64,000 bases of DNA from Rhizocola hellebori (GTDB taxonomy: Bacteria; Actinomycetota; Actinomycetes; Mycobacteriales; Micromonosporaceae), in contig NZ_BONY01000001.1 of assembly GCF_016862955.1 (NCBI RefSeq), forward strand, positions 62,001 to 126,000. Reading direction: 5' to 3'. The notes beneath the pieces were generated by a model. It searched no databases, was not told the DNA's origin, and worked only from the letters and a program-made list of their open reading frames with translations. The position numbers were made by a program, and so were the translations under genes. Of this stretch, positions 1 to 64,000 are shown piece by piece (the stretch's first letter is position 1; every line of letters begins with the position of its first letter).

Positions 1-799
1 AGGTGTTCCAGCTGGTCGAGCGTTTGCCCGGGCTCCGCGCTGGCGAGCAGAAGAAAGGCGTACCCGGCGTAGAAGAACTCCTCCAGCCACGTTGAGTCAG
101 ACGTGATGGGTGCCGGCGAGCGGGGGTAGATGAGCTGCCGAAGGTCATCGGGAAGGGCGCCGCGGCCGGGGCGCGGGTGCGAGGTCTGCGCCACATAGGT
201 GAGGTTGAAATATGGCAGGAGCGTGCCGCTGGGCGCATGCGGGCGACAGCGAATGACCACCTCGGACAGAGCGGGCAGCAGCACCCCGCGGAGCTGCTCG
301 GCGACCGAATCCCGGCCCTGCGGACCGAACCCGCGGATGAGCCGCTCGCGTTGGGCGCTTCCCCAGCCATCCGCCACCTCCATCCGCAAAGCCACCGACC
401 CGAACCCATCGGGAAAGAGAATCCCGGTGACCTCGAGCCGCATCGGCAGCCCCACCGCATCCTGGGCGATCTGTGCCAGCTCGGCATGGAAACGCTCGCC
501 CCCCTCGAAGTGCGTCAGCACGTCAAGGCTGGGATTTCCGTAGGTGAGCGAGCCGCGCAGGAAAGGATCCGTCGGCCGGTCTGCCCGCACGATCCGGCCT
601 TGGGGGTCAAGGACCCCGTCAGCAGGGACCTTGTACACCTGCGAATGATCAACGAGCTCCAGGTTGGGAAAGAACGGAGCGGTCAAGAGGAGTTGCGCGT
701 TGCCGATAAAGTCGACGTTTTCCGGATCCTCCGCCCGCCGCTGCGCCGGAATCACGAGCTCACGTTTTTCGATGCCGCCGCCCAAAGTCACCCTCCTCA
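1..799 (-). CDS. Hypothetical protein, 3' end cut by the window edge
   Basis: An open minus-strand frame runs from about 799 to the left edge without a stop, so the C terminus is missing (about 266 residues visible). I do not recognise the family. The protein is soluble-looking at first, with a run of charged N-terminal residues (GGGIEKRELVIPAQRRAED). The end of the visible part is more hydrophobic (EEFFYAGYAFLLLASAEPG) and could start a membrane or amphipathic region. The start is uncertain: ATG at 814 or 799, or TTG at 784. AGGAGG lies six bases before the TTG, which makes 784 attractive. The gene is divergent from the sigma factor gene at 924, with about 125 bp for both promoters. The frame is real by its continuous length and amino-acid make-up; no function can be assigned. 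Confidence 0.6.
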
Positions 800-923
800 T
801 AGGACTGCCCCACATTATGACCCTGCGCCGTAACGATGGATGGTCGGCGGCCGTGCTGGCCGTCCTTGCCGGACCTCCCTCCACGGCTGCGCGGCTAGGC
901 GTCTTTAAGGGTAGGGAGGGTGC

Positions 924-1445
924 ATGAACACAGCGGTGGCGCGCGCGGCGTTCGAAGAGTTCGTCGCGGCCCGGTCGGCCGTGCTCATCCACGTCGCCTA
1001 CCTGCTCACCGGCGACCGCCATGACGCCGAGGACCTGCTGCAGGTGGCGCTGGCGCGGGTGGCGCAACGGTGGGGCCGGGTCGAGGACCCGGAGGCCTAT
1101 GTCCGGCGGACCCTGTATACCCAGTCGGTCTCGCGGCTGCGGGCGCTGAGCCGCCGCCCGCGCGAGTCCTTGGGCGTCACCGCGGCCGAGCCCGCCCGCC
1201 ACCCCGACGACCTCGACCTGCGAGTGGCGCTCGACCAGGCCTTGCGCAAGCTGACCAGCCGCCAGCGAGCGGTGCTGATGCTGCGTTTCTACGAGGATCT
1301 CAGCGAGTCGCAGACCGCGCAGATGCTCGGCTGCGCGGTGGGCACCGTCAAAAGCCAGACCCGGCACGCCCTTTCCCGCCTCAAAGCACTCAACCCGCGC
1401 CTTAACGAGCTGTTCGAGGACGCCAAGGAGGTGTCTGTGCCATGA
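924..1445 (+). CDS. SigE-family ECF RNA polymerase sigma factor
   Basis: This 173-residue protein has the two-domain layout of the actinobacterial SigE-family ECF sigma factors. Region 2 spans roughly residues 10-75 (AYLLTGDRHDAEDLLQVAL, then the W..V.DP.AYVRRTLY segment). Region 4 spans about 105-160, with the helix-turn-helix YEDLSESQTAQMLGCAVGTVKSQ. It would direct core RNA polymerase to a small regulon. AGGGAGG lies just before the ATG. Its last codons overlap the downstream membrane protein gene by four bases (ATGA), so the two are translationally coupled, as ECF sigma factors usually are with their anti-sigma partner. An equivalent pair lies at 32433-34363. Confidence 0.9.
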   Translation: MNTAVARAAFEEFVAARSAVLIHVAYLLTGDRHDAEDLLQVALARVAQRWGRVEDPEAYVRRTLYTQSVSRLRALSRRPRESLGVTAAEPARHPDDLDLRVALDQALRKLTSRQRAVLMLRFYEDLSESQTAQMLGCAVGTVKSQTRHALSRLKALNPRLNELFEDAKEVSVP

Positions 1446-2632
1446 CCACCCGGTTCCGCCAAGTCGCTGATGAGATCACGGTGACCGCACCGGCGCTGCC
1501 GCCGGGCTTCTTCGACCGCGCTCGCCGCACGCGGCGGGTACGCAACGCCCTGACCGCTTGTGCGGCAACGCTTCTGGTCGCGCTGGCCGGTCTGGCTCTG
1601 ATCACCACGCCGGCGCCGAGGCCACCCGAGATCGCCGCCGACCCGCAACGTTTCCCGCTGCCCAGCGAGCTGATAGAGATCCCGGCGTGGCTCGCGGACG
1701 TACGTGACGCGCCCATCGGCCAGGCCCTGATCGTCACCGATCTGGGCGACCGGCTCGTCCTGGTCAGCCCCGACAACAGCTTCCGCGACCTGCCGGTGGG
1801 CCGCGTCGAGCACACGTTCCTCCTGTCACCTGACGGGGGCAGGCTGGCGATGACCGAAGCGGATCGCTCGTATCTGCTTGACCTCACCTCCGGCGCTCAG
1901 CGAGATCTGCCTGGGAAGGCGATCACCTGGTCCAGCGACGGCAAGCAGCTCGCAGTGCGCATAGACGGGGGCTTCTCGGTGCTGGAGGCCGACACGCTGG
2001 CGCTCAGCTGGGCGGTGACCCGGCCCACCTCCGCGAACTGCCCAGAGGTCGACGGAATCTTCTCTCCGGACAGCAGCAGGTTCGCTCTTGTCTGCTCCCG
2101 CGACGTGGACATCTATGACCGGTCCGGCACCAGCACGCGACAGACCCTCCCGGGCGCCTTCAGATTCGCCGGGCCACGGGCGTGGAGCCCGCTCAACTCT
2201 GAGATCATGTTCGAGCAGGGCTCCTCCAACCACGTCCTGCACCTGGACTGGCAGACCGGGATCTGCCGCGAGGAAGACCTCTACCAACGGTGGCGGTCGC
2301 CTGTCCCGATCTCGCCATACATCGTCGACTGGTGGCAGGGCAGCCCGGTCTTCTCCGACGGCTCGGACTTCATCCCGGCCGTGCCAGCGCCCCACGAGGT
2401 ACTGCATCTGATCACCGGGTACTCGGCACAGGCCGCAACGGCCATCGTGGACTGGTCGCACACCCGGCCACCGGCCGAGCCTGACCGAGGGCCCTGGTTG
2501 CTTACGCTGCACCAGATCTGGGACAACAAGTTCCGGCTCGCCTGCATGGTGCTGCCTGTCCTGCTCGTCGTCGTCCTGGTCACCGGATCGGTCCAAGGCC
2601 GCCGGCGCCGCGAGCGCGCTATCGGCAGCTAG
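1442..2632 (+). CDS. Bitopic membrane protein with extracytoplasmic WD40-like beta-propeller, likely anti-sigma/sensor partner
   Basis: This 396-residue protein has about 35 cytoplasmic residues, a membrane segment (about 37-57, ALTACAATLLVALAGLALI), a long external part with beta-propeller character and a second membrane segment near 370-387, followed by a basic tail (GRRRRERA). Both ends should therefore be cytoplasmic. The outer part carries repeated WSSDGKQLAV / FSPDSSRFALV type blades (TolB/WD40-like 'SPDG' motifs). It starts inside the stop of the sigma gene (ATGA), so it is inferred to bind or sense for that sigma factor. No zinc-binding HxxxCxxC anti-sigma motif is visible, so the anti-sigma role rests on gene order and topology only. 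Confidence 0.7.
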   Translation: MTTRFRQVADEITVTAPALPPGFFDRARRTRRVRNALTACAATLLVALAGLALITTPAPRPPEIAADPQRFPLPSELIEIPAWLADVRDAPIGQALIVTDLGDRLVLVSPDNSFRDLPVGRVEHTFLLSPDGGRLAMTEADRSYLLDLTSGAQRDLPGKAITWSSDGKQLAVRIDGGFSVLEADTLALSWAVTRPTSANCPEVDGIFSPDSSRFALVCSRDVDIYDRSGTSTRQTLPGAFRFAGPRAWSPLNSEIMFEQGSSNHVLHLDWQTGICREEDLYQRWRSPVPISPYIVDWWQGSPVFSDGSDFIPAVPAPHEVLHLITGYSAQAATAIVDWSHTRPPAEPDRGPWLLTLHQIWDNKFRLACMVLPVLLVVVLVTGSVQGRRRRERAIGS

Positions 2633-2687
2633 CGGTTTGGCCGGATGGCACTGTCGGGTGGCCGGTCGGCTTCCTAGCGTCGGGCGC

Positions 2688-3266
2688 ATGGATATGTTGT
2701 GGCTGTTGCGCTTTGGCGCGGTATGCGGGGTCGTGCTCGGTCTGTCGCTCGGGGTTCCCGCCGCGGTGGAAGCGTTCACCGGCGAGACCGCGGCTACCAG
2801 TTTTGTCATCGGGCTCGGAACGGCTTTCGGGGCGCCCGCCCTGACCGCCATCTACCTGCGGCACCGCCGTGCGGCAGGCAGTTTCGGCGCGATCGCCTAC
2901 GCGGTCAACCTGATCGGGCTGGGCCTGTTCTCCGGCGTCGGGTTCACCCTGAACCTGGCACTGTTCTATCTCGACCCGGCGGTGGTGGAGGATCTTCTCG
3001 CCGGGCCGACCCGGTTCGCCTTCCTGGGCAGCGCGGTCGTCTTCGTGGTAGGCACCGTGCTGTTCGGGGTCTCCCTGCTGCGCGCGGGCGTCTTCGCGAA
3101 GGTGCCCTCGCTGGGCTACGCCGGCACGCTGTCGCTACTGGCCTTGCTCGCCCCGCTGCCGGACTCGGTCTTCACCAGCGGCGTGCACGTGCTCGCGGGT
3201 GCCAGTCTGGTCTGGCTGTCGTGGTCGGTCTGGCAAGCCGATGAGCCGCTTCCGGCGCGGCCGTAG
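2688..3266 (+). CDS. Polytopic membrane protein of unknown function
   Basis: About 192 residues and nearly all hydrophobic, with five or six predicted membrane helices (for example FGAVCGVVLGLSLGVPAAV near the N terminus and FLGSAVVFVVGTVLFGVSLL near 105-125). I do not recognise a family. An in-frame TTG at 2637 would lengthen it, but the added residues are basic and unlike a membrane-protein start, so the ATG at 2688 (MDMLWLLRFG) is preferred. It directly precedes a histidine kinase/response regulator pair on the same strand. Small membrane proteins in this position often act as sensors or targets of LiaSR/VraSR-like systems; that role here is inference. Confidence 0.6.
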   Translation: MDMLWLLRFGAVCGVVLGLSLGVPAAVEAFTGETAATSFVIGLGTAFGAPALTAIYLRHRRAAGSFGAIAYAVNLIGLGLFSGVGFTLNLALFYLDPAVVEDLLAGPTRFAFLGSAVVFVVGTVLFGVSLLRAGVFAKVPSLGYAGTLSLLALLAPLPDSVFTSGVHVLAGASLVWLSWSVWQADEPLPARP

Positions 3267-4356
3267 TCTCATGGCCGTGGACTCTTCACGGCCCGTGCCG
3301 TGGGTGTCGCCGGTGCTCTATGCGGCCGTGGTGATCGCCGGGCTCTATGCCGGCCTCTCCGGTCTCGGCGACACCCGCCTTGTGCTGTTCCTGGCCGGGA
3401 TGGCCGCGCTCTTCGCGCTGGAGTGGGTGCGGCACAAGCTGTTGGGGATCGCGGCCAAGACGGCGATGTTCGCCATGGTCGCGTTCGCGGACGGGTCGGG
3501 GCTGGCGAAGGCGCTGTTCGTGCTCGTGCCGTTCACCGCCTACTTCGCCTTCGGCCGAGCGGTGAGCATCGCGCTGGGCGTCGCCTGTGTGGCCGCGCTG
3601 GCCGTGGTCTACGAGCTGACCGTCCCGGGCTGGCGCTCCGATCTGGAGCGCCTCTCCGATCTGCTGATGTTCGGGCTCGGCCTGGTCCTCGCGATCGCGA
3701 TGGCCGCGGTCGCGGTCGAGGAAACGCGCGGCCGGGTCAGGCTGCAGGAGTCGCATCGCCAGATCGCCGAGCTGTCCGCGGCCGCAGAACGGCATCGGGT
3801 CGCCCGCGACCTGCACGACGATCTCGGCCACCATCTCACCGCAGTGGTGGTGCTGCTGGAGAAGGCGGACGCGTTCCGCGAACGCGATCCCGCGCAGGCG
3901 CGGCTGGCCGTCGACGACGCGGCCCGCTCCGCGCGGCGCGCATTGCAGGATGTCCGCGAATCCGTGCGGGCCCTGCGCGGCGAGGCCGAACCGTTCCTGC
4001 TTGAGGCCGCGCTGCAGGAGCTGGTCGGCACCACGGTCCCGATCCAGGTCACCGGCTCGCAGGCCGGTTACGGCGACACCGCGCTGCGCGCCCTCTACCG
4101 AGCCGCGCAGGAGGGCATCACCAATGCCCGCCGCCACGCGCGGGCGACCGAGATCAGGGTCGAGGTCGAGCTGGGACAGCAGCGGGCGCGGATGCTGGTC
4201 ACCGACAACGGCTGCGGCTTCGAGCCGGGCCGGGAAGGCTTCGGGCTGGCGAGCATGCGCGAGCGCGTCGAGCAGGCCGGCGGGCAGGTTATGGTCCAAA
4301 GTGGACAGAGTCTCGGCACGCAGCTGAGGGTTCAGGTGCCGAGGGCCATGTCATGA
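3241..4356 (+). CDS. NarL/LiaS-type sensor histidine kinase
   Basis: About 371 residues. Four to five N-terminal membrane helices (about 20-160) with little external loop are followed by a HisKA_3 dimerisation domain with the phospho-acceptor in RDLHDDLGHH (His192), and a HATPase_c domain with the N-box-like EGITNARRHARA, DNGCGF and GFGLASMRERV motifs. This is the intramembrane-sensing class usually linked to envelope stress. The start is either ATG 3241, overlapping the preceding membrane gene by 26 bp, or ATG 3271; neither has a clear ribosome site. The stop overlaps the response regulator by four bases, giving a standard kinase/regulator operon. A GTCCA-N3-TGGAC palindrome lies at 4294-4306 within the gene. 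Confidence 0.9.
   Translation: MSRFRRGRSLMAVDSSRPVPWVSPVLYAAVVIAGLYAGLSGLGDTRLVLFLAGMAALFALEWVRHKLLGIAAKTAMFAMVAFADGSGLAKALFVLVPFTAYFAFGRAVSIALGVACVAALAVVYELTVPGWRSDLERLSDLLMFGLGLVLAIAMAAVAVEETRGRVRLQESHRQIAELSAAAERHRVARDLHDDLGHHLTAVVVLLEKADAFRERDPAQARLAVDDAARSARRALQDVRESVRALRGEAEPFLLEAALQELVGTTVPIQVTGSQAGYGDTALRALYRAAQEGITNARRHARATEIRVEVELGQQRARMLVTDNGCGFEPGREGFGLASMRERVEQAGGQVMVQSGQSLGTQLRVQVPRAMS
4294..4306. repeat. GTCCA-N3-TGGAC palindrome, copy 1 (centre AAG)
   Basis: Perfect copy of a 13-bp interrupted palindrome found six times in the window. It lies inside the C-terminal coding part of the histidine kinase gene. Confidence 0.6.
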
Positions 4357-4988
4357 GCGATCTGGTGCGCGTGCTCGTCGTCGACGACCAGCAGCTGATC
4401 CGCGAGGGCATCGCCTCCCTGCTGGCCATCCAGGACGGGATAGCGGTCGTCGGCACGGCCGGTGACGGGCGGGAGGCGGTGGCTCAGGCGATCGCACTCA
4501 CGCCCGATGTGGTGCTCATGGATGTGCGCATGCCCGAGATGGACGGAGTCGAGGCGGTAGCCGTTCTGCGGCAACGCCTCCCGGACTGCCGGGTGGTCAT
4601 GCTCACCACCTTCGACGACCACGACTACGTGATCCGGGCGCTGCGCGCGGGCGCGACCGGCTACCTGCTCAAGGACCTGCCGTCGCGAGAGCTGGCGGCA
4701 GCCGTGCGGCTGGCCCACGCCGGGGTGATGCAGTTCGACCCGGCCGCGGCGGCCCGGCTCACCGCCGCGATCGGCCCGGCCACCGCGTCGCCGAGCATTC
4801 CGCTGAGCGCCCGCGAGGTCGACGTGCTGCGCCTGGTCGCGCAGGGGCTGACCAACCGCGAGATCGGGCAGCGGCTGCACCTGAGTGAGGGTACGGTCAA
4901 GAATCATCTCTCGCGCCTGCTCGAGCGGCTCGGCCTGCGCGACCGCATCCAGGCGGCGGTCTATGCCCGCGATCACGGGGTCATCTAA
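4353..4988 (+). CDS. NarL/FixJ-family response regulator
   Basis: This 211-residue two-domain regulator has a receiver domain (about 1-120) with acidic pocket VVDDQQ and phospho-acceptor Asp57 in LMDVRMPEMDG, and a conserved switch Thr/Lys (MLTTFDD, LLKDLP). A LuxR/GerE helix-turn-helix follows at about 148-205 (LSAREVDVLRLVAQGLTNRE). It is the cognate partner of the kinase whose stop codon it overlaps (ATGA). The preceding membrane protein gene is a likely member of the same unit. Its end is seven bases from the end of the convergent gene at 4995. Confidence 0.93.
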   Translation: MSDLVRVLVVDDQQLIREGIASLLAIQDGIAVVGTAGDGREAVAQAIALTPDVVLMDVRMPEMDGVEAVAVLRQRLPDCRVVMLTTFDDHDYVIRALRAGATGYLLKDLPSRELAAAVRLAHAGVMQFDPAAAARLTAAIGPATASPSIPLSAREVDVLRLVAQGLTNREIGQRLHLSEGTVKNHLSRLLERLGLRDRIQAAVYARDHGVI

Positions 4989-4994
4989 AGGCGA

Positions 4995-6209
4995 TTACGG
5001 CGTCTCGGCTCTGGCCCGCAGTTGCTCCACAATGGACGGATCCGGCCACTGCCGCACCCGGAACCGAGTGGGGTTCATGTCCTCGACCGGGATGAGGCCG
5101 ACGAATTCCGTCAGGACTTTCCACGGTACCCAGAAAGCCTCCTGATCGGTGTCGGCGAACGCCACATAATCCGCCTGGGGCAGCAGGGTGTCGACCGGGG
5201 CCGCCCAGACGGTGTAGGAGAACAGCGACTCGTCCGGACGCTGCCCCACCGTGAACTCGGCCACGTAGACGTCGATTCCCTCGCGCTGGTGGGCCTTCTC
5301 GGTCCAGTGTTTCTGCGCCCCGTACTCGTTGGCCGCCAAGATGATCGTCGACCGGTGCACGTGATGATGGGCCGGATGGGTGGCCGAGGCGGGATAAGGG
5401 ATGACGGCAGCCGACCCGTCGACGGTGTAGGCCACCGGGGAGATGCTGCGCGCCGCCTCGTTGTATTCGCCCTCCACCAGCTCCAGCAGGGCCGCCATTC
5501 CGGCCGGGTCGTCGCAGGTCACGATCAGGGTGTTGTTGTCGGGCACGAACGCGATCGGGCGGCCGCCCACCCGCGGGGCAAGGCCGGCCAGCCAGCCCTC
5601 CAGCAGGATCATCGAGGCGAAGTAGGCGTCGCCGCTGTCGATGAAGCGCAGCACGCGCCGCCCTTCGTCGTCGTCGCCGTCGGGCTCCATGCCCAGGTTC
5701 GCTCGGGCGTGAAGGTTTTCGTGGGCCGCGGCGAACACCTGATCGGCGGTGACCCTCCATTTGGCGACGCTGTCCTCCATCACGTAGGCCATCGCGGTGG
5801 GGGTGTCGATGACGACGTGCTCGCGCAGGTAAGGAAGGGCGGGCCGGGCGAGCAGCTTCTTGGCGTCGGCCGAGGGCGCGCCCATCCCGAAGGTCGCGCC
5901 GCGCAGCACGGGGCGCAGCACGTCGCGTACTGAATCCCAGGTCTCCGGCAGCGGCGGCTGATTGAGAACCACGTCAACAAGGGTGCTGATCCGATGCTCG
6001 ATGAACGCATCGCTTTCGCCCTGGCACTCTTGGTAGCTGTTGTTCAGGAACAGCCAGGCCGGGGCGTCCCCGAGCGAGCGTTCGTAGCCGATGGCGAACT
6101 TTTCCTCATCGATCCACGCCCGCGCGACGCCGGCCCGCAGCACGAACCTCAACACCTGCTTGGCAAATCGGCGCCGCGGATCGCCCTTCAGCCGATCGAA
6201 CAGACCCAT
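4995..6209 (-). CDS. Conserved hypothetical protein resembling the DUF1444/YtpQ layout
   Basis: About 404 residues, starting at ATG 6209 (MGLFDRLKG); a longer upstream frame exists but reads into an intergenic-looking stretch. Soluble, with no signal peptide or membrane segment. The middle section (VTADQVFAAAHENLHARA, then a long conserved-looking stretch through GRPIAFVPDNNTLIVTCDD) resembles the DUF1444/YtpQ family, in which a two-domain protein ends with a strand-rich region. That assignment comes from remembered similarity and is tentative. The C-terminal third (YVAFADTDQEAFWVPWKVLTEFVG) is an extra domain. The gene lies alone between two regulator modules and diverges from the gene at 6380. 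Confidence 0.6.
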   Translation of the reverse strand: MGLFDRLKGDPRRRFAKQVLRFVLRAGVARAWIDEEKFAIGYERSLGDAPAWLFLNNSYQECQGESDAFIEHRISTLVDVVLNQPPLPETWDSVRDVLRPVLRGATFGMGAPSADAKKLLARPALPYLREHVVIDTPTAMAYVMEDSVAKWRVTADQVFAAAHENLHARANLGMEPDGDDDEGRRVLRFIDSGDAYFASMILLEGWLAGLAPRVGGRPIAFVPDNNTLIVTCDDPAGMAALLELVEGEYNEAARSISPVAYTVDGSAAVIPYPASATHPAHHHVHRSTIILAANEYGAQKHWTEKAHQREGIDVYVAEFTVGQRPDESLFSYTVWAAPVDTLLPQADYVAFADTDQEAFWVPWKVLTEFVGLIPVEDMNPTRFRVRQWPDPSIVEQLRARAETP

Positions 6210-6379
6210 GGTCGCAGACGGTAACATGGCCGCACTCACCGCACGCCGTGACGATGGTGAATGTCGAGCACGATTGTTCCCGGCTTGGGTGGTCGAGGAG
6301 CATACAAGTCGGATATGCGCCACTGACGTCCGTCCGACGGCTGATCGACCGTATAGCGGCGGCGGTCTACGGTGTCGGC

Positions 6380-6955
6380 ATGTGCTTGGGATCAGCGACG
6401 AGAGCCGATATTAGAGTGTCCATTCAGGACCGTCTGGCCCCCGACAGGGTGGCCGGGCATCTGGCGACGGGAATCCTTGTCGATGGCGACGTGGTGCTCA
6501 TACCCGCGCCGCCAGAGGCGCTTTTCGACCGGGAACGCCAGTTCCAAGTGCTGATCTTCCCCACCGAGCTGACCGAGCACTCCAAGATCGACGCGTTGGA
6601 CTGCTGGAAGTTCGGCAGCTTCGCCCTTGAGGATCGGGAGCGGCGGCCGGTGGCGATGACCGGGCGGCTGACCCATCACTCAACCTACGCCGCCCAGATC
6701 GGCGAGGTCGACTCCCGCCGTCTTGCCTCCACATTGGAGGACAGAGACGGCGATCTATGGGCTGCGCTGTGGGAGCTTGACGCGGTGCCCCGCGGCATCA
6801 ACGAGATCTCACCGGAGCTGCTGGCGCAGGCCGACCGGATCGAGCGCGAGCAGCATCTGCCCAAACGCACCCACCACACGTTCGACGACTACGGCGACAT
6901 GACCGGTGGCTGGTGCATCTTCTTCTGCTTCTGCCTGCCGCACAAACACGACTAG
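6380..6955 (+). CDS. Hypothetical protein with cysteine-rich hydrophobic C terminus
   Basis: About 191 residues from ATG 6380 (MCLGSATRAD); a GTG at 6248 would add 44 residues. The N-terminal half (VAGHLATGILVDGDVVLIP) faintly recalls the first barrel of trypsin-like proteins, but no His/Asp/Ser triad can be placed. The protein ends in the unusual segment GGWCIFFCFCLPHKHD, with three cysteines in an aromatic patch next to His residues, which could bind metal, anchor to membrane or be acylated. It lies five bases before a histidine kinase gene on the same strand and is probably co-transcribed with it, so it may be an accessory or sensed protein for that kinase. Function unknown. Confidence 0.6.
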   Translation: MCLGSATRADIRVSIQDRLAPDRVAGHLATGILVDGDVVLIPAPPEALFDRERQFQVLIFPTELTEHSKIDALDCWKFGSFALEDRERRPVAMTGRLTHHSTYAAQIGEVDSRRLASTLEDRDGDLWAALWELDAVPRGINEISPELLAQADRIEREQHLPKRTHHTFDDYGDMTGGWCIFFCFCLPHKHD

Positions 6956-6960
6956 GAATC

Positions 6961-8103
6961 ATGATGCGGCGCGCGGGTGACCTTCTCCTGGCAATAGCGA
7001 TCTGTCTGCTTGACGTCTTCTTCTTCTCCACGGCCGGAAGCAACCTGGCCGAGTTGGGAGCGGGGGACTTCGCCCCGGTGTGGCTGGTCGGATACGCAGC
7101 CCTGGGCGCCGCGGCGCTGATCTGGCGGCGGCGCTCGCCGGTCGCTGTCTACGCGATCGTCTGGGTGCACGCGGTCGTCGGCGCGGCCTTGGTCCACGGC
7201 TACCAGCCTGTGCTCGGCATGCTTGTCGCCCTCTACACCGTCGGCGCCCACCGGGACAGGCGGCTGTCGTGGCTGATCGCCCCCACCGTGGTGCCGTTCT
7301 CCATCATCGCCGTCAACGAGGCGTTGTACTCCGAGACCGAAGCCAAGGCCCTCACCTTCATCGGGCTGGTCGCTTTCTACACGCTGTTCATCTCCGGGGT
7401 GTGGGCGCTGGGCTACTGGACGGCGCTGAGCCGGCGCAGGCTGGCCGAGTCGCAGCGGATGCGGGAGGTCGAGGCTCAGCTCGCGGTCGCCCAGGAACGC
7501 GCCCGCCTCTCCCGCGAGCTGCACGACATCGTCGCGCACTCGGTGACCGTCATGGTGCTGCAATCGGCCGGGGCGCAACGCATCCTGCGCACCGATCCGC
7601 AGCGGGCGATTGACGCGCTGACCCAGGTGGAGGCGACCGGCCGGCAGGCCATGAGCGAGCTGCGGCGCATGCTCGCGCTGCAGGGCCCCGACGGCGAAGC
7701 GCAGGCCCATCCCGGGCTCGACGACCTTGGCGACCTGGTGGACGGGGTGCGGCGGACCGGGGTGCCCGTCGAAATGGTGGTGGAAGGCGAACCCAAGCCG
7801 GTCGACCCAAGCGTCGGGCTCGCCGCCTACCGCGCCGTCCAGGAGGCGCTGACCAACGCGGCCAAGCACGCCGGCGTCGGCGCGGCCACCACGGTGCGTC
7901 TGATGTGGACGGACGATCTCGTGGTCCGGGTGACCAACGCGATTCCGCTGCAGGCCCCCTCCACCAGCCGGGCCCTGTCCACCGGGCACGGCCTGCTCGG
8001 CCTGCGCGAGCGGGTGGCCGTGGTCGGCGGGCGGCTGGAGGCCGGGCACCGCGACGAAGGCGGCTATCAGGTCACGGTGAGCCTGCCGGTGGTGGCCCGA
8101 TGA
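6961..8103 (+). CDS. NarL/DesK-type sensor histidine kinase
   Basis: About 380 residues. Five membrane helices fill residues 7-155; a short linker leads to HisKA_3 with the phospho-acceptor in SRELHDIVAHSV (His188), and a C-terminal HATPase_c domain (AVQEALTNAAKHAG and GHGLLGLRERV). Two ATG codons at 6961 and 6964 are possible starts. The stop overlaps the ATG of the response regulator (ATGA at 8100). It belongs to the same broad class as the kinase at 3241, but the sensor parts differ in sequence, so this is not a recent duplication. Confidence 0.92.
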   Translation: MMRRAGDLLLAIAICLLDVFFFSTAGSNLAELGAGDFAPVWLVGYAALGAAALIWRRRSPVAVYAIVWVHAVVGAALVHGYQPVLGMLVALYTVGAHRDRRLSWLIAPTVVPFSIIAVNEALYSETEAKALTFIGLVAFYTLFISGVWALGYWTALSRRRLAESQRMREVEAQLAVAQERARLSRELHDIVAHSVTVMVLQSAGAQRILRTDPQRAIDALTQVEATGRQAMSELRRMLALQGPDGEAQAHPGLDDLGDLVDGVRRTGVPVEMVVEGEPKPVDPSVGLAAYRAVQEALTNAAKHAGVGAATTVRLMWTDDLVVRVTNAIPLQAPSTSRALSTGHGLLGLRERVAVVGGRLEAGHRDEGGYQVTVSLPVVAR

Positions 8104-8768
8104 CGGTTCGCGTGCTGCTCGCCGATGATCAGCCCTTGGTACGGGCCGGAATAGCCATGCTGCTAAGCGCCGAGACCGGTATCGAGGTGCTGGCGGAGTG
8201 CTCCAACGGCGACGAGGCCATCGCCCAGGCCCGCGTCCACCAGCCCGACGTGGTGCTGATGGATGTGCGCATGCCCGGCGTGGACGGCGTGGAGGCCACC
8301 CGGGTGATCACCTCCGACGGCTTCGCCGCGCGCGAGGACCGGCCGGTGAAGGTGCTCATCCTCACCACCTATCACGTGGACGACGCGGTCTACGGCGCGC
8401 TGCGCGCGGGCGCTTCGGGCTTCCTGCTCAAGGACGCCGCCCCGGCCGAGCTGGTGATGGCGGTCCAGGCGGTGGCGGCCGGGGAGGCGTGGCTCGACCC
8501 GGCCGTGGCGCGGCGGCTGCTCACCGATTTCGGCACCCGCCCGCAGCAGCGGGAAACCCCGCCCGACATGCGGGTGCTCACCGATCGGGAGCGCGATGTG
8601 CTGGTGCTCGCGGCCACCGGAATGTCCAATTCGGAGATTGCGGTCAAGCTCATCATCGGCGAGGCCACGGTCAAGACGCATCTGGGCCGGGTGCTGATGA
8701 AGCTCGGCGTCCGTGATCGGACCCAGGCCGTGGTGGCCGCGTACCAGAGTGGTCTTGTGGTGCCATAA
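8100..8768 (+). CDS. NarL/FixJ-family response regulator
   Basis: About 222 residues, starting with the ATG that overlaps the kinase stop (MTVRVLLADDQ). The receiver domain has acidic pocket ADDQ and phospho-acceptor Asp55 in LMDVRMPGVDG; a LuxR-type helix-turn-helix occupies the C-terminal 65 residues (LTDRERDVLVLAATGMSNSE). It should act as the DNA-binding output of the preceding kinase. The longer in-frame reading upstream lies inside the kinase gene and is rejected. Six bases downstream begins the AI-2E-family permease, possibly part of the same transcript and a candidate target. Confidence 0.93.
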   Translation: MTVRVLLADDQPLVRAGIAMLLSAETGIEVLAECSNGDEAIAQARVHQPDVVLMDVRMPGVDGVEATRVITSDGFAAREDRPVKVLILTTYHVDDAVYGALRAGASGFLLKDAAPAELVMAVQAVAAGEAWLDPAVARRLLTDFGTRPQQRETPPDMRVLTDRERDVLVLAATGMSNSEIAVKLIIGEATVKTHLGRVLMKLGVRDRTQAVVAAYQSGLVVP

Positions 8769-8774
8769 CGTGAT

Positions 8775-9935
8775 GTGTGCGCGGCCTGCGCACGGGGTAA
8801 CGCTGCGGGCGTGGATGTGGACGCCAAGCCCAAGGTTCAGCAGGACGACACCGATCAGGTCCCGGTCGCCGCGGTAGCCGCGGGCCCGATCGACGCCGGG
8901 CAGGTGTTCAGGTGGACTGTCGCGGCCGGTTTCGGCCTGCTGGTGGTGATTCTGATCGCCCTGGCCGTCTACTCGATGCAGACCCTGCTGGTGCAGATGG
9001 TGGTCGCGGTCTTCATCGCGGTGAGCCTGGATCCCTTGGTGCGCTGGATGATCGGCCGCGGGATGAAGCGCTCGCAAGCGGTGGCGCTGATTTTCGTGGT
9101 CACCCTGCTCATCGTCGCCGGGCTGGTCTGGCTCTTCGCGCCCGACCTGATGCGTCAGGCCAGCGCGTTGACCACCGACTTCCCCGGCTACATCGATAAC
9201 CTTCGGCAGCGCTCGCCCGATCTGCGCAGCCTGGAGAACCGGTTCAACCTGGCGCCGCGCATCGACCAGTGGGTGCAGACCGTCCCGGCGAAGATGAGCG
9301 AGCAGGCCATCTCGGTGTCCCGCCAGTTCCTGGGCGCGCTCGTCTCGGTGCTTCTCGTGATAGTGATGACCATCTACCTGATGGCGGATCTGTCCCGGCT
9401 GCGCCGGGGTCTGGTGCGGCTGTTCCCGAAGCGGCACCGGCCACAGATCAGCGAAGCGGTGAACCTCATCATCGACAAGGTTGGCTCCTACATGATCGGC
9501 AACCTGCTGATCTCCGGCATCGCCGGCGTGACCGCCTTCATCGCCCTGTCGGCGCTGGGCGTGCCGTTCGCCCTGCCGCTGGCGCTGATAGTCGCGATCA
9601 CCGACCTGATCCCGCTCATCGGCGCCACCCTCGGCGCGGCCATCTGCTTGATCGTCTCCGTGGCCACCACCGACATCTGGCCGACGACCATCCTCGTCGC
9701 GGTGTTTTTCCTTGTCTACCAACAGGTGGAGAACTACGTCATCGCGCCGCGGGTGCTGCGCAACACCGTGGACATCTCCTCGGTCGCCGTGCTTTTCGCG
9801 GCGCTGGTCGGCGCGAGCATCCTCGGCGTGATCGGGGCACTGCTGGCGATCCCGGTCGCGGCCGCGCTCAAGGCGATCATCTCCGACTGGATCCGCGACC
9901 GCGACGCGGAGGACTCCGCGGCGGGCGCTAAATAG
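8775..9935 (+). CDS. AI-2E family (PerM-like) membrane transporter
   Basis: 386 residues, with a short polar N terminus followed by the typical AI-2E/PerM pattern: paired membrane helices near 45-100, a long mostly polar segment (about 125-195) and about five further helices, ending with EEN-less but typical VFFLVYQQVENYVIAPRV near 300-320. Members of this family export small molecules or ions (AI-2, Na+, Li+); the substrate here is unknown. The first start is GTG 8775; GTG 8811 or 8817 are equally plausible because the intervening residues look dispensable and no good ribosome site marks either. The last eight bases overlap the convergent MFS gene. Confidence 0.85.
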   Translation: MCAACARGNAAGVDVDAKPKVQQDDTDQVPVAAVAAGPIDAGQVFRWTVAAGFGLLVVILIALAVYSMQTLLVQMVVAVFIAVSLDPLVRWMIGRGMKRSQAVALIFVVTLLIVAGLVWLFAPDLMRQASALTTDFPGYIDNLRQRSPDLRSLENRFNLAPRIDQWVQTVPAKMSEQAISVSRQFLGALVSVLLVIVMTIYLMADLSRLRRGLVRLFPKRHRPQISEAVNLIIDKVGSYMIGNLLISGIAGVTAFIALSALGVPFALPLALIVAITDLIPLIGATLGAAICLIVSVATTDIWPTTILVAVFFLVYQQVENYVIAPRVLRNTVDISSVAVLFAALVGASILGVIGALLAIPVAAALKAIISDWIRDRDAEDSAAGAK

Positions 9936-11415
9936 CCGCGTGCCCCGGGCCGGCGGCCACGTCGCTCTTGCGCGCGGTCACCAGCACCGCCATGATCACG
10001 GTCGCGATGGCCAGACACACCGCGGCCCAGAAGAACGCCACCGTGTAGCCGTGCACCTGCGCTTCGGCGACGACCTCGGTCTGGTTGACGCCGGGGCGCA
10101 TGTGATCGGTCAGGTAGGCGGCCACCGCGGTGGTGAAGAACGTGTTGAACAGGGCCGCGCCCAGCGATCCACCCACCTGCTGGGTCGAGTTCAGGGTGGC
10201 GCTCGCCGCGCCCGCGTCGTGGTTGGGCACGCCGATCAGGGCCAGGTTGGACAGCGGCACGAAGATGAAACCCAGACCCAGACCGAGCAACAACTCGGCG
10301 GGCAGCACGTGGGTGGCGTACTTGGTGTGCAGGCCGATCTGGGTCAGCAGCAGCATGGCAGCCGTGGACGACAAGCCACCGGCGACCATGAGCGGCTTGG
10401 GCCCGATCTTCGGGATGAGCTGACTGGCCACAGCCGCCGCGACGAAGACACCGGCCGTAACCGGCAACGTGGCCAAACCCGCCTTCAGCGGCGAATAGCC
10501 AAGCGTGGCTTGGAAGTAGAAGGTGAGGAACAGGAAGGAGCCGAACAGGCCGGCACCGGTCAGCAGGCTCGCCAGGAAGGCGCCACCGCGGTTGCGGTCG
10601 AGCACAATTCGCAAGGGCAGCAACGGGTTTTTCGCCCGCATCTGGATCAGGACGAAGATGACCAGCAGCAGCACGCCGATGCCGAGGAAGGTCAGGGTGG
10701 AGGCGGCATCCCAGCCGGCGGTGGCCGCCTTGGTGAAACCGTAGACCAGCGACACCAGACCCAGCGTGGCCGTGAAGGCGCCCGGGATGTCGAAGCTGGT
10801 GTTTCCTTTGGCACGGCTCTCCGGTACCAAGGGAATGGCAAAGACAATCGCGATCGCGGCGATGGGAATGTTGACCAGCAGACACCAGCGCCAGTTGGTG
10901 TACTCGGTCAGGATCCCGCCCAGCAAAAGTCCCACGGCCGCACCGCCACCGGCGATCGCGCCGTAGACGGCGAAGGCCTTGGCCCGCTCCTTTACCTCGG
11001 TGAACAGCACGGTCAGCAGGGCGAGGCTGGCCGGAGCGAGCAGCGCGCCGAAGGCACCCTGCAACGCCCGCGCGGCAAACAGCGTCCCGCCACTTTGCGC
11101 GAGACCACCCAGCGCGGACGCGAGGGCGAAACCGATCGCACCGGCGACGAAGGCGCGCTTACGGCCCCAATAGTCCGCTATCCGGCCACCGAGCAGCAGC
11201 AGACCACCGAAGGTCAGGGTGTAGGCCGTGACGACCCATTGCCGGTCAGGGTCCGTGATCCCCAGGTCCGCCTGGGCCTGGGGCAGCGCGATATTGACGA
11301 TGGTGGCGTCGAGCACCACCATCAACTGCGCCACCGCGATCACGGCCAGGGCAAGCCATCGCTTCGGATAGGCCGATAGCGCTGAGCCTTCTTGTTGCAT
11401 CACCACCGAGGCCAC
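9928..11415 (-). CDS. DHA2-family (EmrB/QacA-like) 14-TM MFS drug exporter
   Basis: 495 residues with fourteen predicted membrane helices. The N-terminal helix carries the DHA2 hallmark LDATIVNIALPQAQADL, followed by WVVTAYTLTFGGLLLLGGRIADYWGRKRAF, which is the motif A loop between helices 2 and 3. Proton-driven export of lipophilic compounds is the family role. The GTG start at 11415 has GAGGGGG upstream; ATG 11400 is an alternative. No regulator gene of the TetR or MarR type adjoins it. It is not embedded in a biosynthetic operon, so it may serve general resistance. Confidence 0.88.
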   Translation of the reverse strand: MASVVMQQEGSALSAYPKRWLALAVIAVAQLMVVLDATIVNIALPQAQADLGITDPDRQWVVTAYTLTFGGLLLLGGRIADYWGRKRAFVAGAIGFALASALGGLAQSGGTLFAARALQGAFGALLAPASLALLTVLFTEVKERAKAFAVYGAIAGGGAAVGLLLGGILTEYTNWRWCLLVNIPIAAIAIVFAIPLVPESRAKGNTSFDIPGAFTATLGLVSLVYGFTKAATAGWDAASTLTFLGIGVLLLVIFVLIQMRAKNPLLPLRIVLDRNRGGAFLASLLTGAGLFGSFLFLTFYFQATLGYSPLKAGLATLPVTAGVFVAAAVASQLIPKIGPKPLMVAGGLSSTAAMLLLTQIGLHTKYATHVLPAELLLGLGLGFIFVPLSNLALIGVPNHDAGAASATLNSTQQVGGSLGAALFNTFFTTAVAAYLTDHMRPGVNQTEVVAEAQVHGYTVAFFWAAVCLAIATVIMAVLVTARKSDVAAGPGHAAI

Positions 11416-11515
11416 GATGGGTCCCCCTCACCACTCGCGAGCAGGGTTTTGATTCTCCTCGCGATTTGTCAGGGCTGTCCGGAGAACCGCCGATATATGG
11501 CCTAAGTTTTTGATC

Positions 11516-12925
11516 TCAAAGCGCGTGCGCTGGGCGGCGCGCGCCCCACGGCACCGCCTGCTCCAGCTGCGCGGCGACCCGCAGCAACACGTCTTCGCGG
11601 CCATAGGCGGCGACCAGCTGCACCCCGATCGGCAGGCCTTCCCTGCTCTGAGCGAGCGGCAGGCTGATGGCCGGGTGGCCGCTGATGTTGAAGGGTGCGG
11701 TGAACGGCCCCAGGTCAAGGATTTCCCGGATCCACGAGCGCGCGGTGTGCTGCGGGCTGTCGTAGCGCAGCGTGCCGTGCGGCAGCGGGAGCTGCCCGAA
11801 GGTGGGTGTCACCAGCAGGTCGTACCGGTTGAAGAACAGCGCCACGGCCCGGGTCACCCGGTGCTGCGCGTCAAGGGCGGCCATGACGTCCAGCGCGGTG
11901 GACTCCTCTGCCATCGCGAGTACCTGACGGGAGACCGCTTCCAGCCTAGAGCGGTCGGGCTGGCGTCCGGCGCGCAGCACGGCCGCCCCGGTCGCGATGA
12001 CACCGAGCATGGTCGCGTCGAGGATCGCCTCGGCTTCCAGCTCCGGGCTCGCCTGCTCCACCGGGTACCCGATCCACTCCAGCACCTTGCCCGCCGCCTC
12101 GGTCGCCGCCACCACCTGGGGGTCGACCTGCACCTGCGACCAGGCCCGCGTGGTGAGCGCGACGCGAAGCCGGTCGGGGGCCGCGGTCAGCTCCTGGACG
12201 TAGGGCCGCAAAGGCGGTGGCGCCGTTTGCTTTTCGCCCACCAACGGGGCGCTGACCGCGTCCAGCAGGTGTGCCGTGTCCCTTACGCTGCGCGTCAGCG
12301 CGAACTCGGTGATGAGCCCGAAGCCGGCCTCCCCGGCCAGCGGGCCGCTGGGCGTGCGGCCGCGGCTGGGCTTGAGCCCCACCAGACCGCAGCAGGAAGC
12401 GGGAATACGGATCGAGCCACCGCCGTCGTTGCCGTGCGCGATCGGCACCGCCCGCGCCGCTACCAGCGCGGCGGAGCCGCCGCTCGACCCACCGACGCCC
12501 CGGCCCAGCGCCCACGGATTGCGGGTCGGACCCGACCGCAGCGGCTCGGTGGAAAAGCTGAACCCCAGCTCGGGCGCGGTGCTCTGGCCCAGTGCCACCA
12601 GCCCCGCCTCCCGGAAACGCGCCATCATGTCGTGGTCGACCAGTGCGACAGCGCCCCGGATGGCGCGGCTGCCCAGCGCGAAGGGAACCCCGCGCGCGAA
12701 AGGCCCGCTGTCCTTGATGACAAAAGGAACACCCCGCCATGGGCCGCGTGGCGGGTCGGGCTCCGCGGGCTCGAACAGGGGCAGGGTGAGTGCGTTGAGG
12801 TCGGCGTTGGCGGCTTCCAGCGCCCGCAGGGCCACCTGCCGCACCTCGGTCATGGTGACCTGGCCGGCCGCGATCAGCTCCCGCAGCCCGACCCCGTCCA
12901 AGCTGGCATATTCGTGCAGTTCCAT
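11516..12925 (-). CDS. Amidase-signature family amidase
   Basis: 469 residues, the usual length for a single-domain amidase-signature enzyme. The Ser-cisSer-Lys catalytic triad can be placed: Lys71 in PFVIKDSG, the Ser pair at 147-148 in GVGGSSGGSAA, and nucleophile Ser171 in GNDGGGSIRIPA. These enzymes hydrolyse carboxylic amides to acid and ammonia; the substrate cannot be told from sequence. There is no signal peptide, so it is cytosolic. It starts at ATG 12925 and is divergent from the small coiled-coil gene at 12970. Confidence 0.9.
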   Translation of the reverse strand: MELHEYASLDGVGLRELIAAGQVTMTEVRQVALRALEAANADLNALTLPLFEPAEPDPPRGPWRGVPFVIKDSGPFARGVPFALGSRAIRGAVALVDHDMMARFREAGLVALGQSTAPELGFSFSTEPLRSGPTRNPWALGRGVGGSSGGSAALVAARAVPIAHGNDGGGSIRIPASCCGLVGLKPSRGRTPSGPLAGEAGFGLITEFALTRSVRDTAHLLDAVSAPLVGEKQTAPPPLRPYVQELTAAPDRLRVALTTRAWSQVQVDPQVVAATEAAGKVLEWIGYPVEQASPELEAEAILDATMLGVIATGAAVLRAGRQPDRSRLEAVSRQVLAMAEESTALDVMAALDAQHRVTRAVALFFNRYDLLVTPTFGQLPLPHGTLRYDSPQHTARSWIREILDLGPFTAPFNISGHPAISLPLAQSREGLPIGVQLVAAYGREDVLLRVAAQLEQAVPWGARRPAHAL

Positions 12926-12969
12926 TGGAGCAAGGATGACCTAGCAGTCCCTGCTGTGACAAAACGGGG

Positions 12970-13389
12970 GTGCGTGACGCTATACCCCACATGTCGGTCG
13001 ATGAGGTCAGCGGATTGCGCGCGATGCTGCGCGCCTACCGCGAGCGCATGTGGGATTTGGACGTCGTGGAGCGGGCCGAGGCGATCGTGCGAGAAAGCCG
13101 GCGGCAACAGGTCTCCCAGGCGCTCGAGGAAACCCTCACCCGGCTCGACGAGGCCGTGCAGGCCGCCAACAACGCCCACGACGGCACCGATGTGGTGGCC
13201 ATGATCGACGCCGAGCAGCAGCTGTGCGCTGCGCAGCATGTCGCACAAACGCTGCTGCGGCGTCACCTGGACGAGACCCGCGCCGCCGATCAGGTGCAAG
13301 CCGCCTACAGCGCCCACCGCAACGAGGTCTCCCAGCGCATCAAGTCCATCGAGATCATGCTGGCCCGTCAGCGCATCACCGGTCTCTAA
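12970..13389 (+). CDS. Small helical (coiled-coil) hypothetical protein
   Basis: 132 to 139 residues, depending on ATG 12991 or GTG 12970; neither has a strong ribosome site. The sequence is almost entirely charged and helical (ERAEAIVRESRRQQVSQALE, LDEAVQAANN, ADQVQAAYSAHRNEVSQRIK), with heptad-like spacing and no cysteine-rich or membrane part, so a coiled coil is likely. I do not recognise a family. The stop overlaps the end of the convergent kelch gene by four bases. Amino-acid composition and codon pattern look like a real gene; function unknown. Confidence 0.6.
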   Translation: MRDAIPHMSVDEVSGLRAMLRAYRERMWDLDVVERAEAIVRESRRQQVSQALEETLTRLDEAVQAANNAHDGTDVVAMIDAEQQLCAAQHVAQTLLRRHLDETRAADQVQAAYSAHRNEVSQRIKSIEIMLARQRITGL

Positions 13390-14357
13390 CCCAGCGGGGC
13401 CAGATCGATCGACTCAAGGGCCGGCGAGACGAACAGGCCGGGCTTGGGCCCGCCCGCGAACGTATAGACGACCGTGCCGTTGGTTGCCGTGCCCAGGCCG
13501 TGCCGTGGCGTCGGCAGACCGGGCAGCGAATACCACTTGCCCTCGCCCACCTGGAAGGCCTCGGCTTCGGGGAAGGTCTGCGCCGCTTCCCCGCCCACGG
13601 CCACCACCCAGCCGTTCGCGGTAGCCGCCGCCGACAGCCCGCCCCGGCGCGTCGGCAGGCCGGGCAGCTTGCGCCATTGGCCGGTCGACGGGTCGAAGAC
13701 CTCGAAAGCGTCCTGATTGGAGTCCACGCCGCCCAGCCGCCCGCCGACCGTGTAGACCAGACCGCCGTGGGCCGCGCCGCCCAGATGCTCACGCGGCGTC
13801 GGCGGACCGGGCAAAGTGGACCAGCTGTCGCCGGTCGCGTCGTAGGCCAACATCTGCTTGGCCAACCCGTCGGCGCCCACCCCGCCGGCGATGTAGACGG
13901 TGTTGCCGACCACCGCGGCGGTGGCCGCACCACGCGGCTGGGGCATCGCCGCCACCGCCCGCCAGCCCGACGGCTCGAGCACGAACGCCGCCGAGCTGGG
14001 GGCGCCGTTGGACTGGTAGCCGCCGAACAGGTAAACCCGGCCGTTGACCGCCGCGGCCATGGCGTGGTTGACCGCGATCGGCAGGGCCGGGCCACCACCC
14101 CAGCGCCCCGACGCGGTATCGAAGATCTCGACCGTGGTCACCGTGCCGCCGTCGGCGCGATAGCCGCCCATCACATAGGCCTGGGCGCCCACCACGACCG
14201 CGACCACCTCGGTGCGGGCCGACGGCGCGTCGGGCAGCTTCTGCCAGGCCAGCCCGGCCGATGGCAGGGGCGGCGGGGCAGGCTGTTGCGCTTTGGTGCA
14301 AGCGGCTCCCAGCGCGGCCGTCACCATCACCGCCACGAGGCTGCGCGTCCATAGCAT
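13386..14357 (-). CDS. Kelch-repeat lipoprotein
   Basis: About 323 residues from ATG 14357 (MLWTRSLVAVMVTAALGAAC), with a short lipoprotein signal and lipobox-like AALGAAC, so the mature protein should be membrane-anchored outside the cell. The rest consists of about six kelch blades, each with a Gly-Gly pair in patterns such as VMGGYRADGG, LFGGYQSNGA, IAGGVGADG and TVGGRLGGVD, predicting a closed beta-propeller. Propellers of this kind bind ligands or act enzymatically; no catalytic residues are evident. It begins four bases after the sigma factor stop and is the last gene of that operon. Confidence 0.82.
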   Translation of the reverse strand: MLWTRSLVAVMVTAALGAACTKAQQPAPPPLPSAGLAWQKLPDAPSARTEVVAVVVGAQAYVMGGYRADGGTVTTVEIFDTASGRWGGGPALPIAVNHAMAAAVNGRVYLFGGYQSNGAPSSAAFVLEPSGWRAVAAMPQPRGAATAAVVGNTVYIAGGVGADGLAKQMLAYDATGDSWSTLPGPPTPREHLGGAAHGGLVYTVGGRLGGVDSNQDAFEVFDPSTGQWRKLPGLPTRRGGLSAAATANGWVVAVGGEAAQTFPEAEAFQVGEGKWYSLPGLPTPRHGLGTATNGTVVYTFAGGPKPGLFVSPALESIDLAPLG

Positions 14358-14361
14358 CGGG

Positions 14362-15645
14362 TCATTGTCCGCCAAGGCGCGCCTGCTCGGCAGCGCGAGA
14401 GAGAAACAGTTCGCGCTCTCGCGCATTGCGGGTCATTTCGGCGGCCCGCTGGAACTCCTGCCGGGACTCCTGATGGCGGTCCAGTTTGGCCAGCAGGTCG
14501 CCGCGCACGGCCGGTACCAACGGATAGCCTGGCAACGATCCCGAGGTCACCAAGGCGTCGACCAGGTCGAGCCCGGCCTTCGGCCCGTCGGCCATGCCCA
14601 CCGCCACCGCCCGGTTGAGCTCCACCACCGGCGACGGGGAAACCAGCGCCAGCACCCGATAGAGCGCGGCTATCCGGCCCCAATCGGTGTCCTGCACCGT
14701 GACCGCGCGGGCGTGCTCGGCCGCTATACAGGCCTGCAGGACATAGGGACCCCAGCTGCCCCCGATCGCTTCGGCCCGCTCGATCGCGGCCAGGCCGCGC
14801 CGGATCAGCAGCCTGTCCCAGCGCCTGCGATCCTGATCCTGCAACAGGATCGGAGCGCCCGTGGCGTCCGTGCGGGCGCCCATCCGGGATGCCTGCAGCT
14901 CCATGAGCGCCACCAGTCCATGCACCTCGGGTTCCTGCGGCGCCAGCCCGGCCAGGATCCGCCCCAGCCGCAGCGCTTCCTCGCACAGCGCCGGGCGCAT
15001 CCAGTCGTCGCCCGCGGTGGCCGAGTAACCCTCGTTGAAGATGAGGTACACGACCTCGAGCACCGAGGCCAGCCGGGGCGCCACCTCCTGCGGCGGCGGC
15101 AGCTCGAAGGGCACCCGCTTGTCGGCCAGCATGCGCTTGGCTCGGGTAATCCGTTGCGACACAGCGGATTCGGCGATCAGATAGCCACGGGCGATCTCTT
15201 CGGTGGTCAGCCCGCCCAGCAGGCGCAGGGTCAGCGCCACCCGCGACTCCCTCGACAGCACCGGATGGCAGGTGGTGAAGATCAGGCGAAGCAGGTCGTC
15301 GCCGACATAGTCATCGAGCGCGGCCGCGACATCCGGCTCATGCGCATCTTCGAGGGTTCTCCCGATTTCGGTCAGCTTCTCTTGGTACCGGGCCTGCCTG
15401 CGCATGGTGTCGATGGCGCGATGCTTGGCGGTGGCCATGAGCCAGGAGCCCGGATTGACCGGGACACCCGACGAGGGCCACTGCTCAAGCGCGATCACGA
15501 GCGCGTCCTGCGCGAGTTCCTCGGCCAGGCCAACGTCTTGTACCAGGCGGGCCAGTCCGGCGATGAGCCGGGCCGACTCCATGCGCCAGACCGTCTCCAC
15601 AGCGCGGCGAGGATCGGTTGCCGTCATGGCTACCGATCCTCGCAT
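14362..15645 (-). CDS. ECF42-type RNA polymerase sigma factor with long C-terminal extension
   Basis: 427 residues, about twice the length of a simple ECF sigma factor. Regions 2 and 4 occupy the first 185 residues (GLAEELAQDALVIALEQW; then LLGGLTTEEIARGYLIAESAVSQRITRAKR). The remaining part contains the tetratricopeptide-like helical domain typical of this group (RPALCEEALRLGRILAGLAP and VVELNRAVAVGMADGPKAG). The ECF42 group is known to be encoded next to DGPF/YCII proteins, exactly as here: the DGPF gene ends six bases upstream. Starts at ATG 15645 or 15627 are both possible. The C-terminal domain probably replaces a separate anti-sigma factor. Confidence 0.9.
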   Translation of the reverse strand: MRGSVAMTATDPRRAVETVWRMESARLIAGLARLVQDVGLAEELAQDALVIALEQWPSSGVPVNPGSWLMATAKHRAIDTMRRQARYQEKLTEIGRTLEDAHEPDVAAALDDYVGDDLLRLIFTTCHPVLSRESRVALTLRLLGGLTTEEIARGYLIAESAVSQRITRAKRMLADKRVPFELPPPQEVAPRLASVLEVVYLIFNEGYSATAGDDWMRPALCEEALRLGRILAGLAPQEPEVHGLVALMELQASRMGARTDATGAPILLQDQDRRRWDRLLIRRGLAAIERAEAIGGSWGPYVLQACIAAEHARAVTVQDTDWGRIAALYRVLALVSPSPVVELNRAVAVGMADGPKAGLDLVDALVTSGSLPGYPLVPAVRGDLLAKLDRHQESRQEFQRAAEMTRNARERELFLSRAAEQARLGGQ

Positions 15646-15651
15646 CCGCGA

Positions 15652-16005
15652 TCACGCCGGGTCGAAAACCCTCAGCACCGTCGCCTCGCCCTCCCAGCCG
15701 GGCCAGAACTCGTGATGCAGATTGAGGAAGCGGCTGGCCCACTGGACCGCCTCCTCTTTCGACCGCACCTGGTAGAGCGCATAGCTGATCATTTCCTTGG
15801 CCTCGGCGAAGGGCCCATCGGTCACGGACAGCTTGCCCGCGCTCAGCTGCACCCTGGCCCCGGCCGCGCTGGGCATCAGGCCCGCGGTGTCCAGCAGCGC
15901 CCCGGATCGGGTGGCCTCCTCACCGAGCTTCATGATGGCCTCCATCAGCTCGGCGGGTGGCGGAGTAGCCGGTGGTTCCGCGTTGAGCAGGATCATGTAT
16001 CGCAT
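15652..16005 (-). CDS. DGPF/YCII-related small protein
   Basis: 117 residues with the eponymous DGPF motif in LSVTDGPFAEAKEMISYAL, and an N-terminal strand MRYMILLNAEP, matching the YCII-like dimeric ferredoxin-fold proteins. Proteins of this type accompany ECF42 sigma factors and are thought to be linked to their signalling, but no biochemical role is settled. It starts at ATG 16005 with GGA upstream. It sits between the DUF998 membrane protein and the sigma factor in one minus-strand operon. Confidence 0.88.
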   Translation of the reverse strand: MRYMILLNAEPPATPPPAELMEAIMKLGEEATRSGALLDTAGLMPSAAGARVQLSAGKLSVTDGPFAEAKEMISYALYQVRSKEEAVQWASRFLNLHHEFWPGWEGEATVLRVFDPA

Positions 16006-16020
16006 CGTCGGATCCTTTCC

Positions 16021-16665
16021 CTATTTCGAGTAGTAGTGAAGGCAGATCGTGGTCAGCCACGACCAGACAAGTAGCACAGCCGCCACGAAGGCGAGGGTGA
16101 CCGGCCCGTGTGAGCCGCTGGCGATGCCGGCGAAGCCCGCCAGGAACGCCACCCCGGTGACCCGGGAGAACCAGGCCAGGCCCATCTTGCCGTCACGGGC
16201 GAAGCGGGATCCCAGCACCAGGCAGGCCGCGATCAGGCAGCCGAAGCCGATGCCGCCGGCCACGAAATGCAGCATGCCGTGCCAGCTCACCTCCGCCGCG
16301 TCGGCCGGGGTTCCGGCCGGGAAGCCCTGGGCCGGGTCGGCGCGGAAGATCCCGGCCGCGACCAGGCTCACCCCGTAACCGCCGATCAGCAGCGGTCCCC
16401 AGGTGCGGCCGCGTCCCGGGGTCAGCGCGCGGCGCAACCCCACCGCCGCGGCGACACACATCAGCCCGGTCAGGATGAAGTTGGTGATCTGGATCCAGCC
16501 CAGCTCACCATTGCTCAGCAGGCTCCAGGCGTGCTTGGTCAGGTCGAACCCGTCGCGGGTGAGCGCCTGGGCCAGCGCCACGGTCACATAGAACGGCCCA
16601 GCGATCACTCCCCAGCCCAACAGCGAGTTGGTCACTCGGGTCGCGGGGTCACAGCTCTGGCTCAT
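16021..16665 (-). CDS. DUF998-family membrane protein
   Basis: 214 residues with six predicted membrane helices (GVIAGPFYVTVALAQALT; NFILTGLMCVAAAVGL; LLIGGYGVSLVAAGIF and so on) and the conserved loops of DUF998 (IFRADPAQGFPAGTP and WHGMLHFVAGGIGF with paired His). It starts at ATG 16665 with GGAG eight bases upstream. It is the first gene of the four-gene operon DUF998, DGPF protein, ECF42 sigma, kelch lipoprotein, and probably belongs to the same stress or sensing circuit. Function of the family is unknown. Confidence 0.85.
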   Translation of the reverse strand: MSQSCDPATRVTNSLLGWGVIAGPFYVTVALAQALTRDGFDLTKHAWSLLSNGELGWIQITNFILTGLMCVAAAVGLRRALTPGRGRTWGPLLIGGYGVSLVAAGIFRADPAQGFPAGTPADAAEVSWHGMLHFVAGGIGFGCLIAACLVLGSRFARDGKMGLAWFSRVTGVAFLAGFAGIASGSHGPVTLAFVAAVLLVWSWLTTICLHYYSK

Positions 16666-16984
16666 GATGGATCTCCTTCATTCGAGGTCTCTACCTATGC
16701 CTCGAATGGGCCGACGGGGATCCGACATCGCCTGCCAAGATTTTTTTCAGGACTTCTGGCTACAGTCCTCCCACGACCTATCTGCGCACCCCGGGCGGAG
16801 TCGGGCCGCGCCGTCAAGCCGGGCCGCGCCCTCAAGCCGGAACGCGCCCTCAAGCCGGAACGCGCCCTCAAGCCGGAACGCGCCCACAAGCCGGAACGCG
16901 CCCACAAGCCGGAACGCGCCGTCAAGCCGCGCCGCGCCCTCAAGCTGGGCCGCGCCACAAGCTTGGCCGCGCCCGCGGGCTTGG
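16666..16984. other. 319-bp gene-free stretch upstream of the DUF998 operon
   Basis: This is the only gap longer than 300 bases. It lies between the start of the DUF998 gene and the 3' end of the epimerase gene, both on the minus strand. Its first part should hold the DUF998 operon promoter and includes a seven-T run near 16740. Its second part is the tandem repeat array at 16803-16964. Frames across it encode only low-complexity repeat peptides and overlap both neighbours, so I call no gene here. Confidence 0.6.
16803..16964. repeat. Tandem array of an 18-bp unit, about nine copies
   Basis: Nine head-to-tail units of 18 bp with consensus GGAACGCGCCCTCAAGCC. The centre units (16839-16928) are nearly identical; the flanking ones have GGGCCG in place of GGAACG and are more degenerate. 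The length is a multiple of three, so frames stay open through it, but flanking sequence does not support a gene. It abuts the epimerase 3' end. It could be a variable-number repeat, a transcript-end structure or protein-binding array. Confidence 0.85.
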
Positions 16985-17956
16985 TTAGGTGGCGGTGCGG
17001 GATTGGGTCCAGTAGGGGGACAGGCGGAGCATGGAGGCGCGCGCGAGTGGGCCGGCTATTGGCATCAGGTGCCGGCGCCAGCCGAGGGTGGCCGCGATCG
17101 CGTTGACGATGGCGTCGAAGTCGTGGCGCTGATAGCCCAGTAGCTCCTGGCTCTGCGACGTATCAAGCCAATCTGTGCAGTAGTGCTGGTCGCTGAACGC
17201 CTCCCGCGGCAGCATCCGCAGGCCCATCGCGGCCATCAGCCGGGTCAGGTAGTCGCCGTAGGTCAGCTGGCAGGACGCTCCCCCGCCGACGAACATGACC
17301 CGCCCCCACACCTGTGGGGTGTCGAGCGCGCTGGCGACAGCGTAGGCCGCGTCGTCGGCGTGCAGCGCCTCTATCCGGTTGTCCAGCCCGATCTCGAACA
17401 TGATCGGGTGGGCCTTGCGCAGGCCGAGCACGGGAATGTCCGCGAAGCGGAAAATGGCCCAGCGCAGCCCGGACTCCCGGACCAGTCCCTCGCACTCAAT
17501 CTTGTGCGCGGTATAGGGATTGGTGGCCACCATCGGATCGTCCACCCGGCGCGGCGGCGGCTTGTCCAGCGTCACCCCATGAACGTCCAAAGTGGAGGTA
17601 AAGAGCAACCTGGGCGGATTCGCCTGCGCACGGCACGCCGCGATGACATTGGCCGTTCCGTCCACATTGACCCGTCGCGCCAGCTCGGGCTGCTCGTCGG
17701 CCAGCGGCGGGATGATCGCCGCGAGATGGATCACCACGTCGACCCCGGCGACAGCCCGCGCGACTGCCTCGGCATCGCCGACATCGCCCCAGACCACTTG
17801 CGCCCCAACACCTTTGCGTCGAGCGAAGCGCCGGTTGGCCGGGGTGGGCAGATCGAAGCAGCGCACCTGATGCCCGCGCCGCGTCAGCTCGGCCAGCACG
17901 TGTGAACCGACGTTGCCGAACGCGCCCGTCAGCAGAACCTTCACCAGGGTGGACAT
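16985..17956 (-). CDS. NAD(P)-dependent epimerase/dehydratase (extended SDR)
   Basis: About 323 residues from ATG 17956 (MSTLVKVLLTGAFGNVG). The Rossmann motif GAFGNVG at the N terminus, the VIHLAA strand and the YTAHK form of the YxxxK catalytic motif define an extended short-chain dehydrogenase/epimerase. These act on nucleotide sugars or related ketones; the substrate is not deducible. A GTG/ATG extension upstream exists but lacks family similarity. The gene is divergent from the flavin monooxygenase, sharing an intergenic region of about 100 bp that holds the double palindrome at 18014-18045, so the TetR regulator may control it as well. Confidence 0.87.
   Translation of the reverse strand: MSTLVKVLLTGAFGNVGSHVLAELTRRGHQVRCFDLPTPANRRFARRKGVGAQVVWGDVGDAEAVARAVAGVDVVIHLAAIIPPLADEQPELARRVNVDGTANVIAACRAQANPPRLLFTSTLDVHGVTLDKPPPRRVDDPMVATNPYTAHKIECEGLVRESGLRWAIFRFADIPVLGLRKAHPIMFEIGLDNRIEALHADDAAYAVASALDTPQVWGRVMFVGGGASCQLTYGDYLTRLMAAMGLRMLPREAFSDQHYCTDWLDTSQSQELLGYQRHDFDAIVNAIAATLGWRRHLMPIAGPLARASMLRLSPYWTQSRTAT
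17585..17597. repeat. Near-match to the GTCCA-N3-TGGAC palindrome
   Basis: GTCCAAAGTGGAG differs from the perfect element by the last base. It lies inside the epimerase gene. Other one-mismatch copies are at 23077, 31948, 35444, 39679 and 47095. Confidence 0.4.
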
Positions 17957-18013
17957 GCCAACGAGTTTGGCACACCCGGCGCTCAACAAAACGCTTCACT
18001 TGGATATTTGAAT

Positions 18014-18045
18014 CCGCTACGTTTGTAGCGCTACATCTGTAGCGG
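18014..18045. promoter_or_regulatory. Double overlapping palindromic operator, probably for the TetR regulator
   Basis: Two perfect six-base inverted repeats with four-base spacers lie side by side and share two bases: CGCTAC-gttt-GTAGCG at 18015-18030 and CGCTAC-atct-GTAGCG at 18029-18044. The arrangement sits just before the monooxygenase start (ATG 18064, with GGAGG at 18053-18057). TetR-family dimers bind such sites, often as two dimers. The matching regulator is the TetR gene at 19476 in the same operon, so autoregulation plus control of the monooxygenase, and possibly of the divergent epimerase, is likely. Confidence 0.75.
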
Positions 18046-18063
18046 ATGACTTTGGAGGCGAAG

Positions 18064-19476
18064 ATGCAAAACGTCGATGTCGCCGTGGTGGGAGCGGGCC
18101 CCACCGGGCTCGCGCTTGCCTGTGAGCTGCGGCTGGCCGGGGTGAGCTGCACCGTGCTGGAAAAGCGGGCCGAGGAGCCCAACCTGACCCGCGCCTTCGC
18201 CGTGCACTCGCGCACCCTGGAGCTGCTCGACGCCCGCGGCCTGGCCGATGACCTGGTGACCCAGGGCATCGTGGTGCGTGAGGTGTCACCGACGCCCGGC
18301 GCGGTGCTCAAGCTGGAGATCCTCGCCAACCGGTACCCCTTCCTGCTGCTCATGGCGCAGAGCCGCACCGAGCTCATGCTCGAAAAACACGCCCGCGAGC
18401 TGGGTGCGCAGATCGTGCGCGGCTGCGCGGTGACCGGCCTGGCCCAGGACGGCGACGGTGTCACGCTGAGCACCACCGGCGGCGAGATGCGCGCCAAGTT
18501 CGTGGTGGGCACCGACGGCGCGCACAGCGCGGTGCGCGACCTGATCGGCGTCAAGTTCGCCGGCAAGCAATACCAGACCCACATCCTGCTGGCCGACGTG
18601 CAGCTGGCGCGCCCGCCGCAGGAGACCCTGTTCGGCGTGAGCAACCCCAGCGGCCTGGCCCTTTTCGTGCCGTTCGGCGATTCGTGGTTCCGGGCGATCG
18701 TCTGGGACAGGTCGCGCGAGCAGGCGCCGCTCGACGAGCCGGTCACGCTGGCCGAGCTGCAGGGCTCGTTCCGGCGCATCACCGGCGACGACTACGGCAT
18801 GAGCGAACCGCGTTGGAGCACAAGGTTTCTCAGCGAGCGGCGGCAGGCCGAGCGCTATCGGGTGGGCCGGGTCTTCCTGGCCGGCGACGCCGCGCACGTG
18901 CATTCGCCCGTGGGCGGGCAGGGCATGAACACCGGCATCCAGGACGCCTTCAACCTGGGCTGGAAGCTGGCCGCGGTGCTGCGTGGGCGGGGCGGCGACG
19001 AGCTTCTCGACAGCTATCAGGCCGAGCGCCATCCCGTCGGCGAGAGCGTCTTGAAGATCACCGATACCCTGTTCAACCTGGTGCTGTCCAGCTCGAAGGT
19101 GGACGCTGCGGTGCGGCGCTTCATCATTCGCAACGCGCTCAAAATCGGCAGGGTGCGCACGAGCATCGCGGGCCGGCTGTCGGGCGTCGGGATCGCTTAT
19201 AAGCCTTTGTCCGGTACCCATCAAATGGTTGGCAAGCGAATGCCGGACCTGACGGGTGTCAAGGGGCGGCTGTATGAGGCGCTGCGCGAAGGAAAGTTTG
19301 TCCTGGTCGGAGCGGATGCCGGCGTCTGGTCCGACGACGTGGTCTCCTTCGAGGCCACCAGCACCCCGCCCGTGGTGCTGGTGCGGCCGGACGGCTACGT
19401 GGCCTGGGCAGCCGACCGGGTCAACGACGGCGAGGTCACCGCGGCCCTGCGGCAGTGGTGCGGGCAGCGGCCCTGA
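18064..19476 (+). CDS. FAD-dependent aromatic monooxygenase (class A, PheA/TetX/RdmE type)
   Basis: About 470 residues from ATG 18064, preferred over ATG 18046 because GGAGG lies five bases upstream. Motifs in order: GAGPTGLALACEL (dinucleotide-binding, near residue 9), GTDGAHSAVRD (near 155) and GDAAHVHSPVGGQGMNTGIQ (near 277), the hallmark of class A flavoprotein hydroxylases. The C-terminal part is a thioredoxin-like fold remnant. It uses NAD(P)H and O2 to hydroxylate aromatic or polyketide substrates. Its stop overlaps the TetR start by one base, and a TetR-type operator lies immediately upstream, suggesting induction by its own substrate, for example in resistance or catabolism. Confidence 0.9.
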   Translation: MQNVDVAVVGAGPTGLALACELRLAGVSCTVLEKRAEEPNLTRAFAVHSRTLELLDARGLADDLVTQGIVVREVSPTPGAVLKLEILANRYPFLLLMAQSRTELMLEKHARELGAQIVRGCAVTGLAQDGDGVTLSTTGGEMRAKFVVGTDGAHSAVRDLIGVKFAGKQYQTHILLADVQLARPPQETLFGVSNPSGLALFVPFGDSWFRAIVWDRSREQAPLDEPVTLAELQGSFRRITGDDYGMSEPRWSTRFLSERRQAERYRVGRVFLAGDAAHVHSPVGGQGMNTGIQDAFNLGWKLAAVLRGRGGDELLDSYQAERHPVGESVLKITDTLFNLVLSSSKVDAAVRRFIIRNALKIGRVRTSIAGRLSGVGIAYKPLSGTHQMVGKRMPDLTGVKGRLYEALREGKFVLVGADAGVWSDDVVSFEATSTPPVVLVRPDGYVAWAADRVNDGEVTAALRQWCGQRP

Positions 19477-19988
19477 TGCCGCCGGCCAACACCGCGCGCC
19501 GCAACCGGCTGGCCGACGCGGCCATGGAAATCCTTGCCGGTCATGGTGCCCACGGCCTGACCCATCGGGCCGTGGACACCGCCACCGGTGAGCCACCGGG
19601 CACCACGTCGCGCTACTTTCGCACGCGCGACGCGCTGTTCCTGGGGGTGGTGGAGAGGGCGCGCGAGCAACACTTTGACGATCTGCGGCAGGCCGCCTTT
19701 CCCGCGCTGGACAAGGCGGCCCTGGGCGAACGCCTCTCCGCGATCGTGCTGAACGCGCTGACAGTCAACCGGTCCCGGCATCTGGCCATGGCGGAGCTGT
19801 TCCTGGAGGCCACCCGCCGCCCCGGGCTGCGCCAGGCGATGACCGAAACCCGGGCTTCCCAGATCCAGCTCATCAGCAACCTGCATCAGGCGGCCGGGGT
19901 CGAGATTTCCCAGCAGGAGGCCACCCTGCTGGTGGCGACCATCACCGGTCTGGTGCTGGTCGCCCTCACTACTCCTGGAGTTCTTTAA
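19476..19988 (+). CDS. TetR-family transcriptional repressor
   Basis: About 170 residues. The N-terminal helix-turn-helix ([40 protein letters not shown], then [16 protein letters not shown]) is the TetR DNA-binding domain. The helical C-terminal ligand-binding domain is shorter than usual and ends while overlapping recQ by 20 bases on the opposite strand. It begins at the ATG that shares one base with the monooxygenase stop, so both are co-translated. The double palindrome at 18014-18045 upstream of the operon is its probable binding site. Confidence 0.88.
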
Positions 19989-21801
19989 GCGTGTCAAGCA
20001 CCTGCTGGCCGAATTTGGCCAGCTTCGCCTCACCGACCCCGCTTATCCGGCTCAGAGCGCCCAATGTGGACGGTTCGTCGGTGGCGATCTGGCGCAGCGT
20101 GGAGTCGTGGAAGATGACATAGGCGGGCACGCCCAGCTCCTTGGCGGCCGCCGCCCGCCACGCGCGCAGGCGCTCGAAAACCGGCGCCGCCGCGGCCGGC
20201 AGGTCTGCCGCCGGGGCCTGCTTTCCTTTGGCCGCAGCCGGTTTGGCGACCAGAACATCGCGGCGCAGCATCACCTGGCGCTCGCGGCTGAGCACCGTGC
20301 GGCTTTCCGCGGTCAGCACCAGGGTGCCGTAGTCGCCCTCCACGGCGAGCAGGCCCTGCGCCAGCAGCTGGCGCACCACGCCACCCCACTCGGACTTGCT
20401 CAGGTCCTTGCCAATGCCGAAGACCGACAGCGCATCGTGCTTGTACTGCGCCACTTTCTCGGTCTGGAGACCGAGCAGGATGTCGATGGCCTGCCCGGCC
20501 CCGAACTTCTGATTGCGCTCCTTGTCCAGCCGCAGCACGGTGGAAAGCAGCATCTGCGCCGGAATCGTGCCGTCCCAAGACTCGGGTGGGCTCAGGCAGG
20601 TGTCACAGTTGCCGCACGACTCCTGACCCTGCTGGCCGAAGTAGGCCAGCAACTGCGAACGGCGGCACTGCACCGTTTCGCAGAGGGCGAGCATCGCGTC
20701 GAGATGTTTGGACTGCACGCGCCGGTGCGCCAGATCGCCTTCCGAGCTGTCGATGAGCTTGCGCAGCTGGACCACATCGGCCAGACCGTAAGCCAGCCAG
20801 GCGGTCGACGGCAGCCCGTCGCGCCCGGCCCGGCCGGTCTCCTGGTAGTAGCCCTCGACCGACTTGGGCAGGTCGAGGTGGGCCACGAACCGCACGTCGG
20901 GCTTGTCGATGCCCATCCCGAACGCGATGGTGGCCACCATCACCAGGCCCTCGTCGCGCAGGAACCGGGCCTGATTGCGGGCGCGCACCGGCGCGTCGAG
21001 CCCCGCATGATAGGGCAGCGCGACGATTCCGTTGGCCACCAAGAACTCTGCGGTCTTCTCCACCGAGTTGCGCGACAGGCAGTAGACGATGCCCGCGTCG
21101 CCGGCGTGCTCTGTGCGCAACAGCTGAAGCAATTGCCGGCGCGGCTCGTTCTTCGGCACGATCCGGTATTGGATGTTGGGCCGGTCGAAGCTGGCCACGA
21201 AATGGCGAGCCTGGTTCAGGTTGAGCCGGTTGGCTATTTCGCGATGGGTGGCCGAGGTGGCCGTGGCCGTGAGCGCTATGCGCGGCACGTCGGGCCAGCG
21301 CTCGTGCACCATGGACAGGGCGAGATAGTCGGGCCGGAAGTCGTGCCCCCACTGCGACACGCAGTGCGCTTCGTCGATCGCGAACAGCGAGATCTTGCCC
21401 CGGTCGAGCAGCCGCAGTGTCGACGGGACGCCCAGCCCTTCGGGCGCGAGGTAAAGCAGATCGAGCTCACCGGCCAGGAACGCCGACTCGACCTCCCGCC
21501 TGGCCTGCATGTCCTGCGTCGAGTTGACGAACCCGGCCCGCACCCCGGCCGCACGCAGCGCGTCGACCTGGTCCTGCATCAACGCGATCAGCGGCGAGAT
21601 GACCACCCCGGTGCCCGGCCGCACCAGCGCCGGGATCTGATAGCACAGCGATTTTCCGCCGCCGGTGGGCATCAGCACCAGCGCGTCGCCGCCGCCGATG
21701 ACATGTTCGATGATCTCGCGCTGGCTTCCCCGGAAGTCTTCGTAGCCGAACACCCGGCGAAGCACGGTCAGTGCCTCGCTATTGATCGCTGCCTGAACCA
21801 C
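19969..21801 (-). CDS. recQ: ATP-dependent DNA helicase RecQ
   Basis: 610 residues with full RecQ architecture. The helicase core has Walker [13 protein letters not shown] (about 44-55), the DEAH box [11 protein letters not shown], and motif VI near [10 protein letters not shown]. The RecQ-Ct zinc cluster has four cysteines in the segment from [10 protein letters not shown] to GNCDTC, followed by a winged helix ([20 protein letters not shown]) and a C-terminal HRDC domain (about 530-605). It unwinds 3'-tailed duplexes and stalled forks in recombination repair. GTG start at 21801. The 3' end overlaps the TetR gene by 20 bases. Confidence 0.95.
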
Positions 21802-21856
21802 CCGCCGATCCTACGGCGCAGCCCCGACAGCTTCGCGCTCCCCCTTGGCCGACATA

Positions 21857-21892
21857 GATGATCGCTGCAGCCCGGGCGGTGCAGCGATCATC
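21857..21892 (-). terminator. Perfect 13-bp hairpin downstream of the SGNH esterase gene
   Basis: A 13-bp perfect inverted repeat (GATGATCGCTGCA and its complement) with a ten-base GC-rich loop lies between the 3' end of the esterase gene and the start of recQ. No strong T tract follows, as is common in actinomycetes. It is positioned to end esterase transcripts before recQ. Confidence 0.75.
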
Positions 21893-21910
21893 CGTGCGGT
21901 GCGTGCGGGG

Positions 21911-22750
21911 TCAGCGGGCCGCGGCGGCGAGGATCTGGCCGAACGCCTGCATGCCGTTGGCGTTGGGGTGCAGCGGGGCGGCGATGGAGGTGGGGATGAA
22001 GCCCTCGATCCAGCGGCTGCTGGATCCCTGGCAGGTGTCGTGGCCCGCGCCGGGGGTGCGCACGTCGACGTAGGCCGCCCCGGCCGCGGCGGCTTCACGG
22101 GCGGTGATCAGGTTCAAATAGTCGACCTTGGCCTGGACGTAGTTGGCGTCGATCGGTACCAGCGGCTGGGTGGGCCAGCAGCCGTTGCGCTTGACATACA
22201 GGCCGTAGCCGACCACGAAGATGCGCGCCTGCGGCGCCCGGGCGCGGATCCCGGCCAGGGTCGCTTGCAGCTTGGGGGCGTAGGCGTCGATGCGGGCGTT
22301 GACGAGATCCACACCGTTGACCACATTGTCGTAGTAACACGGCCGCTCGAACGGGTTGATCCGCACACACGACTCACCGAGCGAGATCAGGCTGGTGTCG
22401 TTGCCCCCGATGGTGAGCGTGACCAGGGTGGTGTCCGCGGAGAGGGCGTCGAACTGCGGTGCCGCGCCGCTCTGCGACTGTGTCATGTGGTCGGTCTTGG
22501 CTCCGCTGCAGGTGACATCGCGCAGCACCGCGACACCGAGCAGCCCGGCCGCCACGTGCGGGTAGTTGCGCCCCGATCGCCAGCACGGGTCCAGGGTGAG
22601 CTGCGGAAGGATCCCGGGGCCGGAGGCGAACGAGTCGCCCAGGGCGACGTAGACCCCGCCCGCGGCCGCGGCAGGAGCGACACCGAGGAAGGTGGACATC
22701 AGCAGCGTTACGGCGGTAACGAAGGCGTAGCGCCTCGCTCTGCGATCCAT
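21911..22750 (-). CDS. Secreted SGNH/GDSL-family esterase/lipase
   Basis: About 279 residues from ATG 22750, with GGAG six bases upstream. A Sec signal peptide (basic MDRRARRYAF, hydrophobic core, AAAA-A cleavage zone near residue 29) precedes the SGNH blocks: GDSFASG (catalytic Ser), the Gly of block II, TIGGNDTS (block III Asn) and LHPNANGMQAFG (block V His). Six or more cysteines suggest disulphides, as in Streptomyces coelicolor SCO1725-type secreted lipases. It hydrolyses esters outside the cell. The longer frame running to 23329 crosses the divergent PucR-type gene and is rejected. Confidence 0.92.
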   Translation of the reverse strand: MDRRARRYAFVTAVTLLMSTFLGVAPAAAAGGVYVALGDSFASGPGILPQLTLDPCWRSGRNYPHVAAGLLGVAVLRDVTCSGAKTDHMTQSQSGAAPQFDALSADTTLVTLTIGGNDTSLISLGESCVRINPFERPCYYDNVVNGVDLVNARIDAYAPKLQATLAGIRARAPQARIFVVGYGLYVKRNGCWPTQPLVPIDANYVQAKVDYLNLITAREAAAAGAAYVDVRTPGAGHDTCQGSSSRWIEGFIPTSIAAPLHPNANGMQAFGQILAAAAR

Positions 22751-22852
22751 CGATTCTCCTTTAGATTGTGAACGATGGGTGTCGCACAGATGATGGATGG
22801 CTGCAAACCGGAAGTGAACTGGGCAGTAAGGTAAATTTATGAGGGCCGATTT

Positions 22853-24067
22853 GTGACCGGACACAAAGCGCTCAGCGCGGGCGGCCGTCCCCTCAGCACA
22901 CGGATCGCGGCGAGCTTGCCCGAGCTGGTCGCCCACATCTTGTCGAGCCTGCTGGCCGAGGTCCCGCTGTACGGGCGGCTGCCCGCCGAGGAGCTGCACG
23001 GCGAGGTGGCCTCGATCATCGAGCACAACGTGCGTGTCTTCGGGGACCTGCTGCGGGAACAACGGCTGGCCACTGTGTCCGAATTGGACAGACAGCGCAT
23101 GTCGGCACGCCGCCGCGCGGAGGAGGGGGTGCCGCTGGATGCCGTGCTGGAGGCCTACCTGCTGGGCACCAGCGTGCTGTGGCAGGACATCACCATTGAC
23201 GCCACCGCCGCTGACTTCGCCGATCTTCAAGCAGGGCAAAGACTTCTTCTGGGGTACCTGCGCCAGCTGACCGCCGCGGTCAGCGCCGAATACATGGAGG
23301 CAAGGCAGTCCCTGCTGCACGCCGAGCACGACGCGCGCCGCTCATTGATCACCGCGCTGCTGGCCGGTGGGGCGCTGGACAATCCGGCCCAGTACGCGGG
23401 CCTGCCCCTGCCCGACCAATACGCCGTGCTGGTCGTCTCGGCCGCGCCGCACACCGACGAGGCCGATGAGGCGATCGCCGGCCCGGTCGCCGGGCGCCGC
23501 AAAATCCGCCGCATCCAGAGCCTTTTCGAGCAGTTCACCGAGGAGCCCGTGCTGTCGGTGCTGGACGCGAACGGTGGAGTGGTGCTCATCCCCTCCGCGC
23601 CCGGCGACACCCTCGAGTGGGGCAAGCTGCGAACCCTTGTCCAGCAAGCAACCGCGACCGCCGGAGCCGACGTGATCGCGGCCGGTGTGATCGCCAACCC
23701 GGCCGGCGTCCCCGACGCGGTCAAGCAGGCGGGCGAGATCCTCGCCCTGGTGCGCCGCCTCGGCTACGACCCGGGCCTGTACAGGCTGACCGATGTCCTT
23801 CTGGAATACCAGCTTTCCCGGCCCAGCCCGGCCCGCGCGGAACTGGCCCGGCTGCTCGACCCGCTGCGCGCCAACCCGGACCTGCTGCGCACGCTTCAGG
23901 CCTACCTTCGCAACGGCCTGAGCCGCACCCGTACCGCGACGGAACTGTTCGTCCACCCCAACACTGTCGACTATCGGCTGCGCCGCATCACCCAGCTCAC
24001 CGGCCTCAACCCCGCCCTGCCCCAAGACCTGCAACACCTGCGCGCCGCAATGCTGGCCGGTTTCTAA
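22853..24067 (+). CDS. PucR/CdaR-type transcriptional regulator
   Basis: 404 residues. The N terminus (about 20-160) is a helical RsbRD/PucR-associated region (ELVAHILSSLLAEVPLY, then RRRAEEGVPLDAVLEAYLLG). The middle is a GGDEF-like CdaR domain (about 185-300). The C-terminal 60 residues (LLRTLQAYLRNGLSRTRTAT, then LFVHPNTVDYRLRRITQLTG) are the PucR-type helix-turn-helix. GTG start at 22853 with GAGGG eight bases upstream. It is divergent from the secreted esterase, which is one possible target. The inducer is unknown. Confidence 0.88.
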   Translation: MTGHKALSAGGRPLSTRIAASLPELVAHILSSLLAEVPLYGRLPAEELHGEVASIIEHNVRVFGDLLREQRLATVSELDRQRMSARRRAEEGVPLDAVLEAYLLGTSVLWQDITIDATAADFADLQAGQRLLLGYLRQLTAAVSAEYMEARQSLLHAEHDARRSLITALLAGGALDNPAQYAGLPLPDQYAVLVVSAAPHTDEADEAIAGPVAGRRKIRRIQSLFEQFTEEPVLSVLDANGGVVLIPSAPGDTLEWGKLRTLVQQATATAGADVIAAGVIANPAGVPDAVKQAGEILALVRRLGYDPGLYRLTDVLLEYQLSRPSPARAELARLLDPLRANPDLLRTLQAYLRNGLSRTRTATELFVHPNTVDYRLRRITQLTGLNPALPQDLQHLRAAMLAGF

Positions 24068-24153
24068 GGGGCGGCGCGCAAATAGCTCAACAGCGGGAGA
24101 AATCCGGCCGATCGGGCGAGCTGGAAATACGGGATTGGCTCTACATTCGCAGC

Positions 24154-25092
24154 GTGGCCATCCCCCGCCGTCTATTCATCCTGCTCACCACCGTCGCTTT
24201 GGTGGTCTCGGCGGGGTGCACGCGGTCGGAGTCCGGCCCCCCGCGGCGGGTCGCCACGGCGGCCGACTCGGTCGACTGGCCCGGCGCCGCGCCGGAGCAG
24301 ACCTACCCGGTCGGCTTGCGCACCTTGGCTCTGCAACGCGGGGACAGACCCCTGCCCACCACGATCTGGTATCCCGCCGCCGGCCCGCCCGGCGGTGTTT
24401 TGTCACCGGGCGCGGAGGCGGCCGTGGGCCGGTTCCCGATCGTCCTGCTCAGCCACGGGCTCGGCGGGCAACCCGAGGGCTTCGCCGACATCGCCCAGGC
24501 TCTGGCCGGCGATGGTTTCGTGGTCGCGGCGCCGGCTTACCCGTACACGAAAAAGGAATCACCGGCATTTGATCGTCACGATGTGCGCCATCAGCCGGCC
24601 GACGCCGCCTTCGTCCTCGACGAGATCGCCAAGCTGGGCCGGAGGATGGGCGACCCGTTCGCCGGGCGGCTGGCGGCACGGATGTGCGCGGCCGGCTTCT
24701 CCGCGGGCGGCACCACCACCAGCGGGATGCTCACGCCGGGTCGCGACCCGCGGCTGAAGTGCGCGGTGATCATCTCGGGCCGGGTGATGGAGGGCGGATA
24801 CACCGGGCAGGCCGTCCCGGTGCTGTTCGTGCACGGCGACGCGGACACCGTCGTGGCCTATTCGGTCGGCCGCGGCGCCTATGACAAGCTGGCCTGGCCC
24901 AAGGCTTTTCTGACCATGAAGGGCTGCGGTCACGGCGAGTTCCTCGACTCCAAACGCGCTGGCTTCGCCCCCGCGCGTGCCGCCATCACCGACTTCCTGC
25001 GCTGGAACCTCTACGGCGACACGGCGGCACGGAAGCGGATGTCCGCGGGCGGCACGCTCAGCGGCGGGACCGTGTTTGAAGATCAATTCTGA
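24154..25092 (+). CDS. Lipoprotein alpha/beta hydrolase (dienelactone/PAF-acetylhydrolase-like)
   Basis: About 312 residues from GTG 24154. A short lipoprotein signal with lipobox VSAGC near residue 22 puts the enzyme on the outer face of the membrane. The alpha/beta hydrolase fold has the oxyanion loop LSHGLGGQPEG, nucleophile elbow GFSAGG, the Asp segment HGDADTVV and the His segment KGCGHGEF. The nearest families are dienelactone hydrolases and platelet-activating-factor acetylhydrolase-like esterases; substrate unknown. The very long upstream open frame overlaps the PucR-type gene and is not used. Confidence 0.85.
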   Translation: MAIPRRLFILLTTVALVVSAGCTRSESGPPRRVATAADSVDWPGAAPEQTYPVGLRTLALQRGDRPLPTTIWYPAAGPPGGVLSPGAEAAVGRFPIVLLSHGLGGQPEGFADIAQALAGDGFVVAAPAYPYTKKESPAFDRHDVRHQPADAAFVLDEIAKLGRRMGDPFAGRLAARMCAAGFSAGGTTTSGMLTPGRDPRLKCAVIISGRVMEGGYTGQAVPVLFVHGDADTVVAYSVGRGAYDKLAWPKAFLTMKGCGHGEFLDSKRAGFAPARAAITDFLRWNLYGDTAARKRMSAGGTLSGGTVFEDQF

Positions 25093-25132
25093 GTTGGCTT
25101 TGTTGTGGGTGGCGCGCTCTGATTGCTAACTT

Positions 25133-25963
25133 GTGCAGATGCCCCACTCGGGTAGCCTCGGCCGTCACGTGTGCTGGGCTTTTGATGACCCGGCAGACTT
25201 TCGCCTGCGCGCGGCGCAATACCTGAGCGAAGGCATGGCCGGCGGCGCCCGCGTCATCTACATCGCCAAGGGCGACCCCGAGCTGCTGCTCGATGACCTC
25301 TCCATAGTCCAGGGCTTTCGCCCGGCGGTGGCCAGCGGCGCCGCGCAGGTCATGTCGATCGATTCCGCATATGACGCTCACGCCACCATCGACCCGGCAC
25401 AGCAGCTGCAGTTCTATGCCGATGCCACCGAGCAGGCCCTCGCCGACGGTCACACCGGGCTGAGGGTGGCCGCCGACACCACGTCGCTGGTGCTGACCGA
25501 CGCCAATCTGGACGCTTTCGCGCGCTATGAGCACCTCGCCGATCGCTACATGGTCTCCCATCCGCTGACCGCGCTGTGCGCCTTCGACCGCGACTGGCTA
25601 ACCGCCGAGCAGGTGGCACAGCTGGCGTGCATGCATCCGCAGGCGAGCCCGGAAGCCACTCAGGTAAGGCTTTACGCTGCTGCCGACGCCCAGATCGACG
25701 TCGTTCTCGATGGCGAGATCGACATGGCCAGCCACCGGCTGCTGCACGCGGCGCTGGAGCGCGCCGACCCGGCCGGTCAGAACAGCTCGATCACCATCGA
25801 TGCGATGGGCGTGGAGTTCATCGACCACGAGGGTGTCTACGTGCTGTCCGAGTACCTGTCACGCCGGGCTGCCACCGCCACGGTGAGATGCCGGCCCGAG
25901 AGCTCGCTGGCCATCCTGATCCAGCTGCTGAGCCCGCCCCGGCTGCACCTGGAGATCCGGTGA
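25133..25963 (+). CDS. MEDS-STAS protein, probable anti-sigma-factor antagonist with sensor domain
   Basis: 276 residues. Residues 8-165 form a MEDS domain (HVCWAFDDPADFRLRAAQYL, then the Gly-rich RVIYIAKGDPE and the LRVAADTTS strand), the sensory module first named from methanogens and DcmR. Residues about 178-272 form a STAS domain (LDGEIDMASHRLL, ITIDAMGVEFIDHEGVYVL). The usual phosphorylatable Ser of SpoIIAA-type proteins aligns with the MGVEFIDHEG loop and appears not to be Ser, so control by phosphorylation is doubtful. It overlaps the next gene (MEDS-HATPase) by four bases, which suggests partner switching between them. Confidence 0.85.
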   Translation: MQMPHSGSLGRHVCWAFDDPADFRLRAAQYLSEGMAGGARVIYIAKGDPELLLDDLSIVQGFRPAVASGAAQVMSIDSAYDAHATIDPAQQLQFYADATEQALADGHTGLRVAADTTSLVLTDANLDAFARYEHLADRYMVSHPLTALCAFDRDWLTAEQVAQLACMHPQASPEATQVRLYAAADAQIDVVLDGEIDMASHRLLHAALERADPAGQNSSITIDAMGVEFIDHEGVYVLSEYLSRRAATATVRCRPESSLAILIQLLSPPRLHLEIR

Positions 25964-26958
25964 GAACGGGCGTGGCCGCGGGCCATCGCGGATTCTTTCA
26001 TCAGAGCGCCTTTTACGGCTCTGACGAAGAGTTCCTCGCTGTCGTCACGCCTTTCCTCGCCGACGGTCTCGGGGCCGGTGAGCCCACCGTCGTCGCTTTC
26101 AGCCCGGCCAATGAGGCGCTGATCCGAGCCGCCTTCGGCAACGACAGCGGCCTGACCTATCTGGAGGGCGAGGCGCAATATCAGCGGCCGGCCGGCGCCA
26201 TCCGGGGCTACCGCGAAATCATGGCCAATCTGGTGGCGCGCGGCGCCACGCAGATCCGCATCGTGGGCGACGTCCCCCACCCCGGCCTGGGCGTGCCGTG
26301 GGAGTGGTGGGCCCGTTACGAGGCGCTGGTCAACCACGCCTTCGCCGAGTTCCCGCTGTGGGGGCTGTGCCCGTACGACACCCGCACCGCCCCGCCCGAG
26401 GTGCTCGACCAGGTCCGGCGCACCCATCCGCACCTGGCCACCCCGCACGGGAGTCTGGCCAATCCCGCCTTCGAGGACCCGCGGGAGTTCCTCAACCGGA
26501 TCACCCCGCGCTGGCACGACCCGCTGGAGCTGACCCGGCCGCTGTTCGAGCTGCGCGACCCGCCCGCCGCGGCGGCCCGCGACGCGGTGACCCAGGCCGG
26601 GCGCGCCACCGAGCTGTCCGGAGCCGACATCAGCGGCCTGGTGCTGGCCGCGACCGAGGCCATCACCAACGCGGTCCTGCACGGCCGGCCACCGGTGCGG
26701 GTGCGGATCTGGGCGCAGCCGCGGCGGGTGGTGGTCGCCGTGACCGACCACGGCACCGGTCCCGACAACCCCTTCGTGGGCCTGATCCCGGCCCGGGAAT
26801 CCGACGACGGCGTGGGCGGGCTCGGGCTATGGCTGGCCCACCAGATGTGCAGCTATGTGTCGCTCAACCGAGACTCCGACGGCTTCACCGTCCGCCTGAT
26901 CGCGGAGACGCCCCACCCGCAGCAGAGTGCGGATGGGGCGCATTCGGGTACCGGCTAA
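25960..26958 (+). CDS. MEDS-domain anti-sigma factor kinase (HATPase_c_2)
   Basis: About 332 residues from the GTG that overlaps the MEDS-STAS stop (GTGA). Residues 8-165 form a second MEDS domain (HRGFFHQSAFYGSDEEFL). Residues about 200-325 form an RsbW/SpoIIAB-like GHKL kinase domain, with N-box ATEAITNAVLHG (Asn237), G1-type TDHGTGP and G2-type GVGGLGLWLAHQM. Proteins of this kind bind either a sigma factor or a STAS antagonist. Sharing a sensor domain type with its neighbour is notable. No sigma-B-type gene adjoins, so the controlled sigma factor lies elsewhere. Ends in a 4-bp overlap with the convergent protease gene. Confidence 0.88.
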   Translation: MRTGVAAGHRGFFHQSAFYGSDEEFLAVVTPFLADGLGAGEPTVVAFSPANEALIRAAFGNDSGLTYLEGEAQYQRPAGAIRGYREIMANLVARGATQIRIVGDVPHPGLGVPWEWWARYEALVNHAFAEFPLWGLCPYDTRTAPPEVLDQVRRTHPHLATPHGSLANPAFEDPREFLNRITPRWHDPLELTRPLFELRDPPAAAARDAVTQAGRATELSGADISGLVLAATEAITNAVLHGRPPVRVRIWAQPRRVVVAVTDHGTGPDNPFVGLIPARESDDGVGGLGLWLAHQMCSYVSLNRDSDGFTVRLIAETPHPQQSADGAHSGTG

Positions 26959-29444
26959 GGGATTTCCACCGACACGTCGTCGACGACGAAGCGGGTCAGC
27001 TGGCTGCTGTCCTCGACCGAGGTGAACAGCAGCGTGGATGAGGCGTTCCAGGCGGGCGAGATGGAGTAGGTCTTCTGCACGTAGCCGCGTTGCTCGTCCA
27101 GATTGGACAGTGTGCCGGCCGTGGTGGCGCCGAACTTCACCGTCAGCTTGTCGAACTGCGAGATGGTCGTGGTCTCGTCGGTGGTGACCCACACCCAGTA
27201 CTTGATGTTCGCCGTCCCGCAGTTCACCGAGGGCATCGGCACCGACTGCGACAGGGTGTCGGTGTGCACCGCGTTGTGGCCGCCGAGCTTGGCCCGCCAG
27301 TCCCCGTCGTGCGGGCTGTTGTAGCTGCCCAAGGCCTGGCCGATCACGCCCGCGGTCGCCGTCCACGAATTCGACTGGCTCTCGAATCCGCCGTTTTTCA
27401 CCCAGGAACTCGGCATGCAGCCGCTCGAACCGGTCACCAGCCAGGTGATCTTCGTGGTGACCACGTTGCTCGACACGTCGGTGACGGTAACCGTGGCGAT
27501 GGTAAAGCCCGCTTGGGTAGGGGTTCCGGTGACCAGACCGGAAGCCGACATCGTCAGGCCGGCAGGCAGACCGGTGGCCGCGAAGGTGAGCGCCTCACTC
27601 AGCGGGTGAACCGCTTGCAGCTGAAGGGAAACCGCCGTGCCCAGCTTCGAGGTGCGGTTGCCCGGGTTGGTGAGCAGGGGCAGCGTCTGAGCCGGGGCGC
27701 AGGCCGCCTCGCTCGCCTGGACAGGCACCGCCACCGCCGCCCACGCCGCCTTGACCGCCTCGCACTCGACGCCGCCGTAGAGATCGTTGGCGGCGTTGAT
27801 GGTGGAAACCCGTGCCTTGGCATAGGTTTCGTTGCTCACCATGTAGGCCGACAGGGCCTGGTACCAGATGCGCCCGGCCTTCTCGTTGCCTATCCCGGTA
27901 ACGGCTGGGGCACCGCCACAGGTCGGGCTGTTGCCCCACGCGGACATACCCGAGCCCACCGCGAGCGTGTAGAAGAAGTGGTTGCCCACGCCCGAGGAGT
28001 AGTGCGGGTCGACCCCGCCCACCCCGTTGTACCAGCACGACTTCGACACGCCGTCCTGGTCCGGGTCGTCCATCCAGCGCAGCGGCGTGGCCGCACCGGT
28101 GATCTTCTCGCCGATCTTGTAGTCGGCCGCGTCGGCGGCGTTGTTGGCGTGGAACTCCACCAGCGTCCCGAAGATGTCACTGGTGGACTCGTTGAGCCCG
28201 CCCGCCTCCGACAGGTTGTAGTTCAGGTTCGCGGTCTCGCTGGTGACACCGTGCGACATTTCGTGCCCGGCCACATCGATCGCGGTGACCAGAGGCAGGT
28301 TGCCGGGGCCGCCGCCGTCGCCGTACATCATGCAGAAGCAGTCATCGTTCCAGCCCGCGTTGTCGGTGAAGTAGCCGTAGCTCGGGTCGTAGAAAATGTA
28401 GTGCACGAACGACCTCGCACCCACCCCGTTGTTCTTTATTCCGTTGCGGCCCAACACGTTCTTGTAGAAGTCCCAGGTGACCGCGGCGCCGTAGTGGGCG
28501 TCGACGGCCGCCGAGGCGCGGTTGCTCATAGCGCCGGTCGACCAGTAGTTGTCGCTGTCGGTGAAGGTGACCGTTCCGGTGTTCTCGTTGTTGGTCGCGT
28601 CGAGCGCGTCGCGGGTGAGGTGGCCGCCACGGGTGCGGTCCTTGAGGTAGTAGGTGATCGGCACCACGACGCTGTTGAGCTGGTATGCCGAGGCCAGTGC
28701 CACCTTGCCGGTGTGGTAGCCCGCGCCGGTACCGGTCGAGCCCTGCTCGCAGCACGGCGGGGTGGTGCCGCCGCCGGGCGGCTCGGGCGCGTTGGGGTGC
28801 ACCAGGCCTTCGGTCTTCGCGGGCCGTGCCTGGCCCCCGCCGGCCGCGATGGTGCGCAGACCGGTGTCGCTGCCGCGTACCGCACCGGTGAGCGCGTCGA
28901 CAAACACGTGCAGGATCCCGCCGGGGATCGGGATGGCGACATCCCAGGCCAGGGTGGGCTGGGCGGCCGCGTCCACGAACAGTTCGGTGGCGGAGAACCC
29001 GGCTTTGCGCACCACGTCCGGAAACGCGCCGGCCGCGATCGAGGTGGCCTTCGCCGCGTCCAGCGCGGGCGTCACCGCCAGGCTGAGCTGGCTGTCCAGC
29101 GCATTGGTCACGGCTTTGAACCCGCCGCCGGGCCGGTAGTGCAGGATCGCCTCGCCGCCGCGCACCTTGAGCCCGTGGTAGGTGCGTTCCACCCGGACAT
29201 GGCTGGTGCCGTCGGCGTCCACGACGGCGGTGCGCGCGGTGAAGGCGTCGCCGGGTGCCGCCCTCAGGGCGGCCCGTTGGGCGGACAGGTCCTGCGTCGC
29301 GTGGTCCATCGCTTCCTGGACGGTCGGCGAGGCGGCCGGTGTGGGCGCCGGTTGCGCGGCGGCGGGGCCCGCCATGGTCAGGGTGGCCGTGCCAACCGCG
29401 GTCAGCAGCGCAGCGGCGGCGAAGAGGGGTCGAGATCGGAACAT
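26955..29444 (-). CDS. Secreted thermolysin-type (M4) neutral metalloprotease with C-terminal binding domains
   Basis: 829 residues from ATG 29444, with GGGAG five bases upstream. Signal peptide (about 1-30), FTP and PepSY-type propeptide (about 40-200), then the M4 catalytic domain. The zinc site is HEMSH at 394-398 with the third ligand Glu419 in LNESTSD. After the catalytic domain (to about 610) come a putative Ig-like domain (LGTAVSLQLQAVHPLSEALT onwards, about 615-690) and a C-terminal carbohydrate-binding-like sandwich (VKNGGFESQSNSWTATAGV onwards). Exported as a zymogen to degrade extracellular protein. It is 37 bp downstream of the AfsR-like regulator gene on the same strand, hence possibly under its control. 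Confidence 0.92.
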   Translation of the reverse strand: MFRSRPLFAAAALLTAVGTATLTMAGPAAAQPAPTPAASPTVQEAMDHATQDLSAQRAALRAAPGDAFTARTAVVDADGTSHVRVERTYHGLKVRGGEAILHYRPGGGFKAVTNALDSQLSLAVTPALDAAKATSIAAGAFPDVVRKAGFSATELFVDAAAQPTLAWDVAIPIPGGILHVFVDALTGAVRGSDTGLRTIAAGGGQARPAKTEGLVHPNAPEPPGGGTTPPCCEQGSTGTGAGYHTGKVALASAYQLNSVVVPITYYLKDRTRGGHLTRDALDATNNENTGTVTFTDSDNYWSTGAMSNRASAAVDAHYGAAVTWDFYKNVLGRNGIKNNGVGARSFVHYIFYDPSYGYFTDNAGWNDDCFCMMYGDGGGPGNLPLVTAIDVAGHEMSHGVTSETANLNYNLSEAGGLNESTSDIFGTLVEFHANNAADAADYKIGEKITGAATPLRWMDDPDQDGVSKSCWYNGVGGVDPHYSSGVGNHFFYTLAVGSGMSAWGNSPTCGGAPAVTGIGNEKAGRIWYQALSAYMVSNETYAKARVSTINAANDLYGGVECEAVKAAWAAVAVPVQASEAACAPAQTLPLLTNPGNRTSKLGTAVSLQLQAVHPLSEALTFAATGLPAGLTMSASGLVTGTPTQAGFTIATVTVTDVSSNVVTTKITWLVTGSSGCMPSSWVKNGGFESQSNSWTATAGVIGQALGSYNSPHDGDWRAKLGGHNAVHTDTLSQSVPMPSVNCGTANIKYWVWVTTDETTTISQFDKLTVKFGATTAGTLSNLDEQRGYVQKTYSISPAWNASSTLLFTSVEDSSQLTRFVVDDVSVEIP

Positions 29445-29481
29445 GGGGTCTCCCGGGGTGTGTCCTCGTGAGCGGGCTGAA

Positions 29482-32253
29482 TCAGCGCGCCAGTAAGGGG
29501 TACCGCCGGATGGTTGTGAAACTGTTGTGACCTCGTTTGGGCAGCTCACCGAGGGCACGGGCGACCGCCGCCTCGCCGTGGCTGTCGCCAAGCTGACGGG
29601 TCAGGGCGAGCGCCTGCTCCAGCAGGCCGCGCGCGGCGTCGGCGTCACCGCGGGCCAGGTGCACCTCGCCCGCCTTCTCCAGGGTGGTGACCAGGGTGCG
29701 CAGGTCTCCCCCGGCCCGCTTGAGCTCCAGCGCCTGTTCCAGATGGGCCAGCGCGCTGGCGTGGTCGCCACGGCGCAGGTAGGTCGCGCCCAGGCTGTCG
29801 TGCACAATGCCTTGCCGGGCAAGGTCTCCCGACTCCTGATGCAGGGCCAGCGCCAGCTGAAGATGGTGCAGCGCCTCAGCATGCCGGCCGAGGTTGGCCT
29901 GAGCGTAGCCGATGTTGTTGAGCACCATGCCCTGCGCCATCGCGTTGCCGGTCTGCCGGAGCAGCTCGAGCGCAAGCTGGTAGGGCTGCAGGGCCAGCTC
30001 GTAGTCGCCGCGGTCGGCGTGCAGCACACCGATGCTGTTGAGCGCGTTGGCTTCCTCCCGCGCGTCGCCGATCTGGCGGGCCAGCGTAACCGCCCGCCAC
30101 AGCGCGGGCAGCGCCGCGTCGTGCTGGCGCAGGAGCCGGTGACAGGATCCGAGGTCGGTCAGCGCGATCACCTCTACGGCTGGATCCGCCAGCCGTTGCG
30201 CCGCGGCGAGAAACTCGGTGGCCAGGTCGACCATCTCCGCCGTGTACCTATACCGGCAGAAGGTATGTGCGTGGTAGGCCAGCTGGGCGACAAGCCGGTC
30301 CTGCCCGGCCCGGACAGCCGAGCGCACCAGCGGCACCAGGTTGCGGTGCTCGTGGTCGAAGAAGTCGAGGACGGCATCGGTCTCGGGCGCGAAAGGCAGG
30401 TCGTGGCTCGAAAGTGGACGGTCCGGCGCCATCCGGTCCCGGTAGGGCCGCAGGATCCGGCTGCCCGCCGCGACCAGACCGGCCTGCCACTGCAGCAGGC
30501 GCAGCAGGGCGGCGGCCCGTTCCGGCGGCCCTTCCTCGGAGGTGAGCCGCTCGGCCGCGAAGAGCCTGATCAGATCGTGAAACGCGAACCGTTCGCTGGC
30601 CACCTCCTCCAGGAGGTGGGCCGCGGTGAGGCCGTCGGCCGCGCGGCGCGCCTGCGGCTGCGACAGCCCGGCCACCGCCGCCACCGCGGGCAGGCAGATG
30701 GTGGCCCCCGGATTGCAGGACATCAGGCGAAAGGTGCGGGCCAAGGGCTGCGGCAGCGCCGCGTAGGACGAGGCGAACGCGGCCCGGATGCTGCGGCCCG
30801 AGTCCTCGATCTCAAGCGCGGTAAGCCTTTCCGCCTCGTCGGCCAGCTCGGCGACGAGATGTTTGAGCATCAGCTGGGGCCGGAAAGCGAGCCGTGCGGC
30901 GGCGATGCGAAGCGCCAGCGGGAGCCGCCCGCAGAACTGCACCAGTTGCATGGCGGCGACGGACTCGCGCTCCACCCGCTCCTTGCCGACCATGAGGTGC
31001 AGCAGCTTCTCGGCGGACCGGTCGTCCAGCGGCTCCAGCGACAGGAATCGGGCCGAGTGCTCAACCATGAGCGCCAGCAACCTGTTTCGGGTGGTAACCA
31101 GCAACCGGCTCGGCCCGGACGCCGGGATAAGCCCGCTGAGCTGATCGGAGGAGCCCACGTTGTCGAAGATCAGCAGCAGCCGGCGGTCGGCGACCATCGC
31201 CTGGTAGCGGCTTTCCAGCTGCCTACGGTCCACGGTCAGCTGCTCCGCGGAGACGCCCATCGCGCGCAGCAGGTGCACCAGCACATCCTGCGGCCGTAGC
31301 GCCGACTCCGGGTCGTGGCCGCACAGGTCGACGAAGACCTGGCCGTCCGGGAAGCCCGCCTTCACCCGGTGCGCGTGCTGGATGGCCAATGCCGTCTTGC
31401 CCTGGCCGGGCTGACCGGCGATGACCACCACCCGGCTGTCCAGCTCGGCCAGCTGGTCCAGCTCCCGCTCCCGGCCCGCGAAGTGCTGCGGCGGAGCTGG
31501 AAGCTGTTGCGGGATGGGCTCTTCGGCCAGCAGCTGCGCCTGGCGGTCGCGCAACCCCGGCCCCGGCTCCACCCCCAGCTCGCCGACCAGAACCGCCCGC
31601 GCGCGCTGATAGGCGGCCAGCGCGTCGCCGCGGCGGCCCAGCCGGGCCAGCGCATCCATCAGCAGCTCCCAGAGCGGCTCGCGCAGCGGCTGCTCATTGA
31701 CCAGCCGCTCAAGCTCGCCGATGGCTTGCGCGCCATGGCCCAGCTTGATTTCCAGCCGCCACCGCTCCTCGATGGCGGCCAGCCGTTCCTCGGCCAGCAG
31801 CGCGATCTCCCCGGCGCCCCACTCGACCGGACGGCAGTCCTGCATCACCTCGCCGCGCCACAGTTGCAAAGCCTGTTCCAGGTACCGCAACGCGTCCTCG
31901 GCCGTTGCCTGGCGGGCCTGGCGGACCAGATCGCCGAAGCGCAGACAGTCCACTTCGGACCGGTCGATGGCCAGCAGGTAGCCCGGATCGCAGGTGACCA
32001 CCGCCTCCCCCAGCCCGATCTCGCTGAACGCCTGCCGCACCCGCGACACGTGGCTGTGCAGCGACCGCAACGCCGTTCTGGGTGGGCAGAGGCCCCACAG
32101 CGCGTCGATGAGCGCCTCGCCCGACACCACCTCACCGGCCCGCAGCGCCAGTAACCCGACGATGGCCGGCTGCTTGGAGCCGCTCAGCACCGCCCGCCCG
32201 GCCGGGCTCACCACCTCGACCGAGCCGAGCAGTCTGATCATCGGGCGCATCAC
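29482..32253 (-). CDS. AfsR/SARP-type regulator: winged helix, BTAD, NB-ARC ATPase and TPR domains
   Basis: 923 residues. The OmpR-like winged helix (about 1-95) is followed by a bacterial transcriptional activator domain (about 98-245), an NB-ARC/STAND ATPase with P-loop GQPGQGKT (280-287) and Walker B LLLIFDNVG near 365, and TPR repeats from about 670 to 905 (for example NALNSIGVLHADRGDYELAL, then VLNNIGYAQANLGRHAEALH). This is the layout of AfsR, a pleiotropic activator of secondary metabolism, and of many pathway-specific large SARPs. Starts GTG 32253 or ATG 32250 lie after GGAGG. It is divergent from the second sigma factor gene and about 2 kb from the biosynthetic operon, so it is a candidate activator of that operon. 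Confidence 0.92.
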   Translation of the reverse strand: MMRPMIRLLGSVEVVSPAGRAVLSGSKQPAIVGLLALRAGEVVSGEALIDALWGLCPPRTALRSLHSHVSRVRQAFSEIGLGEAVVTCDPGYLLAIDRSEVDCLRFGDLVRQARQATAEDALRYLEQALQLWRGEVMQDCRPVEWGAGEIALLAEERLAAIEERWRLEIKLGHGAQAIGELERLVNEQPLREPLWELLMDALARLGRRGDALAAYQRARAVLVGELGVEPGPGLRDRQAQLLAEEPIPQQLPAPPQHFAGRERELDQLAELDSRVVVIAGQPGQGKTALAIQHAHRVKAGFPDGQVFVDLCGHDPESALRPQDVLVHLLRAMGVSAEQLTVDRRQLESRYQAMVADRRLLLIFDNVGSSDQLSGLIPASGPSRLLVTTRNRLLALMVEHSARFLSLEPLDDRSAEKLLHLMVGKERVERESVAAMQLVQFCGRLPLALRIAAARLAFRPQLMLKHLVAELADEAERLTALEIEDSGRSIRAAFASSYAALPQPLARTFRLMSCNPGATICLPAVAAVAGLSQPQARRAADGLTAAHLLEEVASERFAFHDLIRLFAAERLTSEEGPPERAAALLRLLQWQAGLVAAGSRILRPYRDRMAPDRPLSSHDLPFAPETDAVLDFFDHEHRNLVPLVRSAVRAGQDRLVAQLAYHAHTFCRYRYTAEMVDLATEFLAAAQRLADPAVEVIALTDLGSCHRLLRQHDAALPALWRAVTLARQIGDAREEANALNSIGVLHADRGDYELALQPYQLALELLRQTGNAMAQGMVLNNIGYAQANLGRHAEALHHLQLALALHQESGDLARQGIVHDSLGATYLRRGDHASALAHLEQALELKRAGGDLRTLVTTLEKAGEVHLARGDADAARGLLEQALALTRQLGDSHGEAAVARALGELPKRGHNSFTTIRRYPLLAR

Positions 32254-32432
32254 GGTGGCTGTTCCTCCCCCGGGGGCGGCAAAAGGAGTTCGCCGCCCCA
32301 GCGTGAAGGCTCAGATCGAGAGTTGTCACACCTTGGTCCGCAATAGGACACCGTCGAAACCGTCGCCTAAGCTTCGCCCTTCCACCCCTCCTTGGCCGGG
32401 GGTGCTGGCGTGTGAGGGGGTGGAGGTGGGCT

Positions 32433-32942
32433 GTGGAGGCCGATCGGGCGTCTTTTGAGGTTTATGTGCAGGCACGCACCGCGGCGTTGTCGCGGGTCGC
32501 CTACCTGCTGACCGGCGACCACCACCTGGCCGAGGACCTGGTCCAGCAGACGTTTCTGCGGGTGGCCGGGGTTTGGCAGCGGGTGGCGGCGCAGGGCGAC
32601 CCCGACCCCTATGTGCGCCGGGTGCTCTACCACCAGCATGTGTCGTGGTGGCGGCAGGCGCGGCGGCTGACCCAGGTCTCGCTGAGCGGAGCAGACCGGC
32701 CGGTCGACGACAGGGCCGACCAGATCGGGGTGACCCTGGTCGTGCAGCGCGCGCTGGCCAAGCTGGCCCCGAAACAGAGAGCCGCCTTGGTGCTGCGCTA
32801 CTTCGAGGATCTCACCGAAGCGCAGACGGCCGAGATTCTGGGCTGCCGGGTGGGCACGGTCAAAAGCCAGGTTCGCGACGGCCTGGCCCGGTTGCGCCAG
32901 CTGGCCCCGGAGCTGGCTGACCTGTTGGAGGTGAAGGCATGA
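32433..32942 (+). CDS. SigE-family ECF RNA polymerase sigma factor (second copy of the module)
   Basis: About 169 residues from GTG 32433, chosen because GGAGGT lies five bases upstream; GTG 32412 would add seven residues. Region 2 (AYLLTGDHHLAEDLVQQTFL) and region 4 (YFEDLTEAQTAEILGCRVGTV) closely parallel the factor at 924, including the VGTVKSQ recognition helix end. It overlaps the next gene by four bases (ATGA). Divergent from the AfsR-like regulator. The pair at 32433-34363 is a paralogue of 924-2632 by order and topology. Confidence 0.9.
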   Translation: MEADRASFEVYVQARTAALSRVAYLLTGDHHLAEDLVQQTFLRVAGVWQRVAAQGDPDPYVRRVLYHQHVSWWRQARRLTQVSLSGADRPVDDRADQIGVTLVVQRALAKLAPKQRAALVLRYFEDLTEAQTAEILGCRVGTVKSQVRDGLARLRQLAPELADLLEVKA

Positions 32943-34363
32943 CCGAGACACGGTTGACCGCTGTGCTTACCGCTCTCGCCGAGCAGTCCCGTCCGGCCAC
33001 CATCGATCCGGCCACCTGGCGCAAAGGCAAGCGCCGCCGCCGGATCAGGGTCGTCACCGCCGTGGCCGCGGTGCTGATGGTGATCGCGGCAGGGCCCCTG
33101 CTGCTGTCCGGCTCGGGCTGGCAGAGCATGCCTCCGGCCGACCAGCAGCGGCCCATCGTGCCGTCGCGGGTCTATCCGCCGCTGACCGGTGAGGACACCA
33201 TCGTCGAGGCGCCGGGCGGCCCCGCCGCCATCCTCGTCGCCGGAGACCGTGAGCTGCGCGGCAGCGACATCTGGGGCTGGGAGGGACGCAGCCTGATCGT
33301 CGGGCAGAACGGCAGTTACCGCCTCGCTCGCACGGTCGGTGAAACCACGGCAGGCGCCGGTGGCCTCCTGCTCTCCCCCGACGGACGCTACCTGGCCGGG
33401 ATGCCGTGGATCGAAGGCACGCATTGGCCTTCCTCCGGCGAGCAGCAGGTCGCCATAGTCGACCTCAGCACCGGCAAGGCCGTGCTGCATTCCGGCGGCG
33501 GTCCGGTGGCTTGGGCGCCCGACGGCCGGTCGATCCTCGTCGAGGAGTCCGTGCCGGACAGGCCGCAGTGGGTGGGCAGCCTGCGTTTGCTCGACGTGCA
33601 GACCGGCGAGCTGCGCCAGCTGCCCCCGGTCAACGGCAGGGCGCGCGCCGGCAACTATGCCGCCTTCTCCGCCGACGGCGCACGGCTCGCGATCGCCACC
33701 GAGACCGACCTTTACGTCATCGGGCTTGGCGATAGCTCGTGGCGCAAGCTCGCCACGCTCAGCTCCCGCGACCGAATCGCCGGGCCGGGGGCGTGGCTGC
33801 CCGACGGCAGCCGCATCGCTGTGTACTACATAGGCGGCTGCGAGGAGCCACCGTGCGACGAGACGCAACTGAGCCAGCGCCTGTTCCAGGTCGAGTACCT
33901 CGACGCGCAGACCGGTCAGCCCACGGCGGGCCCACAGCTGGCCCCCGCCATGGGTTTGGCCGCGCGGATGCTGGGCTGGCAGCGCGACGGCGACGCGGTG
34001 GTGGCCGTTTACTCGCCGGAGATGGACGCGGTCCGGCGGACCGGCGACACCTACTGGTCGGAGACCGACTGGTGGACCGTCGGCGGGGTCGAGCTCCTCG
34101 AATTCCGCGCCGACGGCAGCCGGCACCGGCTCGTCGAGCTTCCTGCGAGCGCGCTTTTTGTTGAGGTACCAGCAGATCTGCTCGACCGATTCGGCGGCCC
34201 CTCCCCGACCGTCTTCGAAGGTGCCGTCCGCATCGTGCTGGCGGTGTACTGGCCGGTCGGTCAGGTCGGCGAGCTGTGCCTGGTGATCGTCATCGCGAGC
34301 GTCGTGACGGGCTGGCGTCGCCGCCGCCGGCGTCAGCGCAACGTGACCGGCAATGAGGTGTAG
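32939..34363 (+). CDS. Bitopic membrane protein with extracytoplasmic beta-propeller, partner of the second sigma factor
   Basis: 474 residues. A short cytoplasmic N terminus with a basic patch (GKRRRRIR) precedes a membrane helix (about 37-57), then a long external beta-propeller-like region (LLLSPDGRYLAGM, VAWAPDGRSILVE, AAFSADGARLAIA and WLPDGSRIAVYY blades, with a CEEPPCDE loop), and a second helix near 438-455 followed by GWRRRRRRQRN. Its topology is the same as the protein at 1442: both ends in the cytoplasm. It is inferred to couple an external signal to the sigma factor. It overlaps the convergent P450 gene by 31 bp. Confidence 0.72.
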   Translation: MTETRLTAVLTALAEQSRPATIDPATWRKGKRRRRIRVVTAVAAVLMVIAAGPLLLSGSGWQSMPPADQQRPIVPSRVYPPLTGEDTIVEAPGGPAAILVAGDRELRGSDIWGWEGRSLIVGQNGSYRLARTVGETTAGAGGLLLSPDGRYLAGMPWIEGTHWPSSGEQQVAIVDLSTGKAVLHSGGGPVAWAPDGRSILVEESVPDRPQWVGSLRLLDVQTGELRQLPPVNGRARAGNYAAFSADGARLAIATETDLYVIGLGDSSWRKLATLSSRDRIAGPGAWLPDGSRIAVYYIGGCEEPPCDETQLSQRLFQVEYLDAQTGQPTAGPQLAPAMGLAARMLGWQRDGDAVVAVYSPEMDAVRRTGDTYWSETDWWTVGGVELLEFRADGSRHRLVELPASALFVEVPADLLDRFGGPSPTVFEGAVRIVLAVYWPVGQVGELCLVIVIASVVTGWRRRRRRQRNVTGNEV

Positions 34364-35436
34364 CCGGAGAGGAAGTTCGACTCGACCCGGCGCGGCGCCC
34401 CGGTCACCTCGATGGTGTGGACGTGTTCGCGCAACGCTTCCAGGACGGCGGCTATCTCGACGCGGGCCAGGTGCGCGCCGAGGCAGAAGTGCGGGCCGTG
34501 CCCGAAGGTCAGGTGACGGTTGGGGGTGCGGCCCAGATCGAAGCGATCGGGCTCGGCGAACTCTTCCTCGTCGAAGTTGGCCGAGGCGTACCAGGAGGTG
34601 ACGATGTCGCCGGTGCGGAAGGGCGGCCGGTCGCGGGTGACCACCCGGCCCGAGTGCAGGGCCGGGGTGGTCCAGCGCAACACCTCCTCGACCGCGGTGC
34701 TCTGCGCCACCGCGCCCCGGCGCAGCTGCTGCCATTGCGCCGGGTGGCAGGCCAGCGCGGCGACGGCCCCGGTCAGCGCGAGGCGGGTGGTCTGGTCTCC
34801 GCCCAGCAGCAGGCTGTAACAGTTGAGCAGGATCTCGTCTTCGCTCAGCCGGCTCAGCAGCGCCGGGAGAACACCGGGATCGGTGGTGGTGGAAGCGAAG
34901 TACACCAGGATCTCGTTTCGCGCCCGCCAGGTGCCGGCCGGATCCTGGCCGGCCAGGGCGGCTTCGGTGAGGCTCGCCAGGTACCCCCAATCGGCGCTGG
35001 GCAGGCCGAGAAGCGAGCCCATGACGGCGATGGGCAGGCGGGCCGAGACCTCGCGGGCGAAGTCGGTCTCGCCCGCGGCGGCCTGGGCGACCAGCGTCTT
35101 GGCACTCAGCGCGATCTGGGTGGCCAGCACGGAAAGCGCCTTGGGGGTGAAGGCTTTGCCCAGAATGCCACGCAGGCGGGCGTGCGCGGCCCCGTCGCTC
35201 ACCGCCATCATCGCCCCCGAGCCGGTGTCACCGCCGGAGAGCAGGCTGGCCAGAACGTTGCCGCGTTCAGAGGTGAAGGTGTGCGGGTCGCGGGCGATGG
35301 CCACCACGTCGGCATGCCGGGTCACCACCCAGAACCCGCCGGGATCCCGGTGAATCGGATCATCGCGGCGCAGCTTGCGCCAGAAGCCCGACAGGTCCTG
35401 GCTCGCGTGCAGCGCTGGGTCAGCCAGGTTGACCAT
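34333..35436 (-). CDS. Cytochrome P450, last gene of the NRPS operon
   Basis: 367 residues, slightly short for a bacterial P450. The heme-binding loop is FGHGPHFCLGAHLAR with Cys318 as thiolate ligand; the ExxR motif is in EEVLR, and the oxygen-binding I-helix reads LLLGGDQTTRLAL, keeping the acid/Thr-Thr pair. Such P450s hydroxylate or desaturate free or carrier-bound substrates with ferredoxin as electron donor; no ferredoxin gene is nearby. It overlaps the condensation gene by 17 bp and is translationally coupled, so it should tailor the operon product. Regio- and stereochemistry cannot be deduced. Confidence 0.93.
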   Translation of the reverse strand: MVNLADPALHASQDLSGFWRKLRRDDPIHRDPGGFWVVTRHADVVAIARDPHTFTSERGNVLASLLSGGDTGSGAMMAVSDGAAHARLRGILGKAFTPKALSVLATQIALSAKTLVAQAAAGETDFAREVSARLPIAVMGSLLGLPSADWGYLASLTEAALAGQDPAGTWRARNEILVYFASTTTDPGVLPALLSRLSEDEILLNCYSLLLGGDQTTRLALTGAVAALACHPAQWQQLRRGAVAQSTAVEEVLRWTTPALHSGRVVTRDRPPFRTGDIVTSWYASANFDEEEFAEPDRFDLGRTPNRHLTFGHGPHFCLGAHLARVEIAAVLEALREHVHTIEVTGAPRRVESNFLSGYTSLPVTLR

Positions 35437-37063
35437 CGGCCAGCTCCAAAGTGGACAGCCGCAGCCAGCCCGGCCGCTTGAGCAAGCGCCGCAGCGCGGT
35501 CGGATCGGGCCGGTGGCCCCGGCGCGCGGTCACCCTTACCGCGAAGGCGTTGCCGTCGCGCCAGGCGCTGGCCGAGGCGACCCCGGGCTGGAGCATGAGC
35601 AGGCGTTCGGCCTCGCGCAGGTTCACCGACAGCCCGGCCCAGGTGATGGTGTCGGATTCGTTGCCCAGGAACACAATTTCGCCTGACGGCCCGACCCTTG
35701 CCCGGCCGAAGACCTCGCGCGAGGCGTACTCGCCCTCCATGACGAGCTGGCCGTCGAGCCCCGGCGGCAGCGGATTCCCGCCGGGGCCGACCACGAGCAG
35801 GTGCGCGGTGGGCCGGGCCGGGCGCAGCAGCTCGTCCACCCGGCGGGCCGGATCCTTAAGCGCCGCAGCCAGAATCGTCTCCAAGTCGGTGACCACGCGC
35901 TGGGCCACCTCGGGACCGACCGCCTGGCGGCGGTGGTCGAGCCGGGCCGGGATGCCGTCGGGGGCGTCGCGCAGATGGAACATGAGATCGCAGGTCTGCG
36001 CGGTGTTGGGGGCCAAGAAGTTCCAGCGCGCCTGTAGGCCCGCGATGGCCGGGATGTCCACGGCGGCCCGCATGAACGAGACCGAAACGCTGCCGAACAG
36101 GTTGCGGGCGCCGGCCGCGGCGAGCCGGGTGAACGGCACCGACCGGAACCGCCTCACCTGAGCGCAGGCCTCCCGGCCGGCCGCCAGCGCCTCGGCGAAG
36201 GTGGCCGCCCGGGGCAGCTGCAGGTAGACCGGAACCGAATTCACGGCCAGCCCGATGGAAGGCGGGCCCAGCCGGGAGCTGACATCGGCCGGAAGCGTGA
36301 ACACCATGCGCTCGTTGCCGTAGGCGTAGAACAGGCAGCCGAGGGCGGCCAGCAGCCCGCCGAACAGATTGGTCCCGGCCGCCGCGGCCAGCTCACGCAG
36401 CGTTTCCTGGGTGCCGCTGGGCAAGCCGAAGTCGACCGTGCCGATCGGGCCGCCGCCGTCGGGCCCGGGGCCGTGCGGAAGGCCAAGCGGCGCAACCGAT
36501 CCCAGATCGAGCGAGCCCCAAAAAACGTTGGCTTCGTGCAGCGCCTCCAGATCGGGCAGCGGCCGGAAGGTCGGCACCGGGCCCGGGTCCAGCTGCCCAC
36601 CGGACATCAGGCACCCGAACTCGCGGGCGAAGAGGAATTTGGACCGCCCGTCGAAGCACAGGTGATGCGCCGCCACCACCAGCGTGCACCGGCCGGGACC
36701 GTGCCGCAGCAGGGTGAAATGGATGGGTGTCTCGCGGGTCAGGTCCCACGACTGCTTCCCGGCGGCGACCTGCCACGCGGCGGATGCGGTCATCTCCTCA
36801 CCCGGCGGGCACTCCAGGTCGAGCGTCTGGAAGCCGATCGGAGTCCAGGACGGCAGCTCTTGCAGCCACGGCTGCCCGTCGACCAGCCGGACCAGGCACC
36901 GCAGCGCGGGATGGCGGGCCACGATGGCCGCGCACGAGCGCAGGATCAGGGCGAGGTCGGCCTCACCGGTCAGCGACACCGAGAAGAAGCCGGTGTTGCT
37001 GACCTCTGGACGCAGCACGCCTTCGAACCAGATGGCCTGTTGCGCCAACGTCAGCTCATCCAT
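35420..37063 (-). CDS. Free-standing NRPS condensation protein with remnant adenylation C-terminal domain
   Basis: 547 residues. Residues 1 to about 410 form a condensation domain with the intact catalytic motif HHLCFDG (His133, His134, Asp138, Gly139), so it should be active in amide or ester formation. Residues about 425-540 resemble the C-terminal end of an adenylation domain: GQLVMEGEY, then SGEIVFLGNESDTITWAGL in the A7-A8 position and a lid-like section ending near 540. The A3, A5 and A10 motifs, including the catalytic Lys, are absent. So it is a condensation enzyme carrying a decayed or docking tail. It overlaps the diiron oxygenase gene by eight bases and the P450 gene by 17. Confidence 0.87.
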   Translation of the reverse strand: MDELTLAQQAIWFEGVLRPEVSNTGFFSVSLTGEADLALILRSCAAIVARHPALRCLVRLVDGQPWLQELPSWTPIGFQTLDLECPPGEEMTASAAWQVAAGKQSWDLTRETPIHFTLLRHGPGRCTLVVAAHHLCFDGRSKFLFAREFGCLMSGGQLDPGPVPTFRPLPDLEALHEANVFWGSLDLGSVAPLGLPHGPGPDGGGPIGTVDFGLPSGTQETLRELAAAAGTNLFGGLLAALGCLFYAYGNERMVFTLPADVSSRLGPPSIGLAVNSVPVYLQLPRAATFAEALAAGREACAQVRRFRSVPFTRLAAAGARNLFGSVSVSFMRAAVDIPAIAGLQARWNFLAPNTAQTCDLMFHLRDAPDGIPARLDHRRQAVGPEVAQRVVTDLETILAAALKDPARRVDELLRPARPTAHLLVVGPGGNPLPPGLDGQLVMEGEYASREVFGRARVGPSGEIVFLGNESDTITWAGLSVNLREAERLLMLQPGVASASAWRDGNAFAVRVTARRGHRPDPTALRRLLKRPGWLRLSTLELADGQPG

Positions 37064-37970
37064 CGGCGAGCCCGAGGCGGTGCAGCTCGTCTCTTGCGCC
37101 GGGAAGGTCGAACGCGCCCACCGACTCGCAAAGCTTGAGGGTGTGCCTTCCCGCGGTGCGCACCGTGTCGCGCAGCACCGCCTCCGGGTACGAGTCGGCG
37201 ATCACCTCTTCCACATCCATCGCCGAAAGCCCCACCGCGGCAAGCGATTCGCGGATAGGCGCCAGATCGGGCCGCACGCAGGCGTCGATGAAGTGCGGCA
37301 TCGCTCGCGCCACCGCCGGCCGGATCGAGGTGGGCAGGTGTGTCCACAGCTCACGGAAGTAGCGGACGAAGAACGCGTGATGCTGCGCCTCGTCGCGGGC
37401 GTGGTCGCCGACCACCTCCCGCACCAGGTGGTAGACGCCCCGGTCGCGCGGGATCTCCAGCAGCAGCGAGGTCACCATGGTCTCGAAGGCGGCCACCTGC
37501 AGCACATGGGCCAGCTCCCGTTGCTGGGCAAGGAAATGCCCGGCCACCTCGTCGAGCCGGCGCAGCCGCGGCGCGAAGTGGTACGGCAGCGCCGTGACCC
37601 CGCTCGACTCCTCGATCTGGTGCAGGACGTCCATCGAGTAGAGCGCGTGGTAGCCCTCGTCGATGTAGATCTTCAGCGCGTCCTGCCGGATCCCTCTTCC
37701 CGCCTCGCGATCCTCGCTGACCAGCAGCATGCCGCGATTGACCACTCGGGTCTCCAGGTTGACCGTGAAAAGCATGTACTGGTAGAGCTGGCGGGTCAGC
37801 AGCACCTGCCGCGCCTGCGGCCCCAGCTCCTTGACGTGGCGATGGTCGAGGAAGGGTGTGAGATGTTCGGGGAAGGGCACCAGGCCCAGCTCCCTGTCCT
37901 CGGTCAGCATCCGGCGGATCTGGTTGCGCACACCCGCCGCCTCGTACCAGGTGTCAAGCACCGTACTCAC
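37056..37970 (-). CDS. AurF/CmlI-type diiron N-oxygenase
   Basis: 304 residues, all helical. The seven metal ligands known from AurF are all in place with nearly the same spacing: Glu73 (NLETRV), Glu105 and His108 (DEGYH), Glu163 (AFETMV), His190, Glu194 and His197 (HARDEAQH). AurF and CmlI convert aryl amines to nitro groups in steps; related enzymes oxidise amino acids in diazeniumdiolate pathways. It is therefore predicted to oxidise an amine, probably on the carrier-bound or released valine-type intermediate. It overlaps the C-T-TE gene by 17 bases and the condensation gene by eight. Confidence 0.87.
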   Translation of the reverse strand: MSTVLDTWYEAAGVRNQIRRMLTEDRELGLVPFPEHLTPFLDHRHVKELGPQARQVLLTRQLYQYMLFTVNLETRVVNRGMLLVSEDREAGRGIRQDALKIYIDEGYHALYSMDVLHQIEESSGVTALPYHFAPRLRRLDEVAGHFLAQQRELAHVLQVAAFETMVTSLLLEIPRDRGVYHLVREVVGDHARDEAQHHAFFVRYFRELWTHLPTSIRPAVARAMPHFIDACVRPDLAPIRESLAAVGLSAMDVEEVIADSYPEAVLRDTVRTAGRHTLKLCESVGAFDLPGARDELHRLGLADG

Positions 37971-40164
37971 CCGTGAGCCCCGCCGCGATCCGGGTCACCG
38001 CGGGCGAGCGCAGGACCTCGAAGTGGTCGCCGGGCACGGTTTCGTGCCACAGCCCGGCGCACAGCCCCGACCAGCTGGCGGCCATCGCCTCGCCCACGCC
38101 CGGCCCATTGTCCGCGCCGGTATACAGGACCGCCTTCACCGCGCCCGGCTGCAGATCGTGCCGGGACGCCAGCGTCAGCAGCCCGGCCCAGTCCCGCATC
38201 ATTGCGGCAACCTGTGCGGCTGGGGTCTGGCGCAGCGCGCCGACGTCCACCCCCAACGGGCTCAGCGTCTCTAGCAGCTCGTCCACTATGGACAGCCCGG
38301 CACGGGTGATCCGGGAGGCCGCGGAGACCAGCTGCGCGCCGTGGGCCGACAGCTGGTCGCGCTGGTCCGGGGCGCTCATCGACCACGCGTCGAGCAACAC
38401 CAGGCGCGCGGCGGGCAACCGCGCCGCGACCTCGTGCGCGATCATCCCGCCCAGCGACCAGCCCACCACGACGAAGCGCGACGCCTCGGTCTGTTTCAGC
38501 GCCGCCGCATAGCGTTCGGCGATCGACTCCAGCGATCGGTCACCGGGATGGGCGCCGGTGATTCGCTCGAAGCCGACCGCGTTGACGCCGGGCGGCAGCG
38601 CGGCGATCAGTTCCGAGTAGCAGAAAAGCGTGCCGCCAACAGGATGGATGAGCACGATGGTGACGTCGCTGTCTCCGGTCGCCAGCCGCACCAGGCCCGG
38701 CGGCCCGGCCTGCGGGCTGTGCTCGAGGCAGGCGGCGAGCCCGGCCGGGGTCGGGTTGAGCATGAAGTCGCCGACCGATACCGCCCGGCCCAGCTTCTCG
38801 CTCAGCGTCTCCACCAGCCGCAGCGCCAGCAGCGAATGCCCGCCCAGCTCGAAGAAGTCGTCGTCGGCCGCCACCGGTTCGAGCTCAAGCACCTCCGCGA
38901 ACACGGCTTGCACCTGTGCCACCAGCAACGGTTGCGGCGCCACCTCTTGAGCCGCCTCGGAAGCGGCCGCCGGTGAGGGCAGCTCCAGCGCGGGCGTGGC
39001 GACGGGAAGCGACGGCTCGGCCAGCAGCGCGCCCAGCAGATCCGAATACTGGCCAGCGATCTGCGCGGCGGCGGCCGCGCTGAACACGCTGGTGTTGTAG
39101 TTCAGCTCGCCGGTCAGGCCACCGGCGCGCTGGGTCACCGCGACGGCGAGGTCGAAATGCGCGGTGGGCCAGTCATAGTCGAACGGCTCGACGTGCAGGC
39201 CCGGCAGCTGCCAGCCGTCCTCGATCAGGCCGCGCGTGTAGACCAGGGCCACCTGGAACAGCGGGTTGCGCAACCCGGCGCGGGCCGGGCGGACCGCCTC
39301 GACCACGGCGTCGAACGGGGTTTCCCGATAGTGCACGGCCTGCGCTACCGTCGCGCGGGCGAGTTTGAGAACCTCGCTGAAGGTGGCGTGCGGCCCGATC
39401 GGGGTGGCCAGCACGACGGTGTTCTGGAAATAGCCGACCGCATCGCCCGCCGGGCCCGGGATCGGTGTGCCCACCCCGACCGTGGGCGCGCCCGCCCACC
39501 GGGACAGCAGCACGGCGAGCGCCGCGTAAACGGCCATGAACGGCGTCACCCGATGCTCCTTGCACACCCGTTCCAGCAACGCGGAATCGATCCGCAACGC
39601 CACCCGCGCCCCGTCGAACCCGGCCCCGGCCGAGCCGACCGGCAGATCGGTCACCTCGGCGAGCTTGCCCTGCCAATAGTCCAATCCGGACAGATCCACG
39701 GCCGGGGCGGGCAAAGGCGGCCCCTGCTCCGGCAGCGCGGCCGGGTCGCCGTAGGCGAGCGCCAGCTCGCGGCCGAGGATCGCCATCGACGTCTCGTCGA
39801 CGATGACGTGGTGGAAGGTGAGCACCAGCAGGTATGGCCCGGTGCCGAGCACATTCACCCGCCACAGCGGGCCGCGCTGCAGATCGAAAGGTTCCGCCGC
39901 AACGGTTTGCACGCTCGCCGCGGGCAGCCAGCCCACCTTCACCTGCTCCGGGTCGGCGTGGATGTGCTGACCCTGCTCGGAAAAGGTGCTGCGCAACGAC
40001 TCGTGCCGGCGCTGCAACAGGTCCACCGCGCGCTGCAACCGGTCGGCGTCCAGCGGCCCGGTCACCGAAAGCACCACCGGCACGTGGTAGACCGGGCTCA
40101 TCGGCGCCACCCGGTGCAGGAAATACAGGCCCCGCTGTTGCGGGCTGAGCGGGATCGTCCTCAC
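37954..40164 (-). CDS. NRPS protein with condensation, carrier and thioesterase domains (C-T-TE)
   Basis: 736 residues. Condensation domain (about 1-400) with the motif as HHVIVDE (His118-His119 to Asp123-Glu124), where the last Gly is replaced by Glu. Carrier domain (about 415-485) with phosphopantetheine site Ser444 in ELGGHSLLAL. Thioesterase (about 500-736) with nucleophile Ser570 in VGWSLGGM and a late His in GDHFEVL. No adenylation domain is present, so its carrier must be loaded in trans, perhaps by the enzyme at 43385. The TE would release the product by hydrolysis or cyclisation. GTG start directly after the asparagine-synthetase stop (TAGGTG). A GTCCA-N3-TGGAC palindrome lies at 38281. 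Confidence 0.93.
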   Translation of the reverse strand: MRTIPLSPQQRGLYFLHRVAPMSPVYHVPVVLSVTGPLDADRLQRAVDLLQRRHESLRSTFSEQGQHIHADPEQVKVGWLPAASVQTVAAEPFDLQRGPLWRVNVLGTGPYLLVLTFHHVIVDETSMAILGRELALAYGDPAALPEQGPPLPAPAVDLSGLDYWQGKLAEVTDLPVGSAGAGFDGARVALRIDSALLERVCKEHRVTPFMAVYAALAVLLSRWAGAPTVGVGTPIPGPAGDAVGYFQNTVVLATPIGPHATFSEVLKLARATVAQAVHYRETPFDAVVEAVRPARAGLRNPLFQVALVYTRGLIEDGWQLPGLHVEPFDYDWPTAHFDLAVAVTQRAGGLTGELNYNTSVFSAAAAAQIAGQYSDLLGALLAEPSLPVATPALELPSPAAASEAAQEVAPQPLLVAQVQAVFAEVLELEPVAADDDFFELGGHSLLALRLVETLSEKLGRAVSVGDFMLNPTPAGLAACLEHSPQAGPPGLVRLATGDSDVTIVLIHPVGGTLFCYSELIAALPPGVNAVGFERITGAHPGDRSLESIAERYAAALKQTEASRFVVVGWSLGGMIAHEVAARLPAARLVLLDAWSMSAPDQRDQLSAHGAQLVSAASRITRAGLSIVDELLETLSPLGVDVGALRQTPAAQVAAMMRDWAGLLTLASRHDLQPGAVKAVLYTGADNGPGVGEAMAASWSGLCAGLWHETVPGDHFEVLRSPAVTRIAAGLTGEYGA
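38281..38293. repeat. GTCCA-N3-TGGAC palindrome, copy 2 (centre CTA)
   Basis: Perfect copy, inside the thioesterase coding part of the C-T-TE gene. Confidence 0.6.
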
Positions 40165-41982
40165 CTAAACCACCAGCCGGATTCCGGAAGTCAACCAGTC
40201 GTGAAGCTGTGTCGCCAGGTCCAGGCTCAGCCGGGTCACGCCCAGCCGGGCGGTGGCGTCCGGGCCAAGGACCGCCTTGGCGACACGTTGCCGGTCAAGC
40301 AATTGCCAGGCCGGCGAGGCGGAATCGGCCAGCAGCGCCTCAAGTTTCGCGCGCAGGCCCGCCGCGTAGGCGGGATCCTGGGTGGTGGGGAAGGGGGCCT
40401 TCACCCTTTCCAGCACCGACTGCGGCAGCAGGTCCTTCACCGCCGCGCGCAGCAGGCTCTTCTCCCTGCCGTCGAAGCTGCGCATCGCCCACGGGGTGTT
40501 GTAGACGTATTCCACGAGCCGATGGTCGGCATAGGGCACCCGGCCCTCCAGCGCGGAGGCCATCGCCATGCGATCCTTGCGTTCCAGCACCACCGGCAGA
40601 TAGCGGGTCAGGTTGACATAGGTCATCTCCCGCATCCGGCGGTCAAGCGCGCTCTCCCCGGGCAGCCCTTCGACCTCGGCCAGCGCCGAGCGGTAGTGGT
40701 CGCTGCTGAAGGTCTGCAGATCGAGGCGGTTGACCAGATCGCGGTCGAGCAGGCCGGTCAGCAGCTCCATCCGGTGCGATGCCAGCAGCCAGGGGAAGGT
40801 CTGCGAATTTCTATACCATTCATCTTGGTACCAGACGAAGCCCCCGAAAATCTCGTCGGCCGCGTCCCCGGAAAGCGTGACGACGTGCCGCTGCCGGATG
40901 ACGGCCGCCAGCAGATACAGCGACGTGTACATCTCACCGCCCGGCGACGGCATGTCCAGCGCCCGCACCACGTCCCGCCGGGTCGCGTCGTCCAGCAGCT
41001 GAGCCGAGTCGAGCACCAGCTCGGTGTGCTCGCAGCCGAGCCACTTGACCATCTCGGCGGCGAACGGCGCGTCCGGGCTCGAATAAAGCTCGCCGGCCCG
41101 AAACCGCTCGGCGTGCCCGGCGAAGTCCAGCGAATAGGTGGCGATCGGGGCCCCCACGACGCGGGAAGCCAACGCGGCCAAGGCACTGGAGTCCAGGCCG
41201 CCGGAAAGCTGGACGCACCATGGCACATCGGCGACCACCTGGGCACGCACGCTCTCCTCGAGCAGCTCGCGCACGGAAGCGATGGTGGTGGGAAGGTCGT
41301 CGGTGTGCGGGGCCGCCGCCAGCCACCAGTAGCGCGAGCTGGTCAGCCCGGCCTCGCTGAAGCGCACCACCGACCCGGGCAGCACCTCGAAAACGCCGCG
41401 GAACACCCCCTGACCCGGCACGGGGGCGAAGGACAGCAGCTTGCGCAGCCCGTCGAGGTCGACCTGCGCGCGCACGCCGGGATGGGCCAGCACTGCCTTG
41501 GGTTCCGAGCCGAAGACCAGACCCGACTCGAGGCGCGCGTAGTAGAGCGGATAGATGCCGAACCTGTCCCGGATGAGCAGCAGCTCATGCTTTCGCGCAT
41601 CCCAGACGGCGAAGGCGAACATCCCGGTGAACCTTTCCGCGCAACGCTCACCCCATTGCAGGTAGGCGCGCAGCACCACCTCGCTGTCGCTGGCGGTGCC
41701 GAAGTGGTGTCCGAGCGCGCGAAGCTCCGCTCGCAGCGCGGCGAAGTTGAACACCTCACCGGTGTAGGCGAGCACAGCGCCCTCCGGGCTCACCATCGGC
41801 TGGCCGCCACCGGCCAGATCGATGACGGAAAGCCGCCGGAACAGCAGCAGCGCATGCTCGTCGGCCCAGGTCCCCTCCGCGTCCGGGCCGCGCAGCGCCA
41901 GCTGGTCGAGCATCGCCCTGGCCGTCTGCGCCCGATCAGGCCCCAGGCCGGGGAAGCAGACGACTCCCGCTATTCCACACAT
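40165..41982 (-). CDS. asnB: Glutamine-dependent asparagine synthetase-like amidotransferase
   Basis: 605 residues from ATG 41982 (MCGIAGVV). The N-terminal class II glutaminase has the catalytic Cys2, the RRLSVIDLAGGGQPM segment and later TGMFAFAVWDARKHE. The C-terminal synthetase has the PP-loop SGGLDSSA and the conserved SGDAADEIFGG. Because Cys2 is retained, it is expected to use glutamine and make a carboxamide, unlike beta-lactam synthetases, which lose the glutaminase Cys. Inside an NRPS operon it probably amidates a carboxylate of the product or precursor. It overlaps the MFS gene by 13 bases. The longer reading upstream lies over the MFS gene and is rejected. Confidence 0.93.
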   Translation of the reverse strand: MCGIAGVVCFPGLGPDRAQTARAMLDQLALRGPDAEGTWADEHALLLFRRLSVIDLAGGGQPMVSPEGAVLAYTGEVFNFAALRAELRALGHHFGTASDSEVVLRAYLQWGERCAERFTGMFAFAVWDARKHELLLIRDRFGIYPLYYARLESGLVFGSEPKAVLAHPGVRAQVDLDGLRKLLSFAPVPGQGVFRGVFEVLPGSVVRFSEAGLTSSRYWWLAAAPHTDDLPTTIASVRELLEESVRAQVVADVPWCVQLSGGLDSSALAALASRVVGAPIATYSLDFAGHAERFRAGELYSSPDAPFAAEMVKWLGCEHTELVLDSAQLLDDATRRDVVRALDMPSPGGEMYTSLYLLAAVIRQRHVVTLSGDAADEIFGGFVWYQDEWYRNSQTFPWLLASHRMELLTGLLDRDLVNRLDLQTFSSDHYRSALAEVEGLPGESALDRRMREMTYVNLTRYLPVVLERKDRMAMASALEGRVPYADHRLVEYVYNTPWAMRSFDGREKSLLRAAVKDLLPQSVLERVKAPFPTTQDPAYAAGLRAKLEALLADSASPAWQLLDRQRVAKAVLGPDATARLGVTRLSLDLATQLHDWLTSGIRLVV

Positions 41983-43151
41983 GCCACGCTCCCCACGTTG
42001 CGCCGCATCAGGAACACCGCACCGGCCGCGACCACCACCACGATCGCCGCCAACAGCAGCCGATAGTCCACTATGGACACCAGAACGGCGCCGAGCGCGA
42101 TCGACGCCACCTGCGGCGCGGTCACCAGGGTCGTCGCGGCCGCCACCGCCCTTCCCTGCAACGGGCCGGGCGTGCCCAGCTGCACCACGGTGAACAGGCC
42201 CACGATGGCCATGGGAATCCCGCTGCCGATCACGACCAGGCCCGCCACCGCGGCCGGTGTCCCGCCCATCAGCAGAATGGCCGTGCCGAGCGCGATCAGC
42301 CCCAGCCCCAGCGCGGTTGCCCGGCCTTCCGCGCCCGCCCAGTGCCGGGCCAGCCGCACCGCCGCGATGCCGCCCAGCACCGAGCCGACCCCCTTGGCGA
42401 AGGTCAGCACGCCGACGAAGGCGGCCGGCCGGCCCAGGCCCTGGTCGACGAGGGCGAAGATGGCGGTTTCGAAGATGCCGAACGCGAGCAGCGCCACCGC
42501 CATCGCCGCCACGATGTCGCGCTGGGCCGCGGACCGGGCCAGGTGCACCATCCCCGCCAGCAGTTCCGTGGTCACCTTGCGCCGGTTCGGCATCGGCTCG
42601 GGTTCGTGCACCCTTACCGCCCACACGCAGGCCGCGCAGGCCAAAAAGGTGAAGGCCTCCAACCAGATCACGGCTCGCGGCCCGGCCGCCAGGTAGAGCG
42701 CCGTCCCCGCCGCCGGGGCCGCCAGCAACCCGACCTCCTGCAGGGTGCGAAGCTTCGCGGTGGTCCGGCCGAGGTGCTGGGCCGCCACGAGCTGGGTCAG
42801 CAGCGCGCTTCCCGCCGCGCTGTGCAGACCCGAGCCGAGCCCCACCCCGAACAGCACCAGATAAAGCCACCACACCTGGCCCGCGCCCACCGGCAACGCG
42901 AGCAGCACCCACCCGGCCAGCATCAGGTTCAGCCCCGCGATCAGCGGCCGCCGCCGGAACCGGTCGGCGAGATAGCCGGTGAACGGGTTGAGCAGACGCG
43001 GGCCGAGGTAGGCCAGCAAAGCCAAGCCCGCCAACGCGTTCGACCCGGTCAGTTCTTTGGCCCACATGCCCGCGGCGAGCCAGAGCGCCGCGTCGCCGAA
43101 CAGCGACACGCTGGTCCCGGCCATCCACAGCCTGAGGTCACGCGTGGGCAT
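41970..43151 (-). CDS. MFS exporter of the NRPS operon (EntS-like, 12 TM)
   Basis: 393 residues with about twelve membrane helices. The N-terminal section (GTSVSLFGDAALWLAAGMWA, then YLADRFRRRPLIAG in the motif A loop) matches the EntS/MFS_3 exporters often found in siderophore and peptide operons. It overlaps the carrier gene (14 bp) and the asparagine-synthetase-like gene (13 bp), so it is made with the biosynthetic enzymes and should export the product or confer self-resistance. A GTCCA-N3-TGGAC palindrome is at 42066. Confidence 0.9.
   Translation of the reverse strand: MPTRDLRLWMAGTSVSLFGDAALWLAAGMWAKELTGSNALAGLALLAYLGPRLLNPFTGYLADRFRRRPLIAGLNLMLAGWVLLALPVGAGQVWWLYLVLFGVGLGSGLHSAAGSALLTQLVAAQHLGRTTAKLRTLQEVGLLAAPAAGTALYLAAGPRAVIWLEAFTFLACAACVWAVRVHEPEPMPNRRKVTTELLAGMVHLARSAAQRDIVAAMAVALLAFGIFETAIFALVDQGLGRPAAFVGVLTFAKGVGSVLGGIAAVRLARHWAGAEGRATALGLGLIALGTAILLMGGTPAAVAGLVVIGSGIPMAIVGLFTVVQLGTPGPLQGRAVAAATTLVTAPQVASIALGAVLVSIVDYRLLLAAIVVVVAAGAVFLMRRNVGSVACVE
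42066..42078. repeat. GTCCA-N3-TGGAC palindrome, copy 3 (centre CTA)
   Basis: Perfect copy with the same centre as copy 2. It lies inside the MFS exporter gene. Confidence 0.6.
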
Positions 43152-43392
43152 CTGACTCCAGCTCGTCCAGAACCTGCAGCTCGTCGACGAGCTCGGCGAT
43201 GGTGGGGTTCTCGAATATGGTCAGCAGCGACACCTGAATGCCCAACTCTTTGCGCAGCCTGGCCACCAGTTTCGTGGCCACGAGCGAATCGCCGCCCAGA
43301 TCGAAGAATCCGTCGTGCGGCCCGGCATGGTGCATTCCCAGCACTTCACGCCATACGCGCGCCACGGCCAGCGCCATCACCTGGTCAGACAT
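43138..43392 (-). CDS. Free-standing peptidyl carrier protein
   Basis: 84 residues, the size of a single carrier domain. The phosphopantetheine attachment site is Ser36 in FFDLGGDSLVAT; helix 3 and the loop after it read FENPTIAELVDEL. It overlaps the adenylation gene by eight bases and the MFS gene by 14. It is the expected acceptor for the amino acid activated by the adenylation protein, and the probable substrate platform for the diiron oxygenase, P450 and condensation enzymes. A phosphopantetheinyl transferase is not in the window. Confidence 0.93.
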   Translation of the reverse strand: MSDQVMALAVARVWREVLGMHHAGPHDGFFDLGGDSLVATKLVARLRKELGIQVSLLTIFENPTIAELVDELQVLDELESDAHA

Positions 43393-44713
43393 AGAGATCT
43401 CTCCTTCGCCAATCGGGGTCCGGCAATGCGCCGCGGTCGACCTTGCCGTTGCCTGTCACCGGCAACACCGGCAGGCACACCACCACGGAGGGCACCATGT
43501 ATTCCGGTAGTCGCTGCTTGAGATACGCCTTGAGTTCCCGCCGGTTCGGCTCACCGGCCGCCGGGACGATCCACGCCACCAGCCTTCGCTCGCCGTGATG
43601 GTTGTCGCGCGCCGCCACGGCTGCCTGCCCCACCTCGGGATGCGCCTGCAGTGCTGTTTCTATTTCGGCGGGCTCTATCCGGTACCCACGAAGCTTGATC
43701 TGATTGTCAATTCGCCCCCGGAACTCAAGTGTTCCGTCGGGGCGGCGCTCGGCCAGATCGCCGGTGCGGTAGCGGCCGCCGATGAATCGCTCGGCGGTGA
43801 GTTCGGGAGCGTTCCAATACCCTTGGGCGACACCGGCCCCGCCGATCCACATCTCACCATCGATCAGATCGATGGTGACATTCTGGATAGGACGTCCGAT
43901 CGGCACCGACCCGTCCAGCGGCTCGTCCGCGGAAACCGTGTGGCAGCAGGCGAAAGTGGTGGTCTCGGTGGGACCGTAGCCGTTGACGATGCGCAGCCCG
44001 GGAAGCGCCTCACGAAGCCGGCGCACATGTTCGGGCGAAAGCACATCACCTCCGGCGAGAATCGTGGACAGCCCGGCGAAAGCGGCCGGGTTCATGTCGA
44101 TCTGCCGGTGAAACAGGGCCGCGGTCAGCCAGAGCACGCTGATCTCGCTGTCCTGCAACGCCTCCTCCAGGTGCACCAGCACCGACGGCCCCGGCGGCGC
44201 GAGCACCAGCCGCGCGCCATTGAGCAGAGCGCCCCAGATTTCAAAGGTGGCGGCGTCGAACGCCACCGGAGCCAACTGCAGCAGGCGATCCTGCCGCCCG
44301 ATGCTGACGAAGCTGGGTTTGGTCACCAGATTGGCGATGCTGGAATGGCTTACCATCACCGCTTTCGGCCGGCCGGTCGAGCCGGAGGTGAACATGAGGC
44401 AGGCCAGATCCGGTGGCGGATCTCCCCGCATCACCTGTGCGGTCAGCTCTTCTCGCCGGGCCTGCGGTTCGGACGGATCCACCGGCACATAGGCGCCGCC
44501 CGCCTTCAGGATCGCCAGCAGCCGCACCACCATGTCGATCGAGCGCTCCTGGCAGACCACGACCCGGTCGCCCGGGCTCAGGTCAAGCTCCTTGGCCTGC
44601 CGCGTCGACCACTCGTCGAGCTCGGCATAGCTCAGGCAGAGCGAGCCCTCCTGCACCGCGACCGCGCCCGGCGATTGCGCGGCCCGCCGCGCGAACAGCT
44701 CGTGAATCGTCAT
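43385..44713 (-). CDS. Free-standing NRPS adenylation enzyme, predicted valine-specific
   Basis: 442 residues from ATG 44713. All core motifs are present: A3 MFTSGSTGRPKAV, A4 FDAATFEIW, A5 NGYGPTETTT, A7 YRTGD, A8 GRIDNQIKLRGYRIEPAEIE and A10 PVTGNGKVDRG with the catalytic Lys near 424. Aligning by eye with GrsA gives specificity residues D-A-F-W-L-G-G-T-F-K, one conservative change from the known valine code DAFWIGGTFK; valine is the prediction. It has no fused carrier. It overlaps the carrier gene by eight bases and the CCR gene by four. Confidence 0.93.
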   Translation of the reverse strand: MTIHELFARRAAQSPGAVAVQEGSLCLSYAELDEWSTRQAKELDLSPGDRVVVCQERSIDMVVRLLAILKAGGAYVPVDPSEPQARREELTAQVMRGDPPPDLACLMFTSGSTGRPKAVMVSHSSIANLVTKPSFVSIGRQDRLLQLAPVAFDAATFEIWGALLNGARLVLAPPGPSVLVHLEEALQDSEISVLWLTAALFHRQIDMNPAAFAGLSTILAGGDVLSPEHVRRLREALPGLRIVNGYGPTETTTFACCHTVSADEPLDGSVPIGRPIQNVTIDLIDGEMWIGGAGVAQGYWNAPELTAERFIGGRYRTGDLAERRPDGTLEFRGRIDNQIKLRGYRIEPAEIETALQAHPEVGQAAVAARDNHHGERRLVAWIVPAAGEPNRRELKAYLKQRLPEYMVPSVVVCLPVLPVTGNGKVDRGALPDPDWRRRDLYV

Positions 44714-46032
44714 GCGAAGTCCCGGAACAGCCGCAGGCGATCCTCGCCGATCCTGTCCCGCAGCAAGGGATCCTCGATGCCCAACCCCTCCCGCGGGGCC
44801 AGGCACAGCACACCCACCTTGCCTTCGTGCTCGTTGACCTGAACGCTGCGGGTGGCCTGTGCCACCTCTTGCAGCGTGAAGACCCGGGACAGCGTCGGCA
44901 CGACCATCCCCAGCGACAGCAGCCGATTCGCCTCCCACGACTCGTGATAGTTGGCGCCGTGGCTGCCGATGATGCGCTTGAGCTTCATCCAGAGGTAGCG
45001 ATTGTCGTAGGTGTGCTCGTACCCGCTGCTGGAGCCGCAGGTGACCACCGTTCCGCCGCGGCGCGCCACGAAGACCGACGCGCCGAAGGTGGCCCGGCCG
45101 GTGTGTTCGAAGACGACATGGGGGTCTTCGCCCACGAGCTTGCGGATCGCTTGCCCCAGCGCCTTTTGGTTCACCTCGCCGGTGCCGTCGGTCCCGATGT
45201 CCTGACGGTTTATCACCGCGTGGCAGCCGAGCCGGTCCAGCAGATCGGCTCGCCGGTCCGAGCTGACCACCCCCACCGCGATGCCACCGGCCTGTTTCAC
45301 CAATTGCACCGCGTAGGCGCCCAATCCTCCGGTGGCGCCCCAGATCAGCACCACGTCGCCCAGCTTGATCCGTGCACCCCGCTCGCTGATGAGCATCCGG
45401 TAGGAGGTGCCCAGGCACAGCGTGTTGCAGGCGGCTTCCTCCCACGACAAATGCTTCGGCTTGGGTACCAGCTGAGTCGCCTTCGCCACGCAGAAGTGGC
45501 CGAACGCGCCGAAGTTCGTCTCGAACCCCCACGCCAGCATCCCGGTGGACAGCATCCCGTCCAGCTGTGCCAAGGGATCCTGCTCGTCGATGTAGGGCGG
45601 GGCGACCACTACCCGGTCGCCGACCGACCAATGTTTGACCGCCGCCCCGGTGCGCACCACCACACCGGCCGCGTCGGAGCCGACCACCTGATAGTCGCGC
45701 AGATGCCGGGCCGCCCAGCCGCCCTGCTTGGCAAACTGTTCCAGAAACCGGAAAGTCGAGATCGGCTCGAACTTGGCCGACCACACGGTGTTGTAGTTGA
45801 CCGCCGCGGCCATGACCGCGATCAGCACCTCGTCCGGGGCCAGGGCGGGCATCGGCACCTCGCCGACATGCAACGTGCGCCGAACATCCTTGTCTTGCCC
45901 GGGCTCGAAGACACCCTCGTCCTCGCGCCGCAAGAACGCGGCGCGATACTCCGGGGGCACCTCGCACCCGGCCAGCTCCGCCGCCCCAGCCCCGGCCACC
46001 ACCGCTTCCGTCAGGCTCGTCACCCCTGGCAA
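44710..46032 (-). CDS. ccr: Crotonyl-CoA carboxylase/reductase (CCR)
   Basis: 440 residues, the usual CCR length. The MDR-type fold has the NADPH site IWGATGGLGAYAVQL, and characteristic stretches include FEHTGRATFGASVFV and IIGSHGANYHESWEANRL. The four residues that hold CO2 in characterised CCRs align: Asn81 (VNYNTV), Phe170-Glu171 (GFET) and His358 (GSH). It should carboxylate 2-enoyl-CoA to alkylmalonyl-CoA. It is the first gene of the nine-gene operon. The start is TTG 46032 or GTG 46023. No PKS lies in the operon, so why an alkylmalonyl unit is made here is unclear. Confidence 0.92.
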   Translation of the reverse strand: MPGVTSLTEAVVAGAGAAELAGCEVPPEYRAAFLRREDEGVFEPGQDKDVRRTLHVGEVPMPALAPDEVLIAVMAAAVNYNTVWSAKFEPISTFRFLEQFAKQGGWAARHLRDYQVVGSDAAGVVVRTGAAVKHWSVGDRVVVAPPYIDEQDPLAQLDGMLSTGMLAWGFETNFGAFGHFCVAKATQLVPKPKHLSWEEAACNTLCLGTSYRMLISERGARIKLGDVVLIWGATGGLGAYAVQLVKQAGGIAVGVVSSDRRADLLDRLGCHAVINRQDIGTDGTGEVNQKALGQAIRKLVGEDPHVVFEHTGRATFGASVFVARRGGTVVTCGSSSGYEHTYDNRYLWMKLKRIIGSHGANYHESWEANRLLSLGMVVPTLSRVFTLQEVAQATRSVQVNEHEGKVGVLCLAPREGLGIEDPLLRDRIGEDRLRLFRDFA

Positions 46033-46071
46033 CCTAGGCAGCCGCCCTAGAACTCCCCTGTACCTCCACTA

Positions 46072-46089
46072 ATCCGCGCAGGCGCGGAT
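46072..46089. promoter_or_regulatory. Perfect 8-bp palindrome in the divergent intergenic region
   Basis: ATCCGCGCAGGCGCGGAT is two perfect complementary eight-base arms with a two-base centre. It lies in the 124-bp gap between the CCR gene (first gene of the biosynthetic operon) and the MoxR gene. It is a candidate operator for either transcript; no regulator is identified. Confidence 0.45.
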
Positions 46090-46156
46090 CCCTAGTACCT
46101 TTCAGGGGTGGCGTGTTAGATGAACGAAACTCATCCAATCCGGAGGGTATGGGCAC

Positions 46157-47176
46157 ATGGCGGGCACTGACGAGCTCAACCTGACCGGCGAGACGACACG
46201 CCTGCTGGAGCAGGCCACGTTCGAGATCAAACGCGTGATCGTGGGGCAGGACCGGCTCGTCGAGCGGATGCTGGTGGCGTTCCTGGCCGGCGGCCACTGC
46301 CTGATCGAGGGGGTGCCGGGGGTCGCGAAGACGCTCGCCGCGCAGACCTTGGCCACCGTCGTGGGTGGATCGTTCGCGCGGGTGCAGTTCACCCCCGACC
46401 TGGTGCCCTCCGACATCCTCGGCACACGCATCTACCGGGCCTCGCGCGAGGAGTTCGACATCGAGTACGGGCCGGTGATGACCAACGTCCTGCTCGCCGA
46501 CGAGATCAACCGCGCTCCGGCCAAGGTCCAGTCGGCGCTGCTGGAGGTCATGGCCGAGCGGCAGGTCTCCATCGCCGGGCAGTCGCGGCCGGTGCCGCTG
46601 CCCTTTCTGGTGCTCGCCACGCAGAACCCGATCGAGTCCGAAGGGGTCTACCAGCTTCCCGAGGCGCAGCGGGACCGTTTCCTGATGAAGGTTCTGGTCG
46701 GCTATCCCAGCGCCGCCGAGGAGCTGGGCATCCTCTACCGGATGAGCGCGCAGCCGCCGACCGCTAGCCAGGTGCTCGACCCAGGTCGGCTCATCGCGCT
46801 GCAAGCGTTGACCCGCAACGTTTTCGTGCACCACGCGGTGGCCGAATACGTGGTGCGGCTGGTGCTGGCCACCCGGCAGCCGGCCGACTTCGGCCGGCCC
46901 GATCTGGCCGCCCAGCTCGCCTACGGCGCGAGCCCGCGGGCGACCCTCGGCCTGGTCGCGGCGGCCCGGGCGCTGGCGCTGCTGCGCCAGCGTGACTACG
47001 TGATCCCCGACGATGTCCACGACGTGGCCGTGGAGGTGATCGCCCATCGGCTGGTGCCGTCCTTCGACGCGATCGCCGACGGCATCTCGCCGGAGTCCAT
47101 TGTGGAGCAGCTGTTGCGCGCGGTGCCGCTGCCCCAGGCCGCCCCGGGTCAGTTCCACGAACAGGGTTGGCGATGA
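46157..47176 (+). CDS. MoxR-family AAA+ ATPase
   Basis: 339 residues with Walker A EGVPGVAKT (Lys58), Walker B LLADEINRAP, sensor 1 near LATQNPIE and the MoxR lid. It has the common genome order MoxR, DUF58, VWA protein, in which the ATPase acts as a chaperone for metal-binding or cell-envelope targets. The stop overlaps the DUF58 gene by four bases. GGAGG precedes the ATG by ten bases, slightly far. It is divergent from the biosynthetic operon and likely unrelated to it. Confidence 0.93.
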   Translation: MAGTDELNLTGETTRLLEQATFEIKRVIVGQDRLVERMLVAFLAGGHCLIEGVPGVAKTLAAQTLATVVGGSFARVQFTPDLVPSDILGTRIYRASREEFDIEYGPVMTNVLLADEINRAPAKVQSALLEVMAERQVSIAGQSRPVPLPFLVLATQNPIESEGVYQLPEAQRDRFLMKVLVGYPSAAEELGILYRMSAQPPTASQVLDPGRLIALQALTRNVFVHHAVAEYVVRLVLATRQPADFGRPDLAAQLAYGASPRATLGLVAAARALALLRQRDYVIPDDVHDVAVEVIAHRLVPSFDAIADGISPESIVEQLLRAVPLPQAAPGQFHEQGWR

Positions 47177-48144
47177 CCTCGGCGCACGAGCCGGCTATGC
47201 AGCGCAGGCTGCGCCGGCTTGAGCTGACCATCACCCGGCGTCTGGACGGCCTGCTCACCGGCCAGCATCTCGGGCTGCTGCCAGGCAGCGGCAGCGAGCT
47301 GGCCGGCGGGCGCGAGTACTCCCCCGGCGACGACGTGCGGCGGATGGACTGGGCGGTAACAGCGCGCACCACCATCCCGCACGTGCGCGACACGGTGGCC
47401 GACCGGGAGCTGGAAACCTGGGTTCTGGTCGACGCGACCGCAAGCATGGACTTCGGCACGGCCGATTGGGAGAAACGCGATCTGGCGGCGGCGGCCGTGG
47501 CCGCGGTCGGTTTCCTCACCATGGGCGGAGGGAACCGGCTCGGCGCGGTGATCCTTTCCGGGGGCGGCCGGGTGGACCGCACACCGGCCCGATCCGGGCG
47601 CCCGCACCTTTTCGGGCTGCTGCGAAAGCTGCTCGAAGCGCCGCGCCAGGCCCCGGCCGCGCTGGGCCGGCGCGACGGCCCCCACGATTGGCATGCCGGT
47701 GAAGCCCCGACGTCGCTGGTGGCCGGGCTGACCGACCTGCAGCGCTCTGCCCGCCGCCGGGGCCTGACCGTGGTTGTCTCTGACTTTCTCGACGGCGTCT
47801 CGGAAACCGAGGCCACCTGGGAAGCCCCGCTGCGCCGGCTCAAGGCACGCCACCACGTGCTCGCCGTGCAGGTCAGCGATCCGCGTGAGCTGGAGCTGCC
47901 GGACGTGGGTCTGGTGACCCTGGTCGATCCGGAGACCGGCCGTAAGCGTGAGATCTCCACCGCCAGCCCACGGCTGCGCCGCCGCTTCGCCGCGGCCGCG
48001 GCCGCCCAGGACCGGGTGATCGCCACCGGCCTGCGCCGGGCCGGCGTCGCCCACCTGCGGTTACGCACAGACCGGGATTGGGTAGCCGACATAGCGCGAC
48101 ATGTTCTCGCGCAGCGGCGTCTCACCAGGGCGGGTGCTAGATGA
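47173..48144 (+). CDS. DUF58 domain protein
   Basis: About 323 residues from ATG 47173, which overlaps the MoxR stop (ATGA). The signature GREYSPGDDVRRMDWAVTART, followed by RELETWVLVDATASMDFG, identifies DUF58, a vWA-like fold lacking some metal residues. It is normally made with MoxR and VWA/BatA proteins and thought to act with them in envelope stress or assembly of surface structures. No membrane helices, so it is cytosolic. Its stop overlaps the VWA gene by four bases. Confidence 0.9.
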   Translation: MTSAHEPAMQRRLRRLELTITRRLDGLLTGQHLGLLPGSGSELAGGREYSPGDDVRRMDWAVTARTTIPHVRDTVADRELETWVLVDATASMDFGTADWEKRDLAAAAVAAVGFLTMGGGNRLGAVILSGGGRVDRTPARSGRPHLFGLLRKLLEAPRQAPAALGRRDGPHDWHAGEAPTSLVAGLTDLQRSARRRGLTVVVSDFLDGVSETEATWEAPLRRLKARHHVLAVQVSDPRELELPDVGLVTLVDPETGRKREISTASPRLRRRFAAAAAAQDRVIATGLRRAGVAHLRLRTDRDWVADIARHVLAQRRLTRAGAR

Positions 48145-49100
48145 TCTTCCTTGACTCGAACAGGTTGTGGCTGCTGCTCACCCTCGCCGCGCTCGCCGCC
48201 GCTTATGTCGTCCTGCAGCTGCGCCGCCGCCACTACGCGATCCGTTTCACCAACCTGCGCCTGCTGGAAAACCTGGCCCCGGCCCGGCCCGGCTGGCGGC
48301 GTCATGTTCCGGCGGTGCTTTTCCTCGCGCTGATGGCGATCATGGTGATCGCCTTCGCCCGGCCGCAGGCGCGCGAACAGGTACCCAGAGAAAGGGCGAC
48401 GGTCATCATCGCCATCGACGTGTCGGGCTCGATGATGGCCACCGACGTGGTGCCCAACCGTCTGTATGCGGCCACCGAGGCCGGGCTCGACTTCGTCGAC
48501 TCGCTGCGGCCCACCTTCAACGTGGGGCTGATCGCCTTTGCTGGCAACGCTTCCGTGGTGGTCGCGCCCGGCACCGATCGCACCACGCTCAAGCTTGCCC
48601 TGGAACGGCTCGACGATCGGGAGGTGACGCAGCAGGGAACGGCCATCGGCGAGGCGATCGCGGCGGCGCTGGAGACCATCGAGACCCTCGACGCGCGCGC
48701 CGCCGAGGATCCGCCGCCGGCCCGGATCATTGTGCTTTCCGATGGCGCGAACACCGCCGGGCGCTCGCCGGAGCAGGCCGCCGAGGAAGCGTTCGCCGCC
48801 AGCGTTCCGGTCGACTCGATCGCCTTCGGCACCCCGAACGGCATCGTCTACCGGGGCGAGCGGGCGGTGCGGGTGCCGGTGGACGGCGAGACCCTGCAGC
48901 GGGTCGCGGCACAGACCGGTGGCACCTACCACGAGGCGGTCACCACCGATGAGCTTCGTGAGGTCTACTCCGCGATCTCCAGCTCCATCGGGTACAAGAT
49001 GGAGCTTCGCGATGTCTCTGCCCGGGTCGTGGGCTACGGCCTGATCATCGCGCTGCTGGTGGCCGCCGCTTCGCTGGCCTGGTTCTCCCGCCTGCCCTGA
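48141..49100 (+). CDS. Membrane-anchored von Willebrand factor A protein (BatA-like)
   Basis: 319 residues with two N-terminal membrane helices (about 8-25 and 56-74), then a VWA domain (about 87-270) whose metal-ion site is intact: Asp93, Ser95 and Ser97 in IDVSGSMMATD. A third helix lies at the C terminus (about 296-316). This is the BatA layout. It is the third gene of the MoxR, DUF58, VWA set. An HtrA-like protease follows 17 bp downstream with AGGAG in the gap. Confidence 0.9.
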   Translation: MIFLDSNRLWLLLTLAALAAAYVVLQLRRRHYAIRFTNLRLLENLAPARPGWRRHVPAVLFLALMAIMVIAFARPQAREQVPRERATVIIAIDVSGSMMATDVVPNRLYAATEAGLDFVDSLRPTFNVGLIAFAGNASVVVAPGTDRTTLKLALERLDDREVTQQGTAIGEAIAAALETIETLDARAAEDPPPARIIVLSDGANTAGRSPEQAAEEAFAASVPVDSIAFGTPNGIVYRGERAVRVPVDGETLQRVAAQTGGTYHEAVTTDELREVYSAISSSIGYKMELRDVSARVVGYGLIIALLVAAASLAWFSRLP

Positions 49101-49117
49101 CTTTCAAGGAGAAAACG

Positions 49118-49981
49118 ATGAGCACGCCTCAGGGTCTGGGCCGGCCGCGCGGGCCACATTTTCTCTCCCCCACGCTGCCGCACTACCCGGCCTCGACACC
49201 GCCACGGCTGAGCGCGCCGGGCGATCCGCCGCCGGAGCCGGGGCGCTGGCTCAACAGGGCCATGGTGGTCCTGATCATCGTTCTGGTGGGGGCAGGCATT
49301 CTCGGCATAGTGAACAGTCTCGGCGGCGTCGACGTGCCGTCCACCTCGCGGGAGGCGGCCCCGGCGCCGCGCTCGACCCGCACCCCCAACGGGATGGTCG
49401 ACGTCGCCGCCGCGGTGCTGCCCGGCGTGGTCTCCGTCGAGGTGCACCGCGCAGACGATGTGGTGGGCGGCTCGGGTTTCGTCGTCGACGCCCGCGGCTA
49501 CCTGATCACCAACAGCCATGTGCTCGAAGGCGCGGTCTCGGTCGAGGTGGTGACCAACAGTGGCCAGCGCGTCGAGGCGGCCATCATCGGCCGGGACCGC
49601 AACACCGACATCGCTGTCCTGCAGGTGATCACCATCCGCCTTCCCACGCTCAGGCTCGGCAGCTCGAGCGCGGCCAAGGTGGGCGAGCCGGTCCTGGCTC
49701 TTGGCGCGCCCCTTGGCCTTTCCGGCACCGTGACCGCGGGCATCATCAGCGCCCTGAATCGTGAGGTGCGCCTGGGCGAGGTGCGCCAGAGCGCCATCCA
49801 GACCGACGCGTCGATCAATCCCGGCAACTCCGGCGGTCCGCTGGTCAACGCGCGCGGCGAGGTGATCGGCGTCAACACCGCGATCGCGACCCTGGATGGC
49901 GCGGGCAACACCGGCATCGGCTTCGCCATCCCGATCGACAGCGCCGCGCCGGTGGCCGAACGCCTGATCCTCAACAGCTAG
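49118..49981 (+). CDS. Membrane-anchored trypsin-like (HtrA-type) serine protease without PDZ domain
   Basis: 287 residues. A proline-rich cytosolic N terminus (1-47), one membrane helix (about 48-68) and an external S1C protease domain. The triad is His134 (TNSHVLEG), Asp164 (RNTDIAVL) and Ser238 (NPGNSGGPL). It ends right after the protease domain, so the PDZ domain of full-length HtrA/DegP is missing. A strong AAGGAG site precedes the ATG. Its place in the MoxR operon suggests a joint role in envelope protein quality control. Convergent with the next gene, overlapping by four bases. Confidence 0.9.
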   Translation: MSTPQGLGRPRGPHFLSPTLPHYPASTPPRLSAPGDPPPEPGRWLNRAMVVLIIVLVGAGILGIVNSLGGVDVPSTSREAAPAPRSTRTPNGMVDVAAAVLPGVVSVEVHRADDVVGGSGFVVDARGYLITNSHVLEGAVSVEVVTNSGQRVEAAIIGRDRNTDIAVLQVITIRLPTLRLGSSSAAKVGEPVLALGAPLGLSGTVTAGIISALNREVRLGEVRQSAIQTDASINPGNSGGPLVNARGEVIGVNTAIATLDGAGNTGIGFAIPIDSAAPVAERLILNS

Positions 49982-50616
49982 GGCAGCACCGGTCCCATCG
50001 TGCATGGATTGTTGGCTGTTCCGCTTCTCGTGGCCACCTCTCCGCTCATCGCCTCGAACCTCAGCGACCAGACAACGGTAGGCTCATAGACCACATCTTT
50101 GCGGATCAACGTCGTCTCGAAACCGGGATGCATGCTGATGGCCTCGGGAAAGAGGCCGTCAGTGTTGACCCGGTGCACGATCCGTCCAAGTTCCTGATTG
50201 GACTTGATCTGCGCGTAGAACCTGACCTCGCGATTGTCACACGTGATGCTGAGCCCATTGACCTGCACAGCGAGTGTCTTGCTCGCCGGTGGCTTGGTGC
50301 TTGGTTTGACCGTTTTCGCTGGCGCCGGTGGCGATGCCACGGACGGTGACGCGGACGGTGACGCGGACGGTGACGCGGGCTCAGACGAGGGCGATTGGCT
50401 CGGCGCCGGCGTCGTCGTGTAGGCGGACGCAAACGCCTTGAGCGGCCCCAGGGCCACGATGCCGTCCGCTGGGCGAATGATCAGGTAACCACCCGTCGCG
50501 GCAAGGGCGAGACACACCGCGGACACCGCTATCGGCCTGAGCCGCGAGCGTTTTGCGGGCCGAGCGGCCGCCTGCAGGTCCTGCACGCGGATCATGCTAG
50601 GTGATCTCGCCGCCAT
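49978..50616 (-). CDS. Single-pass membrane protein with Ser/Pro-rich stalk, unknown function
   Basis: 212 residues. One membrane helix (about 29-48, AVSAVCLALAATGGYLII), then a low-complexity Ser/Pro/Ala stalk (about 68-110) and a small external domain with two Cys (near ITCDNREVRFYAQ and ANNPCTMG) that could form a disulphide. The stalk is encoded partly by three copies of GGACGGTGACGC (50341-50376). I do not recognise the domain. ATG 50616 is used; ATG 50595 is the alternative. GACCTG-cgt-CAGGTC (50621-50635) just upstream could be an operator. Confidence 0.65.
   Translation of the reverse strand: MAARSPSMIRVQDLQAAARPAKRSRLRPIAVSAVCLALAATGGYLIIRPADGIVALGPLKAFASAYTTTPAPSQSPSSEPASPSASPSASPSVASPPAPAKTVKPSTKPPASKTLAVQVNGLSITCDNREVRFYAQIKSNQELGRIVHRVNTDGLFPEAISMHPGFETTLIRKDVVYEPTVVWSLRFEAMSGEVATRSGTANNPCTMGPVLP
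50341..50376. repeat. Three copies of a 12-bp repeat coding a Ser-Pro-Ser-Ala stalk
   Basis: Three exact tandem copies of GGACGGTGACGC within the membrane protein gene. They encode part of its low-complexity stalk and may vary in copy number between strains. Confidence 0.7.
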
Positions 50617-50701
50617 GCGCGACCTGCGTCAGGTCACCTCGCCGGGCTCAGGGCGCCGCGCGGACGGCACCATGACGCCTTTTGCCCGTCTGGGAACACG
50701 T

Positions 50702-51646
50702 CTAGCCGACGGGCGCGATGCCGAGCGCGTCATCACGTAAGACCGCGTGCACGCCGACAACCTGGTTGACGATTTGGGTGATCCTCAGATCGACCACGAT
50801 GCTCGCAATCGCGATGGCGTCGGGGCGCGACAACCCGTGCAGCCGGTGCAGCAACGCGAACATCGCCTCCAGCGCCACATAGGTGGCCTCGTCCAAAGTG
50901 TCGCCCAGGCCCATCGTCAGCCACCCGCCGTCGATGCGCGCCACCGGCCCGGTGATGGCGAAGTCGTCGCGTACCCGGAAGGTCAGCGTGACCGTCTGCA
51001 TCGGACACTCGATCGCGGTGCCGCAGACCTCGCCATCGCCTTGTGCCGCATGTCCATCGCCGACCGAGAAGAGGGCGCCGTCGACCGGGATCGGCAGCAG
51101 CAGGGTGGTTCCGGCGACGAGCTCTTTGCAGTCGAGATTTCCGCCGTGCCAACGCGGCGGGATGGTCGAGTGCTCGCCCTCGACGGCCGGCGGCATGCCC
51201 ATCACTCCCATAAAGGGGCGCAACGCCACGGTATGCCCCAATTGGTTGCGGCCGGTCATCGTCTCGGCATCGAGCTGCCACGCATGGGCTACGCCCTCGG
51301 TGTTCTCGGTGTCGTACTTGGCGTTGAACTTGCTCGGCCACCCGCCTGCCACGGTCGTCCCCCACGGGGCGGGGACCACGGCGCCGATCTCGATCGCCAG
51401 CGTCATCCCGGCTCGGGCGCCATTGATCGCGATCGGCCCGGTCAGCGCGTGGCCGAACCCCTCCCGATGCTGCGGCACCCGCGGCCGCTCGCCGCGCTTC
51501 TCACCGGCATACGGCCCGGCCGACCACCAGCAGTCCAGCGTGCTGAAGGTCACCGTGTCCGCGGAATCTATGGTGAGCACCGGCTGGTAGCCGGGCGAGA
51601 AGTAGCCGTGCAAGGTCTGGTCGTCCGGGGAAAGGGTGTAGTCCAT
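50702..51646 (-). CDS. Acetamidase/formamidase family amidohydrolase
   Basis: 314 residues spanning the full FmdA/AmdA fold. Typical segments are GHALTGPIAINGARAGMTLA, the RWHGGNLDCKEL loop with metal-ligand-type residues, and FSVGDGHAAQGDGEVCGTA. Such zinc enzymes hydrolyse short-chain amides to acid and ammonia in the cytosol. ATG start at 51646. It is divergent from the DUF3754 gene. Confidence 0.9.
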   Translation of the reverse strand: MDYTLSPDDQTLHGYFSPGYQPVLTIDSADTVTFSTLDCWWSAGPYAGEKRGERPRVPQHREGFGHALTGPIAINGARAGMTLAIEIGAVVPAPWGTTVAGGWPSKFNAKYDTENTEGVAHAWQLDAETMTGRNQLGHTVALRPFMGVMGMPPAVEGEHSTIPPRWHGGNLDCKELVAGTTLLLPIPVDGALFSVGDGHAAQGDGEVCGTAIECPMQTVTLTFRVRDDFAITGPVARIDGGWLTMGLGDTLDEATYVALEAMFALLHRLHGLSRPDAIAIASIVVDLRITQIVNQVVGVHAVLRDDALGIAPVG

Positions 51647-51717
51647 CGTCAGATAATGCGCCCGCGGCCGCGCCGCTATGGTAGTGGCCTGTCGCCGGGA
51701 CTCATGAGGGGCCGCAC

Positions 51718-52980
51718 ATGCGTGGTGAGCATTTCATTCCATTTCGCAGGACCGACATCGTCTCGATGTGCGCCGACCAGCTTCCCGACGCCGAGCGTGA
51801 GCCGTTCCACTCCTTCGCCACCATGCTGGCGAGCCTGCTGCACCACCGGTTTCACGCCCGGATAGAGGCACTCAAAGACGCCTATCACCCGTTCAATCCG
51901 GAAGCCGACACCCGCGCGGTCGCGCCGCTGGAGGCGAAGGAAAGGCTTGCCGCGCAACAGCGTCTCGAGGAGGAGCTGGCCGCGCTGGCCCGCGCGGCCA
52001 ACTTCACCCCGATCGACTCGGCCGATCTCGAGCGCGCGTTCAACGAGCATTCGCTGCTCAAGGTCAGGCTCGCGGCCGACCGGGGTGCGGTCACCAAGAC
52101 CATTCTGTTCCGCCGCGGCGAGTCCACCCGCACCCGCACCATCCCGACCTGGTGGGGCTTGCGCCGCAAGACCGTCACCTTCACCAACTACGCGCGGGTC
52201 CTGGTCTACGCGACCTTTCGCGACGCCGAGGGACTTCGCGAATCGGAGATCGAAAGGCTGCCGTACCGTCCCGGCTCGACCATCATCAAGCTCTTCCAGA
52301 ACGTGCCACGTGACGACCTGGAGATGGTCCTGCCCAACGTCAAGATCCGGATGCGCCGCATCGACAAATTGCTGATCGGCATACCGGCGCTGGTCTCCGG
52401 GATAGTCGTGATCGTCACCAAGCTGCTGGCCTCCGGCTGGTTGCTCCTGCTGCTGCTCGCCTTCTGGCTCGGGCTGCGCGAGGAGCCGGTCGTCTTGAAC
52501 AAGACCGGGCTGATCAGTGTCGCGATCGGGCTGATCGCCTTCGGCGCCTACGTCGTGCGGCAGGTGACGAACTTCAAGAACCGCAAGATTCTGTTCATGA
52601 AGGCGCTCTCGGAGAACCTCTACTTCCGCAACCTGGACAACGATGCGGGCGTCTTCCATCACCTGCTCGACGCGGCCGAGGAGGCCGAGGTCACCGAGGT
52701 GCTTCTGGCGTACCACTTCCTGCGCACCGCCGACGGCCCGCAGGCCGGGCGCGACGTGGCCGAATTGGACCGGCGCATCGAGGAATTCTTCGCGCAGCGC
52801 TGGGACACCCAGGTCGACTTCGAGGTCGAGGACGGCTTGCGCAAGCTGCGCGATCTGGCCCTGGTCAGCGAGGACGCCGAGGGCGGGTTGCGGGCGCTGC
52901 CCCTGGACGAGGCGCAGGAACACCTGCACCGGGTGTGGGACGACCTGTTCGTCAGCGCGCAGCCCACACCGCAGAGGTAA
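51718..52980 (+). CDS. DUF3754 (TMEM143-like) membrane protein
   Basis: 420 residues with a long soluble N-terminal region (HFIPFRRTDIVSMCADQL onwards; TWWGLRRKTVTFTNYARVLV), two or three membrane helices (about 218-283) and a soluble C-terminal part (LMKAL-like FMKALSENLYFRNLDNDAGV). This matches the DUF3754/TMEM143 family of unknown function, found in bacteria and mitochondria. GAGGGG precedes the ATG. It is followed 11 bp later by an MFS gene on the same strand, probably in one transcript. Confidence 0.85.
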   Translation: MRGEHFIPFRRTDIVSMCADQLPDAEREPFHSFATMLASLLHHRFHARIEALKDAYHPFNPEADTRAVAPLEAKERLAAQQRLEEELAALARAANFTPIDSADLERAFNEHSLLKVRLAADRGAVTKTILFRRGESTRTRTIPTWWGLRRKTVTFTNYARVLVYATFRDAEGLRESEIERLPYRPGSTIIKLFQNVPRDDLEMVLPNVKIRMRRIDKLLIGIPALVSGIVVIVTKLLASGWLLLLLLAFWLGLREEPVVLNKTGLISVAIGLIAFGAYVVRQVTNFKNRKILFMKALSENLYFRNLDNDAGVFHHLLDAAEEAEVTEVLLAYHFLRTADGPQAGRDVAELDRRIEEFFAQRWDTQVDFEVEDGLRKLRDLALVSEDAEGGLRALPLDEAQEHLHRVWDDLFVSAQPTPQR

Positions 52981-52991
52981 AGGGGGCAATC

Positions 52992-54284
52992 ATGAGCCGG
53001 CTGCGTGGGCCGCTGCGCCCGTTCCGCAGCGGACAGTACAGGCTCCTGACCGGTTCGGTCGTCATGTCGCTGTTCGCCACCGGCGTTTGGGTGATCGCGC
53101 TGGTGTGGCAGGTCATCGCCATGGGCGGTGGCCCGAGCCAGCTGTCTTTCGTCGCCACCGCGGGCGCGGTCGGCATGCTGGCGACCACGCTGCTCGGCGG
53201 CGTGCTGGCCGATCGGGTTTCCCAGCGCGGCATTCTGCTTGCCGTGGCGGGCCTGCGCACGGTCGCGATCGCCGTGGTGGCCGCGCTGGCGCTGGCCAAC
53301 CTGCTGACGATGTGGCAGCTGGCCGTGGTGGCGCTGCTGATCGGCGTCGGCAACGGCTTCACCTATCCGGCCTACTCCGCGCTGCTGCCGTCGATCCTGC
53401 CGGCCGAGGATCTGCTTGCGGCCAACGGCGTCGAGGGCATGGTGCGCCCCACCGTCATGCAGGCCGCCGGACCCGCCCTGGCCAGCGCGCTGATCGCGGC
53501 CTCCTCGCCGGGCGCGGCGATCGCGGTGGTGGCGCTGCTCGAGCTGGCCGGGGTCGTGTTTCTGATCGGGGTCAGGCCGGTTCCGCTGCACCGTGAGCGT
53601 TCCGTTGCGGCCTCCCATCCGGTACGTGGCACGCTGATCGATCTGCGCGACGGCCTGCGCTACATGGTGCGCACGCCGTGGCTGTTCGCCACGCTGCTGT
53701 TCGCCTCGGTGCTGATCCTGCTCGTGATGGGGCCGCTCGAGGTGCTGATGCCTTTCGTCATCAAGGATCGGGCCGGGGGCGGACCGGCCCAGCACGCCAT
53801 CGTCATGGCCGCCTTCGGCATCGGCGGCGCGCTGGGCTCGCTGGCCACGGCCTCGTTGACGTTGCCGCGGCGCTATCTGACCGTCATGAATGTGGGCTGG
53901 GGCGTGGGCTGCCTTCCGCTGGTGCTGCTCGGCTTCGCCCATCGGGTGTGGGTCATCGCGGCGGCCGTCTTCGTGGTGGGCGCATGCTTCTCGGCCTCGA
54001 TGGTCATCTGGGGCACGCTGCTGCAGCGCCGCGTGCCCTCCCACATGCTCGGCCGGGTGTCCAGTCTGGACTTCTTCGTGTCATTGGCGTTCATGCCGTT
54101 GTCGATGGCTATAGCCGGGCCGGTCAGTGTGGCCATCGGCGTCGGCGCCACCTTCGTGCTGGCCGGTGCTTTGCCCACAGTGCTGGCCGTGCTGGCGGTG
54201 GTGCTCGCCAAGATGCCCCGCGACGAGCTGGAGCACCCGCTCGACAGCGCGCCGGCGCAGCCCGAGGCAGCCAGCGTTACTTGA
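52992..54284 (+). CDS. MFS transporter (EntS-like exporter family)
   Basis: About 430 residues from ATG 52992, with GGGGG upstream; a longer reading starts inside the DUF3754 gene and is rejected. About eleven to twelve membrane helices, with the motif A loop GGVLADRVSQRGILLAVAGL and a conserved MVRPTVMQAAGPALASAL segment. It belongs to the same broad exporter family as the one at 41970, but the sequences are clearly different. Substrate unknown. A GTCCA-N3-TGGAC palindrome is at 54059. Ends in an 8-bp overlap with the convergent secreted protein gene. Confidence 0.88.
   Translation: MSRLRGPLRPFRSGQYRLLTGSVVMSLFATGVWVIALVWQVIAMGGGPSQLSFVATAGAVGMLATTLLGGVLADRVSQRGILLAVAGLRTVAIAVVAALALANLLTMWQLAVVALLIGVGNGFTYPAYSALLPSILPAEDLLAANGVEGMVRPTVMQAAGPALASALIAASSPGAAIAVVALLELAGVVFLIGVRPVPLHRERSVAASHPVRGTLIDLRDGLRYMVRTPWLFATLLFASVLILLVMGPLEVLMPFVIKDRAGGGPAQHAIVMAAFGIGGALGSLATASLTLPRRYLTVMNVGWGVGCLPLVLLGFAHRVWVIAAAVFVVGACFSASMVIWGTLLQRRVPSHMLGRVSSLDFFVSLAFMPLSMAIAGPVSVAIGVGATFVLAGALPTVLAVLAVVLAKMPRDELEHPLDSAPAQPEAASVT
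54059..54071. repeat. GTCCA-N3-TGGAC palindrome, copy 4 (centre GTC)
   Basis: Perfect copy inside the MFS transporter gene; the arms extend by one base on each side of the centre (GTCCAG-T-CTGGAC). Confidence 0.6.
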
Positions 54285-54846
54285 GCAGCTGCGCCGCGGC
54301 ACGTTCGGCACCGGCGCGAGCCTGCTGGTAGTACAACGGATCAGCGCCGCGTCCAATCGGGACAATCTGAGCAACCGTGTAGCGCACCTCGATGACCCGG
54401 TTATCGCGACGGGCGATCAGGGTGGCTTTGACGGTGGTGTTGTCGAAGCTGAACTCGAGCAACGCCTGCTCGCCCAGCTTGGGATGTTCGGTGGGCGGCA
54501 GGAAGCTGCGGTTGAACCGCGATCGGATCTCCTCCTCGGTGCGGAAGCTGCGCTTGGCCTCGGCCGGGTCCAGGTGATCGTTGATCTTCACGGTCAGCTC
54601 ACGGCCGCCGCCGGTCAGCGTGCACTCGCTGAGCAGCCGAGTCAGCGTGCGATGGGACGCCTGGGCGTTGGGCACCAGCTCCGCGTTCATCGCCGGGGTG
54701 AGAATCACGCACGCCGAGGGCAACCCCGGCCCCTGTTCGGTGGCATCGATCGGCCCGGTGGGCGGCGACATCGCATACCAGAGCGCCCAGCCGAACATGG
54801 CCAGGAAAAGCAGGATGCCACCGATCCGGAACACCTGTTGTTTCAC
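54277..54846 (-). CDS. Secreted or membrane-anchored protein of unknown function
   Basis: 189 residues. One N-terminal hydrophobic helix (about 6-26, FRIGGILLFLAMFGWALWYA) without a lipobox, then a soluble external domain with two Cys (SACVILTP and LLSECTLTGG) that may form a disulphide. It resembles the DUF3558-like secreted proteins of actinomycetes in size and Cys placement, but I cannot confirm the family. Its start overlaps the stop of the upstream lipoprotein gene by four bases, so the two are made together. Confidence 0.7.
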   Translation of the reverse strand: MKQQVFRIGGILLFLAMFGWALWYAMSPPTGPIDATEQGPGLPSACVILTPAMNAELVPNAQASHRTLTRLLSECTLTGGGRELTVKINDHLDPAEAKRSFRTEEEIRSRFNRSFLPPTEHPKLGEQALLEFSFDNTTVKATLIARRDNRVIEVRYTVAQIVPIGRGADPLYYQQARAGAERAAAQLLK

Positions 54847-55370
54847 TTGGCCACCACCACCATCGAGGCGACCGCTTCGGCGGCGGCTTCGAGCGCGGCG
54901 AGGTTCTCCTCCGACGTGTACGGGGCGGAAGCCTCGATCTTCACGATCCGGAAGCCGTCGAAGGCCTTCACCGTGACCGTCACCACGTCGTCATAGATGG
55001 CCGTGTACCGGTATCCGCCATCGCCGAGGCCCGGAACGCGATGCGTGACCTGCACGCGATCGTCGCGTTCCCAGTCGTCCTCCATCGCCGAGTCGGCTCT
55101 GGTCTGACCCTCGGTGTAGCTCACCGGCTGGGTGACATTGGCCTTGACCGTTACCGGGCCGCCCGCCGCCTCGGCCGCGCGCCACTCACACCTGATCGAC
55201 TCTGACCCGGCCTGCTCCTGGTGCGCCAGCTTCAATCCGGCCAGCCCGGCCGGCAGCGCCTCCGGCTTGAGCAGGGCACACTCGGTGAACCTGGTGGAAG
55301 CGCAACCGGTCAGCAGCAACCCGGCCAACGGCACCGCGAGCAACGCCCGCGCGACAGTCATCACCGGCAC
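54843..55370 (-). CDS. Lipoprotein of unknown function (DUF3558-like)
   Basis: 175 residues with a lipoprotein signal and lipobox LLTGC near residue 22, so it is anchored outside the membrane. The mature part has CALLKPEAL and CEWRAAEAA spaced as in DUF3558-type domains. The start is ATG 55370 or ATG 55361. It is translationally coupled to the next secreted protein. The two probably interact or share a substrate on the cell surface; no enzymatic motif is visible. Confidence 0.72.
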   Translation of the reverse strand: MPVMTVARALLAVPLAGLLLTGCASTRFTECALLKPEALPAGLAGLKLAHQEQAGSESIRCEWRAAEAAGGPVTVKANVTQPVSYTEGQTRADSAMEDDWERDDRVQVTHRVPGLGDGGYRYTAIYDDVVTVTVKAFDGFRIVKIEASAPYTSEENLAALEAAAEAVASMVVVAK

Positions 55371-55405
55371 AGTGTGCCGGGCACCCGCAACATCATCATG
55401 TGTGC

Positions 55406-57490
55406 TCAGCTGGGCAGGCTGCGGCGCAGGAAGTCCAGCTCGTGCAGCATCAAATTCTCGGCGATCACCTCGTTGCCGGCCATGTGCGTGATGCCGGACA
55501 GCGGCAGCATCTCGTGCGGCCGGCCCGCGGCCACCAGCGCGCCGGAGAGCTGAAGACTGTTGGCAGGAAACACATTGTCGTCAGCCAGCCCGTGCACGAG
55601 GAGCAGCGGCCGGGTCAGCTTCGGGGCGTCGAGCAGCAGCGAGCAGGCGTCGTACCTTTCCGGGAACCGGTCGGGATGACCGAGGTAGCGCTCATTCCAA
55701 TGCGTGTCGTAGAGCCGTTTGTCGGTGACGGCCGCCCCGGCCACGGCGGCGTGGAAGACGTCCGGGCGGCGCAGCACGGCCAGCGCGGCCAGCGATCCAC
55801 CGTAGGACCAGCCCCGGATCCCGACCCGGCCCAGATCCAGGTCGGAATTCAGCAGGGCGGCTTGCTCCAAACCGGACACCTGGTCGTCCAGGACCGCGCT
55901 GAACACGTCGCCGTAGACCTCGCGTTCCCAGGCCGGGCCGCGGCCCGGGGTTCCGCTGCCATCGATGACCAGCACCGCGAAGCCCTGCTCGGCGAACCAT
56001 TGGGAACGGAAGGACCACGGCGCCTGTGCGGCGAGAACCTTGGCCGACGCCGGGCCGCCGTAGGGATCCATCAGCACGGGCAGCTTGCCCGAACCGGGCT
56101 CGTGCCACGATGGCAGGAACAGTTGCGCCCGCAGCTGCCGCTCGCCCAGCACCAGCGTGCTGACCCGCAGCGCCTGCACCGGCTCGTGCCGGAACGCGCC
56201 CACCTCCACGCCGGGCGCCCCCACCGGGCCGGCCGTGGTGATCCGCTGCGGGCTCGCCGGGGTGCGCTTGACGCACACCAGGGTTCCGGCGCGGTAGGCG
56301 CCCGTGTACACGCCGGGCTCGTCGCTGAGCCGGCGCAGCCCGTGCTCGGCTTCGTAGAGCCAAAGGTGCCGCTCGGTCGGATCGGCCGTCCCGACGAACA
56401 GGATCGCTTCGCCATCGATGCCCAGCACCTCGACCAGCTGCAAGCCTTGTGGGGTAACGGTTTCGCCGGCAACGGTCAGATGGCGGGTCTCGCCCAGGTC
56501 GGCGTGGCCGACCAGCGCGCCCGACCCGGTCCGGCCCGGCAGGCCCGGCGTCAGGTGCACCCAGCAGTCGTCGAGCTGGCGGGCGAGCAGGGTGGTGGTG
56601 CCGTTGTCCGCGTCGATGCCCAGCGTCCGCACCTCCTGCTGGTCGCGGCTCTGCACGGCGGTGAACGGGCCGTGCTGGTCCCATCCGGCCACCGCCACGT
56701 ATTCGAACGCGGCCCTGTCCCAGGTCACCTCTGCACGGGCGCCGTCCAGGCCGTAGACCCAGAGCGTCACCTCCGCGTTGGCGCTGCCCACCGCGGGATA
56801 GCGCACGGCCCGCGGGGCCTGGGCCGGCGCGGCGGGATCGGTGATGTACCAGACGTCGACCCCGGCATTGTCCACTCTGGACACCAGCAGCCGCTGTCCG
56901 TCCGGGGACCACCAGTAGCCGTGGTGCCGGGCCATCGACTCACCGGCGACATGCTCGGCCAGGCCGTAGGTGACCTCGTCGCCGTCCGGCTCGGCGATCA
57001 CCCGATCGGCGGTGCCGTCAAGCTCGGCCACGTGCAGAGCGCCGCCACTGACGTAGGCGACCCGCTGCCCGGTCGGGTCAAGGCGCGGGTCGACGACCGA
57101 GCCGTGGCTGGTGACCGCTCGCGCCGCGCCGGAGCCGGTGTCCACCACCCACACGTCGCCGGAGAGGGCGAAGGCGGCCACGCGCAGGTCGCGATCGGTG
57201 CTGTAGTCGACAATGCCCCGCCCCTGCTGGCGGGACCGTTCCCGGCGCACCCGCTCCTCGGGCGGCAGCTCCTCGGTTGCCCCGCCCAGCAACACCGACG
57301 CGTCGGCGAGCAGCCTTTCCTTGCCGCTGCTCAGATCCAGCTCCCACAGGCAGCCCGCCAGCTCGTCGCCGCCGGGGCTGCGCAGGAAAAGGACGCGCTG
57401 ACCGTCGGGCCCAATGGTGAAACTCGACGGGGTGCCGGTGGTGAAGGACCGGGTGCGGACCAGCTGACGGGGAAGGGAGGTCGTCGACAT
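55406..57490 (-). CDS. Prolyl oligopeptidase-type (S9, DPP-IV-like) serine peptidase
   Basis: About 694 residues from ATG 57490 (MSTTSLPRQL). The N-terminal part (about 1-440) is a beta-propeller; the C-terminal 250 residues are an alpha/beta hydrolase with Ser562 in RGWSYGGSLA, Asp near 637 in HGLADDNV and His669 in ITHMAG. The fit is closest to the S9B dipeptidyl-peptidase IV group. No signal peptide, so cytosolic peptide processing. It follows the response regulator gene by 31 bp on the same strand. A GTCCA-N3-TGGAC palindrome is at 56870. Confidence 0.92.
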   Translation of the reverse strand: MSTTSLPRQLVRTRSFTTGTPSSFTIGPDGQRVLFLRSPGGDELAGCLWELDLSSGKERLLADASVLLGGATEELPPEERVRRERSRQQGRGIVDYSTDRDLRVAAFALSGDVWVVDTGSGAARAVTSHGSVVDPRLDPTGQRVAYVSGGALHVAELDGTADRVIAEPDGDEVTYGLAEHVAGESMARHHGYWWSPDGQRLLVSRVDNAGVDVWYITDPAAPAQAPRAVRYPAVGSANAEVTLWVYGLDGARAEVTWDRAAFEYVAVAGWDQHGPFTAVQSRDQQEVRTLGIDADNGTTTLLARQLDDCWVHLTPGLPGRTGSGALVGHADLGETRHLTVAGETVTPQGLQLVEVLGIDGEAILFVGTADPTERHLWLYEAEHGLRRLSDEPGVYTGAYRAGTLVCVKRTPASPQRITTAGPVGAPGVEVGAFRHEPVQALRVSTLVLGERQLRAQLFLPSWHEPGSGKLPVLMDPYGGPASAKVLAAQAPWSFRSQWFAEQGFAVLVIDGSGTPGRGPAWEREVYGDVFSAVLDDQVSGLEQAALLNSDLDLGRVGIRGWSYGGSLAALAVLRRPDVFHAAVAGAAVTDKRLYDTHWNERYLGHPDRFPERYDACSLLLDAPKLTRPLLLVHGLADDNVFPANSLQLSGALVAAGRPHEMLPLSGITHMAGNEVIAENLMLHELDFLRRSLPS
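56870..56882. repeat. GTCCA-N3-TGGAC palindrome, copy 5 (centre CTC)
   Basis: Perfect copy inside the propeller-coding part of the S9 peptidase gene. Confidence 0.6.
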
Positions 57491-57521
57491 CCCCCGAGTA
57501 TGCCTCGGACTGCGCGCAAGG

Positions 57522-58187
57522 TCAGGGCAGCCAGCCGGGACGGACCAGCCCCGCCTCATAGGCGAAGACGACCAGCTGCGCGCGGTCGCGGGCACCGAGC
57601 TTGACCATCGCCCGCGACACGTGGGTTTTCGCGGTCGCCGGGCTCACCACGAGCCGGGCCGCGATCTCGTTGTTGGACATACCCGCCCCGGCCAGTGCCA
57701 CCACTTCCCGCTCCCGCTCGGTCAGCTCGGCGAGCCGGGCCGGTGGGGCCGGGCTGGCCTTACGCATCGCGAACTGCTCGATGACGCGCCGGGTGACACT
57801 GGGCGAGAGCAGGCCCTCCCCGGCCGCGACCACCCGCACGCCCCGGATCAGCTCGGCGGGATCGGTGTTCTTCACCAGGAACCCGGCCGCGCCCGAACGC
57901 AGCGCCTCGGCCACGTACTCGTCAAGCTCGAAGGTGGTCAGGACGACGATGCGCACCCCGGCCAGCGACGGGTCGGCGGCGATCTGACGGGTGGCTTCCA
58001 GGCCGTCGACACCGGGCATCCTGATGTCCATCAGCACGATCTCGGGTTGCAGCTGCCGGGCCAGGCGCACCGCGTGCGCGCCATCGCTGGCCTCGCCCAC
58101 CACCTCGATGTCCGGTTCGGACTCCAGCAGCGCCCGGAAACCGGCGCGCACCAAGGCCTGGTCGTCGGCGATCACCACTCGGATCAT
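57522..58187 (-). CDS. NarL/FixJ-family response regulator
   Basis: 221 residues. Receiver domain with phospho-acceptor Asp54 in VLMDIRMPGVDG, and a LuxR-type helix-turn-helix (LAELTEREREVVALAGAGMS, then NNEIAARLVVSPATAKTHVS). Its start overlaps the stop of the sensor kinase gene by four bases. It is the third such kinase/regulator pair in the window, and the S9 peptidase gene 31 bp downstream may be in the same transcript. Confidence 0.93.
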   Translation of the reverse strand: MIRVVIADDQALVRAGFRALLESEPDIEVVGEASDGAHAVRLARQLQPEIVLMDIRMPGVDGLEATRQIAADPSLAGVRIVVLTTFELDEYVAEALRSGAAGFLVKNTDPAELIRGVRVVAAGEGLLSPSVTRRVIEQFAMRKASPAPPARLAELTEREREVVALAGAGMSNNEIAARLVVSPATAKTHVSRAMVKLGARDRAQLVVFAYEAGLVRPGWLP

Positions 58188-59344
58188 GAGCTCTCCACCG
58201 CGGTCGTGGGCAGCATCGCGCTTACCTGCCAGCCGCCGCCGGGCATCGGCTCGGCGATCAGCGAGCCGCCCAGGGTGGTGGCGCGCTCACGCATGCCGCT
58301 GATCCCGTTGCCCTCCGCGGCCGGCTCGATGATGGGGCCCTGCCCGCCGCCGTCGTCTCGCACCTGCACCAGCATCGCCTCGGGCGGGGTGTAGTCGAGG
58401 GTGATGGTCGCGGTCGCGCCCAGCCCGGCATGCCTTCGCACGTTGGTCAGTGCCTCCTGCACGATCCTGTACCCGGCCCGGTCGATCTCGGCCGGCAGCG
58501 CCCGCGGCTGCCCGGTGACGATGGTGTGCACCGGCAGGCCGGCGTCGACGGTCAGCTGGTCGAGCCGATCGAGGCCGGGCTGCGGCGCCCGCGGCGCGTT
58601 CTGCCCGGTGGGATAGAGCGCATTGAGCACCGACTGCACCTCGCGCAGCGCCTCGGCGCTGGCGTCCTTGATGGTGTCGAGCGCCGCGCGGGCCTGCTCC
58701 GGCTGGCGATCCATCAGGTGCCGCCCCACCCCGGCCCGCACGTTGATCAGCGACAGGTGGTGGCCGAGCACGTCGTGCAGCTCCTGCGCGATGCGCAGCC
58801 GCTCCTCGCTGGCCTGGCGGCGTTGCTTCTCCTGCTGCGCACGCCGCTGTTCCCGCATGGCCCCGGCGGCCAGCCTCCCGACTCCCAGCACCACCTCAAG
58901 GACCACGGCGAGACCGAAAACCCACGCCGCCAACGTCAGCCCCTGGGCGAAGGTGGCTTCGGCGAGGACGATCCAGGCGATCATGCAGGCGATCGCGGTC
59001 AGGCCAAGGAGCTTGTGACGCCCTGCCCGGATCAGGGCCACCGCCGTCACGATGGCGGCCATGAAGGTCGGGCCGCGCGGATAGTCGAGCACGTGATAAG
59101 CGACGGTCACCCCGCCCACCGCCAGCGCGGTTAGCCGAGGAGAGCTGTGCCGGGCCGACACCAGCATGCCGCCGCCAATCAGCAAGGCATAGCCGAGCAG
59201 GTTGAGCTGTGCCTCCTGGCCGCGTGCGGCGAGCATGGTGCCGATCGTCTGCACCAGGATCGTCAGCAGCGCCAGGCCGCCCCCGCCGCGGCCGTGACGT
59301 TGCGGCAGCCGGCTCGGGCTGGCGCTTGTCATGCCATGCACCAT
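58184..59344 (-). CDS. NarL-type sensor histidine kinase
   Basis: About 386 residues from ATG 59344 (ATG 59332 also possible); the longer frame to 59509 overlaps the divergent dehydrogenase and is rejected. Four or five membrane helices (about 23-160), then HisKA_3 with the phospho-acceptor in IAQELHDVLGHHL (His190), and HATPase_c (VQEALTNVRRHAGL, DDGGGQG, GNGISGMRERATT). It partners the response regulator it overlaps. Short loops point to intramembrane sensing. Confidence 0.92.
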   Translation of the reverse strand: MVHGMTSASPSRLPQRHGRGGGGLALLTILVQTIGTMLAARGQEAQLNLLGYALLIGGGMLVSARHSSPRLTALAVGGVTVAYHVLDYPRGPTFMAAIVTAVALIRAGRHKLLGLTAIACMIAWIVLAEATFAQGLTLAAWVFGLAVVLEVVLGVGRLAAGAMREQRRAQQEKQRRQASEERLRIAQELHDVLGHHLSLINVRAGVGRHLMDRQPEQARAALDTIKDASAEALREVQSVLNALYPTGQNAPRAPQPGLDRLDQLTVDAGLPVHTIVTGQPRALPAEIDRAGYRIVQEALTNVRRHAGLGATATITLDYTPPEAMLVQVRDDGGGQGPIIEPAAEGNGISGMRERATTLGGSLIAEPMPGGGWQVSAMLPTTAVESS

Positions 59345-59499
59345 AGGCGACGCGAGCCAGGCGCGCCGTCGGCCAAAGAGGGGCAGGCTCGATACTCCGG
59401 GCGGCGCAGCGATCGCGACCGGATACCCCGGCGGGCGCAGACCGGTTGCCGCCATCGGCCCGACGCGACCACCACCCCCGCCTTGGCAACCTGACCGCC

Positions 59500-60474
59500 A
59501 TGAAGGCATTCGTTTATCGCGAGTACGGCACCTCCGAGGTTCTCCAGCTCGAAGACGTCGCAGTGCCAGAGCCGGGCGACGAGCAGGTTCTGGTCCGGGT
59601 GATCGCCGCGTCGGTCAACCCCTACGACTGGCACCATCTGACCGGCAAGCCCTACCTCGTGCGGCTGATGGCCGGTTTCCGAAGGCCCAAGGAGCCGACG
59701 ATGCTCGGCGCCGACATGGCGGGCCGGGTCGAGTCGGTCGGTTCGGCGGTGACCCGGTGGCGGCCCGGCGACGAGGTCTTCGGGATGCGCTCGGGCGCGT
59801 TCGGCGAGTACGTCGTGTGCGGCCAGGACCGGCTGGCCCGCAAGCCCGCCAACGTGACCTTCGAGCAGGCGGCGGCCGTCCCGATGGCGGGCCTGACCGC
59901 GCTGCAGTCGTTGCGCGACAAGGGAAAGGTCAAGGCCGGGCAGCAGGTGCTCATCATCGGCGCCTCCGGCGGGGTGGGCACGCTCGCCGTGCAGCTCGCC
60001 AAGGCGTTCGGCGCCCACGTCACGGCGGTGTGCAGCACCCGCAACGTGGAGACCGTGCGCGGGCTCGGGGCGGACCGGGTCATCGACTACACCGGTGAGG
60101 ATTTCGTCCACAGTGGACATCGCTACGATCTGATTCTCGACGGACCCGGCAACCGATCCATACGAGATCGCCGCCGCGTCCTTGCCCGCAACGGCATCCT
60201 GGTGATGTATAGCGGCCCGAAGAAGAACAGGTGGGTCGGGCCGTTGTTGTCCACCTTGCGCGTCTCGCTGGCTTCCTCATTCGGTACCCAGAAAATGACG
60301 GGCATGATGACCAGCAACAGCAAGGCGGATCTGGACCTGTTGGGGCAGCTCATGGCCCAGGGAAAGGTCACCCCGTGGATAGAGCGCACGCATCCGCTGG
60401 TCGAGTTGCCCCGGGCGATCGATTATGTCGGCACCGGGCACGCCCGAGGCAAGGTGGTCATCACGATCGGATGA
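59500..60474 (+). CDS. NAD(P)H:quinone oxidoreductase-like medium-chain dehydrogenase
   Basis: 324 residues from ATG 59500 (MKAFVYREYG). GroES-like N-terminal half (VNPYDWHHLTG, GADMAGRVESVG, GDEVFGM) and a Rossmann half with IIGASGGVGTLAVQLAKAFG. No catalytic or structural zinc cysteines, so it belongs to the zinc-free quinone oxidoreductase/enoyl reductase branch. It probably reduces quinones or enones with NADPH. GTCCA-N3-TGGAC palindrome at 60106. It ends three bases before a terminator hairpin shared with the convergent hydrolase. Confidence 0.88.
   Translation: MKAFVYREYGTSEVLQLEDVAVPEPGDEQVLVRVIAASVNPYDWHHLTGKPYLVRLMAGFRRPKEPTMLGADMAGRVESVGSAVTRWRPGDEVFGMRSGAFGEYVVCGQDRLARKPANVTFEQAAAVPMAGLTALQSLRDKGKVKAGQQVLIIGASGGVGTLAVQLAKAFGAHVTAVCSTRNVETVRGLGADRVIDYTGEDFVHSGHRYDLILDGPGNRSIRDRRRVLARNGILVMYSGPKKNRWVGPLLSTLRVSLASSFGTQKMTGMMTSNSKADLDLLGQLMAQGKVTPWIERTHPLVELPRAIDYVGTGHARGKVVITIG
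60106..60118. repeat. GTCCA-N3-TGGAC palindrome, copy 6 (centre CAG)
   Basis: Perfect copy inside the dehydrogenase gene; the arms extend one base further (GTCCAC-A-GTGGAC). Confidence 0.6.
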
Positions 60475-60477
60475 AAC

Positions 60478-60513
60478 GGATGAGGGCGACCCCCGCCAGG
60501 ATCGCCCTCATCC
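60478..60513. terminator. Bidirectional hairpin between convergent genes
   Basis: GGATGAGGGCGA and its exact complement form a 12-bp stem with a 12-base loop. It lies between the stops of the dehydrogenase (plus) and hydrolase (minus) genes, so it can end transcription from both sides. Confidence 0.8.
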
Positions 60514-60524
60514 GCCTTTGCCGC

Positions 60525-61313
60525 TCAGCCAAGGAATTCGTCGACCGCCGCCGCGGTCTGGTCGAACTGTTCCACCTGGGGCAGATGGCCACTCTGCTCG
60601 ATCATCGCCACCTTGCTGTGGGCGATGAGGTCGGCGAAGTCGGAGGCATAGCGGGACGGCACGAAGGCGTCCTGCCGGCCCCAGACGATCAGGGTGCTGG
60701 AGGTGATTCGGTGCAGCCGCCGGCGCAGGCCGCGATCGGGAATCGGCCAGATGAACTTGCCCGCACAACCCAGCGACCACACCATCTGCGAGGCCGCGAC
60801 CACGGCGGTCTCCGGGTCCTCCGGCATGGCCATGGCCACCTTGGCCACCTCGGGATTGTGGAAGAGGATGCCGGGCAGCTGCTCGGCCGAAGCGGCCAGC
60901 AGGTTGGTCACCGGCGCATCGTCGCGCCAAAGCCCAAGCGGGGCAAGCAGAACCAGCCTGTCGGTCAGCGAGGGGAAATGGGCGGCCAGCTCGGCGGCGA
61001 GCATCCCGCCGAACGACTGTCCAACCACGACCGGATTGTCCAGGCCCAGATTGCGCACCAGTTCCTCATACGCCAGCACCATGTCGGAAAGCTCGTCGAC
61101 GACATGGATCGAATAAGGATCTCCCAGGGTGGTACCGGGAAACTGCGGCGCATACACGGTGTGCCGCTCGGTCAGGTGTTGCAGGAACGGATCCCACGCC
61201 AACCCGGCCGCCTGGTGCAGATAGAGCAGGGGCGGGCCGGTTCCGGCGACGCTGACGGCCACGGTCAGCTTGCCGCCCCACAGCTCGACGGTCTCCTGAC
61301 GAACCTCGGACAT
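60525..61313 (-). CDS. Alpha/beta-fold hydrolase
   Basis: About 262 residues from the ATG that shares one base with the monooxygenase stop (TGATG). Nucleophile elbow GQSFGGML, Asp segment VWGRQDAFVP and His segment QSGHLPQVEQF form the triad; LLYLHQAAGL holds the oxyanion position. This is the common lactonase/esterase/C-C hydrolase fold. It is the last gene of the cupin, luciferase-like monooxygenase, hydrolase operon, so it may open or hydrolyse the monooxygenase product, for example a Baeyer-Villiger ester. Confidence 0.9.
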   Translation of the reverse strand: MSEVRQETVELWGGKLTVAVSVAGTGPPLLYLHQAAGLAWDPFLQHLTERHTVYAPQFPGTTLGDPYSIHVVDELSDMVLAYEELVRNLGLDNPVVVGQSFGGMLAAELAAHFPSLTDRLVLLAPLGLWRDDAPVTNLLAASAEQLPGILFHNPEVAKVAMAMPEDPETAVVAASQMVWSLGCAGKFIWPIPDRGLRRRLHRITSSTLIVWGRQDAFVPSRYASDFADLIAHSKVAMIEQSGHLPQVEQFDQTAAAVDEFLG

Positions 61314-62575
61314 CAGACGCTCACCTTCTCTCCCGGCTTCGCGGTGGCGGGTGCGGGCTTGCCGCCCAAGCGTTCCGGCCACCAATGGTGCTCGAACCCG
61401 CTGTCGGACCACAGTTTGCGCAGATGCGGCGCCACCTGTTCGGCGAACAGCTTGATGTTGCCCTTGGCCAGCTCCGGCGGCATCGACCCGAAGCTGAGCA
61501 TCGCGTGCAGGTTGCCGATGCCGTGCTGCTGGCACAGCTCGGTCAGCTGGTCGCGCACGGTGGCCGCGCTGCCGACCACGACCGTGCCGTTGTCGATGAG
61601 ATCGCGCAGCGACGCGGTGCGCATCTGCGCGTACATGCCGAAGTCGGCCGGATCCTTGAGCAGCGCCTGCACACCGCGGATGTCGATCCCGCCGGGAAGG
61701 GAGAGCTTTTCGGCCGGAATGGCGCCCAGTCCGGTGTGGAAGGCGTACTCGATGTGCTTGCCGTAAAGCCGTTCGGCTTCGGCGTCGGTGTCGGCGACCG
61801 CCACGTTCTGCAGGAAGCCGACCCGATACGGGTTGCGCGGGATGTTCGACTGTTCCGCCAGCTCCCAGAACCGGGGGAAAATCCGCTGCGCGGTGAGCTT
61901 GCTGCCGGCGAAGCCGAAGAAGTTGAAGCCGAATCCTCGCTCCAGCACCTGTTGCATGGTGGCCGGGTTACCTATCCCGGTCAGCCACACCGGCGGCTGC
62001 TCCTGCAGCGGCCGTGGCCAGATGTTGACCTGCGGGTATTGGATGTGTTTTCCGTTGAAGGCGAAGGGAATCTGGTCGCGCCACGCGCGCAGCACCAGAT
62101 CGAGGTTCTCGTTGAATCGGCCCCGCACCTCGATGGGCGGCACTCCGTTGTTGATGCTCGCGTCGTAGCTCAGGCCGACCGGGAACCCGGCCACCAGCCG
62201 CCCGCCGCTCATCACGTCAAGCAACGCGTACTCCTCGGCCACCTTCACCGGCTCGCGCGACTTGCCCAGCGAACGGCCCATCGGATAGACGGCCACGGGC
62301 AGCCCTTCGGCTTCGGTGACATAGGCCAGCGCGCCCGCCACCACATTGGGATTGGGCATGACGTCATAGCTGCTCTGCCCGTGCTCGGTGATGGAGACGC
62401 CGTCCAGGCCGCAGCGCGCGCCGAAGAGCAGCTCGTCGATGAGATGGCGCACCGACGCGTACATGCCGTCCTTGGTCACGAGCGAATAGGGGGTGTCGCA
62501 GACCGAGTCGTGATGCTGGGCGAAGTCGTCCGGCAGGTAGCGATACGCGGCCTGCCCGAAGATTGAGACCTTCAT
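61313..62575 (-). CDS. Luciferase-like flavin monooxygenase (LLM class)
   Basis: 420 residues. The TIM-barrel bacterial-luciferase fold shows DGVSITEHGQSSYDVMPNP, GRSLGKSREPVKVAEEYALL, VMSGGRLVAGFPVG and PPVWLTGIGNPATMQQ, typical of FMN- or F420-dependent LLM enzymes. It oxidises a small substrate, often a ketone to ester or a C-H bond. It lies 11 bp downstream of the cupin and overlaps the hydrolase by one base. Next to the PKS genes at the right edge, it could be a tailoring enzyme or belong to a separate catabolic unit. Confidence 0.9.
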   Translation of the reverse strand: MKVSIFGQAAYRYLPDDFAQHHDSVCDTPYSLVTKDGMYASVRHLIDELLFGARCGLDGVSITEHGQSSYDVMPNPNVVAGALAYVTEAEGLPVAVYPMGRSLGKSREPVKVAEEYALLDVMSGGRLVAGFPVGLSYDASINNGVPPIEVRGRFNENLDLVLRAWRDQIPFAFNGKHIQYPQVNIWPRPLQEQPPVWLTGIGNPATMQQVLERGFGFNFFGFAGSKLTAQRIFPRFWELAEQSNIPRNPYRVGFLQNVAVADTDAEAERLYGKHIEYAFHTGLGAIPAEKLSLPGGIDIRGVQALLKDPADFGMYAQMRTASLRDLIDNGTVVVGSAATVRDQLTELCQQHGIGNLHAMLSFGSMPPELAKGNIKLFAEQVAPHLRKLWSDSGFEHHWWPERLGGKPAPATAKPGEKVSV

Positions 62576-62586
62576 GCTTCTCCCGC

Positions 62587-62967
62587 CTACAGCTGGACGA
62601 CGAGCACGACCGACTCGCCATTGACGCTCTTGCTGGCATGGCCTTTGCCGGTGGTGTCCTCCACCAGAACCGTCTCGCCCGGACGGAACTGGCGCACCTC
62701 GCCATCGCTGGCCCGCACCTCCAGCGCCCCACTGAGCAGCGTCATCTGCTGACGCCGGGGCGCTGGGTGCAGGTCGCCGTACCAGCCGGTGGGCAGCTTC
62801 AAATAGACCATCTGCTTGACCTCGGTCGGCGCGGACATGAACATCGGCGGGGCCGGAGGCGCGAAGTCAACCTCTTGCACCTGCGCCGTCTCGTCCAGGA
62901 AATGGGATTCGCCCGCCGAGTCTGTGTAAAGTCGCGTGACATTTAGCTTGCCTGAGTCCGCTGCCAT
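62587..62967 (-). CDS. Small cupin-domain protein
   Basis: About 126 residues from ATG 62967, with GAGGAG four bases upstream; the reading from 62979 is less likely. A single cupin barrel: WYGDLHPAPRRQQMTLLSGA gives the first cupin motif with His, and LEVRASDGEVRQFRPGETVL, then a GKGHASKSV loop give the second. It may bind metal or flavin, or act as a dioxygenase/isomerase. It is the first gene of the three-gene operon, and a terminator and a tRNA-like RNA lie just upstream on the same strand. Confidence 0.8.
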   Translation of the reverse strand: MAADSGKLNVTRLYTDSAGESHFLDETAQVQEVDFAPPAPPMFMSAPTEVKQMVYLKLPTGWYGDLHPAPRRQQMTLLSGALEVRASDGEVRQFRPGETVLVEDTTGKGHASKSVNGESVVLVVQL

Positions 62968-62977
62968 GTCTCTCCTC

Positions 62978-63011
62978 AAAAAAGAGGCGAACCGGCCGTA
63001 GCCGGTTCGCC
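62978..63011 (-). terminator. Canonical intrinsic terminator of the tRNA-like RNA
   Basis: On the minus strand, an 11-bp perfect stem (GGCGAACCGGC and its complement, 62986-63011) closes a TACG loop and is followed by TCTTTTTT (62985-62978). This is the best intrinsic terminator in the window. It begins five bases past the discriminator of the tRNA-like RNA. It also overlaps the leader of the cupin gene, so the cupin operon may depend on readthrough or its own promoter. Confidence 0.92.
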
Positions 63012-63016
63012 GCGAG

Positions 63017-63102
63017 CGGAGAGGGCAGGATTCGAACCTGCGTGAGCCGGAGCTCTTCCAGACCGAAGTCCGGATCCGATAGGCCGCTACGGTGACCTCT
63101 CC
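63017..63102 (-). tRNA. tRNA-Ser-like RNA with a UUCG tetraloop in place of the anticodon loop
   Basis: Read on the minus strand, the RNA has a perfect 7-bp acceptor stem (GGAGAGG/CCTCTCC), D arm (CCG/CGG with a Gly-Gly-type loop GCGGCC), a long variable arm (GAGC-TCCG-GCTC) and a 5-bp T arm GCAGG-TTCGAAT-CCTGC, then discriminator G and no encoded CCA. The variable arm and G73 are serine-tRNA features. The anticodon arm (63057-63074), however, folds as a 7-bp helix TCCGGAC/GTCTGGA capped by TTCG. Even if the stem is cut to 5 bp, the loop is eight bases. A clear terminator follows, so it looks transcribed and not a fragment. No decoding role is likely; it could be a charged non-decoding tRNA. 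Confidence 0.8.
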
Positions 63103-63172
63103 AGTTTCCCGGCTGAACTTCCGCCGTTGAGACCAACTATGGCAGGCCGCGCTGACCGTTGGCTGATCGATG

Positions 63173-63272
63173 GCTGACGGGTCATCCGTCAGCGGACCGT
63201 CAGAGCCCCATCACCTATCTATGTTACTGATTGTTATAAATCCCTCGACTGAATTGGGCGGGCATCACCTAT
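63173..63272. promoter_or_regulatory. Leader and promoter-like region of the carrier/ketosynthase genes
   Basis: This stretch holds a short hairpin (GCTGACGG/CCGTCAGC, 63173-63193), an AT-rich patch with TATAAA at 63235-63240 that could be a -10 element, and a 10-bp direct repeat CATCACCTAT at 63209-63218 and 63263-63272, the second copy spanning the carrier start codon. No good -35 is seen. Function is inferred from position only. Confidence 0.4.
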
Positions 63273-63654
63273 GGAATCGACCTCGACCATTGTGCGGCTA
63301 CGGTCGCTGCCCATGTCGGAGCGCCGCGAAGAGCTGGAGTCGACGATCCTGTCGGTTCTCAGAGCCGCGCTTCTGATGAACGAGGACGAACCCATATCCA
63401 CCTCGCAGAGCTTTTTCGACATGGGCCTGACCTCGCTCGCGCTCACCGAGGCCAAGGAGCGGCTGGAGGGCATGCTCGGCTGCCACATCAGCGCGACCGT
63501 GCTGTTCAACAGCCCGACCGTGGAGCAGATGACCGATCATCTGGCCGGCGATGTGCTCGCCGACCTGTTCGACGAGCACGACTCGGCCGCGCCCGGCAAC
63601 GGCAAGCGGCCGTTGTGGGATGACGTGATGAGAGACGTGGCAGTCAGTGAGTGA
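63271..63654 (+). CDS. Free-standing acyl carrier protein
   Basis: 127 residues, longer than a bare carrier. Residues about 20-95 form the carrier fold with the phosphopantetheine site Ser55 in FFDMGLTSLAL and helix 3 in FNSPTVEQMTDHL. A charged tail follows. ATG 63271 or ATG 63313 is the start; no strong ribosome site precedes either. It is followed 12 bp later by the ketosynthase gene and is probably a loading or shuttle carrier for it. It differs in sequence from the carrier at 43138. Confidence 0.88.
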   Translation: MESTSTIVRLRSLPMSERREELESTILSVLRAALLMNEDEPISTSQSFFDMGLTSLALTEAKERLEGMLGCHISATVLFNSPTVEQMTDHLAGDVLADLFDEHDSAAPGNGKRPLWDDVMRDVAVSE

Positions 63655-63666
63655 GGAGTCAGCCAG

Positions 63667-64000
63667 ATGACCGAAAACGTCGCAGTCATCGGGGTCGGGT
63701 TGCGTTTCCCGGGCGGTAGCACGGGTTTGGACAGTCTTGACGAGTTCCTGCGCGGCGGCGGCTCGGGCATCGGCCCGCTGCCCGCCGACCGCTGGGACGT
63801 CGAGGCTTTTCGCCACGAGGATCCCAAGCAGCCGGGCACCATCCGCACCGAGGCCGGTGGATTCCTTGACCGGATAGACGAATTCGACGCCCAATTCTTC
63901 AACATCTCCCCGAAGCAGGCGGTCTACGTCGACCCACAGCAGCGGCTGCTGCTGGAAACGGCGTGGGAAGCGCTGGAGAACGCCAACATCGACCCGTCCA
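63667..64000 (+). CDS. Polyketide synthase ketosynthase, 5' part only
   Basis: 111 residues from ATG 63667 to the right edge, with GGAG about nine bases upstream. The start MTENVAVIGVGLRFPGG, followed by PLPADRWDVEAF, GGFLDRIDEFDAQFFNISP and VDPQQRLLLETAWEAL, is the N terminus of a type I modular ketosynthase. The catalytic Cys lies beyond the window. Domain make-up and length are unknown. A CCR gene 17 kb away could supply its extender unit; this is inference. Confidence 0.93.
   Translation, partial: MTENVAVIGVGLRFPGGSTGLDSLDEFLRGGGSGIGPLPADRWDVEAFRHEDPKQPGTIRTEAGGFLDRIDEFDAQFFNISPKQAVYVDPQQRLLLETAWEALENANIDPS

Follow-up and report, generated by a model that had tools for sequence, protein, structure and literature searches.

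What role could be played by an RNA that has the class II fold of a tRNA-Ser and carries a closed hairpin at the position of the anticodon arm? The gene that raises this question, referred to here as copy a, lies at positions 63017..63102 on the minus strand of the 64-kb window, by which we mean the whole stretch of DNA analysed. Its minus-strand sequence is GGAGAGGUCACCGUAGCGGCCUAUCGGAUCCGGACUUCGGUCUGGAAGAGCUCCGGCUCACGCAGGUUCGAAUCCUGCCCUCUCCG. When run on the window, ARAGORN reports it at 63016-63102 (-) as 'tRNA-???' with an unreadable anticodon, and the covariance model R1 described below scores it at 102.4 bits.

An RNA family with a closed central arm

Folded without constraints, the minus strand has a class II cloverleaf of -41.9 kcal/mol as its minimum-energy structure. 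Together with the ARAGORN result this structure bears out the sequence-only reading, which had described a class II tRNA-like RNA with acceptor, T, D and variable arms and a discriminator G; the strand, which that reading did not give, is minus. The 5' strand of the acceptor stem, GGAGAGG (63096..63102), forms 7 bp with the 3' strand CCUCUCC (63018..63024), and the discriminator G73 is at 63017. The D arm, CCG...CGG with GG in its loop, occupies 63076..63092, the variable arm GAGC-UCCG-GCUC with its 4-bp stem 63044..63055, and the T arm GCAGG-UUCGAAU-CCUGC, with a 5-bp stem that includes the pair A51-U63, 63025..63041, all on the minus strand. The central arm in the anticodon position (63057..63074, minus strand) reads UCCGGAC-UUCG-GUCUGGA, and the unconstrained fold reproduces the 18-base arm of seven pairs closed by UUCG that had been claimed for it; the alternative reading with a 5-bp stem does leave an eight-base loop, ACUUCGGU, as had also been noted. 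Five bases past the end of the RNA, where a terminator had been placed, there is an intrinsic terminator stem-loop (62986..63011, minus strand) of 11 pairs that is followed by the T-run TCTTTTTTGA.

The Rfam tRNA family RF00005 matches the RNA with 34.8 bits in a whole-genome search (gathering cut-off 29) and is left unlisted by cmscan with Rfam's fast filters. Within the 64-kb window cmscan gave no gathering-score match to Rfam regulatory families, T-box included, and ARAGORN found no tmRNA. In tmRNA, too, the tRNA-like domain lacks an anticodon arm, and it is charged; tmRNA differs from our RNA in combining this domain with an mRNA-like one and in acting on the ribosome. Members of the family are misnamed by tRNA gene finders or given assorted anticodons, which may be a reason why the family has been overlooked.

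A DNA search revealed that the genome has a second copy 25.5 kb from copy a; it also found two copies in one relative (88% and 76% identical) and one copy in another family, and R1 was built from these five. Three short DNA matches (L004-L006) were rejected as partial chance matches, and an ARAGORN match elsewhere (L040, 16999) was rejected as not belonging to the family. With R1 the RNA was detected at the majority of VlmA-homologue loci, and the resulting alignment holds 100 copies with 91 distinct sequences. Across these 91 the acceptor, T, D and variable arms and G73 are conserved; the acceptor stem and the T arm hardly vary, G73 and the GGA of positions 1-3 never do, and the pairs 1-72, 2-71 and 3-70 are kept. 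In 14 rows a pair of the D stem is A-U instead of G-C. In the central arm 92% of the cells are paired and 6 of the 7 pairs have changed on both sides, and the structure as a whole is 95.3% paired against 87.7% in shuffles (0 of 500 reach the observed value), all these counts being biased towards the model used to fit the alignment and referring to sequences rather than events. Slid-register controls are only 37-60% paired. An independent check, in which the 3' halves of 20 dissimilar arms were swapped among them, changed the mean stability from -11.0 to -5.2 kcal/mol.

The stems of the central arm range from 4 to 13 bp and vary in sequence, while the loops (UUCG, UUUU, UCCG, GCAA and others) measure 3-6 nt in 87 of the 91 distinct homologues. 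The remaining four have 7 to 10 nt, and the sole 7-nt loop, AAACUCG, is without the U expected at position 33. The sequence-only reading had proposed that homologues be inspected for an ordinary seven-base anticodon loop and for conservation of the arm; no copy examined among the 91 has a normal loop, and the arm is kept as a helix through compensatory changes. The central hairpin looks like a structural cap in which the sequence is free and the pairing is maintained. The 8-nt loop that can be read in copy a might still suggest some unusual form of decoding, for example by a frameshift suppressor with an enlarged loop. However, the short loops of the homologues stand on longer stems and have no common triplet, and we give such a function hardly any credence.

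The gene cluster and its promoters

The surroundings of copy a are as the sequence-only reading described them, with a tailoring-type operon on one side and polyketide genes on the other. Directly after the terminator lies a cupin-like gene (62587..62979, minus strand), which has a weak Cupin_2 match (E 0.004) and a 75% identical syntenic gene in another genome (G019), and then a luciferase-like monooxygenase gene (61313..62575, minus strand; PF00296). On the other side there are genes for an acyl carrier protein (63271..63654, plus strand; PF00550) and for a PKS that begins at 63667..64000 on the plus strand and runs beyond the window into the adjoining sequence (L009) as one ORF on the joined sequence, with the domains KS-AT-DH-ACP at L009:3-3428.

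The second copy is divergent from the gene of a PF09924 (LPG_synthase_C) protein, which is VlmA-like. Between the two copies we found genes for a PLP decarboxylase, a SARP, an acyl-CoA dehydrogenase-like protein, a DUF4260 protein, a flavin reductase, an R2/AurF-like protein, an amino-acid permease and a second SerRS. Judged by its predicted proteins, this gene set is that of valanimycin-type azoxy synthesis. The second SerRS (TIGR00414, 412 bits, above the cut-off) is the likely counterpart of VlmL and is about 42-44% identical to the housekeeping SerRS; SerRS genes are present at 24 of the 80 VlmA loci, and the second SerRS is 55-72% identical to most of them. The protein with a BTAD/SARP domain is the likely counterpart of VlmI. 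The acyl-CoA dehydrogenase-like protein is a candidate VlmH, and the flavin reductase, the DUF4260 protein and the R2-like/AurF protein are candidates for VlmR, VlmO and VlmB, respectively; these single-enzyme assignments rest on domain matches, several of them weak, and on gene order rather than on direct comparison with the vlm proteins. The cluster has a homologue or likely counterpart for each of VlmA, VlmL, VlmH, VlmR, VlmO, VlmB and VlmI; it differs from the valanimycin pathway in that the openly accessible literature mentions no dedicated tRNA for the latter. Further out (L009 3-6317 and L010 4778-17336), a PKS module, an AMP ligase, a thioesterase, a SnoaL protein, a sulfotransferase and a TPP enzyme are encoded among the azoxy genes, with PAPS-type genes next to them, and the cluster possibly directs the synthesis of an undescribed azoxy product.

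Upstream of copy a there is a SARP-type array of 11-bp direct repeats, TCAGN7TCAGN7TCAG (63152..63177, minus strand), and a TCAGN7TCAG pair of the same type precedes the divergent ACP/PKS operon (63189..63203, plus strand). SARP promoters are known to contain direct repeats with 11- or 22-bp spacing, the final repeat being separated from the -10 element by 8 bp (PMC10936776). In valanimycin synthesis, sites with three repeats that precede vlmJ and vlmA-vlmH are bound by the SARP VlmI (PMC10972967). TCAG repeats at 11-bp spacing occur at both copies of the RNA in this genome and at other promoters of the cluster. The 64-kb window contains three TCAG pairs, a number unremarkable by chance, all of them at the promoters of the RNA and of the divergent ACP gene; two 20-kb stretches beyond the window hold 6 and 4 pairs against about 0.5 expected. 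Within 110 nt upstream, TCAGN7TCAG is found at 67 of 96 distinct copies as compared to 37 of 4800 random windows, also at copies distant from vlmA, and the repeats are usually triple, with a TGnCA..T-like element about ten bases downstream. We infer that the SARP of the cluster binds the TCAG repeats.

The terminator after copy a abuts the ribosome-binding site of the cupin gene (window 62979-63011), and read-through from the promoter of the tRNA-like gene may drive expression of the cupin/monooxygenase operon.

Co-occurrence with VlmA

The RNA lies in the flanks (up to 10 kb) of 59 of 80 loci of close VlmA homologues. The other 21 loci belong to 20 genomes, 16 of which carry the RNA elsewhere according to whole-genome searches, so that about 75 of the 79 genomes with close VlmA homologues possess it; it is absent from four of these genomes and from most of those with distant homologues. 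In an evenly drawn sample of 395 genomes of the class (9 with VlmA, 386 without), the RNA was found in 5 genomes, each of which has a VlmA of 58% identity or more, and in 0 of the 386 genomes lacking VlmA (Fisher 1.3e-11). In the order sample of 299 genomes (12 with VlmA, 287 without), with the RNA threshold set at 70 bits or more, the RNA was present in 7, all among the 12, and in 0 of the 287 (Fisher 2e-11). Two matches of about 60 bits in the class sample were rejected as ordinary tRNA-Ser. In the VlmA tree the core clade is RNA-positive in 80 of 84 rows, while among seven more distant homologues the RNA is present in two (G044 and G183) and absent in five. Close relatives within all these counts are not independent of one another.

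Where copies are linked to vlmA, most of them are encoded on the opposite strand at a distance of about 200 bp, and tandem arrays may comprise up to four copies. In one genome of Streptomyces atratus, a species named as an elaiomycin producer (PMC11705231), the RNA is situated just upstream of vlmA on the same strand (L101, 9766-9856). The unlinked copies adjoin unrelated genes. An alternative partner for them is unsupported: apart from a purE/purK-like pair and a GT87 gene, which recur in two genomes, no neighbour is shared. The genomes in which the VlmA loci of Kitasatospora mediocidica and Streptomyces diastatochromogenes were found (G342 and G346) have 11 and 8 copies dispersed over the assembly (L231-L246); the 16 dispersed copies that were fetched have in common a block made up of promoter and RNA, which mostly ends near the RNA 3' end.

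The position of copy a between a SARP-type promoter and an operon, with the terminator adjoining the cupin ribosome-binding site, is what one would expect of a cis-acting leader that controls read-through into the cupin/monooxygenase genes. Alternatively, the RNA might be a decoy that titrates SerRS or EF-Tu, and neither role would involve donation of serine. The prevailing arrangement of linked copies relative to vlmA, the tandem arrays and the unrelated neighbours of unlinked copies are nevertheless difficult to reconcile with these functions. A cis element would not be expected to co-occur with VlmA genome-wide at a distance, and the retained acceptor stem, G73 and canonical T loop point to charging. 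We therefore consider a leader or decoy unlikely, and the regulatory decoy that the sequence-only reading had offered as its alternative is the less likely of its two proposals.

The lack of an anticodon and the location of some copies at contig ends could suggest that a tRNA gene has degenerated or that an integration site has left a remnant, and the block shared by the dispersed copies stops where insertions at tRNA ends would stop. Against this stand an acceptor stem and T arm that are nearly invariant across many families, compensatory changes in the D and central arms, the retention of the upstream boxes and the tie to VlmA. This RNA is not a degenerate tRNA gene. Because of the covariation, the loop size and the co-occurrence we reject the pseudogene, integration-remnant and decoding readings, and decay or insertion appears highly improbable as an explanation of the family.

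A putative seryl donor outside translation

VlmA moves serine from seryl-tRNA to a hydroxylamine in azoxy synthesis (PMC9379638, PMC12945691, PMC11705231). Our best explanation, to which we assign a probability of about 0.85, is that the RNA is a pathway-specific non-decoding seryl-tRNA of a valanimycin-type azoxy pathway, which would be charged by SerRS, stay off the ribosome and be used by VlmA. The computed support for it consists of the fold, the covariation, the missing anticodon loop, the co-occurrence with VlmA, the clustering with SerRS and azoxy genes and the SARP-type boxes. The sequence-only reading, which had suggested a dedicated seryl donor as in valanimycin formation, gains independent support from the genome-wide co-occurrence, the second SerRS within the cluster and the common promoters. 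Transcription, charging with serine, escape from EF-Tu and use by VlmA are the steps that we infer. According to this scheme, the SARP activator would turn on the RNA gene together with the pathway genes, the transcript would be processed and receive its CCA, and either the cluster SerRS or the housekeeping one would charge it with serine. Since a closed hairpin replaces the anticodon arm, the RNA cannot decode, and its binding to EF-Tu may be weakened by the T-stem pair A51-U63, so that the seryl group would be reserved for the VlmA-like transferase and moved onto the hydroxylamine.

Serine identity is independent of the anticodon, as the sequence-only reading had noted, and depends on the variable arm, aided by G73 and the acceptor stem, with G1-C72 and G2-C71 conserved in bacterial tRNA-Ser (PMC9976931); for this reason the RNA should be chargeable with serine. 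The family has the class II fold, G73, the serine-type acceptor pairs and the UUCGAAU T loop in common with decoding tRNA-Ser. It differs from them in being without a 7-nt anticodon loop on a 5-bp stem, in the SARP-type direct repeats upstream of most copies and in the pair A51-U63, found in each of the 91 sequences of the model alignment; the corresponding pair is G51-C63 in the four decoding tRNA-Ser that were recovered from the same genome. The class II tRNAs recovered in the whole genome are two Ser-GCT, one Ser-GGA and one Ser-CGA; Ser-UGA was not found there, perhaps due to a gap in the draft assembly. A decoding tRNA-Ser(GCT) of this genome (L195, G000:C18) has the same acceptor stem, GGAGAGG, as the tRNA-like RNA, and a Ser-GCT is a possible ancestor of it.

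The proposal that the VlmA homologue of azodyrecin synthesis uses alanyl-tRNA, with the cellular alanyl-tRNA pool as the source, leaves room for a VlmA donor that carries an amino acid other than serine. The long variable arm, G73, the serine-type acceptor pairs, the second SerRS in the cluster itself and the SerRS genes at other VlmA loci all argue against this, and we find it very unlikely.

The VlmA-bearing genomes that are free of the RNA, the alanyl-tRNA proposal for azodyrecin and the retention of G18G19, unlike in the Staphylococcus aureus precedent, weigh against a private seryl donor. The published substrate of VlmA is Ser-tRNA(Ser); an ordinary tRNA may therefore suffice, and VlmA may favour the RNA as a donor without depending on it. 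The non-proteinogenic tRNA-Gly isoacceptors of S. aureus are a known example of tRNAs that donate amino acids outside translation; they serve cell-wall synthesis and have in common with our family A51-U63, there part of a weak EF-Tu element (PMC4052509). In these tRNA-Gly, however, G18G19 is replaced, whereas in our family it is the anticodon arm that is replaced, and the family belongs with a secondary-metabolite pathway that has a SerRS and a transferase of its own. The tRNAOther of Bacillus cereus is likewise a tRNA-like RNA with a role outside translation, but it bears a Trp anticodon, is charged poorly and belongs to a larger regulatory RNA, and reports of it come from the B. cereus group alone (PMC3399842). 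Our literature search, which covered openly accessible papers, found no anticodon-loop-less tRNA gene family within a secondary-metabolite regulon.

According to a 2014 review (PMC4052509), it was unknown how Ser-tRNA is diverted from translation into valanimycin and which tRNA features are recognised by VlmA and VlmL. The RNA family provides a concrete and testable answer to the question of diversion. We think it likely that actinobacteria harbour a widespread tRNA family that has lost decoding and serves solely as a seryl donor for N-N bond natural products, with its own synthetase, transferase and regulon. If this is true, it would be a tRNA family stripped of its anticodon and devoted to a small-molecule pathway, a natural case of a charged RNA kept out of translation, and a marker for azoxy clusters in genome mining. 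It would also constitute a pathway-specific aminoacyl-tRNA channel by which antibiotic production is separated from protein synthesis.
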